DNA from: Gemmatimonadales bacterium
Lineage (GTDB): Bacteria; Gemmatimonadota; Glassbacteria; GWA2-58-10
Direction: 5' to 3'
Assembly (NCBI GenBank): GCA_024278175.1
Contig: JAJRTS010000004.1
Coordinates: 1 to 53,971 of the forward strand
Length of the DNA: 53,971 nt
The position numbers and the translations under genes are program-made. The notes under the pieces were generated by a model, which saw nothing but the letters and a program-made list of their open reading frames with translations, was not told the origin of the DNA and made no database searches. Of the stretch, positions 1 through 53,971 are shown in pieces. The first letter of the stretch is position 1. Every line of letters starts with the position of its first letter.

Positions 1-20
1 AACCCGGTTATTGTCTGTCA

Positions 21-3008
21 ATGTTGTCCGCCATCCTGATTATTGTCGCCTGTTCATCGTCACCAGCCAGCAAGAGCGCCGCCGAAACCGGCAATGTGCT
101 GGTGCTGGACGATTTTGAGACCGAAAGTTCGCTCTCGCGCTGGGACGGGCCGGTATCACTGTCTGAGCGCAACGTATCCCATGGCCGCCGCGCGCTGCAC
201 CTGGACCTCTCCGATCGTCGCGAGCGGCTGCTCACAACCACGGACCTGCCTTCCGACTGGAGCACTTACGACATTCTGGCATTCAGTATTTTCAACCCAG
301 CGGAGAAAATCCAGTCAGGCCTGATTCAGATTATCGACAGCAAGGCCGACGACGAGCAGGCCGATTGGGGCGGCCAGTCGTACCGCGGCAGAAAAGTGTT
401 CATGGTGCCGGGCTGGAACCATTACGAGTTCAAGGTCCGCAACATGATGGTCGAAGAGGGTGACCGCGCTCTGGCGGTCGAGACGATCCGCAAGCTGGTG
501 CTCGATTTCGGCAGGGTCGGCGGTGAGCTGTTTCTGGACAACCTCCGGCTTGTCAAGGGCGTGGAGCCGTCGTCCAGCGCCGGGAAGACCTCGCCCCTGG
601 ACAACCGCGTTGTTGTCGACGACCGAAATGTGTACCCCGCACTCTACGGCCCCGCGGAAAGTATCGAATGGAGCGCGGAGATCGGGGAACTGCAAAAAAA
701 GGCGGAGGCGGAACGCGACAGGCTGGCTGCTTTGCTGGAGGAGGCCGAGGATGCCGGTTACCAGGTACTTTACCAACGGATCGCGCTGGAAACCGCCCGG
801 CTGGGGCTGGATGTCCGCAGCAAGCTGGTCTGGTTCCAAAACGAACAGGCACGCAGGGAAATCCTGAAATACGTGATCGCAAGCTGTGCCGGGGAGTCCT
901 CGCGGATCAGGAAAATGCTGGCCGAATCCCCCAGGGCCCCCTTGCCAGCGCAACAGGCGCGCTACGTATCTCCACTGCCACCGCTGGGCAAGCTTCCGAT
1001 CAGTGACGGCTATTTCCGCTACCCCGATGGGGACCCGGTGATGCTGCTGGCCATGCATGGCTTTCGCGGCGGCCCGCTCCTCCACAACTATTTTGCACCC
1101 TACGGACATGTTCTGGAAACTTACACCGTGGGCGGCGGAAGCCGTCAGGATATAGAGCGGTCCCCGGTGTACAGGGCTTTCCACAAGTACGAGGATACTC
1201 ATCGCGTGGGCTGGGACGGCTGGTGCGGCCATCTGATCAAGGACCGCTGGTCGATGGGCGGACGTAAAGAAACGGTGGTGATCTGTCTGGAAAGCCCGCA
1301 TATCCGCGAGGCGGTTAAAAAGTACATGAAGCTCCGCTACGAGCACTGGAAAAAAATGCCGGACCTGATGTATAACATCATGGGGTACGAGCTGATGTAT
1401 ATCTGTTACTGCGAACGCAGTCAGCAGATGTTCCGCGACTGGCTAAAAGAGAAGCATGGTTCGATTGGCCGGGTCAACGAGATCTGGGGCACAAGTTACG
1501 GCTCGTTCGGAGAACTGACCGCCCCGGCCACGAAAAACGCCGCGCCTGTACCGGATGTGAACCGGGCCGCATGGTACGACTGGGCCTGTTTCAACTCGCG
1601 CCGGTTCACCGACTACCTGAAATGGTGCAAAGAGGAAATCCGCAAGCTGGACCCGGATATCCCGCTCTGCGCGGGCGGTACCAGTTCGATGTTGTCCTCG
1701 GCCAACAGCACCACCGGAATCGACGAGGAGATGATCATCAACGAAGTGGACGACGTAGTGCTCAACGAGTCAGGCGGCACGACCATTTTCAGCGACCTGT
1801 TTCTTAGCCTTCGCGAGGACCGGAGCAAGCCGATGGTGGAGCCGGAAATGGGCTCGGGGAACCGCAACATGCTGCTGCATTTCATCCATGGTAAATCCAC
1901 TATCGCCAAATGGTTGTGGCGCGAGCAGAACAGCCTGGAATTCCCGATGTTCGCGGCCAGCAGTATCCCGATCAGCTGGGACACTCCTCTGGATGCGGTG
2001 GCCGAGGTGCTGAAAATAGCGCTCGACGTTCGCCGGCTGGCTCCGGAGATCGCGGAATTTATCAAACCTGATCCTGAAATCGCAATCCTGTACAGCAAGA
2101 CTAATATGGTCCAGGTCCCTCCGCAGCTTCATCGCTCAGGCAGTACTCCCTATCTCTCGACGTTGCGCAACGTATGGGAGGGAGGGCGCTACCTGGGTTG
2201 CCGGATCGGGTTTGTCAGCGAAAAACAGGTGCTTGCCGGTAAGCTCTCCAGGCTGAAACTGCTGATCGTGCCCGCCGCCAAATACATGCGGCCGCAAGTC
2301 ACCGAACAGATTCTCCAATGGATCGCCGATGGCGGTACGGCGCTGGTCGTGGCTGAGAGCTTCCTGTTCGACCAGTACGCGCGTGAGCACAACAGCCTGG
2401 GAAAAATCGGACTGGCGGTTCGTGATGTCACCTTACCTCAAGTGCTGGGCAAGGGCGAGCAGGTGCGGAATTATGACCAGAGTATTTCGCAGACTGTCGT
2501 GTACGGCGAGGTCGACCTGGTGGCAAAAACACTGGACGCCGATATTTTTTCCGGCCGCAATGTTGAATTCAAGGCCAGCGGATTGATCCAGACCGTTGAA
2601 CCGGAAGATGCCAGGGTGCTTGCTGAGTTCGCCGATGGCAGGCCGGCGATGCTGCTCTCATCGATTGGCCGGGGAAACGCCTATTACCTGGCGGCCCCGC
2701 TGGAAAGTGAATATTACCATCGCCTGCTGGCGCCCCTGGCGGAAAAGCTTGAACTGAATCGTCCGGTGGTTGCCGTGGACCGCGAGGGAAATCTCGTTGC
2801 CGGTGTGGAAGTGCGGGCCGTGGAAAGCGAAAACGGACTGCTGGTTTACGCGAGCAACCTGACAGGCAAGGCAGTTGAGTTTAAACTGCAAGCGGCTCGC
2901 GGTAACCTGGTAAAGATAACGGACATTCGCAGCGGCGAGCCGGTAACAGGTCCGCGGATTACCCTTGCCCCCTGGCAGGAGACGATCTGGCGGGTGGAGA
3001 CGGATTGA
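21..3008 (+). CDS. Secreted GH42-like (GH-A) glycosidase, lipoprotein
   Basis: A large exported protein of about 995 residues. A lipobox-like stretch (IIVAC, Cys11) suggests a lipoprotein. The N-terminus has no positive charges and there is no stop codon upstream to the window edge, so the true start may lie outside the window. Residues about 28-175 look like a carbohydrate-binding jelly roll, and about 215-300 a charged helical linker. Residues about 330-700 resemble a GH42/GH-A barrel, with a CYC motif followed by WGTSYGSF. The usual Asn-Glu acid/base pair reads Tyr-Glu, and VEPEMG could hold the nucleophile. About 700-900 look like the GH42 trimerisation domain, with a beta-sandwich at the C-terminus. 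It probably cleaves beta-galactosides or related glycans outside the inner membrane; the substrate is unknown. The following gene is convergent. Confidence 0.6.
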   Translation: MLSAILIIVACSSSPASKSAAETGNVLVLDDFETESSLSRWDGPVSLSERNVSHGRRALHLDLSDRRERLLTTTDLPSDWSTYDILAFSIFNPAEKIQSGLIQIIDSKADDEQADWGGQSYRGRKVFMVPGWNHYEFKVRNMMVEEGDRALAVETIRKLVLDFGRVGGELFLDNLRLVKGVEPSSSAGKTSPLDNRVVVDDRNVYPALYGPAESIEWSAEIGELQKKAEAERDRLAALLEEAEDAGYQVLYQRIALETARLGLDVRSKLVWFQNEQARREILKYVIASCAGESSRIRKMLAESPRAPLPAQQARYVSPLPPLGKLPISDGYFRYPDGDPVMLLAMHGFRGGPLLHNYFAPYGHVLETYTVGGGSRQDIERSPVYRAFHKYEDTHRVGWDGWCGHLIKDRWSMGGRKETVVICLESPHIREAVKKYMKLRYEHWKKMPDLMYNIMGYELMYICYCERSQQMFRDWLKEKHGSIGRVNEIWGTSYGSFGELTAPATKNAAPVPDVNRAAWYDWACFNSRRFTDYLKWCKEEIRKLDPDIPLCAGGTSSMLSSANSTTGIDEEMIINEVDDVVLNESGGTTIFSDLFLSLREDRSKPMVEPEMGSGNRNMLLHFIHGKSTIAKWLWREQNSLEFPMFAASSIPISWDTPLDAVAEVLKIALDVRRLAPEIAEFIKPDPEIAILYSKTNMVQVPPQLHRSGSTPYLSTLRNVWEGGRYLGCRIGFVSEKQVLAGKLSRLKLLIVPAAKYMRPQVTEQILQWIADGGTALVVAESFLFDQYAREHNSLGKIGLAVRDVTLPQVLGKGEQVRNYDQSISQTVVYGEVDLVAKTLDADIFSGRNVEFKASGLIQTVEPEDARVLAEFADGRPAMLLSSIGRGNAYYLAAPLESEYYHRLLAPLAEKLELNRPVVAVDREGNLVAGVEVRAVESENGLLVYASNLTGKAVEFKLQAARGNLVKITDIRSGEPVTGPRITLAPWQETIWRVETD

Positions 3009-3039
3009 CCTTACATGCTTGAGCCTTAGCTTTGAGACG

Positions 3040-3124
3040 AGGCGGGCAGGCATGGTTATTGCTAACACCTTGGTATATATGACTCTACCGACGGGAAATT
3101 TGCAATAACCATGCCTGCCCGCCT
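3040..3124. repeat. Perfect 23-bp inverted repeat between convergent genes
   Basis: The arms at 3040-3062 and 3102-3124 are exact reverse complements. The left arm begins AGGCGGGCAGG and ends GGTTATTGC. The spacer is 39 nt. It lies in the 127-bp gap between two converging genes, so it could be a bidirectional terminator or RNA hairpin, but neither side has a strong T run. It could also be a small interspersed palindromic repeat. A weakly similar stretch occurs near 12391-12412. Confidence 0.85.
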
Positions 3125-3135
3125 TACGCATTGCC

Positions 3136-4506
3136 CTATTTTTTCGCCAGTTTCCGGGCCACGTCTTCCACCTCGCCCCAGACCCTCATCAGGTTGTCGC
3201 CCCAGATCATGCGGACATGCTCCGGGGTATAACCGCGCCGCAGCAACTCGGCCGTAACAGCGGGCGCGTCCGCTGGCCCGGCGAATCCCGTTACCGCCCC
3301 TCCCCCGTCGAAATCGCTGCCGATACCCACGTGCCTTATCCCGGCAACCTGTACCACGTGGTCGATATGGTCCACGAATTCGCTCAGCCCCGGCGAGGGG
3401 TACAGGCTATCGACTTCCGCTACCGACGCCAGGTAGCGCGAGGATATTTTATCGTAGACGGCGCGGTCGTTCTCGTACAACTCCAGCAGGCTATCGTAGC
3501 CGGCTTCCAGCGCGCCTGCTTTCCCCAGCAGTGCTTCCTGCAACTCGTGCTTGCCGGCGGGAAAGCTGATGAACGAGGGTACGGCTGTAATCTGCACCAC
3601 GCCTCCGCGCGCGGCGATTGCTTTAAGCTGCTCGTCGGTCAGGTTACGGGGGTTGTCGCACAGGGCCCGGCAGCACGAGTGCGAGGCGATCAGCGGTGCG
3701 GCGCTGCACTTCAGCGCATCCTCCACCGTGGCGGGGCCTGTGTGCGAAATGTCGATCATGATTCCCAGCCGGTTCATCTCGCTCACCACCCGCCGGCCGA
3801 AATCGCTCAGCCCGTTGTGCAGAGGCGGCGGGGGGCCGGCGGCGCGGGCCTCGGCCAGGTACAGATCGCGAAGCAAGCGGGTCGCATCGGCGTCCGGGTT
3901 TTCGCCCGAGGGGTAAGGCCTGTCCGGCGGGTTGCAGGAATCCGCGATCCGGTTATGGCCGTTGTGGGTCAGGGTGAGATAGCGCACACCGCGTTCGTAG
4001 TAATGGCTCAGCAGCGAGAGGTCCTCGCCGATCGGATAGCCGTTCTCCATGCCGATTGCGACAGCGAGGCGCCCCCCGGCCCGGATCCGTTTCACATCGC
4101 TGATAGAGCGGGCCAGGGCTGCTCTGTTCGGGTATTCGGCGCACATCCGCTCTATTCCGTCAAGGCGGTTCCCGGCGAACCTGAACCTGGCCTCGGCGGT
4201 TGATTTACCGTCTAACTCACCCTGGGGCGTGTAGGCGATCAGGAACACGCAGCCGTAGCCGCCTTGCCCGGCGGTGTCGAAATTGAACAGCAGGGGTGCG
4301 TCGTAAGCGCCGGGATCGTTTTTTTTATCCGTGGCGTAATCGAGCGGGATATCGACATGCGAATCGAGCACCAGCAGATTCCTATGTAATTGGGCTGCTT
4401 GCGCCAAAACGTCACCTGCAATCGTTAACACAATCAGCAAGGCTCCGGATAACTTTAGTAAGCGGGTAAAGACTGGACCGGCATAACCGCGCAGCGCTCG
4501 TTTCAT
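3136..4506 (-). CDS. Membrane dipeptidase, peptidase family M19
   Basis: A zinc dipeptidase of the renal dipeptidase family, 456 residues, predicted exported: the first 35 residues are a basic then hydrophobic signal peptide ending near VLAQA. Metal-binding motifs are in the expected order: HVD (His50, Asp52), a Glu in GMENG, a His in ISHTG and a His in IASHS, followed by GIGSDFDGG. The family hydrolyses dipeptides, including some D-amino acid or beta-lactam-like substrates. The ATG at 4506 is preceded by GGAGG five bases away. It ends with TAG, which matters for judging the amber codon in cytochrome b elsewhere in the window. The next gene upstream on the same strand is 25 bp away, so the two could be cotranscribed. 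Confidence 0.92.
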   Translation of the reverse strand: MKRALRGYAGPVFTRLLKLSGALLIVLTIAGDVLAQAAQLHRNLLVLDSHVDIPLDYATDKKNDPGAYDAPLLFNFDTAGQGGYGCVFLIAYTPQGELDGKSTAEARFRFAGNRLDGIERMCAEYPNRAALARSISDVKRIRAGGRLAVAIGMENGYPIGEDLSLLSHYYERGVRYLTLTHNGHNRIADSCNPPDRPYPSGENPDADATRLLRDLYLAEARAAGPPPPLHNGLSDFGRRVVSEMNRLGIMIDISHTGPATVEDALKCSAAPLIASHSCCRALCDNPRNLTDEQLKAIAARGGVVQITAVPSFISFPAGKHELQEALLGKAGALEAGYDSLLELYENDRAVYDKISSRYLASVAEVDSLYPSPGLSEFVDHIDHVVQVAGIRHVGIGSDFDGGGAVTGFAGPADAPAVTAELLRRGYTPEHVRMIWGDNLMRVWGEVEDVARKLAKK

Positions 4507-4531
4507 CCGTTCCTCCGTTCAGCGGACCGGC

Positions 4532-6271
4532 TTATCGTTCGGCGTTCCATTGGGACTGCTCGTCCACTCCCCGGGTACGCGGGCCATAGTGGGGAGGAGC
4601 CTCTCCCAATTCGATCGCTCCCAGGTCCGGGGCCTTACCACCGAAATGATCGTTGACTCCGGGGATTACAGCACCGGCGTCCACAGCCGCCGAGCCTGCC
4701 TTGAGCAGCAGATTCACCGGCTCGCGCTCGGGCACGGGTGGGTCGGGAAAAGCAATATCGCCGTCGAACACGCTCATGTCCACCAGCACCGCGTGCTTTT
4801 CGGAAGTGCCCTTGCGGAACGAGTCGAAATCATCGTATTCCCTGCCGCTCACATTGGCCCTGAATTTCATGCCGTGCAGCCCCACACCGTCATAGTCCAT
4901 GTCGCATTCGGCGCCCGTACGGGGAAACCAGACCGCCCAGCCCTCGCCGCTGCCGTACTTGCCGAACCTTCCGCCGCCCGGCCCGCCGACATGCAGGTTA
5001 TTGCGGAACAGCGCACGGGTGGGGTTGTGCACCACCCGGAACCCATCGCCCACCTTGACCACCGAGTTGTGCAGTATCACATCGCCTTTGGTCTCGCGCG
5101 CAAGCTTGTAGGGGTTGTCGATAATATTGTACATCACGTTACGGATAAAATAGGTCGGGCCGCCCAGGCCGGGTTGGCTGGACAGGCCCATGAAGCAGTT
5201 GGTCAGCCGGTTGCGCATGATGCGGCAGTTGCCCTGAGCAAAATCAGCCTCAATCCCGTCGTCAACTCCCCGCGACACATCGTTGTTATAGACGTCGATA
5301 CAGACCTGCCGGTAAGTGCCCAGGCCTTCCATGAAACTGATACAGTCGCGGAAACCCTTGACCCGGTTATAGCAGATCACGTTGCCGGGGCCTGTGAGTT
5401 GGATTCCCTCGCCCACGCTGCCCGCTCCGCCGGTGGTCATGCCCGCGCCCATCCCCATACTTGTCCAGGGCATGATGTAAGAGACCGTATTGTCGGCGAT
5501 ATAGCAGTTTCTGCACCCCGGAGGTCTGGTGGCCGTGATGCCGTACTTAGCGTTGACAGTGCAGTAGCGCACGGCGCACCAGGCCGCGCGCATCAGATCG
5601 ACGTTGCCGTTGACAGTCACCCCGTCGAGAATCACATGCTGCTGGCCGCCGAACGAGAAACTGTCGAACGTGGAGTTGATAATCCGGTGGGAGCGGTCGG
5701 AGCGAATCACGATCGGGCGGCCCGGCTTGCCGCTGCGGCGCACCGTTACATCGCCGTAGTAACCGGGGGCGAGCTCGAAAATGTCCCCCGGCATGGCCAT
5801 TATCAGCGAGTCGGCGAAATTGCGCGCGTTGACCCGGATCACCCGGCCGTCGGGCGCGGGACGCGGCACCGCGCGTGTGCTGGCCGTAACCATGCGCTCG
5901 GCCCCGCCGCCGTCGGGGTCCTTGAGTTCGAGTCTTATTTCGTACTCGGTGCCCGGCTTGAGGTCGAACAGGCTGCCGGAGTGACGGTTTTCCCAGTAGA
6001 ACGGGCGGCGGGCGGTGCGGCTCTTGCCGGCGGGAATCCGGCGCAGGGGCATGCCTTCGGTCCAGCCGTCCTGTCCTGTCTGCCGGTACCAGAGACGCAC
6101 CTGCCCGTCCTCGTCGTCGTCGCCCTCGATATGCCATTCCACCGCCAGATTGGTGATCGTAGGATAGGGCGTGGTGACCTCGCCGGGAATTGTTTTGTCC
6201 ATGGCGAAAGAAGTTGCGGCAATTAAACATATTGCCGCCAGGGTAAAGTCGATACTGACAGGTTTGAACAT
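4532..6271 (-). CDS. Secreted right-handed beta-helix protein, polysaccharide lyase-like
   Basis: A 579-residue exported protein. A start at 6271 is favoured because GGAG lies nine bases upstream and it gives a clean signal peptide ending at TSFA; an in-frame ATG at 6358 would add 29 residues before it. After the signal there is a fibronectin-III-like domain (to about residue 145), then a parallel beta-helix core with motifs such as GYYGDVTVRRSGKPGRPIVI and repeated N/D-rich turns (HVILDGVTVNGNV, NNDVSRGVDDGIEA). This arrangement is seen in PL6-type lyases and other carbohydrate-active beta-helix proteins. No lyase catalytic residues can be assigned by eye, so the substrate is open. It fits the glycan-degrading character of its neighbours. 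Confidence 0.75.
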   Translation of the reverse strand: MFKPVSIDFTLAAICLIAATSFAMDKTIPGEVTTPYPTITNLAVEWHIEGDDDEDGQVRLWYRQTGQDGWTEGMPLRRIPAGKSRTARRPFYWENRHSGSLFDLKPGTEYEIRLELKDPDGGGAERMVTASTRAVPRPAPDGRVIRVNARNFADSLIMAMPGDIFELAPGYYGDVTVRRSGKPGRPIVIRSDRSHRIINSTFDSFSFGGQQHVILDGVTVNGNVDLMRAAWCAVRYCTVNAKYGITATRPPGCRNCYIADNTVSYIMPWTSMGMGAGMTTGGAGSVGEGIQLTGPGNVICYNRVKGFRDCISFMEGLGTYRQVCIDVYNNDVSRGVDDGIEADFAQGNCRIMRNRLTNCFMGLSSQPGLGGPTYFIRNVMYNIIDNPYKLARETKGDVILHNSVVKVGDGFRVVHNPTRALFRNNLHVGGPGGGRFGKYGSGEGWAVWFPRTGAECDMDYDGVGLHGMKFRANVSGREYDDFDSFRKGTSEKHAVLVDMSVFDGDIAFPDPPVPEREPVNLLLKAGSAAVDAGAVIPGVNDHFGGKAPDLGAIELGEAPPHYGPRTRGVDEQSQWNAER

Positions 6272-6412
6272 ATTGAGACGCTCCATGTCATGTTGGGTGC
6301 TATAGTTTAGAATTCCAGACAGGCGTTGTTTTATCCCACCGATGTCTCTCACAAACAATGCAAGTTTTTTCTGAACGCGAGTATCTGTAACTGTTCAGAC
6401 TTCCAAACTATA

Positions 6413-6451
6413 AAGGCCGCAGATCACCATTGTTCGAGGATCTGCGGCCTT
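6413..6451 (-). terminator. Hairpin downstream of tRNA-Ser
   Basis: Perfect 13-bp arms, 6413-6425 (AAGGCCGCAGATC) and 6439-6451, with a 13-nt loop, lie just beyond the 3' end of the tRNA on the minus strand. The U tract after the stem is short (CTTTATAG), so it may act as a terminator or a processing boundary. Confidence 0.65.
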
Positions 6452-6461
6452 CTCAAGCTGG

Positions 6462-6545
6462 CGGAGGGCGAGGGACTCGAACCCCCATGGGTGTGACCCC
6501 GGCTGATTTCAAGTCAGCTGCCTTACCAATTAGGACTAGCCCTCC
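6462..6545 (-). tRNA. tRNA-Ser (anticodon UGA)
   Basis: The minus strand folds as a class II tRNA of 84 nt. The acceptor stem GGAGGGC pairs with GCCCTCC. The anticodon stem-loop CTGACTTGAAATCAG has TGA in the loop. A long variable arm (GGGGTCACACCC) is typical of serine tRNAs, and the T arm contains GGTTCGAGTCC. The discriminator base is G and CCA is not encoded. The gene stands alone, with no integrase or attachment-site duplication nearby. Confidence 0.95.
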
Positions 6546-6563
6546 ACAAATTTTCTCCGCCGG

Positions 6564-7883
6564 TCAGGGAAGTTCCTTGATGTAAATATTAGCGAACTCG
6601 ATCCGATCCCCGTGGTGCTGCAAAGCGATCGGGCCGGTGGGAGGGACACCGGGCAACAGCGCGTCGTCAATCACCGTCTGTCCGTTGAGTTCCACTGTCA
6701 CCCGGTCGTCAATCATCGTGATGTGGAACCTGTTCCACTCACCAATCGGGCGGTCGGCATTGAGTATCGGTGTTACACCGGCCCGCACCGATGGCGGCAG
6801 GCTTTTATCCAGACGGTAGCCGTAGAACTCTCCGCTGCCGATCGGCCAGTTCCAGATATTGACCTGGGCCTTGCTGCTGCCGCGAAGGTATATTCCGCTG
6901 TCGCCGGCGTCCATCACCGGCACGCGCAACGGCTTGCCGTCCTCGCCCTCGATATAGGAACCGTCGGGCATGATCACCGGCACGGTGTCCACCACGGCCT
7001 CGCCAAGCTGCCGCCAGTCGACTATCAGCTCGAAATTGCGGTAACCTTTGGCGCTCCAGAGGTTTTTTTCCTCCCGTGGCTCGGCCTCGCTCATACCGTC
7101 GTACTTGAGCACCCAGTCGTCCGCCACCCAATGGCCCTCGTTGCCCGGGTTGTCTCTCCAGCCGCGAAGGTCGAGTCCGCTGTAGAGCGGGACAAAACCC
7201 TCGGCGCGCGTGGCGGTCTCAGCCAGCGGGGGATGGGAGCTGGGCCTTTCCTTGATTTTGATATTGCGGAAATGAATCTCGCTGCCTTCGCTCTCGAGAC
7301 AGATATATCCCTTGCGGGGATCGCAGTCGTAAGCCCAGTTCACTTCCTGGCCGTTGACAAACAGGGTCAGCGTGCCGTCCTGGCTGATAACCTTGTAGTG
7401 GTTCCACTCCCCGGCCGGGTTCATCGCGTCTTCAGCCGGCAGGGACCGCTTGTTGGCCGGGCCGCGGGGGTGAAGTTTGTAGGGGGTCATGCTGGCGCCC
7501 TGGATCGAGAAAATGTCCCCGGCGTTGCCGTCCATTATCTGCACTTCAATGCTGCGCGTAAACGGCTGTCCCCGGACCGGGAGCGCGTCGGAGTGAACGA
7601 ACAGCCCGGCGTTTCCGCCTTTCTGCATATGCCGCCACTCGATTTCAAGCTCGTAGTTCTCGTACATTCTGTCGGTGCGAAGTACGCCGGTGGGAACCCC
7701 GGTGCAGATGATCATCCCGTCGCGCACGGTAAAGGTCTCGGGTGCGCAGTTGACAGTTGCCCAGCCGTCCAGGTTCTTGCCGTTAAAGAGGCTCACCCAT
7801 TCTGTCTCGGCGGCTATCGCTCCGTGGACAAAAAGCAGGCTTGCGGCAAGCGCGATCATAATCATGGACTTCGTCTTACGCAT
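6564..7883 (-). CDS. Secreted protein with two DUF1080 (3-keto-disaccharide hydrolase-like) domains
   Basis: About 439 residues with a signal peptide ending at AIAAE. Two DUF1080/laminin-G-like domains occur in tandem. The first (about 28-212) starts WVSLFNGKNLDGW and includes GNAGLFVHSD and GEWNHYKV. The second (about 228-438) starts FVPLYSGLDLRGW and includes DSGIYLRGSS and GEWNRFHITM. Members of this family have been linked to hydrolysis of 3-keto-glycosides and to glycan binding; which applies here is not visible. The ATG at 7883 is chosen because GGAGGG sits seven bases upstream; a TTG codon immediately before it is in frame but less likely. The gene sits upstream of the tRNA on the same strand, 18 bp away. 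Confidence 0.85.
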   Translation of the reverse strand: MRKTKSMIMIALAASLLFVHGAIAAETEWVSLFNGKNLDGWATVNCAPETFTVRDGMIICTGVPTGVLRTDRMYENYELEIEWRHMQKGGNAGLFVHSDALPVRGQPFTRSIEVQIMDGNAGDIFSIQGASMTPYKLHPRGPANKRSLPAEDAMNPAGEWNHYKVISQDGTLTLFVNGQEVNWAYDCDPRKGYICLESEGSEIHFRNIKIKERPSSHPPLAETATRAEGFVPLYSGLDLRGWRDNPGNEGHWVADDWVLKYDGMSEAEPREEKNLWSAKGYRNFELIVDWRQLGEAVVDTVPVIMPDGSYIEGEDGKPLRVPVMDAGDSGIYLRGSSKAQVNIWNWPIGSGEFYGYRLDKSLPPSVRAGVTPILNADRPIGEWNRFHITMIDDRVTVELNGQTVIDDALLPGVPPTGPIALQHHGDRIEFANIYIKELP

Positions 7884-8183
7884 CAAACACCCTCCCGATT
7901 GAGATTGCCTTGAGGTTGATTAAGAGCAAAGGATATCAGTAGATAATACATCCCGCCACCGTTTTTGTCCAGTTCGGGATTAAGCACTCCGGCCGGGCGG
8001 CGGCTCCTGTTGCGGTGGGAAGATGATCGAACGGCAAACCCCGGGAGCGAGGGGGTGGCTTTTGACCCCGTGAAGGGAGGACGAAAAAATCAGTTGCAAT
8101 TTCCGGGAGGGGCCTCTTAGTTTTAACACAAGCAGTTCCACATTGTCCGGGTGATGGATAAAATTGAAAGAACGGGAGTACTG
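7884..8183. other. Intergenic region between divergent genes, no gene seen
   Basis: About 300 bp separate the DUF1080 gene (leftward) from the HAD gene (rightward). It should hold both promoters. A weak plus-strand candidate is TTGATT at 7916 with TAGATA after 18 bp. No convincing repeat, RNA or small gene is visible. Confidence 0.4.
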
Positions 8184-8855
8184 ATGGCTGGATTGAAAGC
8201 AGTGGTATTCGATGCCTACGGGACGCTGTTCGACGTCAGCTCGATTGCCGGGGCGTGCCGGGAGTTGTTCGGCGGCGACGGCGACAGACTGTGTGCCCGC
8301 TGGCGCGCGAAGCAACTGGAGTACACCTGGCTGCGCAGTCTGATGGGCCGCTACGAGGATTTCGACCGGGTTACCGCCGATGCTCTGAGCCACAGCTGCG
8401 CGGCGTTGGGCCTGGAGTTGAGCGATGCTAACGGGACCGCGCTGATGGAGCGCTACAACCGGCTCGAAACCTACCCGGAGAACAAGGCCGCGTTGAGCGC
8501 GCTTGCGGACTACAGACTGATGATCCTTTCCAACGGCAATCCATCGATGCTGGAAGCCGTGGTGGCCAGCAACGGACTCGAAGACGTGTTCGAGCGGCTG
8601 ATCAGTGTGCGGGAGCTTGGAGTTTTTAAGCCCGATCCCCGGGTCTATGAACTGGCTTGCTCCGCCGCCGGGCTGCGAGCCAACGAGATCGCCTTTGTCA
8701 GCTCCAACTATTTCGATATAGCTGGAGCCGCTGCTTTCGGATTCCGCACGTTCTGGGTCAACCGCCGCAACGAAGAGCCGGACGTGCTGGGAGTCGGCGC
8801 CGCCGCCGTGCTGGAAAATCTGGGCCAGTTGCCGGACGTATTATCCGCTGAATAA
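8184..8855 (+). CDS. HAD-superfamily hydrolase, haloacid dehalogenase type II-like
   Basis: A cytoplasmic protein of 223 residues. HAD motif I is VVFDAYGTLFD, giving the nucleophile Asp in DAYGT; motif II is LSNGN; the motif III Lys is in GVFKPDPRVYE; the last acidic motif is FVSSNYFDIAGA. DAYGT and SSN..D are characteristic of L-2-haloacid dehalogenase-like proteins, although many relatives are phosphatases. Start 8184 is chosen because GGGAG lies just upstream; an in-frame ATG at 8151 would add eleven residues with no ribosome binding site. It is monocistronic and ends about 20 bp before a promoter-like sequence serving the next gene. Confidence 0.85.
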   Translation: MAGLKAVVFDAYGTLFDVSSIAGACRELFGGDGDRLCARWRAKQLEYTWLRSLMGRYEDFDRVTADALSHSCAALGLELSDANGTALMERYNRLETYPENKAALSALADYRLMILSNGNPSMLEAVVASNGLEDVFERLISVRELGVFKPDPRVYELACSAAGLRANEIAFVSSNYFDIAGAAAFGFRTFWVNRRNEEPDVLGVGAAAVLENLGQLPDVLSAE

Positions 8856-8876
8856 TTTATTTTCCCGCCTGTAGCC

Positions 8877-8905
8877 TTGACTTTACCGCTGCGCTTAATT
8901 ATTCT
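8877..8905 (+). promoter_or_regulatory. Candidate sigma-70 promoter for the 9005-9987 pair
   Basis: TTGACT at 8877-8882 and TATTCT at 8900-8905 are separated by 17 bp, about 100 bp upstream of the beta-barrel gene. Matches to consensus are 5/6 and 4/6. Confidence 0.45.
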
Positions 8906-9004
8906 TGCCCTGTGAAAGATAAACAGTCTCATTCTATATTTCCTGCGGCGACATGCCGCCGAGCATATCCTGATTTTTATCACGTTGTGAAAGGAGCGAC
9001 GAAG

Positions 9005-9712
9005 ATGAGGGGATTCATTGTTCTGTTTGTGGTGATGTTTATTGGTGCTGTCCGGCCCTCGATTGCCGACCAGCGCAACTACGTGTGGACCTACCAGTAC
9101 AAGACCATGCTGAAAGGCGCGAGTGAACTGGAGCTTTACCAGACCACTAAACTGCGGGAAACCGACAACTGGGAGTATCGGGTGGAGCTCGAGCACGGTC
9201 TGACCGAGCGCTGGGACTTCTCGGTCTACCAGATATTCAGCCAGGACGAGGGTGGCTCTTTCAAATGGAACGCGGTCAAGCTGCGCACCCGCTACCGGAT
9301 TGGAGAGCAGGGACAATATTTCATGGACCCGCTGCTCTACCTGGAATACAGCAAAAAGATCGACCTGGACAAACCCCAGAAGCTGGAGGGCAAACTGATC
9401 CTGGCAAAAACTATCGGGCGGTTCAACCTGGCGGTGAACCCGGTGTACGAAGTATTTTTCTCGCCGGGTACGAAACGTGAGGCGGGCCTGGATGTGGGCA
9501 TGAGCTGGGAGTTCAGCCGGCGGTTCAGCCTGGGGCTGGAGTCCACTTCCCGTTGGGAGTTTGAAAATGGCGCTACCGTGGCCAGCAGCTATCTGGGGCC
9601 CACAATTTCGCTGTCGGCGGGCAAGGTGTGGTACGCGGTTGGCACCGCCTGGGGGATCACCGACGAGTCCGACAACGCCCGCGTGCGGTTCCTGATGGGA
9701 GTGCTCTTCTGA
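9005..9712 (+). CDS. Predicted outer-membrane beta-barrel protein
   Basis: A 235-residue protein of unknown function. AAAGGAG eight bases before the ATG at 9005 supports this start over an upstream in-frame ATG at 8912. A signal peptide ends near SIADQ. The rest is alternating polar/aromatic beta-strand sequence (WEYRVELEHGLTERWDFSVYQIF, MDPLLYLEYSKKI, RFNLAVNPVYEV), finishing with the Phe-terminated strand RFLMGVLF typical of outer-membrane barrels. Its stop codon overlaps the start of a small haem lipoprotein gene, so the two are translationally coupled. The role may be to dock or house that cytochrome, which is an inference from context only. Confidence 0.7.
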   Translation: MRGFIVLFVVMFIGAVRPSIADQRNYVWTYQYKTMLKGASELELYQTTKLRETDNWEYRVELEHGLTERWDFSVYQIFSQDEGGSFKWNAVKLRTRYRIGEQGQYFMDPLLYLEYSKKIDLDKPQKLEGKLILAKTIGRFNLAVNPVYEVFFSPGTKREAGLDVGMSWEFSRRFSLGLESTSRWEFENGATVASSYLGPTISLSAGKVWYAVGTAWGITDESDNARVRFLMGVLF

Positions 9713-9987
9713 TGAGATATATTGCCGGATTGCTATTCATGCTTGCAATGGTCCAACTGGCGGGTTGCGGTGGTTCAAAGGCCATTTCCCGCAAAACGCT
9801 TGTACCCGGTGAGCGGGAATTCCGGTCAAATTGCGGTTCCTGCCACAGCTTGCCCTCGCCATCGGAGTTGACAGACAGCGCATGGGTTCCGGTGGTGAAG
9901 CAACACGCCGGCATGTTGGATCTGGAGCAGGAAAAAGAGCAGCTGATTATTCAGTTCCTTCAGCAGCATAACCGGGACAATCCGTGA
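9712..9987 (+). CDS. Small monohaem c-type cytochrome lipoprotein
   Basis: A 91-residue lipoprotein (signal MRYIAGLLFMLAMVQLAGC, lipobox LAGC) with a single CGSCH haem-binding motif near residue 43 and a downstream helix HAGMLDLEQEKEQLIIQFL that could supply the Met ligand. The size and layout fit a minimal class I cytochrome c-like domain. The start overlaps the stop of the preceding barrel gene by one base (TGATG). It is expected to be a membrane-anchored electron carrier in the periplasm or at the outer membrane. Confidence 0.8.
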   Translation: MRYIAGLLFMLAMVQLAGCGGSKAISRKTLVPGEREFRSNCGSCHSLPSPSELTDSAWVPVVKQHAGMLDLEQEKEQLIIQFLQQHNRDNP

Positions 9988-10075
9988 GGGTGGCGCTGTT
10001 ATCTCCCTCCCGCGGTAACAGCTGAACTCCCTTTATCCGTTCCGTTTGCGGTGCGGGAGAGTATCTGTTTCGAGT

Positions 10076-10107
10076 AGGCCCGCGCCATTTTTCAATGACG
10101 CGGGCCT
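10076..10107 (+). terminator. Hairpin in convergent intergenic region
   Basis: Arms AGGCCCGCG (10076-10084) and CGCGGGCCT (10099-10107) flank a 14-nt T-rich loop, about 90 bp after the haem lipoprotein gene. A few Ts follow. It is plausible as a terminator for the 9005-9987 pair. Confidence 0.55.
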
Positions 10108-10187
10108 TGCCTTTGCAGTGGGCCGAGGGGCTTCAGGCATATTTTTTCGCTGTCAGGAGTACGCGAATTATCCTTTGGCTGACCCCT

Positions 10188-10249
10188 GGCAACCAACCGC
10201 ACGAAATATTTTGTTCAAGGGCGTTGAATGTCTTTATTTCAACGCCTCT
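10188..10249 (+). repeat. Interspersed hairpin repeat, copy 1
   Basis: A 62-nt module beginning GGCAACCAACCGCAC and ending with a hairpin of GGCGTTGAA (10220-10228) and TTCAACGCC (10238-10246). A related copy lies inverted at 53829-53891 with roughly three quarters of the bases matching by eye. The rest of the 9988-10385 gap has the terminator above and no gene. Confidence 0.6.
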
Positions 10250-10385
10250 CCAGTGTTGTGTCCTGGAAGTTCGTTGAATTAAACATGTGCCGCCGAAACA
10301 GCGGATAACTGTTTTGATATTGATCATGAAACGCCCATCCAGTGAAGATCCTACAAAAAAATGAACTTATTTCCGGGATGCAGCA

Positions 10386-10775
10386 CTAGTCCATTGAGAA
10401 GATGATCCTGTCGCCCGAGAGGGTCGCCTCGAATGCTGTCAGCGATTTGGTGGCCGGACCCTTTAACAGTTTGCCTGCGGTGGTGTAGGTGGAGCCATGG
10501 CAGGGGCAGATTATCAAGTCCTGGCCGGGGTCGTACTTCACCGTGCATTGCTTGTGCGGGCACAGCGGGTCCAGCGCCCTGATTACTTCCTCGCCTGTGC
10601 GGATGAACAGGACGTCCTTGTCCTTGATCTTCAGCAGCACGGAGCCGCCCACCTCGCGCAGTTTTTCGGCCTTATCCAGCCTCAGGGCCAGCTTCTTGCC
10701 GCTGGCCAGTACGGGCAGCACTGTGACCAGCGCGGCCGAGGATCCCAGCACTTTCAGTGCGTCGCGTCTTTTCAC
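10386..10775 (-). CDS. Exported Rieske [2Fe-2S] protein
   Basis: A 129-residue protein with a complete Rieske cluster-binding site: CPHKQC (box I) and CPCHGS (box II), spaced as in small Rieske proteins. The N-terminus MKRRDALKVLGSSAALV has a twin-arginine-like RR motif followed by a hydrophobic stretch, fitting Tat export of the folded cluster. It starts with GTG, with GAGG five bases upstream, and ends with TAG. It is the last gene of a three-gene set after a haem lipoprotein and a beta-barrel. The role is probably electron transfer in the periplasm, as for small Rieske subunits of arsenite oxidase-type or bc-type systems, but no catalytic partner is adjacent. Confidence 0.85.
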   Translation of the reverse strand: MKRRDALKVLGSSAALVTVLPVLASGKKLALRLDKAEKLREVGGSVLLKIKDKDVLFIRTGEEVIRALDPLCPHKQCTVKYDPGQDLIICPCHGSTYTTAGKLLKGPATKSLTAFEATLSGDRIIFSMD

Positions 10776-10812
10776 TTAGCCCTCTCTATCGTCAAAAGTA
10801 AGCCGGCGGAGC

Positions 10813-11691
10813 TCAAAGTCCGAACTCGCGGGTGATCGAGAACCCCACCACGGCATCGTCCAATGCGCGGTGGCTGCCGGCCACGATTCCGTCGGCGCTC
10901 ATATACTGGCTGTTGCTTATTACCAAAGAAAATGTATGTCGCCAGGTAAGAATTTTAAAGCTGGTGGAAAGAACCGGATGCGGCGCCTTGAATCCGGCCA
11001 CGGGCGTAACAGCTTCCGCTTCCCAGGCGAACCGCCCGTTGATACGTACCTCAAGCTGGATCGGCAGCGCCAGCGAATACTCCTCATCCAGCGTACTTTT
11101 CAACTCGCTCGAACTCTGGGTGTGGAGCAATATTCCCGTGCCCAGCCAGACGTGGCGGCTGATCCTGCCGCCGGCCAGCAGTTGGGCGAAAAATCCCGAG
11201 GCATCCTCGATCCGGCTCTGGCTGAACCAGCTCAGTCCGGCCCTGGCCGCCAGGTCGATCCCGTGGTCCTGCTGGCTCAGGAGCATGTATTTGAGATCGA
11301 ATTCGTAGGTGTCGAACAGTTCGCTCTGGCCGTTGAGCCGGTAGAAGCCGGTTTCCAGCTTATCGAGCGGGCTATAGCGCAGCCCCAGGCCGATCTTAAG
11401 TCCCCCGGCGTCGAAACCGGCCAGGTCATGGAAAATGTCGCGGTCAAGCTGTTTGCGCGTGCGATGTTCGACCAGGAAGAGCAGGGAATTCTTCCTGAGC
11501 GTGCGAGGTTTGAGTAGATTGATCCCGCGTTCGATTGTGGCCCAGTTGGTGGACTCCCAGTCGTTCCCAGCGCCGGTCGTATCGGTCACCACTTCTATTT
11601 CCTCTATCTCCTCAATGGCTTGCTGGCCGGTCAGGATGGCGGGCGGGGCCAACAGAACCAACACGGCGAAAGTATTAATTATCTTGTTCAT
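10813..11691 (-). CDS. DUF5777-like outer-membrane beta-barrel protein
   Basis: A 292-residue protein with a signal peptide (MNKIINTFAVLVLLAPPAILTGQQ), an acidic linker (EEIEEIEVV) and about ten predicted beta-strands. The motifs INLLKPRTLRKNSLLFLVEHR and SFKILTWRHTFSLVISNSQ resemble DUF5777-type barrels. The C-terminus is VVGFSITREFGL. Start and stop overlap (ATGA) with the upstream haem lipoprotein gene, so they are translationally coupled. The Rieske gene follows after 37 bp. Barrels of this type often accompany c-type haem and Rieske proteins, suggesting a shared redox role; the exact function is unknown. Confidence 0.65.
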   Translation of the reverse strand: MNKIINTFAVLVLLAPPAILTGQQAIEEIEEIEVVTDTTGAGNDWESTNWATIERGINLLKPRTLRKNSLLFLVEHRTRKQLDRDIFHDLAGFDAGGLKIGLGLRYSPLDKLETGFYRLNGQSELFDTYEFDLKYMLLSQQDHGIDLAARAGLSWFSQSRIEDASGFFAQLLAGGRISRHVWLGTGILLHTQSSSELKSTLDEEYSLALPIQLEVRINGRFAWEAEAVTPVAGFKAPHPVLSTSFKILTWRHTFSLVISNSQYMSADGIVAGSHRALDDAVVGFSITREFGL

Positions 11692-12059
11692 GGCTCACCT
11701 CGCGGAGTACCGGTTGCGAGCCAATCCAGGATAATCGTCCGTATTGCGGGCTCCAGTCCGCCCGCCGGCGGCATGGTGCCTGCCTGGATTCTTACGTTGG
11801 CCCGTTCGATATTGGCCACGGCCAGCTCGTAGGTGTCGAAATTAACGGCAATTGGCGCTCCATTGCGCTGGGCGCCGGATTTGGATGTGGAATGGCAGGG
11901 AAGGCAATGCCGGTCCAGGAGGGCTTTGACATCCTGGACGTAGGTGGTGGGGCTTCCGATGCCTGCAAGGCCGCTCAGCGGGTCGGCCTTTTCACCGCAG
12001 CCGGCTGTGGTGAAAACAAGCAGAATCAGAGAATATTCGATTACCGTGATTCTGGCCAT
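11688..12059 (-). CDS. Haem lipoprotein with planctomycete-type cytochrome c motif
   Basis: A 123-residue lipoprotein (lipobox TTAGC) with one CLPCH haem motif. Surrounding sequence VQDVKALLDRHCLPCHSTSKSG, then NFDTYELAVAN and IQAGTMPPAGGL, matches PSCyt1-like domains in which the Met of TMPP is the likely distal ligand. It is first in a three-gene set with a barrel and a Rieske protein. It is likely an electron carrier tethered to a membrane. The arrangement mirrors the 9005-9987 pair, in which barrel and haem lipoprotein are in the opposite order. Confidence 0.8.
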   Translation of the reverse strand: MARITVIEYSLILLVFTTAGCGEKADPLSGLAGIGSPTTYVQDVKALLDRHCLPCHSTSKSGAQRNGAPIAVNFDTYELAVANIERANVRIQAGTMPPAGGLEPAIRTIILDWLATGTPRGEP

Positions 12060-12537
12060 TCGCTCCCCGTGGTTGGCGTGGATTATGCGATCTTAACAGG
12101 CGGTGGAGTCTTGTCGGCGGTGCGCACGCTGCCTGTCGGGATGAATTGAGAATCTTGTATCCTTGTGCTATAAACGTAATTGTCGCGCGGAAGTTAACCG
12201 CAATTATAACTGAGATGGATATCTGGTAGTTTAATTCCACTGATAACCCCCGGTTACAGGCCAGGTCCGGTTTGCCGTGGCGCACAAATGACACCGCTCT
12301 ATCAGCTCAGGGGCTGCTGGCCGGTAACTAAAATTACGGGTCAGAAACGCTGACTAAGGAATACCACTTGCACAGGAAACAAGCAGATAATGCAATGACC
12401 GTGCTTGCCGGGGGGAGCGAGCGGGCAGTTGCAATTCAGGCATTTACTGATTTAATCGAAGTCTGCCCGCTGATTGCCGCACTCCACGGACAGTCTTCAA
12501 TGCCCGGCCGCCGCCGAAAACGCAAGGGAGGACAACC
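12060..12537. other. Intergenic region with an inverted repeat, no gene seen
   Basis: About 480 bp between divergent genes. GCGGGCAG (12421-12428) and CTGCCCGC (12463-12470) form an 8-bp inverted repeat. The adjoining TGCAATGACCGTGCTTGCC loosely resembles the right arm of the 3040-3124 repeat. No clear promoter or small gene could be picked out. Confidence 0.4.
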
Positions 12538-13059
12538 GTGGTAAATGACGAGAAAACAAAGGATACGCAACAGTTGGATCGTTTGATGGAAGTGATGCAG
12601 CATTTCTACTGCCGGGAACCCGGAGAGCTGGAGGATTTGCTGGAGCTTCCGGGCGACAGCCTGACCAGGGTATTCAGAAAAGGAGCGGGGACAATCTCCA
12701 CGGAGGCCGAGAAGAGGCTGGTCGCCTGCGGCGTGAGCAGGGAGTTCATTCGCCACGGGCGGGGCGCGATGCTCGATGAGTCGGTCGATACGGACAGGCT
12801 GGAGGCGATGACCCGTCATGCGGCCCATTTGCTGAAAGTGATCTGCAAGGTGCGCCGCAAGCTTGAGGAAGCCGGCGCAATGATGGACCTGCCCAGGCGG
12901 GTTACCGACGGCAGGACGCGGCCGACAGCGCTTGAAGAAGAGTTGATCAACCTGTTGGTCGAGGCGCTGAACGATCCGCAAATCCGCGAACGGCTGCTCA
13001 AGTTTGTCCGCAGTGAAACGGAAAACCGCGGCAGGCCGGGGCCGCACTTCCAGCTCTGA
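12538..13059 (+). CDS. CI repressor-like helix-turn-helix protein
   Basis: A 173-residue cytoplasmic protein starting with GTG; AGGGAGG lies eight bases upstream. Residues about 10-80 resemble the N-terminal domain of phage CI-type repressors, in which the helix-turn-helix is followed by a pattern like GVSxxWLxxGxG: here LVACGVSREFIRHGRGAML. The C-terminal half is helical and charged, with no S24 peptidase motif. It converges with a larger protein that carries the same kind of domain. DNA binding is likely; the target is unknown. No phage structural genes are nearby. Confidence 0.5.
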   Translation: MVNDEKTKDTQQLDRLMEVMQHFYCREPGELEDLLELPGDSLTRVFRKGAGTISTEAEKRLVACGVSREFIRHGRGAMLDESVDTDRLEAMTRHAAHLLKVICKVRRKLEEAGAMMDLPRRVTDGRTRPTALEEELINLLVEALNDPQIRERLLKFVRSETENRGRPGPHFQL

Positions 13060-13099
13060 ATGTTGACCGGCGGGGCCCCGGGTGGGTGCCGGTGAAAAG

Positions 13100-14215
13100 T
13101 CAGGGACGCTGTTTTTTCACGTTTTCACGCAGCCAGCTCAGCAACATCCGTTTACCCACTTCGCTGGCAAGGTACTCGGGCAACTTCGCCAACAACTCGG
13201 GGTCATCGATTTTAACCTCGGCGCCCGCTACCATCAGCACGCCCTTTTTAAACTCGATCGGCCCTGCCGACTCATCGGGTCCGCGGTCGCTCATCTGCGA
13301 CTCCTCCTGGATGAAATCCCGCAGAATGCCACCTATGTCATCCAACCGGCCGCCGTCGTAAAACCCGACTACCTCGCGGCAATAGCGCCCGGTCACCGAC
13401 CGGGGCACGGAAAAAGCGGCGGAGGTTTTACTCCAGCGCTCCAGCGCCTCGCCATTACGCTGGTAGCGCTCCCGCTCGCTTTCGCTCAACCCGGGCGGCG
13501 GCGGTGGCACGGCAAGGGAGATCTCGGTGGACTCATACGACAGCGCTCCGCCGGAAACGTCCTCTCCCAACAGGGCCGGTTCGAGCTGCGAATCGATAAT
13601 CCGGGCCAGGGCCTGGCGGATTTCAGCCAGGCCATAACGTTTCCCGGTGCGCTCATCGCTGCCTGCCAACTGCTGCACGCGGGGGCGGGAAACCAGAAAC
13701 AGCGCATCGGGCGCAACCTCCAGCAGCCCGGCCAGACGTTTACGCAGAGCGGCGTCCCGCAGCGTTCCGCGCACAAGGTTACCGGCCCGCTGTGGATCGG
13801 TGCCCAGTCGCTTACTCAGCTCCCGCTGACTGAGGTTTTTCTCGGCCAGCAGACGGCGGACCTTGTGCTCGTCCCAGCGCCCCCGGCTGATCCTGGTTTC
13901 CGGGGCCAGTTTATCGATTCCGACGGGCGCACCGGCCGGGTCCGGCTGGTCGCCATCGCCCAGCAGCAGCCAGTTCAGATCCACCTGCCATGTCAGGCCC
14001 ACGGACTTGGCCAGTGCGGGCGACACGCTGCTGGACTTGCCCTTGCGCAGCACCCCGTCATGCACTTCCAGTATTTCGGCAAGATGCACATCGTCAAGTT
14101 CGTAACCGGCCGCCAGGTAGCGTTCTTTCATCACGGCCAGCAGGCGGTTGAATCTCTGTTCCACTTCGCCACCGCTACGCGGGGCTGTGTTCCGGACAGC
14201 CTTCCTGGTGTTCAT
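13100..14215 (-). CDS. Double helix-turn-helix regulator (CI-like plus XRE-like)
   Basis: A 371-residue protein with two predicted DNA-binding domains. Residues about 20-90 match the CI-repressor pattern (HLAEILEVHDGVLRKGKSSSV then LNWLLLGDGDQP). Residues about 115-170 form an XRE-type domain (RRLLAEKNLSQRELSKRLG then LLEVAPDALF). The rest has a proline-rich linker (AVPPPPPGLSE) and no recognised sensor or peptidase. The ATG at 14215 has GAGG six bases upstream; a TTG two codons earlier is less likely. An AT-rich, promoter-bearing region lies upstream. Two DNA-binding heads in one chain could bridge two operators. Confidence 0.6.
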   Translation of the reverse strand: MNTRKAVRNTAPRSGGEVEQRFNRLLAVMKERYLAAGYELDDVHLAEILEVHDGVLRKGKSSSVSPALAKSVGLTWQVDLNWLLLGDGDQPDPAGAPVGIDKLAPETRISRGRWDEHKVRRLLAEKNLSQRELSKRLGTDPQRAGNLVRGTLRDAALRKRLAGLLEVAPDALFLVSRPRVQQLAGSDERTGKRYGLAEIRQALARIIDSQLEPALLGEDVSGGALSYESTEISLAVPPPPPGLSESERERYQRNGEALERWSKTSAAFSVPRSVTGRYCREVVGFYDGGRLDDIGGILRDFIQEESQMSDRGPDESAGPIEFKKGVLMVAGAEVKIDDPELLAKLPEYLASEVGKRMLLSWLRENVKKQRP

Positions 14216-14570
14216 TCGCAACCTCGGCGGTTAATTAACTGGCGGGTTGGAGCCGAGTATCGTGTAGAAAATATTGACAAAAAGCAACTAATATACTATA
14301 ATAGCGCAAGAAGCAAAATATAATAACGGTATGTCTTTCTAAGAGTGCGATAAATGCTCAAATGATCAAAAGGCGTATATAATATATTATTGGTCGGACG
14401 AAACGTTATGTTCATTAGAATCAACGCGCTAATATAAGCTTATCACGCAATATTGCCATTGTCAAGATTTATTGCGCGTATTAAACGTTTTTTCACAAAT
14501 TGGCAGTTTTTTCGGTGCCGGCGGGGGCCGGATGCCGCCCAACCCGTTAATGATGAGCCGGGAGACTATG
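14216..14570. other. AT-rich divergent regulatory region
   Basis: About 355 bp far richer in A+T than its surroundings, between the double-HTH gene and a small HTH gene. It holds a consensus plus-strand promoter (14274-14302) and a minus-strand TTGACA (complement of 14460-14465) with a poor -10. Related GCGC-containing words occur (AACGCGCTAATA near 14423 and TTGCGCGTATTA near 14472), which could be operator half-sites. Confidence 0.5.
14274..14302 (+). promoter_or_regulatory. Consensus sigma-70 promoter
   Basis: TTGACA at 14274-14279 and TATAAT at 14297-14302, both perfect, separated by 17 bp. It points towards the small HTH gene at 14571, leaving a leader of about 260 nt. Confidence 0.7.
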
Positions 14571-14783
14571 ATGGCTGGCAAAACAGCGGACATAACATGC
14601 GAAAAGGGTGAGTGGATTACAATCGGCGAGGCGGTCAGGCGTATGCCTGTAAAGGTCGCCAAGTCTACTGTCAGGCGCTGGCTGGAGGAGGGCAAATACG
14701 GTATCGTGGTCGGCAAGTTTGCCGGCAGGGTGGTTGTGCGCGCGGACACCCTGCCGACAATCCTGGACAACCCGTTCAAGTAA
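14571..14783 (+). CDS. Small excisionase/MerR-like helix-turn-helix protein
   Basis: A predicted 70-residue protein. EWITIGEAVRRMPVKVAKST followed by VRRWLEEGKYGI and a basic wing (VVGKFAGRVVVRADTL) looks like the winged helix-turn-helix of excisionase and MerR-type DNA-binding proteins. The ATG at 14571 has GGGAG six bases upstream; in-frame ATGs at 14553 and 14568 are possible. It lies downstream of a consensus promoter and opposite a double-HTH regulator. No integrase is present, so a link to excision is not supported; an accessory transcription factor is as likely. Confidence 0.55.
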   Translation: MAGKTADITCEKGEWITIGEAVRRMPVKVAKSTVRRWLEEGKYGIVVGKFAGRVVVRADTLPTILDNPFK

Positions 14784-14786
14784 GAA

Positions 14787-15437
14787 TTAATTCGGCCGGG
14801 CGATGATGAAGTACTGGTAGGGCAGGCCCTGGGGTTCGCGCACCGTCCGGTAGCCTGCATCGCGAAGAGCGTTGTAGACTACGCTCCAACTCAGTTTGTG
14901 GTCCAGGCCCTTGGGGCCCACCGGCAGCTTCTTTTTGAAAAAATCGACAATCGCCACGCGGCCGCCGGGGGCCAGCGATTCCTTGAGCTTTTGCAGGTAC
15001 TCCACTCTGTTGGAGATATGATGCAGGCTGTTGCAGAAAAATATCAGGTCCACTTTCCCGGCCGGAAGGTGCGGGTCGTCGGCCTCGGCCCTGATGGTTT
15101 CGAGATTGTCCAGACCCAGTTCCCTGGCTTTAGCGGCCAGCCAGCCCAGGGCCACGGTGTCCAGGTCCACGGCCAGTGCGCGGCCCGAGTTTCCTACCGC
15201 GACGCTGAACCGCCGGCTGAAATACCCGCTCGATGAGCCGATATCGGCCACAACCATGCCTTCCTTAAGCTCCAGCAGACTCACTACCTTCTCGGGCAAC
15301 TGCCACTGGTCGCGGTCCTTGCTCTCGTAGCGGGTCGGGTTGCCGCCGCTTTGGTGCTGGGCCCGGGCCGCGGTGGCCATCATCGCCAGTGAAACCGTCA
15401 ATACCGTGATAAGCCTGATAGTTTTGCAAAAAGCCAT
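14787..15437 (-). CDS. Class I SAM-dependent methyltransferase with a signal peptide
   Basis: A 216-residue protein with a classic methyltransferase fold. Motif I is VVADIGSSSGYFSRRF, the acidic end of strand 2 is ALAVDLD, motif II/III is VDLIFFCNSLHHI, and LAPGGRVAIVDFF follows. Oddly, the N-terminus MAFCKTIRLITVLTVSLAMM and the ARAQ that follows look like a Sec signal peptide, which would place a SAM-dependent enzyme outside the cytoplasm. Either the helix is a membrane anchor facing inward, or the protein is exported and the cofactor question is open. The substrate is unknown. The next gene downstream on the other strand ends 3 bp away. Confidence 0.8.
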   Translation of the reverse strand: MAFCKTIRLITVLTVSLAMMATAARAQHQSGGNPTRYESKDRDQWQLPEKVVSLLELKEGMVVADIGSSSGYFSRRFSVAVGNSGRALAVDLDTVALGWLAAKARELGLDNLETIRAEADDPHLPAGKVDLIFFCNSLHHISNRVEYLQKLKESLAPGGRVAIVDFFKKKLPVGPKGLDHKLSWSVVYNALRDAGYRTVREPQGLPYQYFIIARPN

Positions 15438-15464
15438 CGCTTTCCCCTCAGTGTAGATTAGCCT

Positions 15465-16484
15465 CTAATCATGCATAGTCGACAATAATAATCCCCATAT
15501 TAAAACAGTAATAAAAACCGAGTATGAGAAGATGAATTTATGAGAAAAGAAGGGATTTACTCCCACTTCTTCATTCGTTGCCCCTGTTTTTCGCTGCAAT
15601 ACGAAAGAAAAACCCCGGAAGAAGCTTATCAGAATGATTCCATACATTAAAGAAAGCATGATCGTTGCGACCTGTGGCCCGATAGTCGAAGGATCAAAGT
15701 TGACCTGGAGTTCGTAAATCACTGCGACCATAAAAGCCACGATAAACATAAATACTACACTGTCGTTAAATAGGTTATAGACCTTGAGCCCTTTTTTTAC
15801 ATCCTCCAAAGGAGCTTCCTGCGAGGAAAACGCAGTTTTGATAGCGCAGCCTAATCCTCCAGGTCCGGAACAAAGAAGTGCAGCGAGGATTCCACCACCT
15901 ACTACAAGGAGAAACGACGCCGAATCAAAGAAAGGAGGTAGTGAGCCGCCCTGTTCGATTCCAAGTATGATCACCGCCAGAAACACTACCAACGCGACCG
16001 GAAACGATACGTAGGTATTGTGCGGCTTCAGTTCGTATTGTTCCTGGTTGACACGGCATAGGCTGACTTTACACTGTAACAGCAGGGTAAAAAGATAAGC
16101 CGACAGCCCGTAAACCATTGTAATCATAGCCACAGACAGTCTTGGCCCTATCGTAGTCGGGTCATTGATATTCAGTAGCATGAGAATCCAGCCGATTATC
16201 GTACCCAGCACACCGCAATAAAGAAAAAATTCTCCTGCCGCTTTATATATCTGTGTCAGCTTATAGCGTTTCCCCTTGGGTAATTCCTTTGCACCGGAAA
16301 AAACGAACCCAATTGCCTCGCACCAGTCGGATAGAGGGAAGGCAAGGTATAAAAGCGCCAGTCCTCCTAAGACCACAATAAAAACACTTGTCGGATCGAT
16401 CAGCATGATTAGATAAGTCTGTGCGCTCACTCCCAGGCAGACCATTACAACAAACAGAACAAATAATACGATTCCTCTCAACAT
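15465..16484 (-). CDS. Membrane protein with two tandem MotA/TolQ-like domains
   Basis: A predicted 339-residue integral membrane protein. The two halves look like repeats of one MotA-like unit. The first has LIDPTSVFIVVLGGLALLYL, then a cytoplasmic loop and NDPTTIGPRLSVAMITMVYG. The second has FDSASFLLVVGGGILAALLC, then FDPSTIGPQVATIMLSLMYG. The matching DP-TIGP-MI/ML-YG motifs show the duplication directly. No MotB/TolR/ExbD partner is adjacent, so a proton-driven motor role is not established. The ATG at 16484 with AAGG just upstream is preferred over a GTG 16 codons earlier. The gene is visibly more AT-rich than its neighbours and ends with TAG. Confidence 0.65.
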   Translation of the reverse strand: MLRGIVLFVLFVVMVCLGVSAQTYLIMLIDPTSVFIVVLGGLALLYLAFPLSDWCEAIGFVFSGAKELPKGKRYKLTQIYKAAGEFFLYCGVLGTIIGWILMLLNINDPTTIGPRLSVAMITMVYGLSAYLFTLLLQCKVSLCRVNQEQYELKPHNTYVSFPVALVVFLAVIILGIEQGGSLPPFFDSASFLLVVGGGILAALLCSGPGGLGCAIKTAFSSQEAPLEDVKKGLKVYNLFNDSVVFMFIVAFMVAVIYELQVNFDPSTIGPQVATIMLSLMYGIILISFFRGFSFVLQRKTGATNEEVGVNPFFSHKFIFSYSVFITVLIWGLLLSTMHD

Positions 16485-16668
16485 TTGAGCCTTCTTACGA
16501 GCGTTGGAAAAGGCGAAAGGAGTCTGTTGCACAAACCGCCGATTGTGTACTACCGAAAGCTCAAAAAGGTTTTCTCATCCGATAAATCATTTATATCAAG
16601 GTGACAAAATTTTAGCAAGAGCAATAACTCCACGCAAATGATGAGCTGTATCTGTCGGGTAATTATCC

Positions 16669-17208
16669 TCAGTTCGGTTTTACTCCCTCGCTCGCCAGCA
16701 TTCTGACCTTCAGCGCCACTCCCGGTCCAAAGCCTCCGAGCCCGCCGCTGGCTGTCACCCGGTGGCAGGGGATTATAACCGGAACCGGGTTGGCCCCGCA
16801 CGCACCTCCCACCGCCCGTGCGGCGCGGGGATGCCCGATCACAGCGGCCATTTCCTTGTAGCTCATCGTGGCCCCCGCGGGGATTTGCAGCATCCGCATC
16901 CAGACCAGCCGCTGAAACCGTGTTCCCCCCAGGTCCAGCGATTCGGGGTAAGTCCGGCTGCCGGCCGGATTCATAAAATATCTCTCCAGCCAATCGATCA
17001 CCGGACGCAAACAGGCAGAGGAGGCGCTGGCGGGTGTTAATTCCACTTCTTCCCGGAAACGCTTGCGCAGGCGCGTCTCAAGACGTCGGCGGGCCCCGGC
17101 GGTATCGTCAAGGCCGAACTCGATAGCGGCCAGGCCGTTATCGCCGCCGGCCAGCAGCAGTGCGCCCAGCGGGCTGGCCAGCTCGTGACAGCTGATTTTC
17201 AGCGGCAT
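16669..17208 (-). CDS. ogt: Methylated-DNA-[protein]-cysteine S-methyltransferase
   Basis: A 179-residue DNA-repair protein that takes methyl groups from O6-methylguanine onto its own cysteine. The active-site motif PCHRV is intact (VIIPCHRVTASGGLGGFG), preceded by QIPAGATMSYKEMAAVIG and RAVGGACGANP, the recognition-helix region of the family. The N-terminal domain is short, as in Ogt-type proteins, with no Ada regulatory half. It is a single cytoplasmic gene; a GAGGAG lies close to the ATG. Confidence 0.93.
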   Translation of the reverse strand: MPLKISCHELASPLGALLLAGGDNGLAAIEFGLDDTAGARRRLETRLRKRFREEVELTPASASSACLRPVIDWLERYFMNPAGSRTYPESLDLGGTRFQRLVWMRMLQIPAGATMSYKEMAAVIGHPRAARAVGGACGANPVPVIIPCHRVTASGGLGGFGPGVALKVRMLASEGVKPN

Positions 17209-17354
17209 ATCTCCTCGCTATGCTAATATATCAAAATGTCGATTAAGCAACTTGCTGATGTGCAGCGGTTGCCGTAGATTAGCAGATCAGTTCCGCGCAA
17301 GCGCTACAATAGCTTAATAACACGGTCCGATTAATTCAACAAGAGCAGAGGTAA

Positions 17355-20300
17355 ATGTTGATCAGGTTATCCGCGGTTATTCTGTCGATCATTTTATCGT
17401 CAACGGCATTGTGGGCGGCAAACCCCGCTGGTGGCCGGGTGACGGTCCGCGAAAGCACGGTGGAGTTACCGGTCTACGAGCTCAGCGGCAGGGAACCGGA
17501 ACCGCCGCTGTTCGAGCACTCCACGGTTGACGGCACCTATCCCTATCCGCAGTTCCTGCGCCCCTACAAGCCGTCGAGCCCGCAACCACGCACGTTTCGC
17601 TCGATTGTGGTCGAGAACGAATACCTGCGGATGACAATCGTTCCGGAGCATGGCGGACGGATATTTTCGCTCTACGACAAGGTAAACGCCCGCGAGGTAT
17701 TCTACAAGAACGACGTGCTCAAGTGGAGCGGAGCCAATCCCCGCCGGGCCTGGCTGGTGGGCAACATCGAGATCACCGGCCCCTACGATCACCACACGCT
17801 CACGATCAACGGCGAGCCGTTCTGGTTCGACCGCGTGATCCGTAACGACGACGGCAGCGCAAGCGTGGTGCTCAGCAGTATCGACCCGTTCTTCCGGATG
17901 AAAGTCAATTTCGTGGCGCGGCTTGTGCCGGGCTTGGCGGCGATGGAGCTTTCGGTCTTCTGCTACAACCCCCACGACCGGCGCCGGCCCTACATGTTCT
18001 GGATGAACGCCGGGATTCCCGCTAAAGAGCAGACGCGCTTCATCTATCCGATGACCCGTACGATTGGCCACACCACTTCCGAGGTGGCTGCCTGGCCGTA
18101 CTACAGCGGTGTCGATTTCAGTTGGTTCAAAAACAACCGGCACATGCTCGGTGTGTTCGGAATCGACAGCTACGATAATTTTCTGGGAGCCTACGACTAC
18201 GCTGCCGACTACGGCACGTTTCGCTGGGCGGACCGCCGGGTGGCGCAGGGGATGAAAACATGGACCTGGGGCGCGGGCGAGCGGGCCGGTCACATCACGA
18301 GCAACTATACGGACAACGCCGGGCCGTATATTGAGATCCAGAGTGGGCGCAACGTGTGGGACGGTCACTACGAGTGGCTCAGGCCCCATAGCCGGGAAGG
18401 CTGGAGCGAATGGTGGTTCCCGGTGGAGGGAATCGGTGGGATGACCACGACCAATGTGGACGTTTCGCTCAAACTCGATGTGCGGCCGGACCCGGCGGGT
18501 AAAAAAAGCCGGATCGAGCTGGGAGTCTGCTCCCGCCGCGATCTGCCCTCAGCGCGTATCAGCGTTACGGCGCGAGGCAGGGAAATATTCAGCGCCGCCG
18601 CCGATCTTGCTCCCGGCAAGCCGTTCGTGAAAACGATAAAAAATATCGAGGCGGACAGCTCCGGGCTGACCGGGATCAGAGTCGCTGTCACCAGCCAGAG
18701 CGGCGATACGGTTTTCAGCTATCAGCGCCCGGACCGGAATCCCGGGGGCAGGGAGTACACGATCTTCACCGATCAGCTGGAACGGCCCGTCCGTGCTCCC
18801 GGCGAGATGACGTTGGAGGAGTTGGTGCTTGATGCCGAGACCAAGCTTAAGGAAATGCACACCGCTGCCGGTATGGGCCAGCTTCGCGAGGCCCTGGAGC
18901 TCGATCCCGGCTACACACGCGCCCATCATAACCTGGGGCTGGTTCATTACGAGAGCGGCCGCGCGGACAGCGCCCTGGCGCATTTTGAGCAGGTGCTCTA
19001 CCGCGACCCATACAACGACGAGGCCTCGTACTACACGGCCCTCTGCCTGTTCGAGCAGGGGGACAGCGTGCGCGCCGAGCGCTATCTCTATTATATCGCC
19101 CGTCCGGACAAGTACTACTCCCAGCGCGAGTACCTGCTGGGGCGGCTTGCCTGGCATCGCGGGCGGCTGGATGAGGCCGCCGGGCATCTGAGGGAATCGA
19201 TCCGCGCCGAAGGCTACAACATCGGTGCGCGTAACCTGCTGGCGATGGTTTATCGCGCCCTGGAGCGTGGCGAGGACGCGCTCCGCGAGCTGCAAGCCGT
19301 GTTGGAGCTCGATCCCACCAACCGCTGGGCGATTGCCGAGCTGGCCGGGATTACAGGTGAGGATTCCCTGCAAGTCCGTCTTATCGGCCTGATCGGCGGT
19401 CAGGCCCAGGAGGCGCTTGAGCTGGCGCTGGTCTACCGCTCCCTGAGGCTTCACGAGCGCGCTATCGAAATACTGCTGCTGGTCCGGGACGGCAAGGGGG
19501 AACTCTGGGGCACCCCGCCAATCTATTATTACACGCTGGCCTCAAGCTACAGGGCGCTGGGCGATTTTGGCCGGGCCAGCGAGTTTTTCAGCAGGGGCCG
19601 CGGGGCCGGCGGCAATCTGGACCGTTTTCCGTTCCGCCGCGAGAGCCTGCAACCGTTGTCCGAGGCGCTGGTTAACGATCCCACCGATCCGGTGGCCCGT
19701 TTCCAGCTCGGTTGCCTGCTCTATTTTCTGGAGCGCCGCGAGGAAGCTATCTACCACTGGGAGCAGGGCGTGGAGTACAATCCCGGCAGTTTCAGCCTTC
19801 AGCGCAGTCTGGGGATGGCCCTCTACGAGAACGGTTCCGGGGTGGAGGCCGCCATGGAGCATCTGGAGCGGGCGATCGAGCTAAACCCCTCCCACATGCG
19901 CACGTTTTCCGACCTCAGCGCCATCTGCAGCCGCGAGGGCTATTTCGACCGTCAGCTTGCCCTGCTCGCCCATGCGCTGGAGCGCGCTCCCGGCGACGAC
20001 CGGATAATCGAGGGCCTGATCGCGGCCAACCTGGTCAAAGGCGACCTGGCGGCGGCCGAGAGCCTCTTTACCGGCCACAAGTTCGAGCAGCGTCACCGGG
20101 ACTATTCTCTGCGGGATAAATACCGCTGGCTGCGGTACGGGTTCGCCGCCCGCGAGTACGGCCGGGGCAACTTTAAGCGTGCGCTGGAGCACCTGAAGCT
20201 GGCCCTGTACCCGCCGGCTAACCTGGGAATCGATGATTTCGCCTACCAGAGCGCCCCGCGCCTGCACTACTATCGGGGCCTGGTCCTGGAAGCGGCGGGC

Positions 20301-20663
20301 AGGAGTGACGAGGCCCGCGAGGCGTACACTCAGAGCGCCACCGGCTGGGACCAGCTCACCGGCGACCGCGACAGCTGGAACAGCGAGAACTTCTACATGG
20401 CGCTCAGCCTGGAGAAGCTGGGTAAAGCCGCCGGGGCCCGGGAGATGCTGGACAAGATGAAACAATTTGCCACGAGACAGTTAACCAGTGAACACCGCAA
20501 CTATCGCACCGAGGCCAATTACCTGCTGGCCCTGATCCACAAGCACGATGGCGACAGTGCCGGGGCCACTGGTCTGTTGCGCGAGGCGGTGCGGGTTACG
20601 CCCGACAACCTGGGCCCGCGTTTCGAGCTGCGCCACGATGTGCCGGACCCGCTGGACCAGTGA
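17355..20663 (+). CDS. Large exported DUF5107-TPR protein
   Basis: A 1102-residue protein with a signal peptide (MLIRLSAVILSIILSSTALWAA). Residues about 30-380 match DUF5107, an aldose-epimerase-like beta-sandwich found in proteins linked to carbohydrate metabolism; typical stretches are VPEHGGRIFSLYDKVNAREVFY and KTWTWGAGERAGHITSNY. Residues about 480-1090 are a long series of tetratricopeptide repeats (for example ALELDPGYTRAHHNLGLVHY and AIELNPSHMRTFSDLSAI). The repeats would form a superhelical scaffold for partner binding in the periplasm. Nothing in the sequence names the ligand, though DUF5107 points to a sugar or glycan. Confidence 0.85.
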   Translation: MLIRLSAVILSIILSSTALWAANPAGGRVTVRESTVELPVYELSGREPEPPLFEHSTVDGTYPYPQFLRPYKPSSPQPRTFRSIVVENEYLRMTIVPEHGGRIFSLYDKVNAREVFYKNDVLKWSGANPRRAWLVGNIEITGPYDHHTLTINGEPFWFDRVIRNDDGSASVVLSSIDPFFRMKVNFVARLVPGLAAMELSVFCYNPHDRRRPYMFWMNAGIPAKEQTRFIYPMTRTIGHTTSEVAAWPYYSGVDFSWFKNNRHMLGVFGIDSYDNFLGAYDYAADYGTFRWADRRVAQGMKTWTWGAGERAGHITSNYTDNAGPYIEIQSGRNVWDGHYEWLRPHSREGWSEWWFPVEGIGGMTTTNVDVSLKLDVRPDPAGKKSRIELGVCSRRDLPSARISVTARGREIFSAAADLAPGKPFVKTIKNIEADSSGLTGIRVAVTSQSGDTVFSYQRPDRNPGGREYTIFTDQLERPVRAPGEMTLEELVLDAETKLKEMHTAAGMGQLREALELDPGYTRAHHNLGLVHYESGRADSALAHFEQVLYRDPYNDEASYYTALCLFEQGDSVRAERYLYYIARPDKYYSQREYLLGRLAWHRGRLDEAAGHLRESIRAEGYNIGARNLLAMVYRALERGEDALRELQAVLELDPTNRWAIAELAGITGEDSLQVRLIGLIGGQAQEALELALVYRSLRLHERAIEILLLVRDGKGELWGTPPIYYYTLASSYRALGDFGRASEFFSRGRGAGGNLDRFPFRRESLQPLSEALVNDPTDPVARFQLGCLLYFLERREEAIYHWEQGVEYNPGSFSLQRSLGMALYENGSGVEAAMEHLERAIELNPSHMRTFSDLSAICSREGYFDRQLALLAHALERAPGDDRIIEGLIAANLVKGDLAAAESLFTGHKFEQRHRDYSLRDKYRWLRYGFAAREYGRGNFKRALEHLKLALYPPANLGIDDFAYQSAPRLHYYRGLVLEAAGRSDEAREAYTQSATGWDQLTGDRDSWNSENFYMALSLEKLGKAAGAREMLDKMKQFATRQLTSEHRNYRTEANYLLALIHKHDGDSAGATGLLREAVRVTPDNLGPRFELRHDVPDPLDQ

Positions 20664-20827
20664 ACGATCCGGTGATTTTTTACGAATTTTCCTGCTCCCT
20701 GTTGTTAAAGGGGTAAGCAAGTCCCGCTTGGAAAGGGGGGAATTCACGGCAAAAATGCCCGCTGGATTGCCGGGCAATGTGGAGTTGTGCTGTTGCGGGA
20801 CCACGATTGAAATCAGTGGAGGTACAG

Positions 20828-21817
20828 ATGGACCGCTCAACGTTTTTCAAGTCCCTGGCCGCCGGGGCGGCTGGCGGTATTGCCGCCAGCAGCGAGGCGA
20901 ACGGGCAAAAATCCACCTCCGCAGCCAACGGCAAAAAACTGGCTCCGGGAGTGCTCACCGGCTCCCAGCCCGTAACCAGCGGCGTGCGGGTATTGGGCAA
21001 GGAGCGGGATTTTACGCTCTGGACCCCGGATATCGGCGCGGGCTACACTGTCAGGCAGGGCGAGATCGTAATGCTGGAGCTTGGCCACGGCCTGCCCGGT
21101 CTCGTTACCCGCGATGGCACGTTCCGCAAGGCGGGTCCGGGAGCGAAAATCAACCCGCAGACCGGCCCGGTGTCCGTGGAGGGCGTAAAGGCCGGTGACG
21201 GGATCGCGGTCGATATCCTTGAAATCCATGTGGGCGACTGGGGTTATTCCAGCGGGCGGGTGTACGAGTTTGCCGACGGCTACGTGCTATTCAGCGACAA
21301 CCTGCGCTTGCCGTTGCGGCCGATGTTGGGCTGTCTGGGCGTGGCCCCGGCCGAGGGCAGCCTGGACACGAGAGCCCCCGGCGACACGGGCGGCAACATG
21401 GATTGCAAAGAGGTGCGCGCCGGCAGCACGGTGGTGTTCACCGCCGGAGTGGATGGGGCAATGGTGGGGATGGGCGACAGCCACGCGCTGCAGGGCGACG
21501 GGGAAATCAGCGGGCAGGGTCTGGAGTGCGACGCGCTGGTGCTGGCCCGGTTTCGCGTGCTGCCCGAGCCGCTCTCGCCCAGGCCGGTGATCCTGCGTCC
21601 GGAGTTCGTGGCCACGGTGGGCGCGCTTGAAGATATGAACGAAGCCTGCTGGCAAGCCACCGACGACATGGTTAACCTGCTTGGCGCTGTCAGCGGCCGG
21701 GACCCCAGGGAAACGCGGGCACTGGTGAACCTGGTGGGCAACCTGAAGGTGAATCAGATAGTTGATCCCACCAAGGGCGCGCGCATGGAAGTTCCATCGT
21801 TGGTGTTCGGGGTTTGA
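20828..21817 (+). CDS. Acetamidase/formamidase family protein
   Basis: A 329-residue FmdA/AmdA-type amidohydrolase. Typical motifs are VKAGDGIAVDILEI, PLRPMLGCLGVAP, DTGGNMDCKEVRAGSTVVF and GMGDSHALQGDGEISGQG, the last being the metal-binding, family-defining region. Members release ammonia from short-chain amides. The N-terminus (MDRSTFFKSLAAGAAGGIAA) resembles a signal or Tat-like leader without a double arginine, so the protein may be exported. GGAGG five bases before the ATG at 20828 fixes the start; an in-frame ATG 17 codons upstream lacks a ribosome binding site. The 164-bp gap before it contains a decayed copy of the C-rich repeat found at 22004. Confidence 0.88.
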   Translation: MDRSTFFKSLAAGAAGGIAASSEANGQKSTSAANGKKLAPGVLTGSQPVTSGVRVLGKERDFTLWTPDIGAGYTVRQGEIVMLELGHGLPGLVTRDGTFRKAGPGAKINPQTGPVSVEGVKAGDGIAVDILEIHVGDWGYSSGRVYEFADGYVLFSDNLRLPLRPMLGCLGVAPAEGSLDTRAPGDTGGNMDCKEVRAGSTVVFTAGVDGAMVGMGDSHALQGDGEISGQGLECDALVLARFRVLPEPLSPRPVILRPEFVATVGALEDMNEACWQATDDMVNLLGAVSGRDPRETRALVNLVGNLKVNQIVDPTKGARMEVPSLVFGV

Positions 21818-22003
21818 GACTCGTCACTTTTATCCTGTGCAACCACGATAATTAAGAATTTTTCGCAGGGGCGAACCTTGTGTTCGCCATTTTTTTTGAA
21901 TTACCTTGGGGATTATCGGGATTGCAGGCTTTTATTGCCACAAGGTAAAGGCTGGTTACAAAGTTTCGTTTTGCACAAAATGGATGGAGTCGCGCAGTTC
22001 AAG

Positions 22004-22085
22004 TCCCCCTTAGAAAAGGGGGAAACAGGGGGTTGTGTTTATAGTCTTTACAAGACAACCCCCGCACCCCCTTTTCCAAGGGGGA
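22004..22085. repeat. Nested C-rich/G-rich palindromic repeat
   Basis: The left arm (22004-22036) and right arm (22055-22085) form an imperfect inverted repeat around an 18-nt spacer. Each arm is itself a hairpin of the TCCCCCTT...AAGGGGGA type. Repeats of this form are scattered in intergenic DNA of many bacteria. A degraded half-copy sits near 20731-20756 (CAAGTCCCGCTTGGAAAGG). The rest of the 21818-22144 gap shows no gene. Confidence 0.75.
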
Positions 22086-22144
22086 ATTACAGCAAGGCTC
22101 AACTCAACTCTCAACCGGAGGGCGTCACAACACATCACATGATT

Positions 22145-22486
22145 TCAAGTATTGCTATTCGAAATTATTGTAACAGGTGGCACAATCGGTATGGAAAACT
22201 GAATGCGGCTAATATGGATTTTTTCCGAAGAACCTGAGCCACCACCTCCAATCGAGACACCAACGACTTTGATGCCCGCCTCTGCTTCTCCTGTAATTTT
22301 ATCAGAAACAGTTACTGCAATATCGAAGTCAATATTCTGAATATGATTTGTATTGATATCATCGGTTGTTCCCCAACAAGGATTTATACAACCATTAGTT
22401 TTGTTGTTGTCTGTTGTGTGTATCGCTGTCTGAACCCCGGCCTGGATCTCACTCAAAGTTTCTGCTATGAATGTTTTAAGTTCCAT
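22145..22486 (-). CDS. Trypco2-like domain protein (orphan)
   Basis: A 113-residue protein with an excellent ribosome binding site (AGGAGG five bases before the ATG). The N-terminal helix MELKTFIAETLSEIQAGVQ, then IDFDIAVTVSDKITGEAEAG, IKVVGVSIGGGGSGSSE and HISRIQFSIPIVPP, follow the pattern of the trypsin-co-occurring domain 2 (trypco2), a small module described in NTP-dependent biological-conflict systems. A 25-residue insertion (around NNKTNGCINPCWG) separates helix and strands. No protease, STAND NTPase or other conflict effector is beside it, and the gene is AT-rich compared with its surroundings, suggesting transfer or loss of partners. Function unknown. Confidence 0.6.
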   Translation of the reverse strand: MELKTFIAETLSEIQAGVQTAIHTTDNNKTNGCINPCWGTTDDINTNHIQNIDFDIAVTVSDKITGEAEAGIKVVGVSIGGGGSGSSEKIHISRIQFSIPIVPPVTIISNSNT

Positions 22487-22538
22487 TGTAGCCTCCTGAT
22501 ATTTAGAGTTGGCTTCAATATTAGGTATGGAAACTTTG

Positions 22539-23969
22539 TTAGGATTTTTCCAGCGCCCTGGCGGCGAGCACCGCGGCGCCGCGGATCACCGCTGCCTCGA
22601 GCGGAATCAGGTTGGAGTGGTCGAACGCACTACGGCGGTGATGGCTCAGGGAGCTGATGTCGAAGCCTCCCGAGGTCACCATCGCATGCAACGGCCGGCC
22701 GGCGGCGGCGGCCACGTCGCGGCCGCCGCGGCGCAGACACCTTCGGTAGGCGGCCAGTACGGCGCAGAGCATGTCCTCGCGGGTGGTGGCGCCGGTGAGT
22801 CCGACAAAACCGGCCTTGCGCTCCTTGAAACTGTGCCTGTCGCCGAACAGGTAGGGCAGGAATTCCACTGTTTCGCCCTCCTGGTCATCCAGCCCCTGAT
22901 GGCCGAACATCGAGTCCACGCTTTCCTCCAACTGCATGATCCAGTCCCAGAACCTGCCCGGACTGATCTCGCGGCAAAACCTGTCGCGGAACCAGCAGAG
23001 GGTCTCTCCGCCCACCGGGCTGACCTTGACCACGGTCCAGCAGCCCGGTTTCAAGTGTGGACGGATCAGGTATTGTTCTCCGGGTTCGGGGCAGCCCTCG
23101 CGGCTGGCGGCGACTATCTCGCTGCTGCCGCACATATTCAGGCCGCAGCCGGGTTGCATTTCCTCCGCGGCCAGCAGGCCGGTGGGGATGTCCGCGCCAC
23201 CGGTGATAACCGGAATGCCCTGGGTCAGGCCGGTTTCGGCCGCGGCTTTGCCGGTCAGCTTGCCCGCGACAGAGTCGGCGGGGACGATCTGCGGAAGCTG
23301 GGACCGTTTGACGTCCATCGTCTCCAGCCAGCCGTCCTCCAGCCAGCCGGTGGCCCCGCGCGCATCGTACCAGCCCGTATATGCGGCCTGGGTCGGGTCG
23401 GTAACCAGCTCGTCAGTCAGCCGGTGGATCAGCACGGAATGGAGCTGGACCCAATGGGCTGTTACCGCTATCACGTGGGGGTGGCGGGCGGCGAGCCAGC
23501 GCATGCTGCTGGCCGTAATCGAGCCGGGCATGGGCAGGTTTCCCGCTGCCCGGAGCCATTGCTCCGCTCCGATTGATTTGAGCAGGTCGGCCGCATGGGG
23601 CAGGCTCCGGCGGTGGATGTGGGTCAGGGCCGGGTACAGGGGACGCAGATGTTTGTCCAGGGCCACCAGCGAGGGGCAACTGAAGGCAGGGCAGAGCGCA
23701 TCGACCTGGACGCCGTCGGCCTTGAGCTCCTCGCCCACCCTGCGCAGCAGAGCGACAACACGGTCCATGTAACTGTCAACGTCGATCCGGCTGCGGTCGC
23801 GCTTGGCGATAGTGCCCTCGGTGGGAACGATCTCCAACTCGTCGATCCACAACCTCATCGGTGCGCGCACCGCGCCGGAAAGCAGGCCGCGTGCCTTGAG
23901 CTCCTTGGGCGTATGGAAGACCCCGGCCTTGATTCTCGATGTGCCGCAATCCAGGGTAAGTATTCTCAT
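22539..23969 (-). CDS. FGGY-family carbohydrate kinase
   Basis: A 476-residue sugar kinase of the xylulokinase/glycerol kinase group. The phosphate-1 motif is MRILTLDCGTSRIKAGVF, the central metal/sugar region is PVITGGADIPTGLLAAEEM, and the C-terminal adenosine motif region is MVTSGGFDISSLSHHRRSAF followed by ALEAAVIRGAAVLA-like sequence. It phosphorylates a polyol or ketose in the cytoplasm; the substrate cannot be read from sequence alone. The MscS gene lies 30 bp beyond on the same strand, upstream. With the nearby esterase and glycosidase-type genes it fits sugar uptake and catabolism. Confidence 0.85.
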   Translation of the reverse strand: MRILTLDCGTSRIKAGVFHTPKELKARGLLSGAVRAPMRLWIDELEIVPTEGTIAKRDRSRIDVDSYMDRVVALLRRVGEELKADGVQVDALCPAFSCPSLVALDKHLRPLYPALTHIHRRSLPHAADLLKSIGAEQWLRAAGNLPMPGSITASSMRWLAARHPHVIAVTAHWVQLHSVLIHRLTDELVTDPTQAAYTGWYDARGATGWLEDGWLETMDVKRSQLPQIVPADSVAGKLTGKAAAETGLTQGIPVITGGADIPTGLLAAEEMQPGCGLNMCGSSEIVAASREGCPEPGEQYLIRPHLKPGCWTVVKVSPVGGETLCWFRDRFCREISPGRFWDWIMQLEESVDSMFGHQGLDDQEGETVEFLPYLFGDRHSFKERKAGFVGLTGATTREDMLCAVLAAYRRCLRRGGRDVAAAAGRPLHAMVTSGGFDISSLSHHRRSAFDHSNLIPLEAAVIRGAAVLAARALEKS

Positions 23970-23999
23970 CGTAGTGGTCCCGTGCTGTTGGCGGTTCGG

Positions 24000-25142
24000 T
24001 TAGCCCTGCTGACCGGGGCCCTGCAATGGCGCCGCACCGCGCGAGTCCCGGATTTCCAACTGGTCGCCAAAATAGAGCGTCCGGCTGGGGAAAGCGAACG
24101 AGAGGCCCAGCTCAGCGACCAGCCGCATAATTTCCAGGTTGATCCGCTGGCGAACCTCAAGGTGCTCGGCCCAGGCAATGCTGACTGTAAAGTAATATAT
24201 AAAAATATCCAGCGAACTGGGACCAAAATCCGTAAACTTGACCAGCATGTACTCCTGGTTGACTCCTTTGTCGTTTTTCAGCAGCTCCTCGATCCGGCGC
24301 ACCAGTTCGTTGACCGCCTCGGGAGAGCTGTCGTACTGCACACCCACGGTCATTTTTACCCGCCGTTTGCGCATGCTGGTGCAGTTTTCCACTATTTCGC
24401 TGGTGATGTTTTTGTTCGGGATATAGAGCAGGGTGTTGGACCAGGTACGGACCTTGATAGAGCGGAAGCCAAATTCCTCCACGAACCCGTCCACAACGCC
24501 GAACTTGATCCAGTCGCCGATTTTGAACGGCTTGTCGGTAAACATCACCACCGTGCCGAACAGGTTGGCCACGGTGTCCTGGGCCGCCAGGGCAATCGCC
24601 AGGCCGCCGATTCCCAGGCCGGCCACCAGGCTGCTCACCGAGTAGCCCAGGTTCTGGATGATCAGGATGCCGCCGATCATCATCACCGTGATCCGGATCG
24701 CCTGGCGCACCAGCGGTGTAAAGTGGTCCGCCAGTTCCTCGTCCTGCCTGGCCAGGAAACTGCGGATCACCTCGGCAATCAGGTCGCAGAGGCGGTAGGC
24801 GGCCCAGACGCCGATCATCGAAAGGGTGACGCGATAGGCTTGCGAGACGAACTTCGGCAGGTCGTAGGGCTCCACCGGCAGTTTGAAGCTGAAGATTGCC
24901 AGAAAGATCCCCAGGCTGAACACCAGTGCGTTGACCGGCGGGATCAGCGAGTCGAGCAGGATATCGTCATACTTGAACGAAGTTTTCTCCGCCCATTTTT
25001 TCAGCCAGCGCGACACCACCCTGTTAAACACGCGACGGGCCACCAGCGAGGCCAGGACAATCCCGAACGCGGTCAGGTAGCGATAGGTCTGCTGGCCCAG
25101 AAAGTCGTTCCGCAGAAAATCGTCCAGCATTGGAATGTCCAT
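24000..25142 (-). CDS. MscS-family mechanosensitive ion channel
   Basis: A 380-residue inner-membrane protein with about five predicted membrane segments. The pore-lining helix region reads SSLVAGLGIGGLAIALAAQDTVANLFG, the conserved Gly/Ala-rich TM3 of MscS. It is followed by the beta domain (DKPFKIGDWIKFGVVDGFVEEFGFRSIKVRT) and the alpha/beta cytoplasmic cage. Proteins of this family open under membrane tension to release solutes on osmotic downshock. The start is the ATG at 25142; an in-frame TTG two codons upstream is less likely. The downstream sugar kinase is 30 bp away. Confidence 0.93.
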   Translation of the reverse strand: MDIPMLDDFLRNDFLGQQTYRYLTAFGIVLASLVARRVFNRVVSRWLKKWAEKTSFKYDDILLDSLIPPVNALVFSLGIFLAIFSFKLPVEPYDLPKFVSQAYRVTLSMIGVWAAYRLCDLIAEVIRSFLARQDEELADHFTPLVRQAIRITVMMIGGILIIQNLGYSVSSLVAGLGIGGLAIALAAQDTVANLFGTVVMFTDKPFKIGDWIKFGVVDGFVEEFGFRSIKVRTWSNTLLYIPNKNITSEIVENCTSMRKRRVKMTVGVQYDSSPEAVNELVRRIEELLKNDKGVNQEYMLVKFTDFGPSSLDIFIYYFTVSIAWAEHLEVRQRINLEIMRLVAELGLSFAFPSRTLYFGDQLEIRDSRGAAPLQGPGQQG

Positions 25143-25308
25143 TGTCAACCTGCGTTGAATAATTAAACGTGTCGGAAAACTGTTGTTATGGGAATCCGGC
25201 TCTCAAGGGTCAGCCAAAGAGGAGATTAACACCACTTTGACAGTAAAAAAATAAAAAATTCGATTTCAGGGTCGTTGATTGTTTTTTCAGCAGCCCTTAA
25301 TTGTCGGT

Positions 25309-26673
25309 TCAGTTAAGCGCGGGCGGCAGGTGATCGGCCAGCCACCGGCGGGCCACCGGCATGAACGGCTGTTCTACTTCCAGGTGGTCGAGCCAGGGGT
25401 AGATCTCGATCCGCTTGTCCGCCGAGCCCAGCGCAAGGAACATCCTGTAAATCGACGGGGCCGGGCAGGTGCGGTCGAACAGACCGGCCGAGACGATTGT
25501 CGGGGCTTTGATTCTCCCGGCCAGGCTGACAGTGTCGAAATAGCGCACCGTGTTCATCACGGCCTCACGGCTGCCGGGGTTATTTTCTATATAACGCACC
25601 AGATCGCGGAAAGGTGCGCCGGTCATCGACATCGAACGCCCGAAATCAGTCAGGAACGGTACGTTGGCCAGCACGGCGGCCACATCCGGGTTCAAGCCGG
25701 CCACCAGCAGGCTCAGCCCTCCGCCCTGGCTGCCGCCGATCACACCGATCCGCTTCGGGTCAACTTCCGCCCGCTGGCCAAGAAGTTGCACGGCGCGCAG
25801 GCAGTGGGAGACGATCTCGCGGTAAATATAAGTCTCCGGCCGCTCGCAATCGATAGTCATGTAGTTACGGTTGTCCTCGGGGTAACTTTCCTGATCCATC
25901 CCGTAACCTCGTACCTGGATGCTGATCGTGGCATAGCCCCGGCGCGAGTAATCCACGGCCGGTCTGATTTGCCCCGTGCCGTAACCGGGAAAAAACGCCA
26001 GACCGGCAACAGGTTTTTCCCGGCCCACGGGTAAAGTCAGCCAGCCGTGAACCCGCACATCGTGCAGGCTGGTGAAGCTGATCCGGTAGACTTCAGCCCG
26101 GTCGCTCATATGCTGCGAGTCGAGAGCCAGTTCCAGCTCCGGCGGCACGGCAGCCAGGCTGTCGAGCGTGGCGCGCCAGAAGGAGTCGAAATCGGGCGGG
26201 GGAGCATAGTCATGGTCCAGATGCTCCACATCGTAGCCGAACGAGAACTCCAGCTTACCCATTTCCCGTCCGCTGTCGAACAGCAGGGTGCGTACATCGT
26301 AGAACCCCGGCGCCCCGGCCAACTCGCCGGCATCCAGATAGACCACCGTGTCCGCCGCGGGGGGCAGATTGAGCTGAAGCCTGTAATCCGCCACGCCCCG
26401 GCCGCCAAAATCAGTTAAACCAACGTAGAGAAAGGCGTTCTCTACCCGTCGCTCCAGCTTGTTGGCGATCCGCACGCCCAGCCCGGGACCGTGCTTTCCG
26501 CCGGGCAGCAGGTGCGAAACGCTGTCGCTCAGTACGGGCGAGAGTTGTGCGAGCTGAACGCCGTAGGCCACCGTACCGCGGTCCCAGGCGGATATTTTGC
26601 CGATTTGCAGACTTAGCAGGCAGGCCGTGATAAAAACCAGTCGCTGCATGAGCAAAGTTGCGCGGGCGTTCAT
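25309..26673 (-). CDS. Exported CE7-type acetyl xylan esterase / alpha-beta hydrolase
   Basis: A 454-residue exported protein. Residues about 1-30 form a signal peptide, with an alternative ATG at 26649. An N-terminal beta-sandwich is followed from about residue 165 by an acetyl xylan esterase (AXE1) domain. FDSFWRATLDSLAAVPPE is the typical start, RGYGMDQESYPEDN the oxyanion region, GVIGGSQGGGLSLLVAGL carries the catalytic Ser, SAGLFDRTCP the Asp and YPWLDHLEVEQ the His. The family removes acetyl groups from xylan oligosaccharides and cephalosporin C. Export suggests action on polysaccharide outside the inner membrane. Confidence 0.85.
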   Translation of the reverse strand: MNARATLLMQRLVFITACLLSLQIGKISAWDRGTVAYGVQLAQLSPVLSDSVSHLLPGGKHGPGLGVRIANKLERRVENAFLYVGLTDFGGRGVADYRLQLNLPPAADTVVYLDAGELAGAPGFYDVRTLLFDSGREMGKLEFSFGYDVEHLDHDYAPPPDFDSFWRATLDSLAAVPPELELALDSQHMSDRAEVYRISFTSLHDVRVHGWLTLPVGREKPVAGLAFFPGYGTGQIRPAVDYSRRGYATISIQVRGYGMDQESYPEDNRNYMTIDCERPETYIYREIVSHCLRAVQLLGQRAEVDPKRIGVIGGSQGGGLSLLVAGLNPDVAAVLANVPFLTDFGRSMSMTGAPFRDLVRYIENNPGSREAVMNTVRYFDTVSLAGRIKAPTIVSAGLFDRTCPAPSIYRMFLALGSADKRIEIYPWLDHLEVEQPFMPVARRWLADHLPPALN

Positions 26674-27473
26674 GGGTTGAACCCTGTGCTTAAATTTAAT
26701 TATTTCAGAGTCATAGGCAAGCAGCCTAATTGATAAAGCAATATCCGGCGGAGGTCAATGTTCAAGCTCGCCGCAAGTGCCGGAATGCGCGAGGATGGGT
26801 AACCATTGACGCAAGAAATACGCTAAGAAAAAACCAGGCAAACAACGTTGGGATTAGCCGTTCAGCGTCGCTACCAGCAAGATAAAAGGAGCAGAATACA
26901 AATAGATGGCGTTTCCCATTGACAATCTATTATCAATCTATTAATCTGAAATATCCTACTAAACCGGAGCGAAAAGGCTTAACCGGTGTTTCGCACGCTC
27001 CCGGCAGCACCGGCCATGGCAGCCTTTGGCAGCTATCCGGCTACATGTGAACGGTTAGCGCTGTAAATACCGGTAACGCCGGGAGTTGGGTGGGCATCCA
27101 GCCGGGGAGCTTATTGGGGCCCGTCGAGTTTGCGAATAATATATCAAAAACTTTGAAAGGTGTTGAAATTGTTGATGATACATCGGTAAGTTCCAGTATT
27201 GACCTGATCGAGATGCGCAGCCCTGGACGAGAAGAATGTAAAGGGAGCCCTCGAAGCCGGGTTATCCCGCATTGGCCGAAGGCTTTTGTTAACCGAGAGA
27301 ACCTCCGAAAAGGAGACCTATGCAACTTGCCATCCACCATCAGGAGCCCTGTCCCACGTTTCCAGAACACCCGGCAGTCCTGTAAGTGGAGGGTTGGATT
27401 TTCTGCTACCGCGGGGTATGGCCGTTTCCGCAAACAGTTTTTTACTTCACTCCATTCAATGTGGAGAGGTAAA
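26674..27473. other. 800-bp intergenic region and long cytochrome leader
   Basis: No convincing gene is seen. An open frame runs into the cytochrome from 27090, but it lacks a signal peptide and the good start is at 27474. TTGACA at 26919 with TAATCT 17 bp later is a possible promoter, overlapping an 11-bp tandem repeat (CAATCTATTAT, CAATCTATTAA) at 26923-26944. Near 27303-27315 a short hairpin (CTCC-GAAAA-GGAG) sits in sequence that only faintly recalls a GEMM-type riboswitch core; the full consensus is not visible. Confidence 0.4.
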
Positions 27474-29819
27474 ATGTCCCGGAAATTTATTACATTCATT
27501 GTGGTTTCATGCCTTAGTCTGTTGATGAGTTCGGCGGTGTTCGCCGCGGATGCGGCGATAAAGCTCGTCGGTTATTCACCATGGCAGGTAGAGGGTCTGG
27601 AGCTGGAAGCCGGGAGAGCCGCGCCGTTGACGGTTATCGGTGTGGGGCAGCCGGTGTACATGAAAAGCGAGTATGAAGGGACCTATTCCTGGTCGCTGAC
27701 CGCACCGGATGGCTCGGCTGCGGTTTTGAGTTCGACAACGGAGCGCGAAATTCACCTGATTCCCGACACAATCGGCTCCTACGTGGTCGCTCTCGATTTC
27801 ACCGATTCCGAGGGTAATGCCAGCTCGGATGAGATTACAGTCACCGGCGCGAATTATGTCGGTGTCGGCGGCATCGGAGGTGCCGCTCTCTCCGCGGGCC
27901 AGTGCAAGACGTGCCATTCCGCCAAGGTGACCGAGTGGGAACAGACCGGCCACGCCAGTATGCTGCAGCGCGGCCTTGATGGTTTTATACTCGAGGACGG
28001 CGCGTATCCTGAAGAGTGCCTCCAGTGCCATACTGTGGGTTATGATACGCAGGCTGACAACGGCGGTTTCGATGATGTGGCAAAAGAAGTGGGCTGGACT
28101 TTTCCCGACACTCTGATGCCGGGCAACTATGACAGTCTTGTGGCCAATTATCCTGCACTGGCCCAACTGGCCAACATTCAGTGCGAGAACTGTCATGGGC
28201 CGGGGAGCGAGCACAACGGAGACAAGAGTAAGATCGCGGTTTCCTACGATGCCGGTGTCTGCTCTTACTGCCACTGGGATGAGGAGACCGGGCAAGCGCC
28301 TCCCGAGTGGGAAAATTCAAAACACGGCAAGGAACTCGACCCCAGCGAGTATTTCACCGGCAGCACGAAATGTGTGGGGTGCCACACGGCAGAGGGATTC
28401 TTCCAACAGAACGTTGACCAGGTCGAGGTGACCGCCGACTACAAAACTCCCCACGGACAGACCTGCGTGGTCTGCCACGATCCGCATGAGCAGACCGTCG
28501 AACACCAGCTCCGCGTTGTTTCCGACATGGCCTATCTCGACGCGGATACCGGTGAACCCAAGTACTCCACCACGGGTGAACCGACCCAGGCCTGCACGGT
28601 CTGCCATCACTTCCGCCCCGGCAGGGACTTCCCCGGCACGGTGCCTCATCACTCGCACCAGACCGAGATGCTCAACAACGTGGCCGGCTGGATGAATCCA
28701 GACAAGACGATGCCCGCCACTAACGCGCACGGTACGCTTATCGCGGAGCGTTGCGTGGTCTGCCACATGGCCGATGGCGTGGGCGAAAAGGCTAACATTG
28801 TCGGCGGGCACACGTTCAAGATGCACGCTGTCGCCGATACGATCAACAACCTGTCCGCGGACGTATACCTGACCGAAGCCTGCGTCGGTTGCCACACCGG
28901 CATCGGTGAAAATTTCGACATCGACGGTGTGCAGACAAAGGTAACGCTGATGCTCAACGAGCTGTTCGACCGTCTGCCCAAAGCCACCGGCGGCCGCCTG
29001 GCCGGCTTCCCGGCTTACGACAGCACGGACTTCAAGGACGGCTACATTAGCGAGGATCAGCTTACGGCCGCTTTCAACTGGTACATCGTGGATTACGACG
29101 GCTCGAAGGGTGTGCATAACCCGGGCATGTCCGTGGCCCTGCTGACGGATGCGCTCGAGCGCGTGCCGGCTACCGCTGAATGCGCCAGTTGCGATATCAA
29201 CGGCGACGGCAAGCTTGGTATTTCCGATGCCGTCAAGCTGATTCTGCTGGGTGCGGAGGACAACACCCAGGCCTGTATCGACCGCAACGGCGATTTCGTC
29301 TATGATGTCAGGGATGTGATCAAACTGATCACCGATATCTGGTCCGGAAGCTGTGGCGGCACAATGCTGGCCGGCGTGGGCGGCGTGGAGCTGATCAACT
29401 TCCAGATGGAACTGACCGCCGAGCAGATCCAGGCTGTCCAGAGCGTGATTGAGCAGCTTGAGCTGACAAGCGAGCAGGCCGCGGCCTTCCAGGTGGCCCT
29501 GTTCGGCGACGGCAGCGGCAGGACCGGTCTGCCGAGGGCTTTCTCGCTCGGCCAGAACGCTCCCAACCCGTTCAACCCCAGCACGACGATCAAGTTCGCA
29601 GTGCCGGAGGGTAAGGCCGGCCCGGTCACGTTGAAGGTCTACGACGTGCGCGGCCGTCTGGTCCGCTCCCTGGTTGATGGTTTCAAGGAGGCCGGAGACT
29701 ACACCGTGTTCTGGGGCGGAATCGACGAGAACGGGCAGAATGTGTCCAGCGGCGTGTATTTTTACCGCATGATCGCCGGAGACTTCACGCAAACCCGCAA
29801 GATGGTCATGCTGAAATAA
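27474..29819 (+). CDS. Secreted nine-haem cytochrome c with dockerin and C-terminal sorting domain
   Basis: A 781-residue exported protein. The ATG at 27474 has GGAGAGG four bases upstream and begins a clear signal peptide (ending VFAAD). An Ig-like or PKD-like domain spans about 25-130. Nine CxxCH haem motifs follow, from CKTCH to CVGCH, across about 145-490. A dockerin-like pair of calcium loops then appears (DINGDGKLGISDAVKLIL and DRNGDFVYDVRDVIKLI). The last 85 residues are a FlgD-like/type IX sorting domain (NAPNPFNPSTTIKFAVPE, VSSGVYFYRMIAG). The parts together suggest a multihaem electron carrier delivered to the cell surface and perhaps held in a protein complex through its dockerin. 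No cohesin is in the window. A strong terminator follows. Confidence 0.9.
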   Translation: MSRKFITFIVVSCLSLLMSSAVFAADAAIKLVGYSPWQVEGLELEAGRAAPLTVIGVGQPVYMKSEYEGTYSWSLTAPDGSAAVLSSTTEREIHLIPDTIGSYVVALDFTDSEGNASSDEITVTGANYVGVGGIGGAALSAGQCKTCHSAKVTEWEQTGHASMLQRGLDGFILEDGAYPEECLQCHTVGYDTQADNGGFDDVAKEVGWTFPDTLMPGNYDSLVANYPALAQLANIQCENCHGPGSEHNGDKSKIAVSYDAGVCSYCHWDEETGQAPPEWENSKHGKELDPSEYFTGSTKCVGCHTAEGFFQQNVDQVEVTADYKTPHGQTCVVCHDPHEQTVEHQLRVVSDMAYLDADTGEPKYSTTGEPTQACTVCHHFRPGRDFPGTVPHHSHQTEMLNNVAGWMNPDKTMPATNAHGTLIAERCVVCHMADGVGEKANIVGGHTFKMHAVADTINNLSADVYLTEACVGCHTGIGENFDIDGVQTKVTLMLNELFDRLPKATGGRLAGFPAYDSTDFKDGYISEDQLTAAFNWYIVDYDGSKGVHNPGMSVALLTDALERVPATAECASCDINGDGKLGISDAVKLILLGAEDNTQACIDRNGDFVYDVRDVIKLITDIWSGSCGGTMLAGVGGVELINFQMELTAEQIQAVQSVIEQLELTSEQAAAFQVALFGDGSGRTGLPRAFSLGQNAPNPFNPSTTIKFAVPEGKAGPVTLKVYDVRGRLVRSLVDGFKEAGDYTVFWGGIDENGQNVSSGVYFYRMIAGDFTQTRKMVMLK

Positions 29820-29850
29820 TTATTTTTGCCGATTGTAACTGCATTGAAAA

Positions 29851-29885
29851 AAGGCGGCGGCCCATCGAGGGCCGCCGCCTTTTTC
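29851..29885 (+). terminator. Rho-independent terminator after the secreted cytochrome
   Basis: Perfect 13-bp arms, AAGGCGGCGGCCC (29851-29863) and its complement (29869-29881), with a 5-nt loop and a run of Ts, 31 bp after the stop codon. Confidence 0.93.
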
Positions 29886-29979
29886 CGCGTATCAATCACC
29901 GAACTTCCCTAGGTGTCTTGCGGAGCACGCGCACCGGCGCCGCCCGCCGCCACTCGCTGGAGCACCCCGACAGGGCGGT

Positions 29980-30309
29980 TTATTCGCTCAGCATGTCGAT
30001 CACGGCTTTCATCTGCCGCAGGTACTTTTTAAACGCCGCGCGGCCCTCGCTTGTCATCCTGATCACGGTCCTGGGTATTTTGCCCACGTAGCCTTTCTTA
30101 ATCTCAACCAGCCCGCCGTTTTCCAGTTTGCTCAGGTGCGTGGAAAGGTTGCCTCGGGTCATGCCGGTCTGCTGCTCGAGGAACAGGAAGTCGGCCTCCT
30201 CGACCACGTAGAGCTGGGAGAGGAGCATCAGCCGCGCCGGCTCGTGGATTATTTTGCTGATCCGGCCAAGTGCGGAGAGATTATTGCCGGTTTGTTCGTT
30301 ATTGCCCAT
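29980..30309 (-). CDS. Winged-helix transcriptional regulator
   Basis: A 109-residue regulator from the ATG at 30309, which lies inside the end of the upstream membrane-protein gene (11-bp overlap). The winged helix is clear: ISKIIHEPARLMLLSQLYVV, FLFLEQQTGMTRGNLSTHLS (recognition helix), KLENGGLVEIKKGYVGKIPR and a wing with TVIRMTSEGRAAFKKY. This form matches small ArsR/MarR-like proteins often paired with a membrane protein. A 15-bp palindrome upstream of the two-gene unit is a plausible operator, implying self-regulation. No metal-binding cysteines are seen. Confidence 0.8.
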   Translation of the reverse strand: MGNNEQTGNNLSALGRISKIIHEPARLMLLSQLYVVEEADFLFLEQQTGMTRGNLSTHLSKLENGGLVEIKKGYVGKIPRTVIRMTSEGRAAFKKYLRQMKAVIDMLSE

Positions 30310-30880
30310 CAAACTCATCGCCAGGTTGTGGTTTGTATTTGAAAATGAATCGGACCAGTACAATTGATCCGGCTATCAACTCAAATACGCCATACCATAG
30401 CATCCAGATAGCGCGGCCATGAAGAATAGTTTCCGGTGTTTTGACAAGGGACAAATACAAGCCAAGAGCAATTCCAATAACCGCATACATTAGTATCTTG
30501 GGATTTTTTGTCCGGACGTAGGTAGGCATTAATCCTGCTCCAGCGGATTGGCCTCCAGCCATAAATGGAGACCACTTGCCCCAATCAGATAATTTAGAAA
30601 AATCACCGGTAAAGTAAATCAGCAGGTAGTAGGACAGCAATGCGCATAAAGAGCAGAGCAACCCTAGCCGGACGAAAGGTTTTATGTCAGCTTTTTTAAA
30701 CCTGGCATAGCCTGTGCGCGGGTAGGTAAAGCGTTTTCTGATTTCTTCCAGCGGTTTGATACTGAATAATATTAAGAGAATAACGATGTAAATCGCAGGA
30801 GAGCGCCAATTAGTAATAGTAAGGCCGAGGGCAATCATTGATAGCCCCGTGAATATTTCCAGCAGGCCGTCCTGATCCAT
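30299..30880 (-). CDS. Hypothetical integral membrane protein
   Basis: A 193-residue membrane protein with about five to six hydrophobic segments, for example TGLSMIALGLTI, AIYIVILLILFSI, LLCSLCALLSYYLLIYF, ILMYAVIGIALGLYLSLV and MLWYGVFELIAGSIVLV. No known family is recognised. The downstream winged-helix gene starts within its last codons, so the pair is coupled; in such pairs the membrane protein is often a sensor, transporter or target of the regulator. It is more AT-rich than nearby genes. A ribosome binding site before the ATG is weak. Confidence 0.7.
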   Translation of the reverse strand: MDQDGLLEIFTGLSMIALGLTITNWRSPAIYIVILLILFSIKPLEEIRKRFTYPRTGYARFKKADIKPFVRLGLLCSLCALLSYYLLIYFTGDFSKLSDWGKWSPFMAGGQSAGAGLMPTYVRTKNPKILMYAVIGIALGLYLSLVKTPETILHGRAIWMLWYGVFELIAGSIVLVRFIFKYKPQPGDEFDGQ

Positions 30881-30974
30881 ATAGCGTATGGACTGACGTT
30901 TCAGCTTTTTTTAATCAGGTTGAGACTCCACGGGTGCCTCCAGTATCGATAATAAAGGCGCTAAATGCAAACTA

Positions 30975-30989
30975 GTTTGTATTACAAAC
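30975..30989. promoter_or_regulatory. 15-bp palindrome, candidate operator
   Basis: GTTTGTATTACAAAC is a perfect palindrome around a central T, about 95 bp upstream of the membrane-protein/winged-helix pair. A second smaller palindrome (ACTGTTAACAGT, 31034-31045) lies nearby. Confidence 0.45.
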
Positions 30990-31071
30990 CATATTAACAA
31001 AAAAAAGCGGCTAAGCCAATAGACAAAAGAAAAACTGTTAACAGTATCAACAAACGGCCGCGGGTCAACTA

Positions 31072-32325
31072 TTATTCCTCGCTCTCAACTTCGCGTAGCT
31101 TAAGATACAGCGCCCCGAGCACTATCAGCAGCATCAGCGTGGCTCCCGCCAGCCACCAGCGACGGGCCTCGTGTGCCTTGAGCAGCCCCAGGGCTTCGGC
31201 CATGGAGAGTTTGCCCTGCTCAATGCCGGGTCTGGCCGAGGCGGCCACTGCCGAGTCGCTGAACGTGTGCACCACGGTGCGGGTCTGGATATAGTTCTGG
31301 CGCATGCTGCGTAGCTCTAAAGAGAGGTCGGAGGTTTCCATGCCCTTCTGTTCGGCAAGCTCCACCAGCTCACGGGTGGAATGCATCAGGCCGTTCAGGC
31401 TGTCCATCGTGACTTTCATCGCCAGGCTTACCGCAAAACCGGGATCATCAGGCTCTTGGGCATGACAGGTTCCGCAGGCCGACTGGTCGCCGGCGGCCAG
31501 CATCTCGTCCGTGGGATGGGCGATGCCGTGGTTGCCGTGGCAGGTAACGCAGCCCGGGCTTTCCATCATCTCGAATATCTCAGCGTGGAAGCTCTGACGA
31601 TAGAGCTGCTGGTTGTTCACGTGGCACATGCCGCACACGGCGGAGATGTCGCTGATCTCAGGTGGAAAAGCTCCGTGGTTGCTGTGGCAGTCGTTGCAGG
31701 CCGGTGCGCTTAAATCACCGCGCTCAAGCAGTGGCACACCATGCACACTGGTTGCAAACTGCTCGTACTGGTCGGTGGGAATACCGTAGTCGGCCATGTA
31801 TTCCTTGTCCGAGTGGCAGTGCGAACAGGTCTTGGGCAGGTTGAGCGGATACACCGGAGAGCCGGGGTCACTGGCGCCGCGGATATCGTGAACACTGTGG
31901 CAGCTAATGCACTGGGCCACCTTGGTGTCCCCCTGTTCCAGCAGCATGCCGTGGAGGCTGGTAACATATTTCTCCATCTGGTCCACCGGCAGCGACGGGT
32001 TGAACGAGCGCATGTATGTGGCATCACTGTGGCACTTGCTGCAAAGGGCTGGAATATCGGCCGTAGCGGGTTTCCCCTTGAACCCCTGTGCGGGGTCGTC
32101 GCGGTCGTGACGGCGCTCGTTGGTGGGGTCTCCGCCGTGACAGTCGTTGCAGAGGATACCGACGCTGTTGTGGATATCGTGCTCGTAGAGCTTGGCGGGC
32201 TTGGATAAATTGGGCATCAGCTTGCTGTGGCACTTGATGCAGTTGTTTTCCTGCTGAGCCGCCAGCGGTGCGGCGAGCATCAGGAGGCAGGCGAATACGG
32301 CTGCTGTCAACTGCTTGGAACTCAT
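31072..32325 (-). CDS. Membrane-anchored nine-haem cytochrome c
   Basis: A 417-residue exported protein with a signal peptide (ending PLAAQ) and nine CxxCH motifs: CIKCH, CNDCH, CSKCH, CISCH, CSHCH, CNDCH, CGMCH, CVTCH and CGTCH. A helical region is followed by one C-terminal membrane span (WWLAGATLMLLIVLGALYL) that would tether it to the inner membrane facing the periplasm. It follows cytochrome b by 34 bp and has AAGGA upstream of its ATG. In this position it probably replaces the cytochrome c1 of a classical bc complex, taking electrons from the Rieske/cytochrome b unit and passing them to periplasmic carriers. Confidence 0.92.
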   Translation of the reverse strand: MSSKQLTAAVFACLLMLAAPLAAQQENNCIKCHSKLMPNLSKPAKLYEHDIHNSVGILCNDCHGGDPTNERRHDRDDPAQGFKGKPATADIPALCSKCHSDATYMRSFNPSLPVDQMEKYVTSLHGMLLEQGDTKVAQCISCHSVHDIRGASDPGSPVYPLNLPKTCSHCHSDKEYMADYGIPTDQYEQFATSVHGVPLLERGDLSAPACNDCHSNHGAFPPEISDISAVCGMCHVNNQQLYRQSFHAEIFEMMESPGCVTCHGNHGIAHPTDEMLAAGDQSACGTCHAQEPDDPGFAVSLAMKVTMDSLNGLMHSTRELVELAEQKGMETSDLSLELRSMRQNYIQTRTVVHTFSDSAVAASARPGIEQGKLSMAEALGLLKAHEARRWWLAGATLMLLIVLGALYLKLREVESEE

Positions 32326-32359
32326 CAGGATCGTCCTTCGGTAGAGCGCAGGCGCGGCT

Positions 32360-32983
32360 TTAGGATACGGCGTAGCCCACGGCTGTCATGATAACGATAA
32401 AGCCCACGATAGCGATACCCATCAGCGTAACCAGCCCGGCTTTTGGCGAATCGGTGCCGCTCCATTTGTCCCAGAGCGGGAGGAAAAACCAGGCCAGAGC
32501 ACCCAGGTTGAACACTGCCAGTCCCACCAGTTCACCCTCGATCGGTCCGATATGGGCGGGCAGCATCTTGAGCGTCTGGAACATGAACATGAAATACCAC
32601 TCGGGTTTGATCCCGGCTGGCGCCGGCGCGAACGCGTCGGCCTTGGTGCCCAGCTCCCAGGGGAAAAACACGGCCAGGAAGTTGATTATGGCCAGGGCGA
32701 ACAGCCAGAACATCATCTCACGCAGCACGAAATTTGGCATGGACGGCATAACCTTCTGCTGCTCAGGCGGCAGGTTTTCCATGCTCATCGGCTTGCTCAT
32801 GCCCTGACGCTGCAGCAGAAACAGGTGGACCGCAAGCATTATCGTTGTTATCCCGGGCAGGATCGCCACGTGAAGGCCGAAAAACCTGCCCAGCGTGGCG
32901 CCGGTGACATCCGCCCCGCCGCGGACGAGCCGGAGGAGGAACTCGCCGATAACCGGTACGCTGCCGGCCATGTCCGTGCCCAC
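32360..32983 (-). CDS. Cytochrome b, C-terminal part after an in-frame amber
   Basis: This is the continuation of the cytochrome b gene, in the same frame as the part at 33005-33451. It includes helix D with the two haem-ligand histidines (FFGLHVAILPGITTIMLAVHLFLL) and the family motif PEWYFMFMFQTLKMLP of the quinol-oxidation (Qo) site region, then three more membrane helices. The first possible start, a GTG at 32983, has no ribosome binding site, and independent translation would lose LSFFATK, which is conserved in the family. It therefore looks like the second half of one protein and not a separate gene. Reading through gives a normal 363-residue cytochrome b. Confidence 0.85.
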   Translation of the reverse strand: MGTDMAGSVPVIGEFLLRLVRGGADVTGATLGRFFGLHVAILPGITTIMLAVHLFLLQRQGMSKPMSMENLPPEQQKVMPSMPNFVLREMMFWLFALAIINFLAVFFPWELGTKADAFAPAPAGIKPEWYFMFMFQTLKMLPAHIGPIEGELVGLAVFNLGALAWFFLPLWDKWSGTDSPKAGLVTLMGIAIVGFIVIMTAVGYAVS

Positions 32984-33004
32984 CTTGGTGGCGAAAAATG
33001 ATAG

Positions 33005-33007
33005 CTA
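33005..33007 (-). other. In-frame TAG inside cytochrome b
   Basis: On the minus strand the codons read CTG CCT TGG AAC TAG CTA TCA TTT (L P W N stop L S F). Cytochrome b proteins typically have PWDQ or PWNQ here, so TAG stands where a Gln codon (CAG) is expected: one C-to-T change. Both sides are in the same frame. TAG also ends the M19, Rieske (10386), MotA-like and 24-haem genes, so it is a normal stop in this genome. Confidence 0.95.
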
Positions 33008-33451
33008 GTTCCAAGGCAGAAGGTAGCCGCTGAACCCGAACGTGAATGTCAGGATCAGCAGTACCATCCCGCTCATCCAGGTCATCTCCCGGGGTTTTCG
33101 GTAGCTTTTGAGGAAAAAGACGCTGAACATGTGCACGAATACGCAGAACACCATCAGGTTGGCGCTCCAGGAGTGGATATCGCGCACCAGCCAGCCGAAA
33201 TTGACCTCGCTCACCAGGAATTTAAGGCTTTCGAAGCTGCTCTCCGGGCCGGGCCGGTAGTAGACGAGCAGCAGGATGCCGGTAACCGCCTGAATCATGA
33301 ACAGGAAGAGGCTGACGCCGCCGAAATAGTACCATATCGACGCGCTGGAGGCGGGGACTTCCTTATGGCGCAGGAAGCCGATTATACCGTCCACGTCGAT
33401 CCGCTCGTTAACCCAGCCGTAAAGCTGGTCGTAGCGTTTCTTCAGCGACAT
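33005..33451 (-). CDS. Cytochrome b (QcrB/PetB-like), N-terminal part ending at amber
   Basis: The first 148 residues of a bc-type cytochrome b. After a short cytoplasmic start (MSLKKRYDQLYGWVNERID) come helices A to C. Helix B has the haem-ligand pair in IHSWSANLMVFCVFVHMF, and GFSGYLLPWN is the end of helix C. The reading frame then meets TAG and continues downstream. Haem ligands are split across the two parts (helix B here, helix D beyond), so the truncated product could not hold either haem alone. The ATG at 33451 directly follows the Rieske gene with a GAGG upstream. In a working complex this subunit oxidises menaquinol and moves electrons across the inner membrane. Confidence 0.88.
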   Translation of the reverse strand: MSLKKRYDQLYGWVNERIDVDGIIGFLRHKEVPASSASIWYYFGGVSLFLFMIQAVTGILLLVYYRPGPESSFESLKFLVSEVNFGWLVRDIHSWSANLMVFCVFVHMFSVFFLKSYRKPREMTWMSGMVLLILTFTFGFSGYLLPWN

Positions 33452-33454
33452 CCC

Positions 33455-33898
33455 TCAGGCCTCCTCTGAGATGAATACTTCGTCGTCCTGCACGTTGACC
33501 TTAAGCGCGGTAAGCGGACGCGGAGGCGGACCGCTGACATTGATTCCGTTCAGGTCGTATTTACCGTTATGGCACGCGCACCAGATCACATAGTCCTCAG
33601 GAACATACTGGACCGTGCAGTCCAGGTGGGTGCAGATGGCCAGGAACGCCTTGAACTCGCCCTGCTGGTCGCGAACCACCAGAGCCGGACGGCTACCGAA
33701 CTTGACTATCTTGCTGCTGTTGTTGGCAAACGCTTCAACCTTGCCCGCGCTTACCGCTTCCACGGATACGTCCTGCACTGGCGGGGGAGTGAGGTACTTG
33801 AGCACCGGGTAGGTGACAGCGGCCATAAAAGTAGCGGCGCTGCCGCCAAGCAACCAATTGAGGAAGTTTCTGCGTCCGCTTGCGGGACCCGCGGCCAT
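33455..33898 (-). CDS. Rieske iron-sulfur subunit of a bc-type complex
   Basis: A 147-residue Rieske protein with CTHLDC (box I), CACHNG (box II) and the following GPPPRPL loop, all typical of bc1/b6f Rieske subunits. The N-terminus GRRNFLNWLLGGSAATF carries a twin-arginine-like motif and a membrane anchor. AAGGAA sits seven bases before the ATG. It stops only 3 bp before the cytochrome b start, so the two are one transcription unit. It takes one electron from menaquinol at the Qo site and passes it to the multihaem c subunit encoded downstream. Upstream, TTGCGC and TATATT 18 bp apart near 33945-33975 could be a separate promoter. Confidence 0.93.
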   Translation of the reverse strand: MAAGPASGRRNFLNWLLGGSAATFMAAVTYPVLKYLTPPPVQDVSVEAVSAGKVEAFANNSSKIVKFGSRPALVVRDQQGEFKAFLAICTHLDCTVQYVPEDYVIWCACHNGKYDLNGINVSGPPPRPLTALKVNVQDDEVFISEEA

Positions 33899-34058
33899 CG
33901 GCAGGTTCCTTTCGCTTTGTTGGAGGATTCGCTGTCAGATTCTCTACCGCTAAATATAGCTGAAATGCGACTAAAAGCGCAATAACTTTGTCAAAAACTT
34001 TTGTGTTTCGGTATTGACTGCCGGCACTCTTGCGTGTGCGCCGGCACTGTAGCCACGA

Positions 34059-36068
34059 CTACCAGAGCTGTCCGTGACAGGTGAAACAACTCACTTTGGC
34101 ATCGCCACCCAGGTAGTCGGCTCCGTGACAACCGGCGCAGTAGCCAATACCCATCGTGGCAATACGCGCTCCGTGGAAACTGTCGCTGTCATCGTCCAGC
34201 CAGCCGGTGGACGGATGGCCGCTCTGGTCGTCGTGGCAGAGGCTGCAGCTCTTGCCGCTGACTCCGCCGGAGTAATCCTCGCCATGGCAGGCGGCGCACT
34301 CGCTCAGTCCGCGGTTCGATGCGTCCAGGCCATGGAAATTCTCGCTACTGGAGGTCAGCCAGCCCGTGGCCGGATGACCGCTGGGACCGTCGTGGCAGGT
34401 GTAGCAACTCACGTTGGCGTAACCGCCGCTGTAGTCGGCTCCGTGGCAGCCCGCGCAGTACGAGGGGCCGAACCTTGCAAGGCGTGCTCCGTGGAACTTG
34501 TCGCTGGTGGTGTCGAACCAGCCGGTGGCCGGGTGTCCGCTTTCGGTGGCGTGGCAAACCTTGCAACTCTGTCCGCTGAGTCCGCCTGTAAAATCCGCGC
34601 CGTGGCAGCGGGCGCAGTCCGTGGGTACGCGCTTGCTGGCGGCCAGGCCGTGAAAATTCTCGCTGGCGGCATCGAGCCAGCCCGTGGCCGGGTGCCCGCT
34701 GGGACCGTCGTGGCAGGTATAGCAACTCACGTTGGTCTCGCCGCCCGTAAAGTCCGCACCGTGGCAGCCGGCGCAGTAGTTCAGGCTGGTTTCGACCAGA
34801 CGCCTGGCGTGGAAATCATCGCTGGCGGCGTCGAGCCAGCCGGTGGCCGGGTGCCCGCTGGCGGTGGCATGACACTCGGAGCAGCTTTTGCCGCTCAGCC
34901 CGCCGGTAAAATCCGCACCGTGGCAGCGGGCGCAGGCGCTCAGTCCGCGGTTCGACGCGTCAAGGCCGTGGAAGTTGTCGCTGGCGGTGTCCAGCCAGCC
35001 GGTGGCCGGGTGGCCGCTGGGGCCGTCGTGGCAGGTATAGCAACTCACGTTGGCCTCGCCGCCCGTAAAGTCCGCACCGTGGCAGCCGGCGCAGTAGTCC
35101 AAGCTGGTTTCGATCAGGCGCTCGGCGTGGAAACTCTCGCTGGCGGCGTCGAGCCAGCCCGTGGCCGGATGTCCACTGGGCCCGTCGTGACACTCGAAAC
35201 AACTCTGTCCGCTGGTGCCGCCGGTGAAATCCTCGCCATGGCAGGTAGCGCATTCGGCCAGGCCGCGCGCGGATGCCTCCAGGCCGTGGAAATTCTCGCT
35301 GGCGGGATCAAGCCAGCCCTCGTCCGGGTGCCCGCTGGGCCCGTTGTGGCAGTCGTAGCAGGTAACTGCGGTGTAGCCGCCCTTCAGGTCGGCGCCGTGG
35401 CAGGCGGCGCAGTAAGGCTCGCCCCGGCTGTTGTAGCGATCACCGTGGAAGGCGCTGCCGCGCTCGACAAAACCGGTGGCGGGATGGCCGCTCTCACTTG
35501 GGTGACAGGCCTTGCAGCTTTGTCCGCTGGTACCGCCGGCAAAATCCTCGCCGTGGCAGCGGGCGCAGTCGTCCAGCCCGCGGTCGGCGGCGGCCAGGCC
35601 GTGGAAACTCTCGCTGGCGGCATCAACCCAGCCGGTGGACGGGTGCCCGCTGGGGCCGTTGTGGCACTGGTAGCAGGTGGTGCCGCCGTGCTCCTCGCCC
35701 CGGTAGTCCTCGCCGTGGCACTGAGTGCAACTCTGAGGACCCTCGGCGGCAACCGCATTCCCGTGGAAGTTGGCGTTGGTGCGGACAAGGTAACCCTCGG
35801 GGTGCCCGCTGGGCCCGTCATGGCACTCGTAGCAACTTTTCCGGCTACTGCCGCCGTCGTATTTTTCGCCGTGGCACTCGGCGCAGGAGATCAAGCCCAC
35901 CTCGGCGATTTTCAGGCCGTGGAAATCCTCGCTGGTGGATTTCATCCAGTCGGCGGGGTGCACGTTGGTCGCCGGATCGTTCGGGGCCTTGCGCTCGGCG
36001 CAGCCTCCGGCCAGCGCAACAGCCAGGGCCAGCAGCAGGGCCGCGGATATGATGCATCGCACTTTCAT
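34059..36068 (-). CDS. 24-haem lipoprotein cytochrome made of twelve 53-residue repeats
   Basis: A 669-residue lipoprotein (MKVRCIISAALLLALAVAL then AGGC lipobox, Cys23) with 24 CxxCH motifs. The first haem motif of each repeat falls at residues 62, 114, 168, 220, 273, 326, 379, 432, 485, 538, 591 and 644, so the last eight repeats are exactly 53 residues apart. Each unit reads roughly CxxCHGxDFTGG, SCxxCHDGPSGHPATGW, then FHG. The extra His in FHG and in SGHP give two non-haem histidines per two haems, enough for bis-His ligation throughout. The repeat ends abruptly after the last haem. The start at 36068 has GAGAG seven bases upstream. It is likely an outer-membrane or periplasm-spanning electron wire. 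It ends with TAG. Confidence 0.93.
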   Translation of the reverse strand: MKVRCIISAALLLALAVALAGGCAERKAPNDPATNVHPADWMKSTSEDFHGLKIAEVGLISCAECHGEKYDGGSSRKSCYECHDGPSGHPEGYLVRTNANFHGNAVAAEGPQSCTQCHGEDYRGEEHGGTTCYQCHNGPSGHPSTGWVDAASESFHGLAAADRGLDDCARCHGEDFAGGTSGQSCKACHPSESGHPATGFVERGSAFHGDRYNSRGEPYCAACHGADLKGGYTAVTCYDCHNGPSGHPDEGWLDPASENFHGLEASARGLAECATCHGEDFTGGTSGQSCFECHDGPSGHPATGWLDAASESFHAERLIETSLDYCAGCHGADFTGGEANVSCYTCHDGPSGHPATGWLDTASDNFHGLDASNRGLSACARCHGADFTGGLSGKSCSECHATASGHPATGWLDAASDDFHARRLVETSLNYCAGCHGADFTGGETNVSCYTCHDGPSGHPATGWLDAASENFHGLAASKRVPTDCARCHGADFTGGLSGQSCKVCHATESGHPATGWFDTTSDKFHGARLARFGPSYCAGCHGADYSGGYANVSCYTCHDGPSGHPATGWLTSSSENFHGLDASNRGLSECAACHGEDYSGGVSGKSCSLCHDDQSGHPSTGWLDDDSDSFHGARIATMGIGYCAGCHGADYLGGDAKVSCFTCHGQLW
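34062..35885 (-). repeat. Twelve tandem ~159-bp coding repeats, with 318-bp higher-order units
   Basis: The repeated region of the 24-haem gene. Two alternating unit types (CARCHGADFTGGLSG and CAGCHGADFTGGETN) form a 106-residue pair that recurs from residue 326 on, showing recent duplication of pairs. Such near-identical DNA is prone to copy-number change and to assembly collapse. Confidence 0.9.
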
Positions 36069-36106
36069 CGATATTCTCTCAAAAGTTATCGTATTCAACT
36101 TTATGT

Positions 36107-37078
36107 TTACTCGCCGTGGCAGACCGCGCAGACCGGGTCGGCCTCGGTTTCCTCGCCGTGGCAGGACACGCACTGCTCAATATTGGTCCGCGCCTCGATT
36201 GCATGACGGCCGCCGGAAGTGCGGCTGGCCCACAGGCCGCGCTGGTGCGAACGGGGATAGACATTTTCCTCGAGGTGGCACTCGGCGCAGAAGCTGCTGC
36301 TCTCGTGGCAGGAGGCGCACTCGATGCGACCGGAGCGCACGTCAAGCGGGTGTTTGAACTCGTAGCCCGGCTGGTGCGGACGGTTGCCGAAGAACAGATT
36401 GTCTCCCTGGTGGCACTCCATGCACCAACTGCGCTGGTGGCATGCCATGCAGCTCTCCGCGTTGTCGAGCTTGGCGTCATCTCCGTGCTGGCGGAGGCGG
36501 ATCCATTCGGAGTTGGTGTGGTCGGCGGGGATTTTACCGCGCTCCTCCTGGATCTTGCCGCGTCCCTCGACGTGGCAGGTCGTACACTCATTGGGAGCCC
36601 GCATCCCGTTGTGGCAGGTAACGCAAAGGTTCATCCCGGGGCCTGTTCCCATTCCCGGTATATGCGAATCGACCGAACTTGCGGAAGTGGAAACGTCATT
36701 GTGGCAGACCTCGCAGGAGATTTCCTGCTTGCCGTGCACCTGGTGGTTGAACAGGGGGATGTAGTCCTCGACCCGCTGGTTGGCGTCCGGGTTATCCATG
36801 TCCGAATGGCACAACGTGCAGTTGTCGGTATCCTCTATATCGTGGCACTCACCGCATTTATCCATCGACGGCATCAGGTTGTCCGTGCCCGCGGTGCTTT
36901 CGCTCACGCCCTCATGGCAGGTCTGGCACTCCAGCTCCAGGTCTTCCACGTGCAGGTTGTGGGGGAAAATGATCGTAGTCGGGTTACCGGCGGAGGAAGC
37001 AGCCACCGCGGCGAACGCCAGGCCCAGAACGATCAGAGCGGCCCCGACAGCGTTTATTTTACGTTTAATGGTTAGCAT
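36107..37078 (-). CDS. Periplasmic twelve-haem cytochrome c
   Basis: A 323-residue exported protein with a signal peptide (INAVGAALIVLGLAFAAVAA) and twelve CxxCH motifs, from CQTCH to CAVCH, spread through its whole length. Many additional histidines (FPHNLH, FNHQVH) can act as distal ligands. The ATG at 37078 lies within the last codons of the upstream beta-barrel gene (14-bp overlap), so the two are translationally coupled. In porin-cytochrome conduits a barrel in the outer membrane surrounds or contacts a periplasmic multihaem cytochrome; this pair fits that plan. The 24-haem lipoprotein gene follows after 38 bp. Confidence 0.92.
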   Translation of the reverse strand: MLTIKRKINAVGAALIVLGLAFAAVAASSAGNPTTIIFPHNLHVEDLELECQTCHEGVSESTAGTDNLMPSMDKCGECHDIEDTDNCTLCHSDMDNPDANQRVEDYIPLFNHQVHGKQEISCEVCHNDVSTSASSVDSHIPGMGTGPGMNLCVTCHNGMRAPNECTTCHVEGRGKIQEERGKIPADHTNSEWIRLRQHGDDAKLDNAESCMACHQRSWCMECHQGDNLFFGNRPHQPGYEFKHPLDVRSGRIECASCHESSSFCAECHLEENVYPRSHQRGLWASRTSGGRHAIEARTNIEQCVSCHGEETEADPVCAVCHGE

Positions 37079-38345
37079 GGCCGCTGCCTGAACGGTGTCT
37101 GAAAGCGCTGCTGAAATTGACATTGAAGTTGATCAGCACGCGCCAGTCCTTGCTGAACAGGTTGTTGTTGACGTCTTCGAACTCGATACCGGCATCCACC
37201 ACTTCGCTGGGTTTCCAGTGCATGCCGAAAATAGTGCTGAACAGGTAGTCGCGCCCGGACTCGTCGTCCAGCTCGTAAAAGCGAAAACGTGAGTAGTCCA
37301 GCGTGCCGAACAGTTCGAACTTGTGATGCGCCAGCGGCAGGCTGCCGCCGAGGGCGAACCCGTCCTCGGCCCCGCCGAATCCGTAGCCCCGGTAGTAGTT
37401 GGCCCAGCCGTAGGAGCCGGCGGCGCCGAGCGTGATGTAGCCGCTGTTTTCGTCCTCGGTCATGATTGCGCTATAGCTGGCGTTGAGCGTTACTTCCTCG
37501 CTCAGGAAGATATTGAGTCCGCCGCGAAGCTGGTCGTTGCCCTCGAGTTCGAACGTGCGGCTATAGTAGCTCTGATAATACAGGCGTGGCTGATAGTGCT
37601 TGTATTCGCCGAAAAAGTTGAAGCGTTTGTGTCCCTGGTAGCGCAGCCTGACCTGGCCCTTCTGGACCTGGTCGGTGAGCATGTTCACGTCCAGGCGGCT
37701 GTAGAGCTTGAAGCCGCCCGGCAAGGTGGCGTTGGCGTTGACGCCGATCTCGCGGAAGGCGGTCCGGCCGTAACGGTTCTTCTGATACCAGCCCACGCCG
37801 ATTGCGAGTTTGCGCGAGGGTTTAATCCGCACGTACAGCCCGCCGGAGCCTGCCTTGTCGTAGCCGCGGGAGACGAACCTGCGGGTGAAGGGGCTCTCCG
37901 TGCCGACATAGCCGGTAAACTTGACCTTACCTTTGCCGCCCAACTCCAGCTTGACCCCGTCGAGTGTCATGCTGCCCGGCCCCAGGTGCAGCCACTGACG
38001 GCCTAGACTGAGCTTGCTGGCCCTGGTGTCCCATTGCATATAGGCGTTGTACATCCGCCAGTTGGGGTCGGTGGAGTAGTCCACGCTCAGGTCGTTGGAA
38101 ACGCGCATGTACGTATTGAAGCTGACAGTGTTCTTGTGGCCCACGCCCTTGAGCTTGAGGCGCAGGAACTGGTAGAAGCGGTAGTTCTGGTCGGAATTTG
38201 CGCTGTCGCGGGTAAAGCGCTCGTAGCTGTAGAGGCTGGAGCGGGCCTGGCCTGTGTAGAGCAACGTCATCGCCCGTCCGGCCACCGGAAGGGCCATGCA
38301 AATTGCTATGGTGAATAGCACCGTTTTGTTGAAGAGCCTGGTCAT
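37065..38345 (-). CDS. Outer-membrane beta-barrel, candidate porin of a porin-cytochrome conduit
   Basis: A 426-residue protein with a signal peptide (ending GRAM) and a long run of amphipathic beta-strands (RFYQFLRLKLKGVGHKN, RLRYQGHKRFNFFGEY, FELFGTLDYSRFRFYEL), enough for roughly 18 to 22 strands. This size suits a barrel that can house a multihaem protein. It is the first gene of the set 38345-34059, and the next gene overlaps its end. A strong promoter with a palindrome over the -35 lies about 70 bp upstream. No family is certain from sequence alone; the role is inferred from the neighbouring 12- and 24-haem cytochromes. Confidence 0.78.
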   Translation of the reverse strand: MTRLFNKTVLFTIAICMALPVAGRAMTLLYTGQARSSLYSYERFTRDSANSDQNYRFYQFLRLKLKGVGHKNTVSFNTYMRVSNDLSVDYSTDPNWRMYNAYMQWDTRASKLSLGRQWLHLGPGSMTLDGVKLELGGKGKVKFTGYVGTESPFTRRFVSRGYDKAGSGGLYVRIKPSRKLAIGVGWYQKNRYGRTAFREIGVNANATLPGGFKLYSRLDVNMLTDQVQKGQVRLRYQGHKRFNFFGEYKHYQPRLYYQSYYSRTFELEGNDQLRGGLNIFLSEEVTLNASYSAIMTEDENSGYITLGAAGSYGWANYYRGYGFGGAEDGFALGGSLPLAHHKFELFGTLDYSRFRFYELDDESGRDYLFSTIFGMHWKPSEVVDAGIEFEDVNNNLFSKDWRVLINFNVNFSSAFRHRSGSGHANH

Positions 38346-38414
38346 CGATTCCGTTTGTCAGAAGAAGATGTAATGCCGAACGGGGAAAACGCCCCGGCTG
38401 GTAGCGTCATCCAG

Positions 38415-38444
38415 ATTCTAAAGGATTGACAATAATATGTCAAT
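38415..38444 (-). promoter_or_regulatory. Sigma-70 promoter with overlapping palindrome, electron-transfer operon
   Basis: On the minus strand, TTGACA (38443-38438) and TAGAAT (38420-38415) are 17 bp apart; the gene starts at 38345, giving a leader of about 60 nt. The -35 is part of a palindrome, ATTGACA-ATAATA-TGTCAAT (38425-38444), a likely operator. The rest of the 38346-38621 gap is AT-rich without a gene. Confidence 0.7.
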
Positions 38445-38621
38445 AGTTTTTAAAATTTATTGAATTCAATGACAACATTGAGAATGGTAAGCATTTGCTT
38501 ATCTGCTTGTCCATGTTGCAGAATTTCGCAATTAAACTTTAATAATATAACGATAAAGCAGATGGAATGAGTGGGAAAAATGAGTATTGTCTGGCTGGAG
38601 TACAGGAAGAACCGGGAGCAG

Positions 38622-39314
38622 TCAACGTAAGGCTGTATAAAGGCAGGTTACACCGAGAGTGAGCTTTTGCGCGCGCGGGTGCTGAAAACCGGCCTCCAGC
38701 AGGCATTCGGTCATCTTCTCCGGGGTGAGGAAAGACTGGATAGAGCTGGCCAGATAGCGGTATGCTCCGCTGTCGCCGGAGACGAGTTTGCCGGCCAGCG
38801 GCACGGCCAGGCTGAGGTAGGGTTTGTACAGGGCTTTGAGCAGGCGGCTGTGGGGCGGGGCGAACTCCAGGATAGCGGCCATGCCCCCGGGCCTCAGTAC
38901 GCGGGCTATCTCACGAAGCCCGCTGCCCGGGTCCTCGAAATTCCGTACGCCGAAAGCGACAGACACAAAATCGAAAGACCGGTCCGCGAACGGCAGCAGC
39001 AGGCCGTCGGCGCAGCAGGTGTGCGGGGAGTGGCCGGCGCGGGAAAACTTGCGCGCGGCCTCGCGGCACATCGGCCGCGAGAAATCGGCGGCAACCAGTA
39101 ACTCCAACCCCGGCACCGAGCGGCTCAGCTCCAGGGCCACATCGCCCGTGCCGCAGCACAGGTCCAGCCCGGCGGCGGGCTTGCGCTCCGCCACGGCCCG
39201 TCGCAGCGCCCGTCGCCAGGCGCGGTCGCGGCCACCGCTGAGCAAGCGGTTGAGCAGGTCGTAACGGCCGACGATGCGGTCGAACATGTTGCGGACATCC
39301 GCTGCACGGGGCAT
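38622..39314 (-). CDS. menG: Demethylmenaquinone methyltransferase (MenG/UbiE)
   Basis: A 230-residue enzyme that adds the ring methyl group in the last step of menaquinone synthesis. Motifs are MFDRIVGRYDLLNRLLSGG (UbiE signature region), GLDLCCGTGDVALEL (SAM motif I), LPFADRSFDFVSVAFGVRNF and VLRPGGMAAILEFAPP (the conserved EF.P motif). The ATG at 39314 has GAGAGG seven bases upstream and is preferred over 39329. It lies just upstream, on the same strand, of the electron-transfer operon but with its own spacing and an intervening promoter. It supports menaquinol as the electron donor for the bc-type complex. Confidence 0.93.
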   Translation of the reverse strand: MPRAADVRNMFDRIVGRYDLLNRLLSGGRDRAWRRALRRAVAERKPAAGLDLCCGTGDVALELSRSVPGLELLVAADFSRPMCREAARKFSRAGHSPHTCCADGLLLPFADRSFDFVSVAFGVRNFEDPGSGLREIARVLRPGGMAAILEFAPPHSRLLKALYKPYLSLAVPLAGKLVSGDSGAYRYLASSIQSFLTPEKMTECLLEAGFQHPRAQKLTLGVTCLYTALR

Positions 39315-39368
39315 CAGGTTACCTCTCAAAGGGCAACAGGTGGGCGGTTTGGCATTCGCTCATCTCAT

Positions 39369-39772
39369 TAGAAGCTGTTTCATAACTTTGGAATAGGAGT
39401 TAGAGCTTTTGGGCTGTTGCCTGGATCTGCGTGGAACAAAATAACGGGCGTAATTATTCGTTCTTTTTGTAACCAAAAAGAAGCAAAAAGTTTTCACCGG
39501 GCCGAACTCGCATCCACGCTTAAGGTAAAACAACCGGTTTGTTTAAAAGCTCCTTCAAGCCGCTGCTCCTGTTCAGGGCCTGAATTGCCGCAAGTACGGC
39601 GGCAATTGAAGGCGCGCCCGGCTTTCGCGGGTTTTAGCTCTGTCATGGCAATTTCGGCAAAAGAATCCGCTGCCAATTGGTTTGGCTCAGACATGCGGCC
39701 CGGTTATTTGCCCCACCGCTCAACCCCAAAAGCACACTTCTGCTACCCGTTTAGTTTATGAAACAGCTTCTA
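39369..39772. mobile_element. 404-bp MITE-like element with 17-bp perfect terminal repeats
   Basis: TAGAAGCTGTTTCATAA at 39369-39385 is the exact reverse complement of 39756-39772. If the outer TA is a target duplication, the element is exactly 400 bp (39371-39770). Subterminal sequence is also inverted (GCTTTTGGG near the left end, CCCAAAAGC near the right). Inside are short palindromes (TTGCCGC...GCGGCAA) and no transposase. A TA target fits IS630/Tc1 or some IS5-type elements; the parent is not identified. The flanks (39315-39853) hold nothing else. Confidence 0.8.
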
Positions 39773-39853
39773 TCACAATTAACAGGATTGGCGAGTTGAG
39801 CACGACAAAAAACCGGCGACCGGATTTTTTACCATGGCGTAGTTTTTATGCCA

Positions 39854-40864
39854 CTACTGCTTTTTGAGTTCTTCCACCATCGCGGCCATGTTCTCGGCCG
39901 GCACGTCGCCGGGGATATCGTGGGCCGGGCTGAACACGTAGCCCCCGCCCGCGCCGATAGTGTCGCAGAGCCAGCGGGTTTTATCGCGCACCTGCTCCGT
40001 GTCGGCGCCGGGCAGGGTGCGCTGAGTGCTCATCCCGCCGAAAAAAGAGATCCTGTCGCCGTAGCGGCGCTTGATGTCCAGAATGTCCATCACCTCGGGC
40101 TGGAACGGGTTGAACATCTGCACCCCGATCTCGATCAGGTCGTCAAAAATTTCGCTCACATCGCCGCAGGAGTGGATCAGCACGCGCATCCCCGCGTCCT
40201 TGCAGGCCTTGTACTCGGCCGCTGCCCTGGGCTTGATAAACTCACGCCACATCTGCGGTCCCATGATCAGTCCGTGCTGCTGACCCCAGTCGTCACCGAA
40301 CAACATCGCGTCCAGATCGTAACGACCGGTGCCAGCGATAATCTTCAGGTTCCACTCCAGGATCGCATCGAGCAGCTCGTGGACGAACGCGGGGTGCTCC
40401 ACCATGTCCATCAGCAGGTTTTCCAGCCCGCGCAGGGTCCAGGCCCGTTCGAACAGGGTAAAGCCGAAATCGTTGACCCGGAACAGGTGTGCGTTGCTCC
40501 GGCCGAACGTGTCGAACCCCTCCCAGCGTTTCTCCTCCAGCGGGTCGGGGAATTTCAGCTCCTTCAGCGACGGCTGCGGCAGCACCAGCCGGTTGTGGTC
40601 CACGTTGCCGATATCCTTGTCGATCGAGCGGTCCCAGATCACCCCGAACTCATCGCGCCAGATATCCCGGCTGAGTTCCTGCCAGGCATCCTCCGCCACG
40701 GCCTCGCACTTGGCGAAATGGTTGCCCACCGCCCGGTCCAGATCGTCGGTGCCCAGCAGCGCGGCCAGTTTCTCCCGCGCGGGAATAGTGAACGTGATGT
40801 GCCAGGGGGTAATGTCCGGCTGCTCGTGGTTGAGCGCCATCAGTACTCTTTCTCGTGGTGTCAT
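39854..40864 (-). CDS. Uroporphyrinogen decarboxylase-family protein (MtaA/CmuA-like)
   Basis: A 336-residue cytoplasmic protein with the UroD TIM-barrel fold. It starts MTPRERVLMALNHEQPDITPWH and includes FGDDWGQQHGLIMGPQMWREF, VLIHSCGDVSEIFDDLIEIG and FFGGMSTQRTLPGA. The HSCGDV motif, with its His and Cys, is typical of the corrinoid methyltransferase and catabolic branch and not of haem-synthesis HemE. Related proteins move methyl groups or act in glycan and aromatic breakdown. No corrinoid protein gene is adjacent. It lies 26 bp before the start of the flavin-type gene on the same strand, so the two may be cotranscribed. Confidence 0.85.
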   Translation of the reverse strand: MTPRERVLMALNHEQPDITPWHITFTIPAREKLAALLGTDDLDRAVGNHFAKCEAVAEDAWQELSRDIWRDEFGVIWDRSIDKDIGNVDHNRLVLPQPSLKELKFPDPLEEKRWEGFDTFGRSNAHLFRVNDFGFTLFERAWTLRGLENLLMDMVEHPAFVHELLDAILEWNLKIIAGTGRYDLDAMLFGDDWGQQHGLIMGPQMWREFIKPRAAAEYKACKDAGMRVLIHSCGDVSEIFDDLIEIGVQMFNPFQPEVMDILDIKRRYGDRISFFGGMSTQRTLPGADTEQVRDKTRWLCDTIGAGGGYVFSPAHDIPGDVPAENMAAMVEELKKQ

Positions 40865-40890
40865 CGCTCGATTCCGCCTCGTTTACCGGT

Positions 40891-41352
40891 TTATTGGGGA
40901 TGGTTGCATTTAGCGCCGATTCGTTCAATCCCGATCCGGACCACCGCCGTGCGGCCCAGTATTTTTTCGCCATAGGCCCCCGCCGGTCCGTCGTACTGGC
41001 GCATGATCGTATCCAGGGCCGCCTTGCGCTGAGCCGGGTCGTGAACCAGAACAGCCGTGCCCCAGCCGATAACGCTGCTGAAGGCCATGGTCCAGCCGCA
41101 GGCGCTTTGCGCGCTTACCACACTCACATCGGCCTCCAGTTCGAAACAGACTTTTGCGCCGGGGGAGAGCATGTCCAGCTTACGGCCCGCGGGCGCGCAG
41201 TGGAAATAGAGCGCGTCCCCGTCGTAGCCGAAACTGACCGGTACCAGATACGGCTCGCCCCGGCTGAGAAATGCCAGCCGGCAGACCGTGGCCCGGCGGA
41301 TTATCCGGTCGATTTCCCGGCGGTCGCTGATTTCTCTTTCGTCCCGGCGCAT
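40891..41352 (-). CDS. Pyridoxamine 5'-phosphate oxidase-family flavoprotein
   Basis: A 153-residue split-barrel flavin-binding protein. Typical signature: ISDRREIDRIIRRATVCRLAF, then GEPYLVPVSFGYDGDALYFHCAPAGRKLDML, VCFELE and WGTAVLV. This arrangement matches the NimA-like branch, whose members bind FMN, haem or F420 and reduce small aromatic substrates or bind haem. It is cytoplasmic with no signal peptide. It is followed by a UroD-like gene. The exact substrate is not visible from sequence. Confidence 0.85.
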   Translation of the reverse strand: MRRDEREISDRREIDRIIRRATVCRLAFLSRGEPYLVPVSFGYDGDALYFHCAPAGRKLDMLSPGAKVCFELEADVSVVSAQSACGWTMAFSSVIGWGTAVLVHDPAQRKAALDTIMRQYDGPAGAYGEKILGRTAVVRIGIERIGAKCNHPQ

Positions 41353-41445
41353 TTTTTTCCGGCAAAGATGGAGGGGTAAGTGAGTGTTTGTAGTTACGTG
41401 AATCTAATTCCCGCCGCGCGCCGATGCAAGCGCGGACGGAGAAAA

Positions 41446-41482
41446 AAAGAGGCCGCCGGCTATTTCGCCGACCGGCCTCTTT
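41446..41482 (-). terminator. Rho-independent terminator
   Basis: Arms AAAGAGGCCG (41446-41455) and CGGCCTCTTT (41473-41482) form a stem. On the minus strand a run of Ts follows, immediately downstream of the gene ending at 41511. Confidence 0.88.
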
Positions 41483-41510
41483 GGCATTTGCGGTGGAGCT
41501 GGATTTTTCC

Positions 41511-42206
41511 CTACCAGGCCAACCTGCCGGGAGCGTGGTCCTGAAGTTCCAGCTCCAGGCGCTCCTGCAGCACCTGGCCCTCCGTGCGAAGGCGGGTGCG
41601 GGATTCCAGCCGCAACGGGCCCTCGTTGGCCGCGCTGAACACAGCCGCGCGCGTGTCGAGCCCGGCTCCGGGCAGCGAGGCGCGGTAGACGTAATGGCCC
41701 GCCCCGAACCGCCCGGGGCCCAGCAGCTGGGAGAAGAAGTCGTAGCGGCCCGGATAACCGGGGATACCGGGAAAATTGAACAGGCGCAGGTCGATATGAC
41801 CGCCGTTGACATACGAGGCTGGCATCATGAACTCCAGCTCGGCCCCGCGGTCGTACCACAGCGAGCCGCGCACCAGAGCGATTTCCCAGTCCATTTGGCT
41901 TTTTATCCGCTGAATGTTCTCGCTTGCCCGTCCGCTGGCGAACGTGTCCTGGCCGCTGTGACGGTTGCTGATATCCAGCGCCGCGCGCACGGTGAATTTT
42001 CTACCGTCCCAGCGGGAATTTTCCCGGGTCACACTCAACTCGAATGTGCCATAATGAGTGATCCGCACCGTGCCGCTGGACACTCCGACCCAGTAGTAGG
42101 AGTAGGCGTAGCTGTAGCGCCAGTGCGCGCCCCGGGCCAGCGGGAGCAACTCCAGCGGGTTGAGCGCCGCCTCGGTGATAATATATGCCAGGTTGGTGTT
42201 TTGCAT
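41511..42206 (-). CDS. Hypothetical protein, paralogue of the adjacent lipoprotein
   Basis: A predicted 231-residue protein of unknown function. LELLPLARGAHWRYSYAY and TVRITHYGTFELSVTRENSR match, in order, LARLFPLAEGARWEYSFLQ-type and GILTLEVTRAYDR sequence in the next gene upstream, so the two are diverged tandem paralogues. Unlike its neighbour it has no signal peptide, and the ribosome binding site is poor. Either the start is wrong, the 5' end was lost, or it stays in the cytoplasm. The rest is beta-rich with many aromatic residues. A strong terminator follows. Confidence 0.55.
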   Translation of the reverse strand: MQNTNLAYIITEAALNPLELLPLARGAHWRYSYAYSYYWVGVSSGTVRITHYGTFELSVTRENSRWDGRKFTVRAALDISNRHSGQDTFASGRASENIQRIKSQMDWEIALVRGSLWYDRGAELEFMMPASYVNGGHIDLRLFNFPGIPGYPGRYDFFSQLLGPGRFGAGHYVYRASLPGAGLDTRAAVFSAANEGPLRLESRTRLRTEGQVLQERLELELQDHAPGRLAW

Positions 42207-42441
42207 ACTGCATTCACTTTCCGGGGGATTTTTTATCGTTGCTTACTTTTCATCGTTTCGTACATGTTTATACAAATGGGCTCCTGCAAAAGTTCCGGGC
42301 AGGATGTGTGCCAGTGATGGGGAGTCTTATAACGCACTGCCATGTAGTGAGATACGTTGTGAGTATTATGCGGGTATGCGGAAGGGACTTTTAGAAAACG
42401 CCAAGAGTGTTACTGAGAGAGCAACACTTACTTTATGTCAG

Positions 42442-43227
42442 CTATTCCTGTGGTTCACCGGGCGTGTAGTTACGCAGGTAAAGGGAATATCTTGTACCGT
42501 CATAGGGACTGGAGTAGGTACAGTATGTATCGTAGATGTCATACTTTTTTAAAACGCCGGTCTTGGAGTCGAAAATTGCGTCGTAACTGTCACAATCCGT
42601 GCTTGTATCGCGGATATGAAACGAGAGTGCGGACCCGGGGATATCGGTGTCCATGGGGCCGACTAGAGGCACATTGAAGATGTACATATTCACCGAACTG
42701 CGTTCCTCGTATGACTGTGGTGTGATCATCCTGAGTTCGTTGGTTTCATCCCGGTACCAGACCGTATCATTACGTACAGTTAGTCCGAAGTAGTATGTAG
42801 TGTCCTGGACGTTGAGGTTGACGTAACTGGTGTCAGAACCCCAAAACTCACTTGGGTAAGATTGGACGTGATACAGGCTGTCTATTTTTAAATTAATTTC
42901 AACTCTATAATCTTTGGAGTCCTCACGGTCGTAAGCACGGGTCACTTCAAGGGTCAATATCCCATATTGATAGGTGTGATAATTGCAAAAGCCGCACATG
43001 TAAGTGTCAGTAATTTGGTAATGCTGGAGAAAAGAATATTCCCACCTGGCGCCTTCCGCCAGCGGAAACAGCCGGGCATACCGGCTCTGAGTGTCAGGGG
43101 GAGTGTTGTTGTCGATTGTCAGGGAACCGTTGCTTACCGCGGTGGGGTTTGTTGGTTCGTTGATTTCGCACCCATTCAGCAACAGGAACAAAACAAGCAG
43201 TGCCGTTTTAAATATTCTGGATTCCAT
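42442..43227 (-). CDS. Hypothetical lipoprotein
   Basis: A 261-residue lipoprotein: MESRIFKTALLVLFLLLNGC with the lipobox LNGC. The mature part is beta-rich with FPLAEGARWEYSFLQHYQ, LTLEVTRAYDRED and a C-terminal region rich in Tyr, Asp and Ser. The start at 43227 is chosen because it gives a clean lipoprotein signal; an in-frame ATG eight codons earlier spoils it. The gene is more AT-rich than most around it. Function unknown; it shares a fold-like pattern with its downstream paralogue. Paired GTAAC palindromes lie about 120 bp upstream. Confidence 0.7.
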   Translation of the reverse strand: MESRIFKTALLVLFLLLNGCEINEPTNPTAVSNGSLTIDNNTPPDTQSRYARLFPLAEGARWEYSFLQHYQITDTYMCGFCNYHTYQYGILTLEVTRAYDREDSKDYRVEINLKIDSLYHVQSYPSEFWGSDTSYVNLNVQDTTYYFGLTVRNDTVWYRDETNELRMITPQSYEERSSVNMYIFNVPLVGPMDTDIPGSALSFHIRDTSTDCDSYDAIFDSKTGVLKKYDIYDTYCTYSSPYDGTRYSLYLRNYTPGEPQE

Positions 43228-43342
43228 TATCTCGCCTTGTTTGAAGTTCATGAACTTACAAACACAAGGCGGATGCCAGCTGGTATGAATAACGTAAAGG
43301 ATTACAGATAAATGAAATAAGATCTGGATGCGGGAGGGTCAG

Positions 43343-43376
43343 GTAACATATGTTACTGACGTGGTAACAGCGTTAC
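43343..43376. promoter_or_regulatory. Two adjacent GTAAC...GTTAC palindromes
   Basis: GTAACATATGTTAC (43343-43356) is a perfect 14-bp palindrome; GTAACAGCGTTAC (43364-43376) repeats the half-sites with a 3-nt centre. The centres are about 20 bp apart, two helical turns, as for cooperative dimers. They lie upstream of the lipoprotein gene at 43227. Confidence 0.5.
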
Positions 43377-43451
43377 GCGAGCAGCCACAAGTGGGCGGGG
43401 GGTGTTATAGCGCTCGGCTCCTACCGGTACTCATTTTAAAACGGAGTTGGC

Positions 43452-43478
43452 AAAAAAAAGGGCGACTCATGCGTCGCC
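43452..43478 (-). terminator. Rho-independent terminator of metG
   Basis: On the minus strand GGGCGAC (43478-43472) pairs with GTCGCCC (43466-43460) around a short loop, and eight Ts follow (43459-43452). It begins 24 bp after the metG stop codon. Confidence 0.92.
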
Positions 43479-43501
43479 CCTACGGTATTCTCTGCAATTG
43501 C

Positions 43502-45571
43502 TTAGCTGATCCTCGTCCCCGGCGGCAGGTCGCGCTCCGGGTCGACAGTGGTCAGGCCCAGGGCTTCGCTCCCGCCCTCGCCGGCCACCGCCGCCAGCAC
43601 CATGCCCTGGCTCTCGATCCCCATCACCTTGCGCGGGGCCAGGTTGGCCACCATCAGCACCTTGCGGCCCACAAGGGCCTCCGGCGCGTACTGGCCCTTG
43701 ATCCCGGCGCAGACAGTGCGCTCGCCCAGCTCGCCCACATCCAGCGTGAGTTTTAACAATTTTTTGCTCTTGGGCACTTCCTGCGCGTCTTTAACCAGCG
43801 CCACCCGGATGTCCAGCTTGAGAAAATCATCGAATGCAATCTCCGGAGTTTTTGCCGGTTCTTCCTTTTGCGGCTGCTGATTGTCCTTATAGGTGGCTTC
43901 CTGGTCCGCGATAGCCTCGTCGTCGATCTTGGGAAAGAGCACCTCCACCGGGCCGATCTTGTGCCCCTCCGGTATTTTTGCTGAATAGTCCTGGCTCCAC
44001 GGATGGTCTTCCCATTTTTCGCTCAGGCCGAGTTGTTTCCAGATCTTGACCGCCGAGAACGGCATGATCGGGAACATCGCCACGCTCATCGCGTAGGCAG
44101 CGTGGGCGCAGATATTGAGCGTGGTGGCGCAGTCGGCCAGGTCGCTTTTGCGAGACTTCCAGGGCGCCTTGTCATTGAAATATTTATTACAAAACCTTGA
44201 AAACTCACCAAAAACATTTGCAGCAGCACGAAATCTGAACGTATCAAAAAACATTCCTACATCGTCTGAAATTCCTTCTTTCGAGAGCCAAACCATCATT
44301 TTGCGGTCCAGCTCTCCGAGCGTGCTCCGCGCAGGTACTTTCCCGTCAAAATAGCGGTTAATAAAAGTCAGGGTTCTGTTAATAAAATTCCCGACCGTAT
44401 CCGCCAGCTCGTTGTTATTGTGGGCCTGGAACTCGCGAATGTTGAAATCCGTGTCGCGGTTCTCGGGCATGTTGCTGCACAGGTAGTAGCGCAGCGGGTC
44501 CGGCTCGAACCGGTCGAGGTAGTCGTGCAGCCAGACCGCGAAATTACGACTGGTGCTGAACTTGAGGCCCTCGAGGTTCAGGTACTCGTTGGCCGGCACG
44601 TTCTCGGGCAGCACGTAGTGGCCGTATGCCATCAGCGTGGCCGGGAACATCAGGACGTGGAAGAAGATGTTGTCCTTGCCGATAAAGTGCACCAGCCGGG
44701 TATTTTTCTGATCCCACCAGTATTTTTTCCATAGCTCCGGGTCGCCCTGCTGCTCGGCCCACTCGCGGGTGCTGGATATGTAGCCGATAGTGGCGTCGAA
44801 CCACACGTAGAGCACCTTGCCCTCGTACCCAGGCAGCGGCACGGGGATACCCCAACTCAGGTCGCGGGTGACTGCCCGTTCTTTCAGGCCGTCCTTGAAC
44901 ATCCCGCGGCAGAAATTGAGCACGTTCTCTTTCCAGTATTTTTTGTCCGGTTTTGACAGCCATTTTTCCAGACGGGGCTGGAGCTTGTCAAGCTTGAGAT
45001 ACAGGTGCTCGGTCTCGCGGACAACCGGAGTGCTGCCGGAGAGCTTGCTGCGCGGGGTTTTAAGCTCCAGCGGGTCGATAGGCTTGCCGCATTTTTCGCA
45101 CTGATCGCCACTGCACTGATCGTACCCGCAGAAGTTGCAGGTGCCTTCCACGTAACGGTCCGGCAGGAAGCGCTCCAACTGCTCGTCGTAAAGCTGCCTC
45201 TGTGTGCGGGCGGTCATCAGGCCCTGCTCGTGGAGCCTGAGGAATATATCCTGGCTGGTCTGGTGATGGATCGGCAGGCTGGTGCGGCTGAAGTGGTCGA
45301 AACTTATCCCCGCGCGCTCGAAAGTATCCCTGATGTGGGGATACCACTTGTCGACAACCTGCTGGGGCGTGATACCCTGCCTGTCGGCGCTGATCGTGAT
45401 CGGTACCCCGTGCTCGTCGGTGCCGCCCACGTAGAGCACGTCGTGGCCGCACAGGCGGCAGAAGCGGACGAAAATATCCGCGGGCAGGTAGGCCCCGGCC
45501 AGGTGGCCCAGATGGATCGGCCCGTTGGCGTAGGGCAGGGCGCTGGTTACAAGTACTTTTTTCTTTTTCAT
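43502..45571 (-). CDS. metG: Methionyl-tRNA synthetase with C-terminal tRNA-binding domain
   Basis: A 689-residue class I aminoacyl-tRNA synthetase that charges tRNA-Met. The HIGH-type motif is HLGH (PIHLGHLAGAYL), the KMSKS loop is KFSTS in GLKFSTSRNFAVW, and a zinc-knuckle pair CNFCGYDQCSGDQCEKCG marks the two-knuckle form. The C-terminal 110 residues are the EMAP/Trbp111-like dimerisation and tRNA-binding domain (FLKLDIRVALVKDAQEVPKS, VMGIESQGMVLAA). It is downstream of metK with a terminator between the two genes, so they are probably separately transcribed. Confidence 0.97.
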   Translation of the reverse strand: MKKKKVLVTSALPYANGPIHLGHLAGAYLPADIFVRFCRLCGHDVLYVGGTDEHGVPITISADRQGITPQQVVDKWYPHIRDTFERAGISFDHFSRTSLPIHHQTSQDIFLRLHEQGLMTARTQRQLYDEQLERFLPDRYVEGTCNFCGYDQCSGDQCEKCGKPIDPLELKTPRSKLSGSTPVVRETEHLYLKLDKLQPRLEKWLSKPDKKYWKENVLNFCRGMFKDGLKERAVTRDLSWGIPVPLPGYEGKVLYVWFDATIGYISSTREWAEQQGDPELWKKYWWDQKNTRLVHFIGKDNIFFHVLMFPATLMAYGHYVLPENVPANEYLNLEGLKFSTSRNFAVWLHDYLDRFEPDPLRYYLCSNMPENRDTDFNIREFQAHNNNELADTVGNFINRTLTFINRYFDGKVPARSTLGELDRKMMVWLSKEGISDDVGMFFDTFRFRAAANVFGEFSRFCNKYFNDKAPWKSRKSDLADCATTLNICAHAAYAMSVAMFPIMPFSAVKIWKQLGLSEKWEDHPWSQDYSAKIPEGHKIGPVEVLFPKIDDEAIADQEATYKDNQQPQKEEPAKTPEIAFDDFLKLDIRVALVKDAQEVPKSKKLLKLTLDVGELGERTVCAGIKGQYAPEALVGRKVLMVANLAPRKVMGIESQGMVLAAVAGEGGSEALGLTTVDPERDLPPGTRIS

Positions 45572-45603
45572 TACGTATGGTTCCCGGCTACTGGGGAAAA
45601 AAT

Positions 45604-45649
45604 CGCCGCGGTTTTTTTATCCGGCAACCCTGAATAAAAAACCGCGGCG
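45604..45649 (-). terminator. Terminator between metK and metG
   Basis: CGCCGCGGTTTTTTT-type left arm (45604-45619) and its complement (45635-45649) with a 15-nt loop; on the minus strand the stem is followed by a run of Ts. It lies 22 bp past the metK stop codon. Confidence 0.85.
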
Positions 45650-45670
45650 TAAGATAATTGGCAAAATTAA

Positions 45671-46891
45671 TTACATGCCTGTCGCTGCTTTGAGGGCGTC
45701 CACCCTGTCGGTGCGCTCCCAGGTGAACGACTCCTCGGTGCGGCCGAAATGGCCGTAGGCCGCGGTGGGCTCGTAGATCGGCCGCAGCAGATCCAACGAG
45801 CTGATAATCCCGGCGGGCTTGAGGTTGAATACCTCTCGGATAGCCGCGGAGATTTTCTCCACCGGTACGGCGGCGCCCCCGGCCTGCACGTAGACACTCA
45901 CCGGCTCCGCCACGCCGATCGCGTAGGCGAGCTCTACCTCGCAGACAGCGGCCAAACCGGCGGCCACCACGTTCTTGGCCACATAGCGGGCCATGTATGC
46001 GGCGCTGCGGTCCACCTTGGAGGGGTCCTTGCCGCTGAACGCGCCGCCGCCGTGACGGCCCATGCCACCGTAGGTGTCCACGATGATCTTGCGGCCGGTC
46101 AGACCGGCGTCGGCCTTGGGGCCGCCCTCGCAGAAAGCGCCGGTGGGATTGATATAGACCTGGTGGCTCTCCACGTTATCTTTTTCCGCGTGCAGTTCTT
46201 TCTCGCTCACCAGACCCGTGGGCGCCAGGACCGGGATCACCACCTGCTCGAGGATGTCGGTGCGAAGGTCGGCCAGTTTGTAGTCGCGGGCGTGATGGCT
46301 GGAGACGACCACGTTACGGATCGCCACCGGCTTGCCGTTCTCGTACTCCACGCTCACCTGGGTTTTGCCGTCGGGGTAGAGCTTGGGCAGGATGCCGCTC
46401 TTGCGCACCCCGGTAAGACGGCGCGCGAGTTTGTGGGCCAGGAAAATCGGCACGGGCATCAACTCGCAGCCGCCGTCCAGGGAGTCGCCCTCGCTGGTGG
46501 CGTAGCCGAACATCATCCCCTGGTCGCCGGCGCCCTGTTCCTTGAACAGCCCTGTGCCGTCAACACCCTGGCTGATATCGCCGCTCTGGGGTTTCAGCCG
46601 AACGTCCACATGCACCTCGTCGGCGTGGAAGCCGATCCCCTCGGCCGTGTAACCGATTTTGCGGATGGCCTGGCGGGCCACTTGCTCGAAGTCGATGTTT
46701 TCGATGCATTTCCGGCTGACCTCGCCGGTGACCACGACCAGGCCCTCGGTGGTCAGGGCCTCGCAGGCGACCCTGTTGGCGGGATCGAGACCCTTCGCCA
46801 CGTCCAGAACGCTATCGCTTATCTTGTCACAGACCTTGTCCGGGTGTCCCTCGGTTACCGACTCGGAGGTGAAGATATATTTGTTCGCCAT
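45671..46891 (-). CDS. metK: S-adenosylmethionine synthetase
   Basis: A 406-residue enzyme that makes SAM from methionine and ATP. Family motifs are intact: [20 protein letters not shown] at the N-terminus, [12 protein letters not shown] (ATP-binding hexapeptide region), and [19 protein letters not shown] (phosphate-binding loop). The sequence is full length. AAGGAA lies upstream of the ATG. The upstream region shows no SAM riboswitch. SAM from this enzyme would feed the menaquinone methyltransferase and other methyltransferases in the window, which is only a general link. Confidence 0.97.
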
Positions 46892-47306
46892 CTCTGTGGT
46901 TCCTTCCGATCCCGTGCTTTACGGTTGTATGTAAGGTTCCCGCCGATGAGAACCGGTTTTTTGTAAAATTGGCATAAAAACTAAAAACTAAAAGCTCTTA
47001 TGGTAAAAGGCAACAGTTAGCCCGCATTATTCATAAAAAATATCGCCTCATTTCGATAACTTTTGGCAATGAAGCGAGTTAACACGGAGTTGCTTTGTCC
47101 TGCGAAGACGGGTTTTATTTTTTTACCAAAAAAACAAACCGGCGATATTTTTACCTTCGGCTCGCCTGCTTTGTCCGATTAGCTGCGTCATCAGTGGATT
47201 GCGGTACGGCAGTACAGCGGCGCCACTGCTTTCTTGCTTCTGCTAACAAATCAGGCTTCGTTAATAATCCGGGTTAGTTGCCCGTTTTTCCGCCGGGGGG
47301 CGGGGA
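46892..47306. other. Intergenic region, no gene supported
   Basis: About 415 bp between metK and the deaminase-like gene, both leftward. A short open frame (47095-47277, plus strand) has no ribosome binding site or recognisable family. A search by eye for SAM-I, SAM-II and SAH riboswitch cores upstream of metK found none. AT-rich tracts such as TTTTATTTTTTTACC occur, but no clear promoter. Confidence 0.4.
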
Positions 47307-48092
47307 TCATTCGCCGATTTCGAAAACGGAAGGTAAATTATCCCTGTCCAGCTCCGGACGGTTCAGCCCGGCGGCGGAGAGGGAGTCAAGAAACAAGTGG
47401 CTCGCCTGATGGCGGCGCAGGATGCTGGCCGGGGTGTCCGGGCCCACCGGTTCGTTCAGGGTGCGGGCCACCGCCGTGGCCTTGCGGCTCTCGCCCACCA
47501 CGCTGACCACCGAGCGGCAGCGCATGATCCGCCCGATACTGATCGTGATCGCCCGGGCCGGGCAGCTCTGCCAACTGTCGAACCAGCCCTCGCCGGCAAG
47601 CTGTTGGCGGCTTCTGCGGTCCACATCTATTACGCGGAACGCCAGCGGCTCCTCGAAATCAGCGGGCGGGTCGTTGAGCGCCAGATGGGCCGTCTCGCCG
47701 ATCCCGGCAAAGCAGACGTCCACCGGCTCGCGCTCCATCAGCGCGGCGTAGCGGCCGCATTCGGCCTCGGGGTCGGCGGCGTTGCCGTCCAGCAGATGGT
47801 ACTCCCCCGGATGGACCTTGCCGATAAAGCGTTCGTGAAGGTAGCGGTCGAAACTGGCGGGGTGCTCCACCGGCAGACCGATGTAGTCATCGAGGTGGAA
47901 CATCACGGTTTTATCCCAGGGCACGCCTGCCACCGCGGTCAGTTCTTCCAGGAACACGGCCTGGCTCATGCCTGTGCTGAGGATAATCACCGCCCGGTTC
48001 CGGCGGGCCACCGCGTCGCGGATCAGCCCGGCCCCGAACCCGGCGGCGGCGCGGGCCATCTCCCTGTGGGTGTCATATACGTTGACTTTCAT
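47307..48092 (-). CDS. Glucosamine-6-phosphate deaminase-like sugar isomerase
   Basis: A 261-residue NagB/6-phosphogluconolactonase-fold protein. FHLDDYIGLPVEHPASFDRYL is the NagB active-site region and GIGETAHLALNDPP the catalytic loop. In NagB this loop is usually GIGxDGHIAFNEP, so two expected acidic positions are altered (Asp to Thr, Glu to Asp) while His is kept. The activity may therefore differ from glucosamine-6-phosphate deamination. The ATG at 48092 matches the family's usual start, although its ribosome binding site is weak; an in-frame ATG at 48134 would add 14 residues. Confidence 0.8.
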   Translation of the reverse strand: MKVNVYDTHREMARAAAGFGAGLIRDAVARRNRAVIILSTGMSQAVFLEELTAVAGVPWDKTVMFHLDDYIGLPVEHPASFDRYLHERFIGKVHPGEYHLLDGNAADPEAECGRYAALMEREPVDVCFAGIGETAHLALNDPPADFEEPLAFRVIDVDRRSRQQLAGEGWFDSWQSCPARAITISIGRIMRCRSVVSVVGESRKATAVARTLNEPVGPDTPASILRRHQASHLFLDSLSAAGLNRPELDRDNLPSVFEIGE

Positions 48093-48160
48093 AAATTGAT
48101 AGCGCCCTCTGAAAGTAATGATTTCGATCTGCATTGAAAGGCAAGCGCGGCAATCATAAT

Positions 48161-48200
48161 AAAAAAAACGCCGGCAGGGAAGAGTCCCGGCGTTTTTTTT
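48161..48200. terminator. Strong bidirectional terminator
   Basis: Perfect 14-bp arms, AAAAAAAACGCCGG (48161-48174) and its complement (48187-48200), with a 12-nt loop. A-T tails on both sides allow termination in either direction; it follows the broken outer-membrane protein gene on the minus strand. Confidence 0.93.
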
Positions 48201-48224
48201 TCGGCTCCGGCTGAACGGTTAGTT

Positions 48225-48506
48225 TTAAAAATGCAGTTTCAGTCCTCCGCTGAAATCGATAACCGAGAGGCTTTCCTCCGTGTTGATCCAGTTATAGCGC
48301 ACCTTGCCCGTTAGCGAGTACTTTTCGCTCATTCTGAATTCGATCCCGCCGCCGAGCTGAACGCCGAACTCGTTGGCGCCGGCCCTGTCGCCGAAATTGA
48401 CCAGTGCATAGCGCCGGCTGCTGCCTTCGGGGTACAACCCTTGACACCGCGAGCCCTGTCTGGTAGGATTTTTACAGTACGGAGTACCAGGACTGAATAC
48501 CCCCAA
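48225..48506 (-). pseudogene. C-terminal remnant of an outer-membrane beta-barrel protein
   Basis: An open frame of 93 residues whose last 60 or so (ALVNFGDRAGANEFGVQLGG, then strands and the end SVIDFSGGLKLHF) are a typical final portion of a small outer-membrane barrel, closing with Phe. The first 30 residues (MGVFSPGTPYCKNPTRQGS) are low quality and there is no signal peptide. The 5' two thirds of the gene are missing, and the divergent gene at 48545 starts close by. It looks like a relic left by a deletion or rearrangement. Confidence 0.6.
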
Positions 48507-48544
48507 ATAGTGATTCTCACATAATTCTCAGTCAGGAGCTTCCC

Positions 48545-49519
48545 ATGCGGAAAGACAAAAGTAAAGACAACGGTACAATCTCCCGCCGCCGGATGATTAC
48601 TACCGCTTTGGCCGGAACCGGGGCGCTGGGTTTGGGCGCGATCAGCGCCTGCCAGGCCAGGCCGGGCGACAGCGCCGCCGCCGCGCAGGGCGAGTCCTCC
48701 GCCGGGTGTGCGGTTGTCAAGCCGACCCACAACATGAAACTCTCGCTGGCCGCTTACTCGATGCGCCAGGCGTTTGGCGCGGGCACAATCGACCTGTTCG
48801 ATTTTATCGACTGGTGCGCCGAGCTGGACCTGCAGGGCACCGAACTGACTTCCTATTACTTCCCCGAGGAATTTGACAACGCATACCTGCACAAGCTCAA
48901 ACTGCGCGCCTTCAGGCAGGGGGTTTCCATCAGCGGCACGGCGATAGCCAACGATTTCTGCCTGAAGCCGGGCAGCGAGGAGCGCGCGCGCGACCTGGCG
49001 CATGTGAAGCAGTGGATCGACTACGCCGCCGAGATGGACGCGCCGCACATCCGCATTTTCGCCGGTAAGGCTCCCAAGAATGTGGAACTGGACAAGGCTC
49101 TGGACTGGGTGGCCGAGGGGATCAATGAAAGCCTGGAATACGCCGCTAAACGCGGCGTGGTGCTGGGGCTGGAAAACCACGGCGGTGTGACCGCACGGGC
49201 CAAGGACCATCTGGCGATCTGTGACCGGGTGGGCAAGCATCCCAATTTCGGGATCAACCTCGACAGCGGCAACTACCACACCGACTGCTACGAGGAACTG
49301 GCGATGGCCGCTCCGCGCGCCGTGAACGTGCAGATCAAGGTCAGGATCAGCGATAACGACGGCAACCGGCTCGATACCGACATGGCGCGCGTCCGCGACA
49401 TTCTGGTCGCCGCAAATTACAAGGGCTGGGTGGCGCTGGAGTACGAGGAGAAAGAAGACCCGAAAGTGGCTATTCCGCGCTATCTGGAGCAGATGAAGAA
49501 AGTCTACCTGGGTGTCTGA
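48545..49519 (+). CDS. Exported sugar phosphate isomerase/epimerase-like TIM barrel
   Basis: A 324-residue protein of the xylose isomerase-like (AP endonuclease 2) family. The N-terminus SRRRMITTALAGTGALGLGA with a following lipobox-like ISAC indicates Tat export, perhaps as a lipoprotein. Barrel motifs are ELDLQGTELTSYYFP, APHIRIFAG, VLGLENHGGVTARAKD and NFGINLDSGNYH, and the Glu, His and Asp of these are likely metal ligands. Exported members of this family are common near glycan-degrading genes, and several oxidise or epimerise keto-sugars. The substrate is unknown. A strong terminator follows. Confidence 0.85.
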   Translation: MRKDKSKDNGTISRRRMITTALAGTGALGLGAISACQARPGDSAAAAQGESSAGCAVVKPTHNMKLSLAAYSMRQAFGAGTIDLFDFIDWCAELDLQGTELTSYYFPEEFDNAYLHKLKLRAFRQGVSISGTAIANDFCLKPGSEERARDLAHVKQWIDYAAEMDAPHIRIFAGKAPKNVELDKALDWVAEGINESLEYAAKRGVVLGLENHGGVTARAKDHLAICDRVGKHPNFGINLDSGNYHTDCYEELAMAAPRAVNVQIKVRISDNDGNRLDTDMARVRDILVAANYKGWVALEYEEKEDPKVAIPRYLEQMKKVYLGV

Positions 49520-49560
49520 CCGCGTCGGGGCAAGATTGTCATCGGGGTGGTAATCGCAAA

Positions 49561-49595
49561 AGAGGAGGGGGCCGGAAAGCCCCCTCCTCTTTTTA
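49561..49595 (+). terminator. Rho-independent terminator
   Basis: AGAGGAGGGGGC (49561-49572) and GCCCCCTCCTCT (49579-49590) form a 12-bp stem with a 6-nt loop, followed by five Ts, 41 bp after the stop of the isomerase-like gene. Confidence 0.95.
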
Positions 49596-49658
49596 GTGGC
49601 AAATTTATGAAGCCCGGGTCGGCAACAGGGGAATAATCACAGTCGCTTCTTCGCGCAC

Positions 49659-51386
49659 TTAAGCGTTGTCCTGCCCGCCATCCCCATCATCCAGTTCCCA
49701 TGGATCAAGCATTTTGTTCATAAACATCTCCACCTTGGTCAACTGCTCGCCCTCGCTGGAACTGACGAACGTGAACGCCTTACCCGCTGCTCCCATCCGG
49801 CCCGTGCGGCCCACACGATGCACGTAGTCCTCGGGGTTGTCCGGGATGTCGTAGTTGATCACGTGGCTGATACCGGTAATATCAAGTCCCCGCGCCGCCA
49901 CGTCGGTGGCGATCAGGTGTTCGATCTTACCGGTGCGGAAGTCGTCCATGATCCGTTCGCGCCTGTTCTGGCTCAGGTCGCTGTGAATGCAGCGGGCCTT
50001 AAACCCCTGCTTGCCCAGCTTGAGCGCCACCGCGTCGCTCATCCGCTTGGTATTGGCGAACACGATCGACTGGGTGGGGTTTTGCTGGTGCAGCAGCTTG
50101 ACAAGCGTGCTGAGCTTGCGGTTGCGCTCGACCGCGATATAGCGCTGCCAGATCGAGTCGACAGTGATCTCGTCCTTGCTCACGTAGAGCTGGACCGGGT
50201 TGTCCATGAACCGGCTGGCCAGGTCTTCCACCGCCCCGTCCATCGTAGCCGAAAGCAGCATGATCTGGCGTTTTGCCGGGCAGGCCCTGATGATCTTGAT
50301 GATATCCTCGCGGAAGCCGATATCGAACATCCTGTCGGCCTCGTCCAGCACCAGCGCGTTGAGTTTCGAGAGATCGATATTACGATTGGAGATATGATCC
50401 AGCAGGCGTCCGGGCGTGCCCACCACGATCTGCCCGGGTGATGTCCTGAGTTCCTCGATCTCGTCTTTGACCGAGGTGCCCCCGTAGACGCTCATCACCT
50501 TGAAGTTGAAATCGCGGCTGAAACGGCGGGCCTCCCAGCTAACCTGGCGGCAAAGCTCGCGGGTGGGTACCACGATCAGCGCCTGCACGGCGTTCAGGTC
50601 ATGGTCCAGCCGCTGAAAAAGAGGCATCACGAACGCCACGGTTTTGCCCGTGCCGGTCTTGGCCTGGCCCAGGATGTCCCGGCCCTCGATTCCGGCCGGA
50701 ATAACCTCGCGCTGGATATCCGTGGGTGTGCGGAAGCGGTTGCGTGCCAGGGCCATCACTATCTCGTCGTTCAGGCCCAGCGCACGGAACTCGTTGTTGA
50801 TAAAGGCCTCGCTGTCGCGGTCCAGATCCAGCAACTCTGGGAATTCTATCCGCTGGGCGGCCCCTCCCAAGTCACCGCGTTTTGTGCCGCTGCTGCGTTT
50901 TTTGCTTCTGGGGGCGGGTCTTCTGCGGCCATCTCTCTTGCCCGTAGAACTTTTTGAACTTTCCGGTTTCTGCTGCCGTTCACCGGTCGTTTGCCCGCTG
51001 TCCTGACGGGCGTCGTCCGCACCGGCCGTCAGGCTGCGCCATCCGCGTCCGCGGCTTCTTCTGCGGCGGCTCCTGTTGGCGTCGCTGTCTTTATCCTGAC
51101 CTGCTTCCGTGGAACTGGGAGCACCTGCCGGGGGCCTTTCCGTGCTCGAAGCGCCGTCGGGCTGTCCGCGGCGTCCGCCATCGGCAGCGCCATCGCGCCG
51201 AGGCCGTCTTCTTCCGCCCCGTCCCCTCCGGCTGCCGCCGCCACTGCTTTCGCCGCTTGCGGCGCCGCGCCCATCGGATTTGCCCCGTCGGCCCGCCGGG
51301 CGTTCTTTGCCGCCGTCCTTGCGGCTGTCTGCTTTTTTCTCGCTGCTCCCGCTGAAAAGCCCTTTCAATCGCTGGTAAATCTTCAA
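49659..51386 (-). CDS. DEAD-box RNA helicase with basic low-complexity N-terminus
   Basis: A 575-residue ATP-dependent RNA helicase. The first 170 residues are Arg-, Gly- and Ser-rich (RRGRGGRRRPRRDG), a disordered RNA-binding tail normally found at the C-terminus of such helicases. Then come the Q motif (FRTPTDIQREVIP), AKTGTGKT, PTRELCRQ, GTPGRLLD, DEAD, SAT, the domain-2 motifs and HRVGRTGRMG. The likely role is RNA structure remodelling in ribosome assembly, decay or cold response. A TTG at 51386, with GAGGAG eight bases upstream, is the best start; a GTG three codons earlier has the ribosome binding site too close. Confidence 0.92.
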   Translation of the reverse strand: MKIYQRLKGLFSGSSEKKADSRKDGGKERPAGRRGKSDGRGAASGESSGGGSRRGRGGRRRPRRDGAADGGRRGQPDGASSTERPPAGAPSSTEAGQDKDSDANRSRRRRSRGRGWRSLTAGADDARQDSGQTTGERQQKPESSKSSTGKRDGRRRPAPRSKKRSSGTKRGDLGGAAQRIEFPELLDLDRDSEAFINNEFRALGLNDEIVMALARNRFRTPTDIQREVIPAGIEGRDILGQAKTGTGKTVAFVMPLFQRLDHDLNAVQALIVVPTRELCRQVSWEARRFSRDFNFKVMSVYGGTSVKDEIEELRTSPGQIVVGTPGRLLDHISNRNIDLSKLNALVLDEADRMFDIGFREDIIKIIRACPAKRQIMLLSATMDGAVEDLASRFMDNPVQLYVSKDEITVDSIWQRYIAVERNRKLSTLVKLLHQQNPTQSIVFANTKRMSDAVALKLGKQGFKARCIHSDLSQNRRERIMDDFRTGKIEHLIATDVAARGLDITGISHVINYDIPDNPEDYVHRVGRTGRMGAAGKAFTFVSSSEGEQLTKVEMFMNKMLDPWELDDGDGGQDNA

Positions 51387-51542
51387 ACCTTGCACTCCTC
51401 AATCGACCGTTCTGAAAAACATGTTCCTGCACGCTGCTATTCAACGCTCGGAAATTACCCACAAAAAATATAATATAATAAATTAAGTGGTTTTCGCACA
51501 GGTTATCCTTTCCCGCGCAAAACCGGTGCCGCCGCGAGCCGG

Positions 51543-51571
51543 TTGACACCCGGGGCGTAAGTCTGTAGATT
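51543..51571 (+). promoter_or_regulatory. Sigma-70 promoter for the ABC-F gene
   Basis: TTGACA at 51543-51548 and TAGATT at 51566-51571, 17 bp apart, with the gene starting about 50 bp further on. Confidence 0.65.
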
Positions 51572-51620
51572 GTTCTTTTTCAACCAGATACACTAATTCA
51601 GCAAAACGCTGCGGGACGAA

Positions 51621-53540
51621 ATGTACGTACTGAAAGCCGAAAACATCAGCCACGACTACGGGGTCCGGCCGCTGTTCGAGGGCCTGGAGTTTAAGCTGGA
51701 CGAGAGCGAGAAAGTGGGCCTGGTGGGGGCCAACGGCTCTGGCAAGTCCACGCTGGCGAAAATTCTGGCCGGACTGGAACGCCCGCTGGAGGGCGAGGTG
51801 AACCTCCCCAGGGCGGCTGTCAGCGCCTACCTGGCCCAGGAACCCTCATTCGTGCCGGGCACCACCATTTGCGAGGCGCTCGAAGAAGGCCTGGCGGGGC
51901 TGACCGAGCTGAAAACGCGCTACGAGGAAGTTACTCATCGGCTGGAGGGCGGTCTTCCGCCTGCCGAGCGTAACGCTCTGGCCGCCACCCAGCAGCGGCT
52001 GCACGAGATGCTCACCACCGCCGGGGCCTGGGACATCCGGCCCCTGATCGCGGAGATGGCCACCAGGCTGCGGCTGCCGGAGCTCGGCGAGCTGGTGGAC
52101 AACCAGAGCGGCGGCACTGTCAAGCGGGTGGCCCTGGGACGAGTGCTGCTGGCTGAGCCGAAGCTGCTGTTCCTCGATGAGCCGACCAACCATCTGGACA
52201 CCGCCACGATCGACTGGCTGGAGAACCGGCTGAAATCGTTCCGGGGGGCGCTGCTGATGATTACCCACGACCGCTACTTTCTGGAAGCGGTGGTGGGCCG
52301 GATTGTGGAAATCTCCTGCGGGCGGCTCAAAAGCTATCCGGGCAATTACAGCAGCTTCCTGTCCGCAAAGCAAAAAGAACGGGAGCTGGCGAGCAAAGCC
52401 GACGAGAAGCGCGCGAAGCTGCTGGCAAAGGAGATCGAGTGGCTCAAGGCGGGAGTGAAAGCCCGCACCCACAAGAACAAGGCCCGTGTGGAGCGGATCA
52501 GCAAACTCTCCAGGGTGCGTGGCACGAAAAAGGACAAGCCGGTGGAACTGCTGTTCGACCCCGAGAAGCGGCTGGGCCGGACTATCCTGAAAGCACACCG
52601 GTTGCACAAGTCGTTTGACAGCCGCGAGGTGGTCCGCGACTTCTCGCTGGAGCTGCTCGGCGGTGAGCGGATCGGGATAATCGGGCCCAACGGCTGCGGC
52701 AAGACCACGCTGATCAGGATGCTGGTGGGCTTGCTCGAGCCCGACAGCGGGCACGTTCACGAGGGAGTCAATACCCGGATCGCTTATTTCGATCAGAACC
52801 GCGAGCAACTGGACCCGGCCGAGACTGTCTGGGACACGGTGGTCCCCGGCGGAGACCACGTGCTGGTTTCAAGCAAACGCCTGCACAAGAAGGCGTTTCT
52901 GGAGAGTTTTTTGTTTCCGCCCGCCATGCACCGGTTTCGCGTGGAGTTGCTCTCGGGCGGCGAGCGCAACCGTCTGCTGCTGGCCCGGATGATGCTGGCC
53001 GGGGCCAACGTGCTGGTGCTCGATGAGCCCACCAACGACCTCGATCTGCAAACACTGGAGGTGCTGGAGGAGCAACTTCGTCAGTTCACCGGCTCGCTGA
53101 TCATGGTCACCCACGACCGCTATTTTCTGGACAGGGTCTGCGAGGAACTCTACACGTTCGAGCCCGACGGCTCGATCCGTCACTGCCCCGGCAACTACAG
53201 TTTTTACTGTCAGCGCAAGCAGGCCGAGCGGGAGAGCGAGCGGGAGCAGCGTGAATCGGAGCGCCCGCCTGAGCAGCAGCAGGATCAGCCGCCCAAAAAA
53301 CAAGCCCTGCATTATCTGGAAAAGAAAGAACTTGATACTATCGAAGAGCGGATTCTGGAGGCCGAGCAGGAAGTAGAGGCAGCGCACGGGGCCATGAGCG
53401 ACAAAAAAATCGCGGCGGACTCCCATGCGCTGGGCCAGGCGTATGAACGTGTCGGCGAAGCCGAGCGCAAAGTGGAGCAGCTTTACACGCGCTGGGACGA
53501 GTTGGAGCGCAAGCGGGCGGGGGAGGAGGGAATACGCTAA
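51621..53540 (+). CDS. uup: ABC-F family ATPase, Uup-like
   Basis: A 639-residue soluble protein with two ATP-binding cassettes and no membrane segment. Cassette 1 has GANGSGKST, a signature of NQSGGTVKRVALGR, LLFLDEPTNHLD and ITHDRYF. Cassette 2 has GPNGCGKTT, LLSGGERNRLLLAR, VLVLDEPTNDLD and VTHDRYFLDRV. A charged linker (KARTHKNKARVERISKL) lies between the cassettes. The C-terminal tail is a coiled coil rich in Glu and Gln, as in Uup. ABC-F proteins act on the ribosome or, for Uup, in DNA stability. First-cassette signature QSGG instead of LSGG is a small departure. Confidence 0.92.
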   Translation: MYVLKAENISHDYGVRPLFEGLEFKLDESEKVGLVGANGSGKSTLAKILAGLERPLEGEVNLPRAAVSAYLAQEPSFVPGTTICEALEEGLAGLTELKTRYEEVTHRLEGGLPPAERNALAATQQRLHEMLTTAGAWDIRPLIAEMATRLRLPELGELVDNQSGGTVKRVALGRVLLAEPKLLFLDEPTNHLDTATIDWLENRLKSFRGALLMITHDRYFLEAVVGRIVEISCGRLKSYPGNYSSFLSAKQKERELASKADEKRAKLLAKEIEWLKAGVKARTHKNKARVERISKLSRVRGTKKDKPVELLFDPEKRLGRTILKAHRLHKSFDSREVVRDFSLELLGGERIGIIGPNGCGKTTLIRMLVGLLEPDSGHVHEGVNTRIAYFDQNREQLDPAETVWDTVVPGGDHVLVSSKRLHKKAFLESFLFPPAMHRFRVELLSGGERNRLLLARMMLAGANVLVLDEPTNDLDLQTLEVLEEQLRQFTGSLIMVTHDRYFLDRVCEELYTFEPDGSIRHCPGNYSFYCQRKQAERESEREQRESERPPEQQQDQPPKKQALHYLEKKELDTIEERILEAEQEVEAAHGAMSDKKIAADSHALGQAYERVGEAERKVEQLYTRWDELERKRAGEEGIR

Positions 53541-53626
53541 TAATAAATGCGTATATTACGATAAAGATAGATGTAACGCAAAAAACAAGAAATATATTAT
53601 GTGATAAAATTCAATAGAAAAATAGT

Positions 53627-53815
53627 TCAGGTCAAACGATTGATTTCTATTTGAATACCGGTGAATAAACCATCCAGTACACATTGTTGTAAAATAAATG
53701 GCAAATCGCTTACATGACTTGGTGATTTACCCTCCAAATCTTTCGCGAGGTATCTAGCCAAAGAAGGAATAGATTGCCCCCTTAATTCAAGGTGCATATG
53801 ATTATGTCTGTACAA
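53627..53815 (-). CDS. Short open frame, doubtful; weak IS200-like resemblance
   Basis: A 62-residue open frame in AT-rich DNA, beginning MYRHNHMHLELRGQSI. The HNHMHLE segment loosely recalls the His-hydrophobe-His motif of IS200/REP-associated transposases (NHVHLL), but nothing else of the family is present, and there is no good ribosome binding site. It lies beside copy 2 of the interspersed hairpin repeat. It may be a relic or chance. The remaining 53541-53971 region shows no other gene. Confidence 0.2.
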   Translation of the reverse strand: MYRHNHMHLELRGQSIPSLARYLAKDLEGKSPSHVSDLPFILQQCVLDGLFTGIQIEINRLT

Positions 53816-53828
53816 TCTAATTCGTTCT

Positions 53829-53891
53829 AAAGGGGCGTTGAAATAATACGTTCAACGCCCGCAAATGAAACATTTTGCGCTGTTGGTTGTC
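53829..53891 (-). repeat. Interspersed hairpin repeat, copy 2
   Basis: On the minus strand it reads GACAACCAACAGCGC, then a hairpin (CGCAAAATG/CATTTGCG) and GGGCGTTGAA (arm 53851-53860) paired with TTCAACGCCC (arm 53833-53842). It corresponds to the plus-strand copy at 10188-10249, with the hairpin and the CAACCAAC word conserved. Confidence 0.6.
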
Positions 53892-53971
53892 AAGGGCAAA
53901 GCAAGCCGTTTCTTTTGCCGGTCCTGTTACCTATGCTATATCAGGCAGTTGCATCGCTCACGCCATTTTGG

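Follow-up and report, generated by a model that had tools for sequence, protein, structure and literature searches.

A 24-haem repeat cytochrome of variable unit number in a putative porin-cytochrome operon of Candidatus Glassbacteria

The window analysed here, a 53,971-nucleotide stretch of a Candidatus Glassbacteria genome, encodes a protein in which haem-binding motifs recur at near-regular intervals. A sequence-only reading had proposed that this protein is a modular molecular wire – raising the questions of how the repeat is built, how its length varies among relatives and which task it would perform in the cell. Tandem-repeat haem wires (PMC10138318) and porin-cytochrome conduits (PMC6148476) are known already, and a survey of multihaem gene neighbourhoods reported some with more than one hundred haem-binding motifs (PMC11475568). 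We found no earlier description of the two-haem repeat, of the natural series of lengths in which it occurs or of where its gene is placed.

The two-haem repeat and its duplicated block

The gene is read on the minus strand from an ATG at 36068 and ends, stop codon included, at 34059. Its features are as follows.

34059 to 36068, minus strand: 24-haem repeat cytochrome, a probable lipoprotein; 669 aa, 12 units of 52-54 aa, each with 2 haems and 2 spare His
36000 to 36068, minus strand: predicted signal peptide and lipobox (LAGGC, Cys 23), read from the sequence
34168 to 35666, minus strand: tandem array of a 318-bp (106-aa, 4-haem) super-repeat in 4.7 copies (Tandem Repeats Finder score 1322)

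The protein contains the 24 CxxCH motifs that the sequence-only reading had counted, compared with a mean of 0.27 and a maximum of 4 in composition-shuffled copies (n=1000). Its units follow the pattern HP-(10-11 residues)-FH[G/A]-(10)-CxxCHG-(11-12)-CxxCH-...-SG, with two spare His per two haems, and the spacing from haem to haem alternates between 17-18 and 35-36 residues. Successive FH[G/A] motifs lie 52, 54 and 52 residues apart and then 53 residues apart eight times in succession, bearing out the exact spacing claimed for eight repeats; the last unit, as also claimed, stops directly past its second haem, at a C-terminal CFTCHGQLW. The 49 His of the protein comprise 24 within motifs, 12 in FH, 11 in GHP, one in VHP and one stray. 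The proposed complement of one spare His per haem is thus present, with one additional His that the proposal did not include.

We observed that the units alternate in an ABAB pattern. Units two apart (lag 2) share a mean identity of 63%, adjacent units (lag 1) 48% – a contrast reached in 0 of 2000 permutations – and pairwise identity is 89% between units 6 and 8 and 77% between units 7 and 9, with adjacent units mostly at 40-60%. Because lag-2 identity exceeds lag-1 identity and the 318-bp period outscores a 159-bp period (802) in Tandem Repeats Finder, the duplicated block in this gene, judged by these comparisons, is a pair of units with 106 aa and 4 haems. The earlier description of twelve two-haem units therefore holds, at 52-54 aa per unit, except that the block duplicated here is two units and not one. 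Another mode of expansion is seen in the Glassbacteria genome G003, where single 52-aa units (units 5-8) have multiplied, and in some proteins from a second phylum (below) mean unit identity is highest at lag 3. With 3 to 13 blocks among relatives, bacteria appear to lengthen and shorten the repeat protein through the gain or loss of blocks. Units 6 and 8 share 92% nucleotide identity, and no exact repeat is longer than 44 bp; the array could have been misassembled, though nothing demands it.

The claim that no described cytochrome has this exact repeat is consistent with our searches: none of the curated models in Pfam and NCBIfam describes the two-haem repeat exactly, and we found no sequence or fold match among solved proteins. 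Several candidate matches were set aside. PF22113 scored 57.7 bits against a cut-off of 30 with no single stretch passing, which we read as CxxCH density; Pfam matches to C7, c3 and MtrC models were likewise treated as motif-density matches. Sequence matches in the PDB to the DnaJ zinc domain, angiostatin and cytochrome c4 were dismissed as chance similarity between Cys/Gly-rich sequences. A literature search found no paper on multihaem cytochromes of Glassbacteria or on repeat cytochromes of Glassbacteria or Krumholzibacteria, an absence that is weak evidence given poor coverage of subscription journals.

Relatives, unit number and haem ligation

A six-frame search of 61 genomes recovered the gene from every one of the six host-family genomes and from no other. 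Using a profile of two units, we matched the same 6 family genomes in a 298-genome sample of the host phylum (0 of the 292 others), 16 of 80 genomes from the phylum to which Ca. Krumholzibacteriia belongs and, more weakly, 4 of 198 genomes in the phylum of a Geobacter record. Viral contigs yielded no relatives of the repeat cytochrome.

Glassbacteria proteins carry 24, 22, 18 (one as CxxxxCH) and 14 haems, with a further 24 spread over two contigs in G001 and at least 10 in G005; their unit numbers are 7, 9, 11, 12 and 12. In the second phylum unit numbers range from 3 to 13; whole genes there encode 6, 8, 16, 20, 24 or 26 haems and partial genes 22-24. A modular repeat of changeable length, as first proposed, is thus borne out by relatives with 3 to 13 units. 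Contig ends fall within the repeat array in G001 (C8 and C11; L077, L078) and G005 (C429; L014). Because contigs end inside the array, the number of units counted in short-read assemblies could be incorrect for some of the genomes. Two loci, L015 (7093-9320) and L083 (5793-8027), encode two repeat cytochromes in tandem, the first with 20 haems and the second with 6, and no adjoining 12-haem gene.

In alignments of four-unit stretches the invariant columns are almost exclusively CxxCH residues, spare His and Gly. Across 22 related proteins or fragments from the two phyla, 177 of 178 units retain at least two linker His, so the matched spare His noted in the window's gene are conserved and a potential distal His is available for each CxxCH, as in bis-His multihaem c-type cytochromes. 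This conservation favours bis-His ligation of the repeat haems, which we regard as well supported by the alignments.

Operon context and a predicted outer-membrane conduit

To place the repeat cytochrome in a cellular setting, we considered its neighbours in the window, among them the predicted porin, 12-haem and Rieske/cytochrome b genes, which the sequence-only reading had left out and which point to the likely function.

36107 to 37123, minus strand: 12-haem cytochrome, the putative periplasmic or trans-outer-membrane cytochrome of a conduit; 12 CxxCH, coding start probably at 37078
37065 to 38345, minus strand: predicted outer-membrane beta-barrel (porin) of the conduit, from its beta segments and conserved position
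33455 to 33898, minus strand: Rieske iron-sulfur protein (Pfam PF00355, PF25471)
32360 to 33451, minus strand: cytochrome b, split by an in-frame TAG at 33005-33007
31072 to 32325, minus strand: 9-haem cytochrome with a C-terminal membrane anchor; 9-haem orthologs stand in the same place in G001, G002 and G004
27090 to 29819, plus strand: divergent neighbour; its 9-haem product carries a sorting tail for type IX secretion (TIGR04183), and translation probably begins further downstream

The porin and 12-haem genes lie upstream of the repeat cytochrome, and the Rieske, cytochrome b and anchored 9-haem genes downstream. Outer-membrane conduits follow a plan of an anchor protein, a periplasmic multihaem cytochrome and an outer-surface lipoprotein cytochrome, the last being the part replaced most often (PMC6148476). 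The operon layout matches this plan: a gene for a predicted beta-barrel and a multihaem cytochrome gene adjoin the gene for a putative lipoprotein with many haem motifs. On the basis of this layout, together with the Rieske/cytochrome b genes, we consider it likely that the repeat protein is the outer-surface lipoprotein cytochrome of a porin-cytochrome conduit, its repeat giving adjustable reach and capacity.

Each part of this assignment has its own footing. The LAGGC lipobox at the N-terminus indicates that the 24-haem protein is probably a lipoprotein, and a lipobox or lipobox-like Cys is present in the Glassbacteria orthologs that retain an N-terminus; we infer that it sits on the outer surface, though it could instead face the periplasm. 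The predicted porin has 20 amphipathic beta segments (11.6 in shuffles) and occupies an equivalent position in L077, L076, L014 and L080; it matched nothing in Pfam, and its assignment as a barrel is a prediction. Several of its homologs end in Phe, the usual C-terminal residue of outer-membrane beta-barrels. The best PDB sequence match of the 12-haem protein is GSU1996 (3ov0, E 5.7e-14), and TIGR04257 also matches it.

The porin/12-haem/repeat cytochrome order recurs in G001, G003, G004 and G005 and in the second-phylum loci L080 and L081; the G002 contig begins at the 12-haem gene, and L016 has no clear porin. Almost every locus with flanking sequence on that side has a 12-haem homolog adjoining the repeat cytochrome. 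Its lack in L015 and L083 is a point against the conduit assignment, as is the in-frame stop in the cytochrome b of this assembly. The TAG falls within GYLLPWN*LSFFATK; relatives G001 and G002 have Glu at this codon and one intact open reading frame. It is a nonsense mutation, a strain variant or a sequencing error; recoding of TAG was rejected, as other genes here stop with TAG and relatives have Glu. Only in Glassbacteria loci did we see the Rieske/cytochrome b/9-haem part. In G002 (L079 3050-8053), 17-haem NrfH/DmsE-like, 8-haem and NrfD-like genes separate the repeat cytochrome from the Rieske/cytochrome b genes.

In the mechanism we infer, from haem attachment and ligation through surface location and direction of flow to linear stacking, each 53-aa unit would bind two c-type haems through its CxxCH motifs, with the GHP and FHG His as distal ligands, making it a self-contained bis-His two-haem module; the host genome encodes cytochrome c assembly proteins. 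Porin, 12-haem protein and repeat cytochrome would together carry electrons between periplasm and exterior. With a Rieske/cytochrome b complex encoded in the operon, outward flow is the more likely direction; it would run from quinol through Rieske/cytochrome b to a 9-haem cytochrome, then to the 12-haem protein in the porin and on to the 24-haem protein. The anchored 9-haem cytochrome is a likely partner of the Rieske/cytochrome b complex. The final acceptor might be a mineral, a partner cell or a secreted cytochrome. The protein with the type IX tail is likely to be a secreted extracellular cytochrome and is a possible extracellular partner of the conduit; this neighbour occurs in three Glassbacteria genomes (the window's, G001 at L078 5455-7860 and G004 at L076 14589-16916). 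Duplication of one unit, or in this gene of a four-haem pair, would extend the chain in frame with its ligand stoichiometry intact, so that reach and electron storage could change stepwise.

Wire, store or filament

If the conduit assignment is right, Candidatus Glassbacteria and relatives of Krumholzibacteriia would be expected to carry out extracellular electron transfer. We also put forward a more specific proposal, possible but tentative: that the undescribed two-haem repeat forms rigid rods of continuously stacked haems, adjustable in length over evolution, and that in two candidate bacterial lineages these rods act on porin conduits as surface wires made of one covalent chain. At full extension, wires of 6 to 26 haems would by our estimate measure some 5 to 25 nm.

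The repeat is undescribed as far as we found, but modular haem wires have a precedent in GSU1996, with four tandem trihaem domains (PMC10138318). GSU1996-type proteins share with the 24-haem protein the arrangement of tandem haem domains in one chain; they differ in having a 3-haem unit with one His-Met haem per domain and a periplasmic location. TIGR04257, the tandem c7 trihaem model, did not match the 24-haem protein, whose repeat holds 2 (or 4) haems. GSU1996 has also been described as a capacitor (PMC10138318), and the 24-haem protein could likewise be mainly an electron store at the surface or in the periplasm, with stack continuity and reach of little weight. Its high haem density, 24 haems in 647 mature residues, would suit storage. 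The association with a porin conduit in two phyla argues otherwise, and ordered repeats, though compatible with storage, are unnecessary for it. We therefore regard a mainly storing protein as rather unlikely, while noting that storage and conduction are mutually compatible.

Structure prediction bears on whether the haems could form one stack. A model of a four-unit fragment (residues 247-460, 105 aligned rows) was confident throughout, with a pLDDT of 90.2, a pTM of 0.72 and no residue below pLDDT 50. It consists of helices with no strands; FHG opens one helix and the first CxxCH closes the next. The full-length model, built from 17 rows, was of low confidence (pLDDT 58, pTM 0.26). This low full-length score, together with Gly/Ser-rich stretches near GPSGHP, would fit two- or four-haem blocks that fold separately and are loosely joined, with electrons hopping by collision and no rigid stack. 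We judge this arrangement unlikely, given the confident fragment model and given that invariant ligand His in the linkers and a near-fixed unit length leave scant room for a loose linker. A single linear stack of haems running unbroken along the repeat is a plausible hypothesis. Foldseek returned no match to the four-unit model in the PDB at E < 1, in a search that had no positive control, and a structure search against a viral library also gave no match.

OmcS, OmcE and OmcZ resemble the 24-haem protein in their many bis-His haems and their role in long-range extracellular electron transfer, but they are polymers of 4-8-haem subunits, whereas the 24-haem protein is one covalent chain with a predicted lipid anchor. 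That it polymerises into such an extracellular filament is very unlikely: polyhaem bis-His cytochromes can form filaments (PMC12954529) and regular repeats could join end to end, but the lipobox implies anchoring in a membrane, we found no sequence or fold match to solved OmcS, OmcE or OmcZ (fold search without a positive control), and the ligand set is complete in one polypeptide – as it also is in OmcZ – whereas in OmcS and OmcE a His of the next subunit ligates an interfacial haem (PMC12954529).

The wire proposal gains interest from relatives of the repeat cytochrome, which appear to supply a natural series of lengths (6, 8, 14, 16, 18, 20, 22, 24 and 26 haems) built from a single haem module within one kind of operon. 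Such a series would permit a direct test of wire length against electron-transfer rate and reach, and the repeat unit would be an in-frame extendable module for protein electronics.

Among known conduit cytochromes, MtrC has 10 haems in two pentahaem domains set between beta-barrel domains. The 24-haem protein is like MtrC, OmcB and ExtC/ExtD in being a putative lipoprotein with many CxxCH motifs whose operon also encodes a periplasmic multihaem cytochrome and a protein resembling a porin. It differs from MtrC in that the whole mature protein is a two-haem repeat of variable copy number. Its uniform repeats and strandless four-unit model do not have the architecture of MtrC, MtrF and OmcA, and the NCBIfam OmcA/MtrC models did not match it.

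Clusters in the Desulfobacterota loci L084 and L086 encode a porin, a 5-haem lipoprotein and a large multihaem lipoprotein, in a layout like extBCD. Their large lipoproteins share CHG-D--GG...SC..CH...GHP units with the repeat cytochromes (profile E 2e-15 to 7e-13), and hhalign pairs the 5-haem protein of L084 with the C-terminal end of the 12-haem protein from Glassbacteria (probability 97%). These units differ in being irregular and interspersed with CxxxxCH domains, with no uniform repeat. Also in Desulfobacterota, L066/L087 hold similar porin/5-haem/large lipoprotein clusters with irregular versions of the unit.
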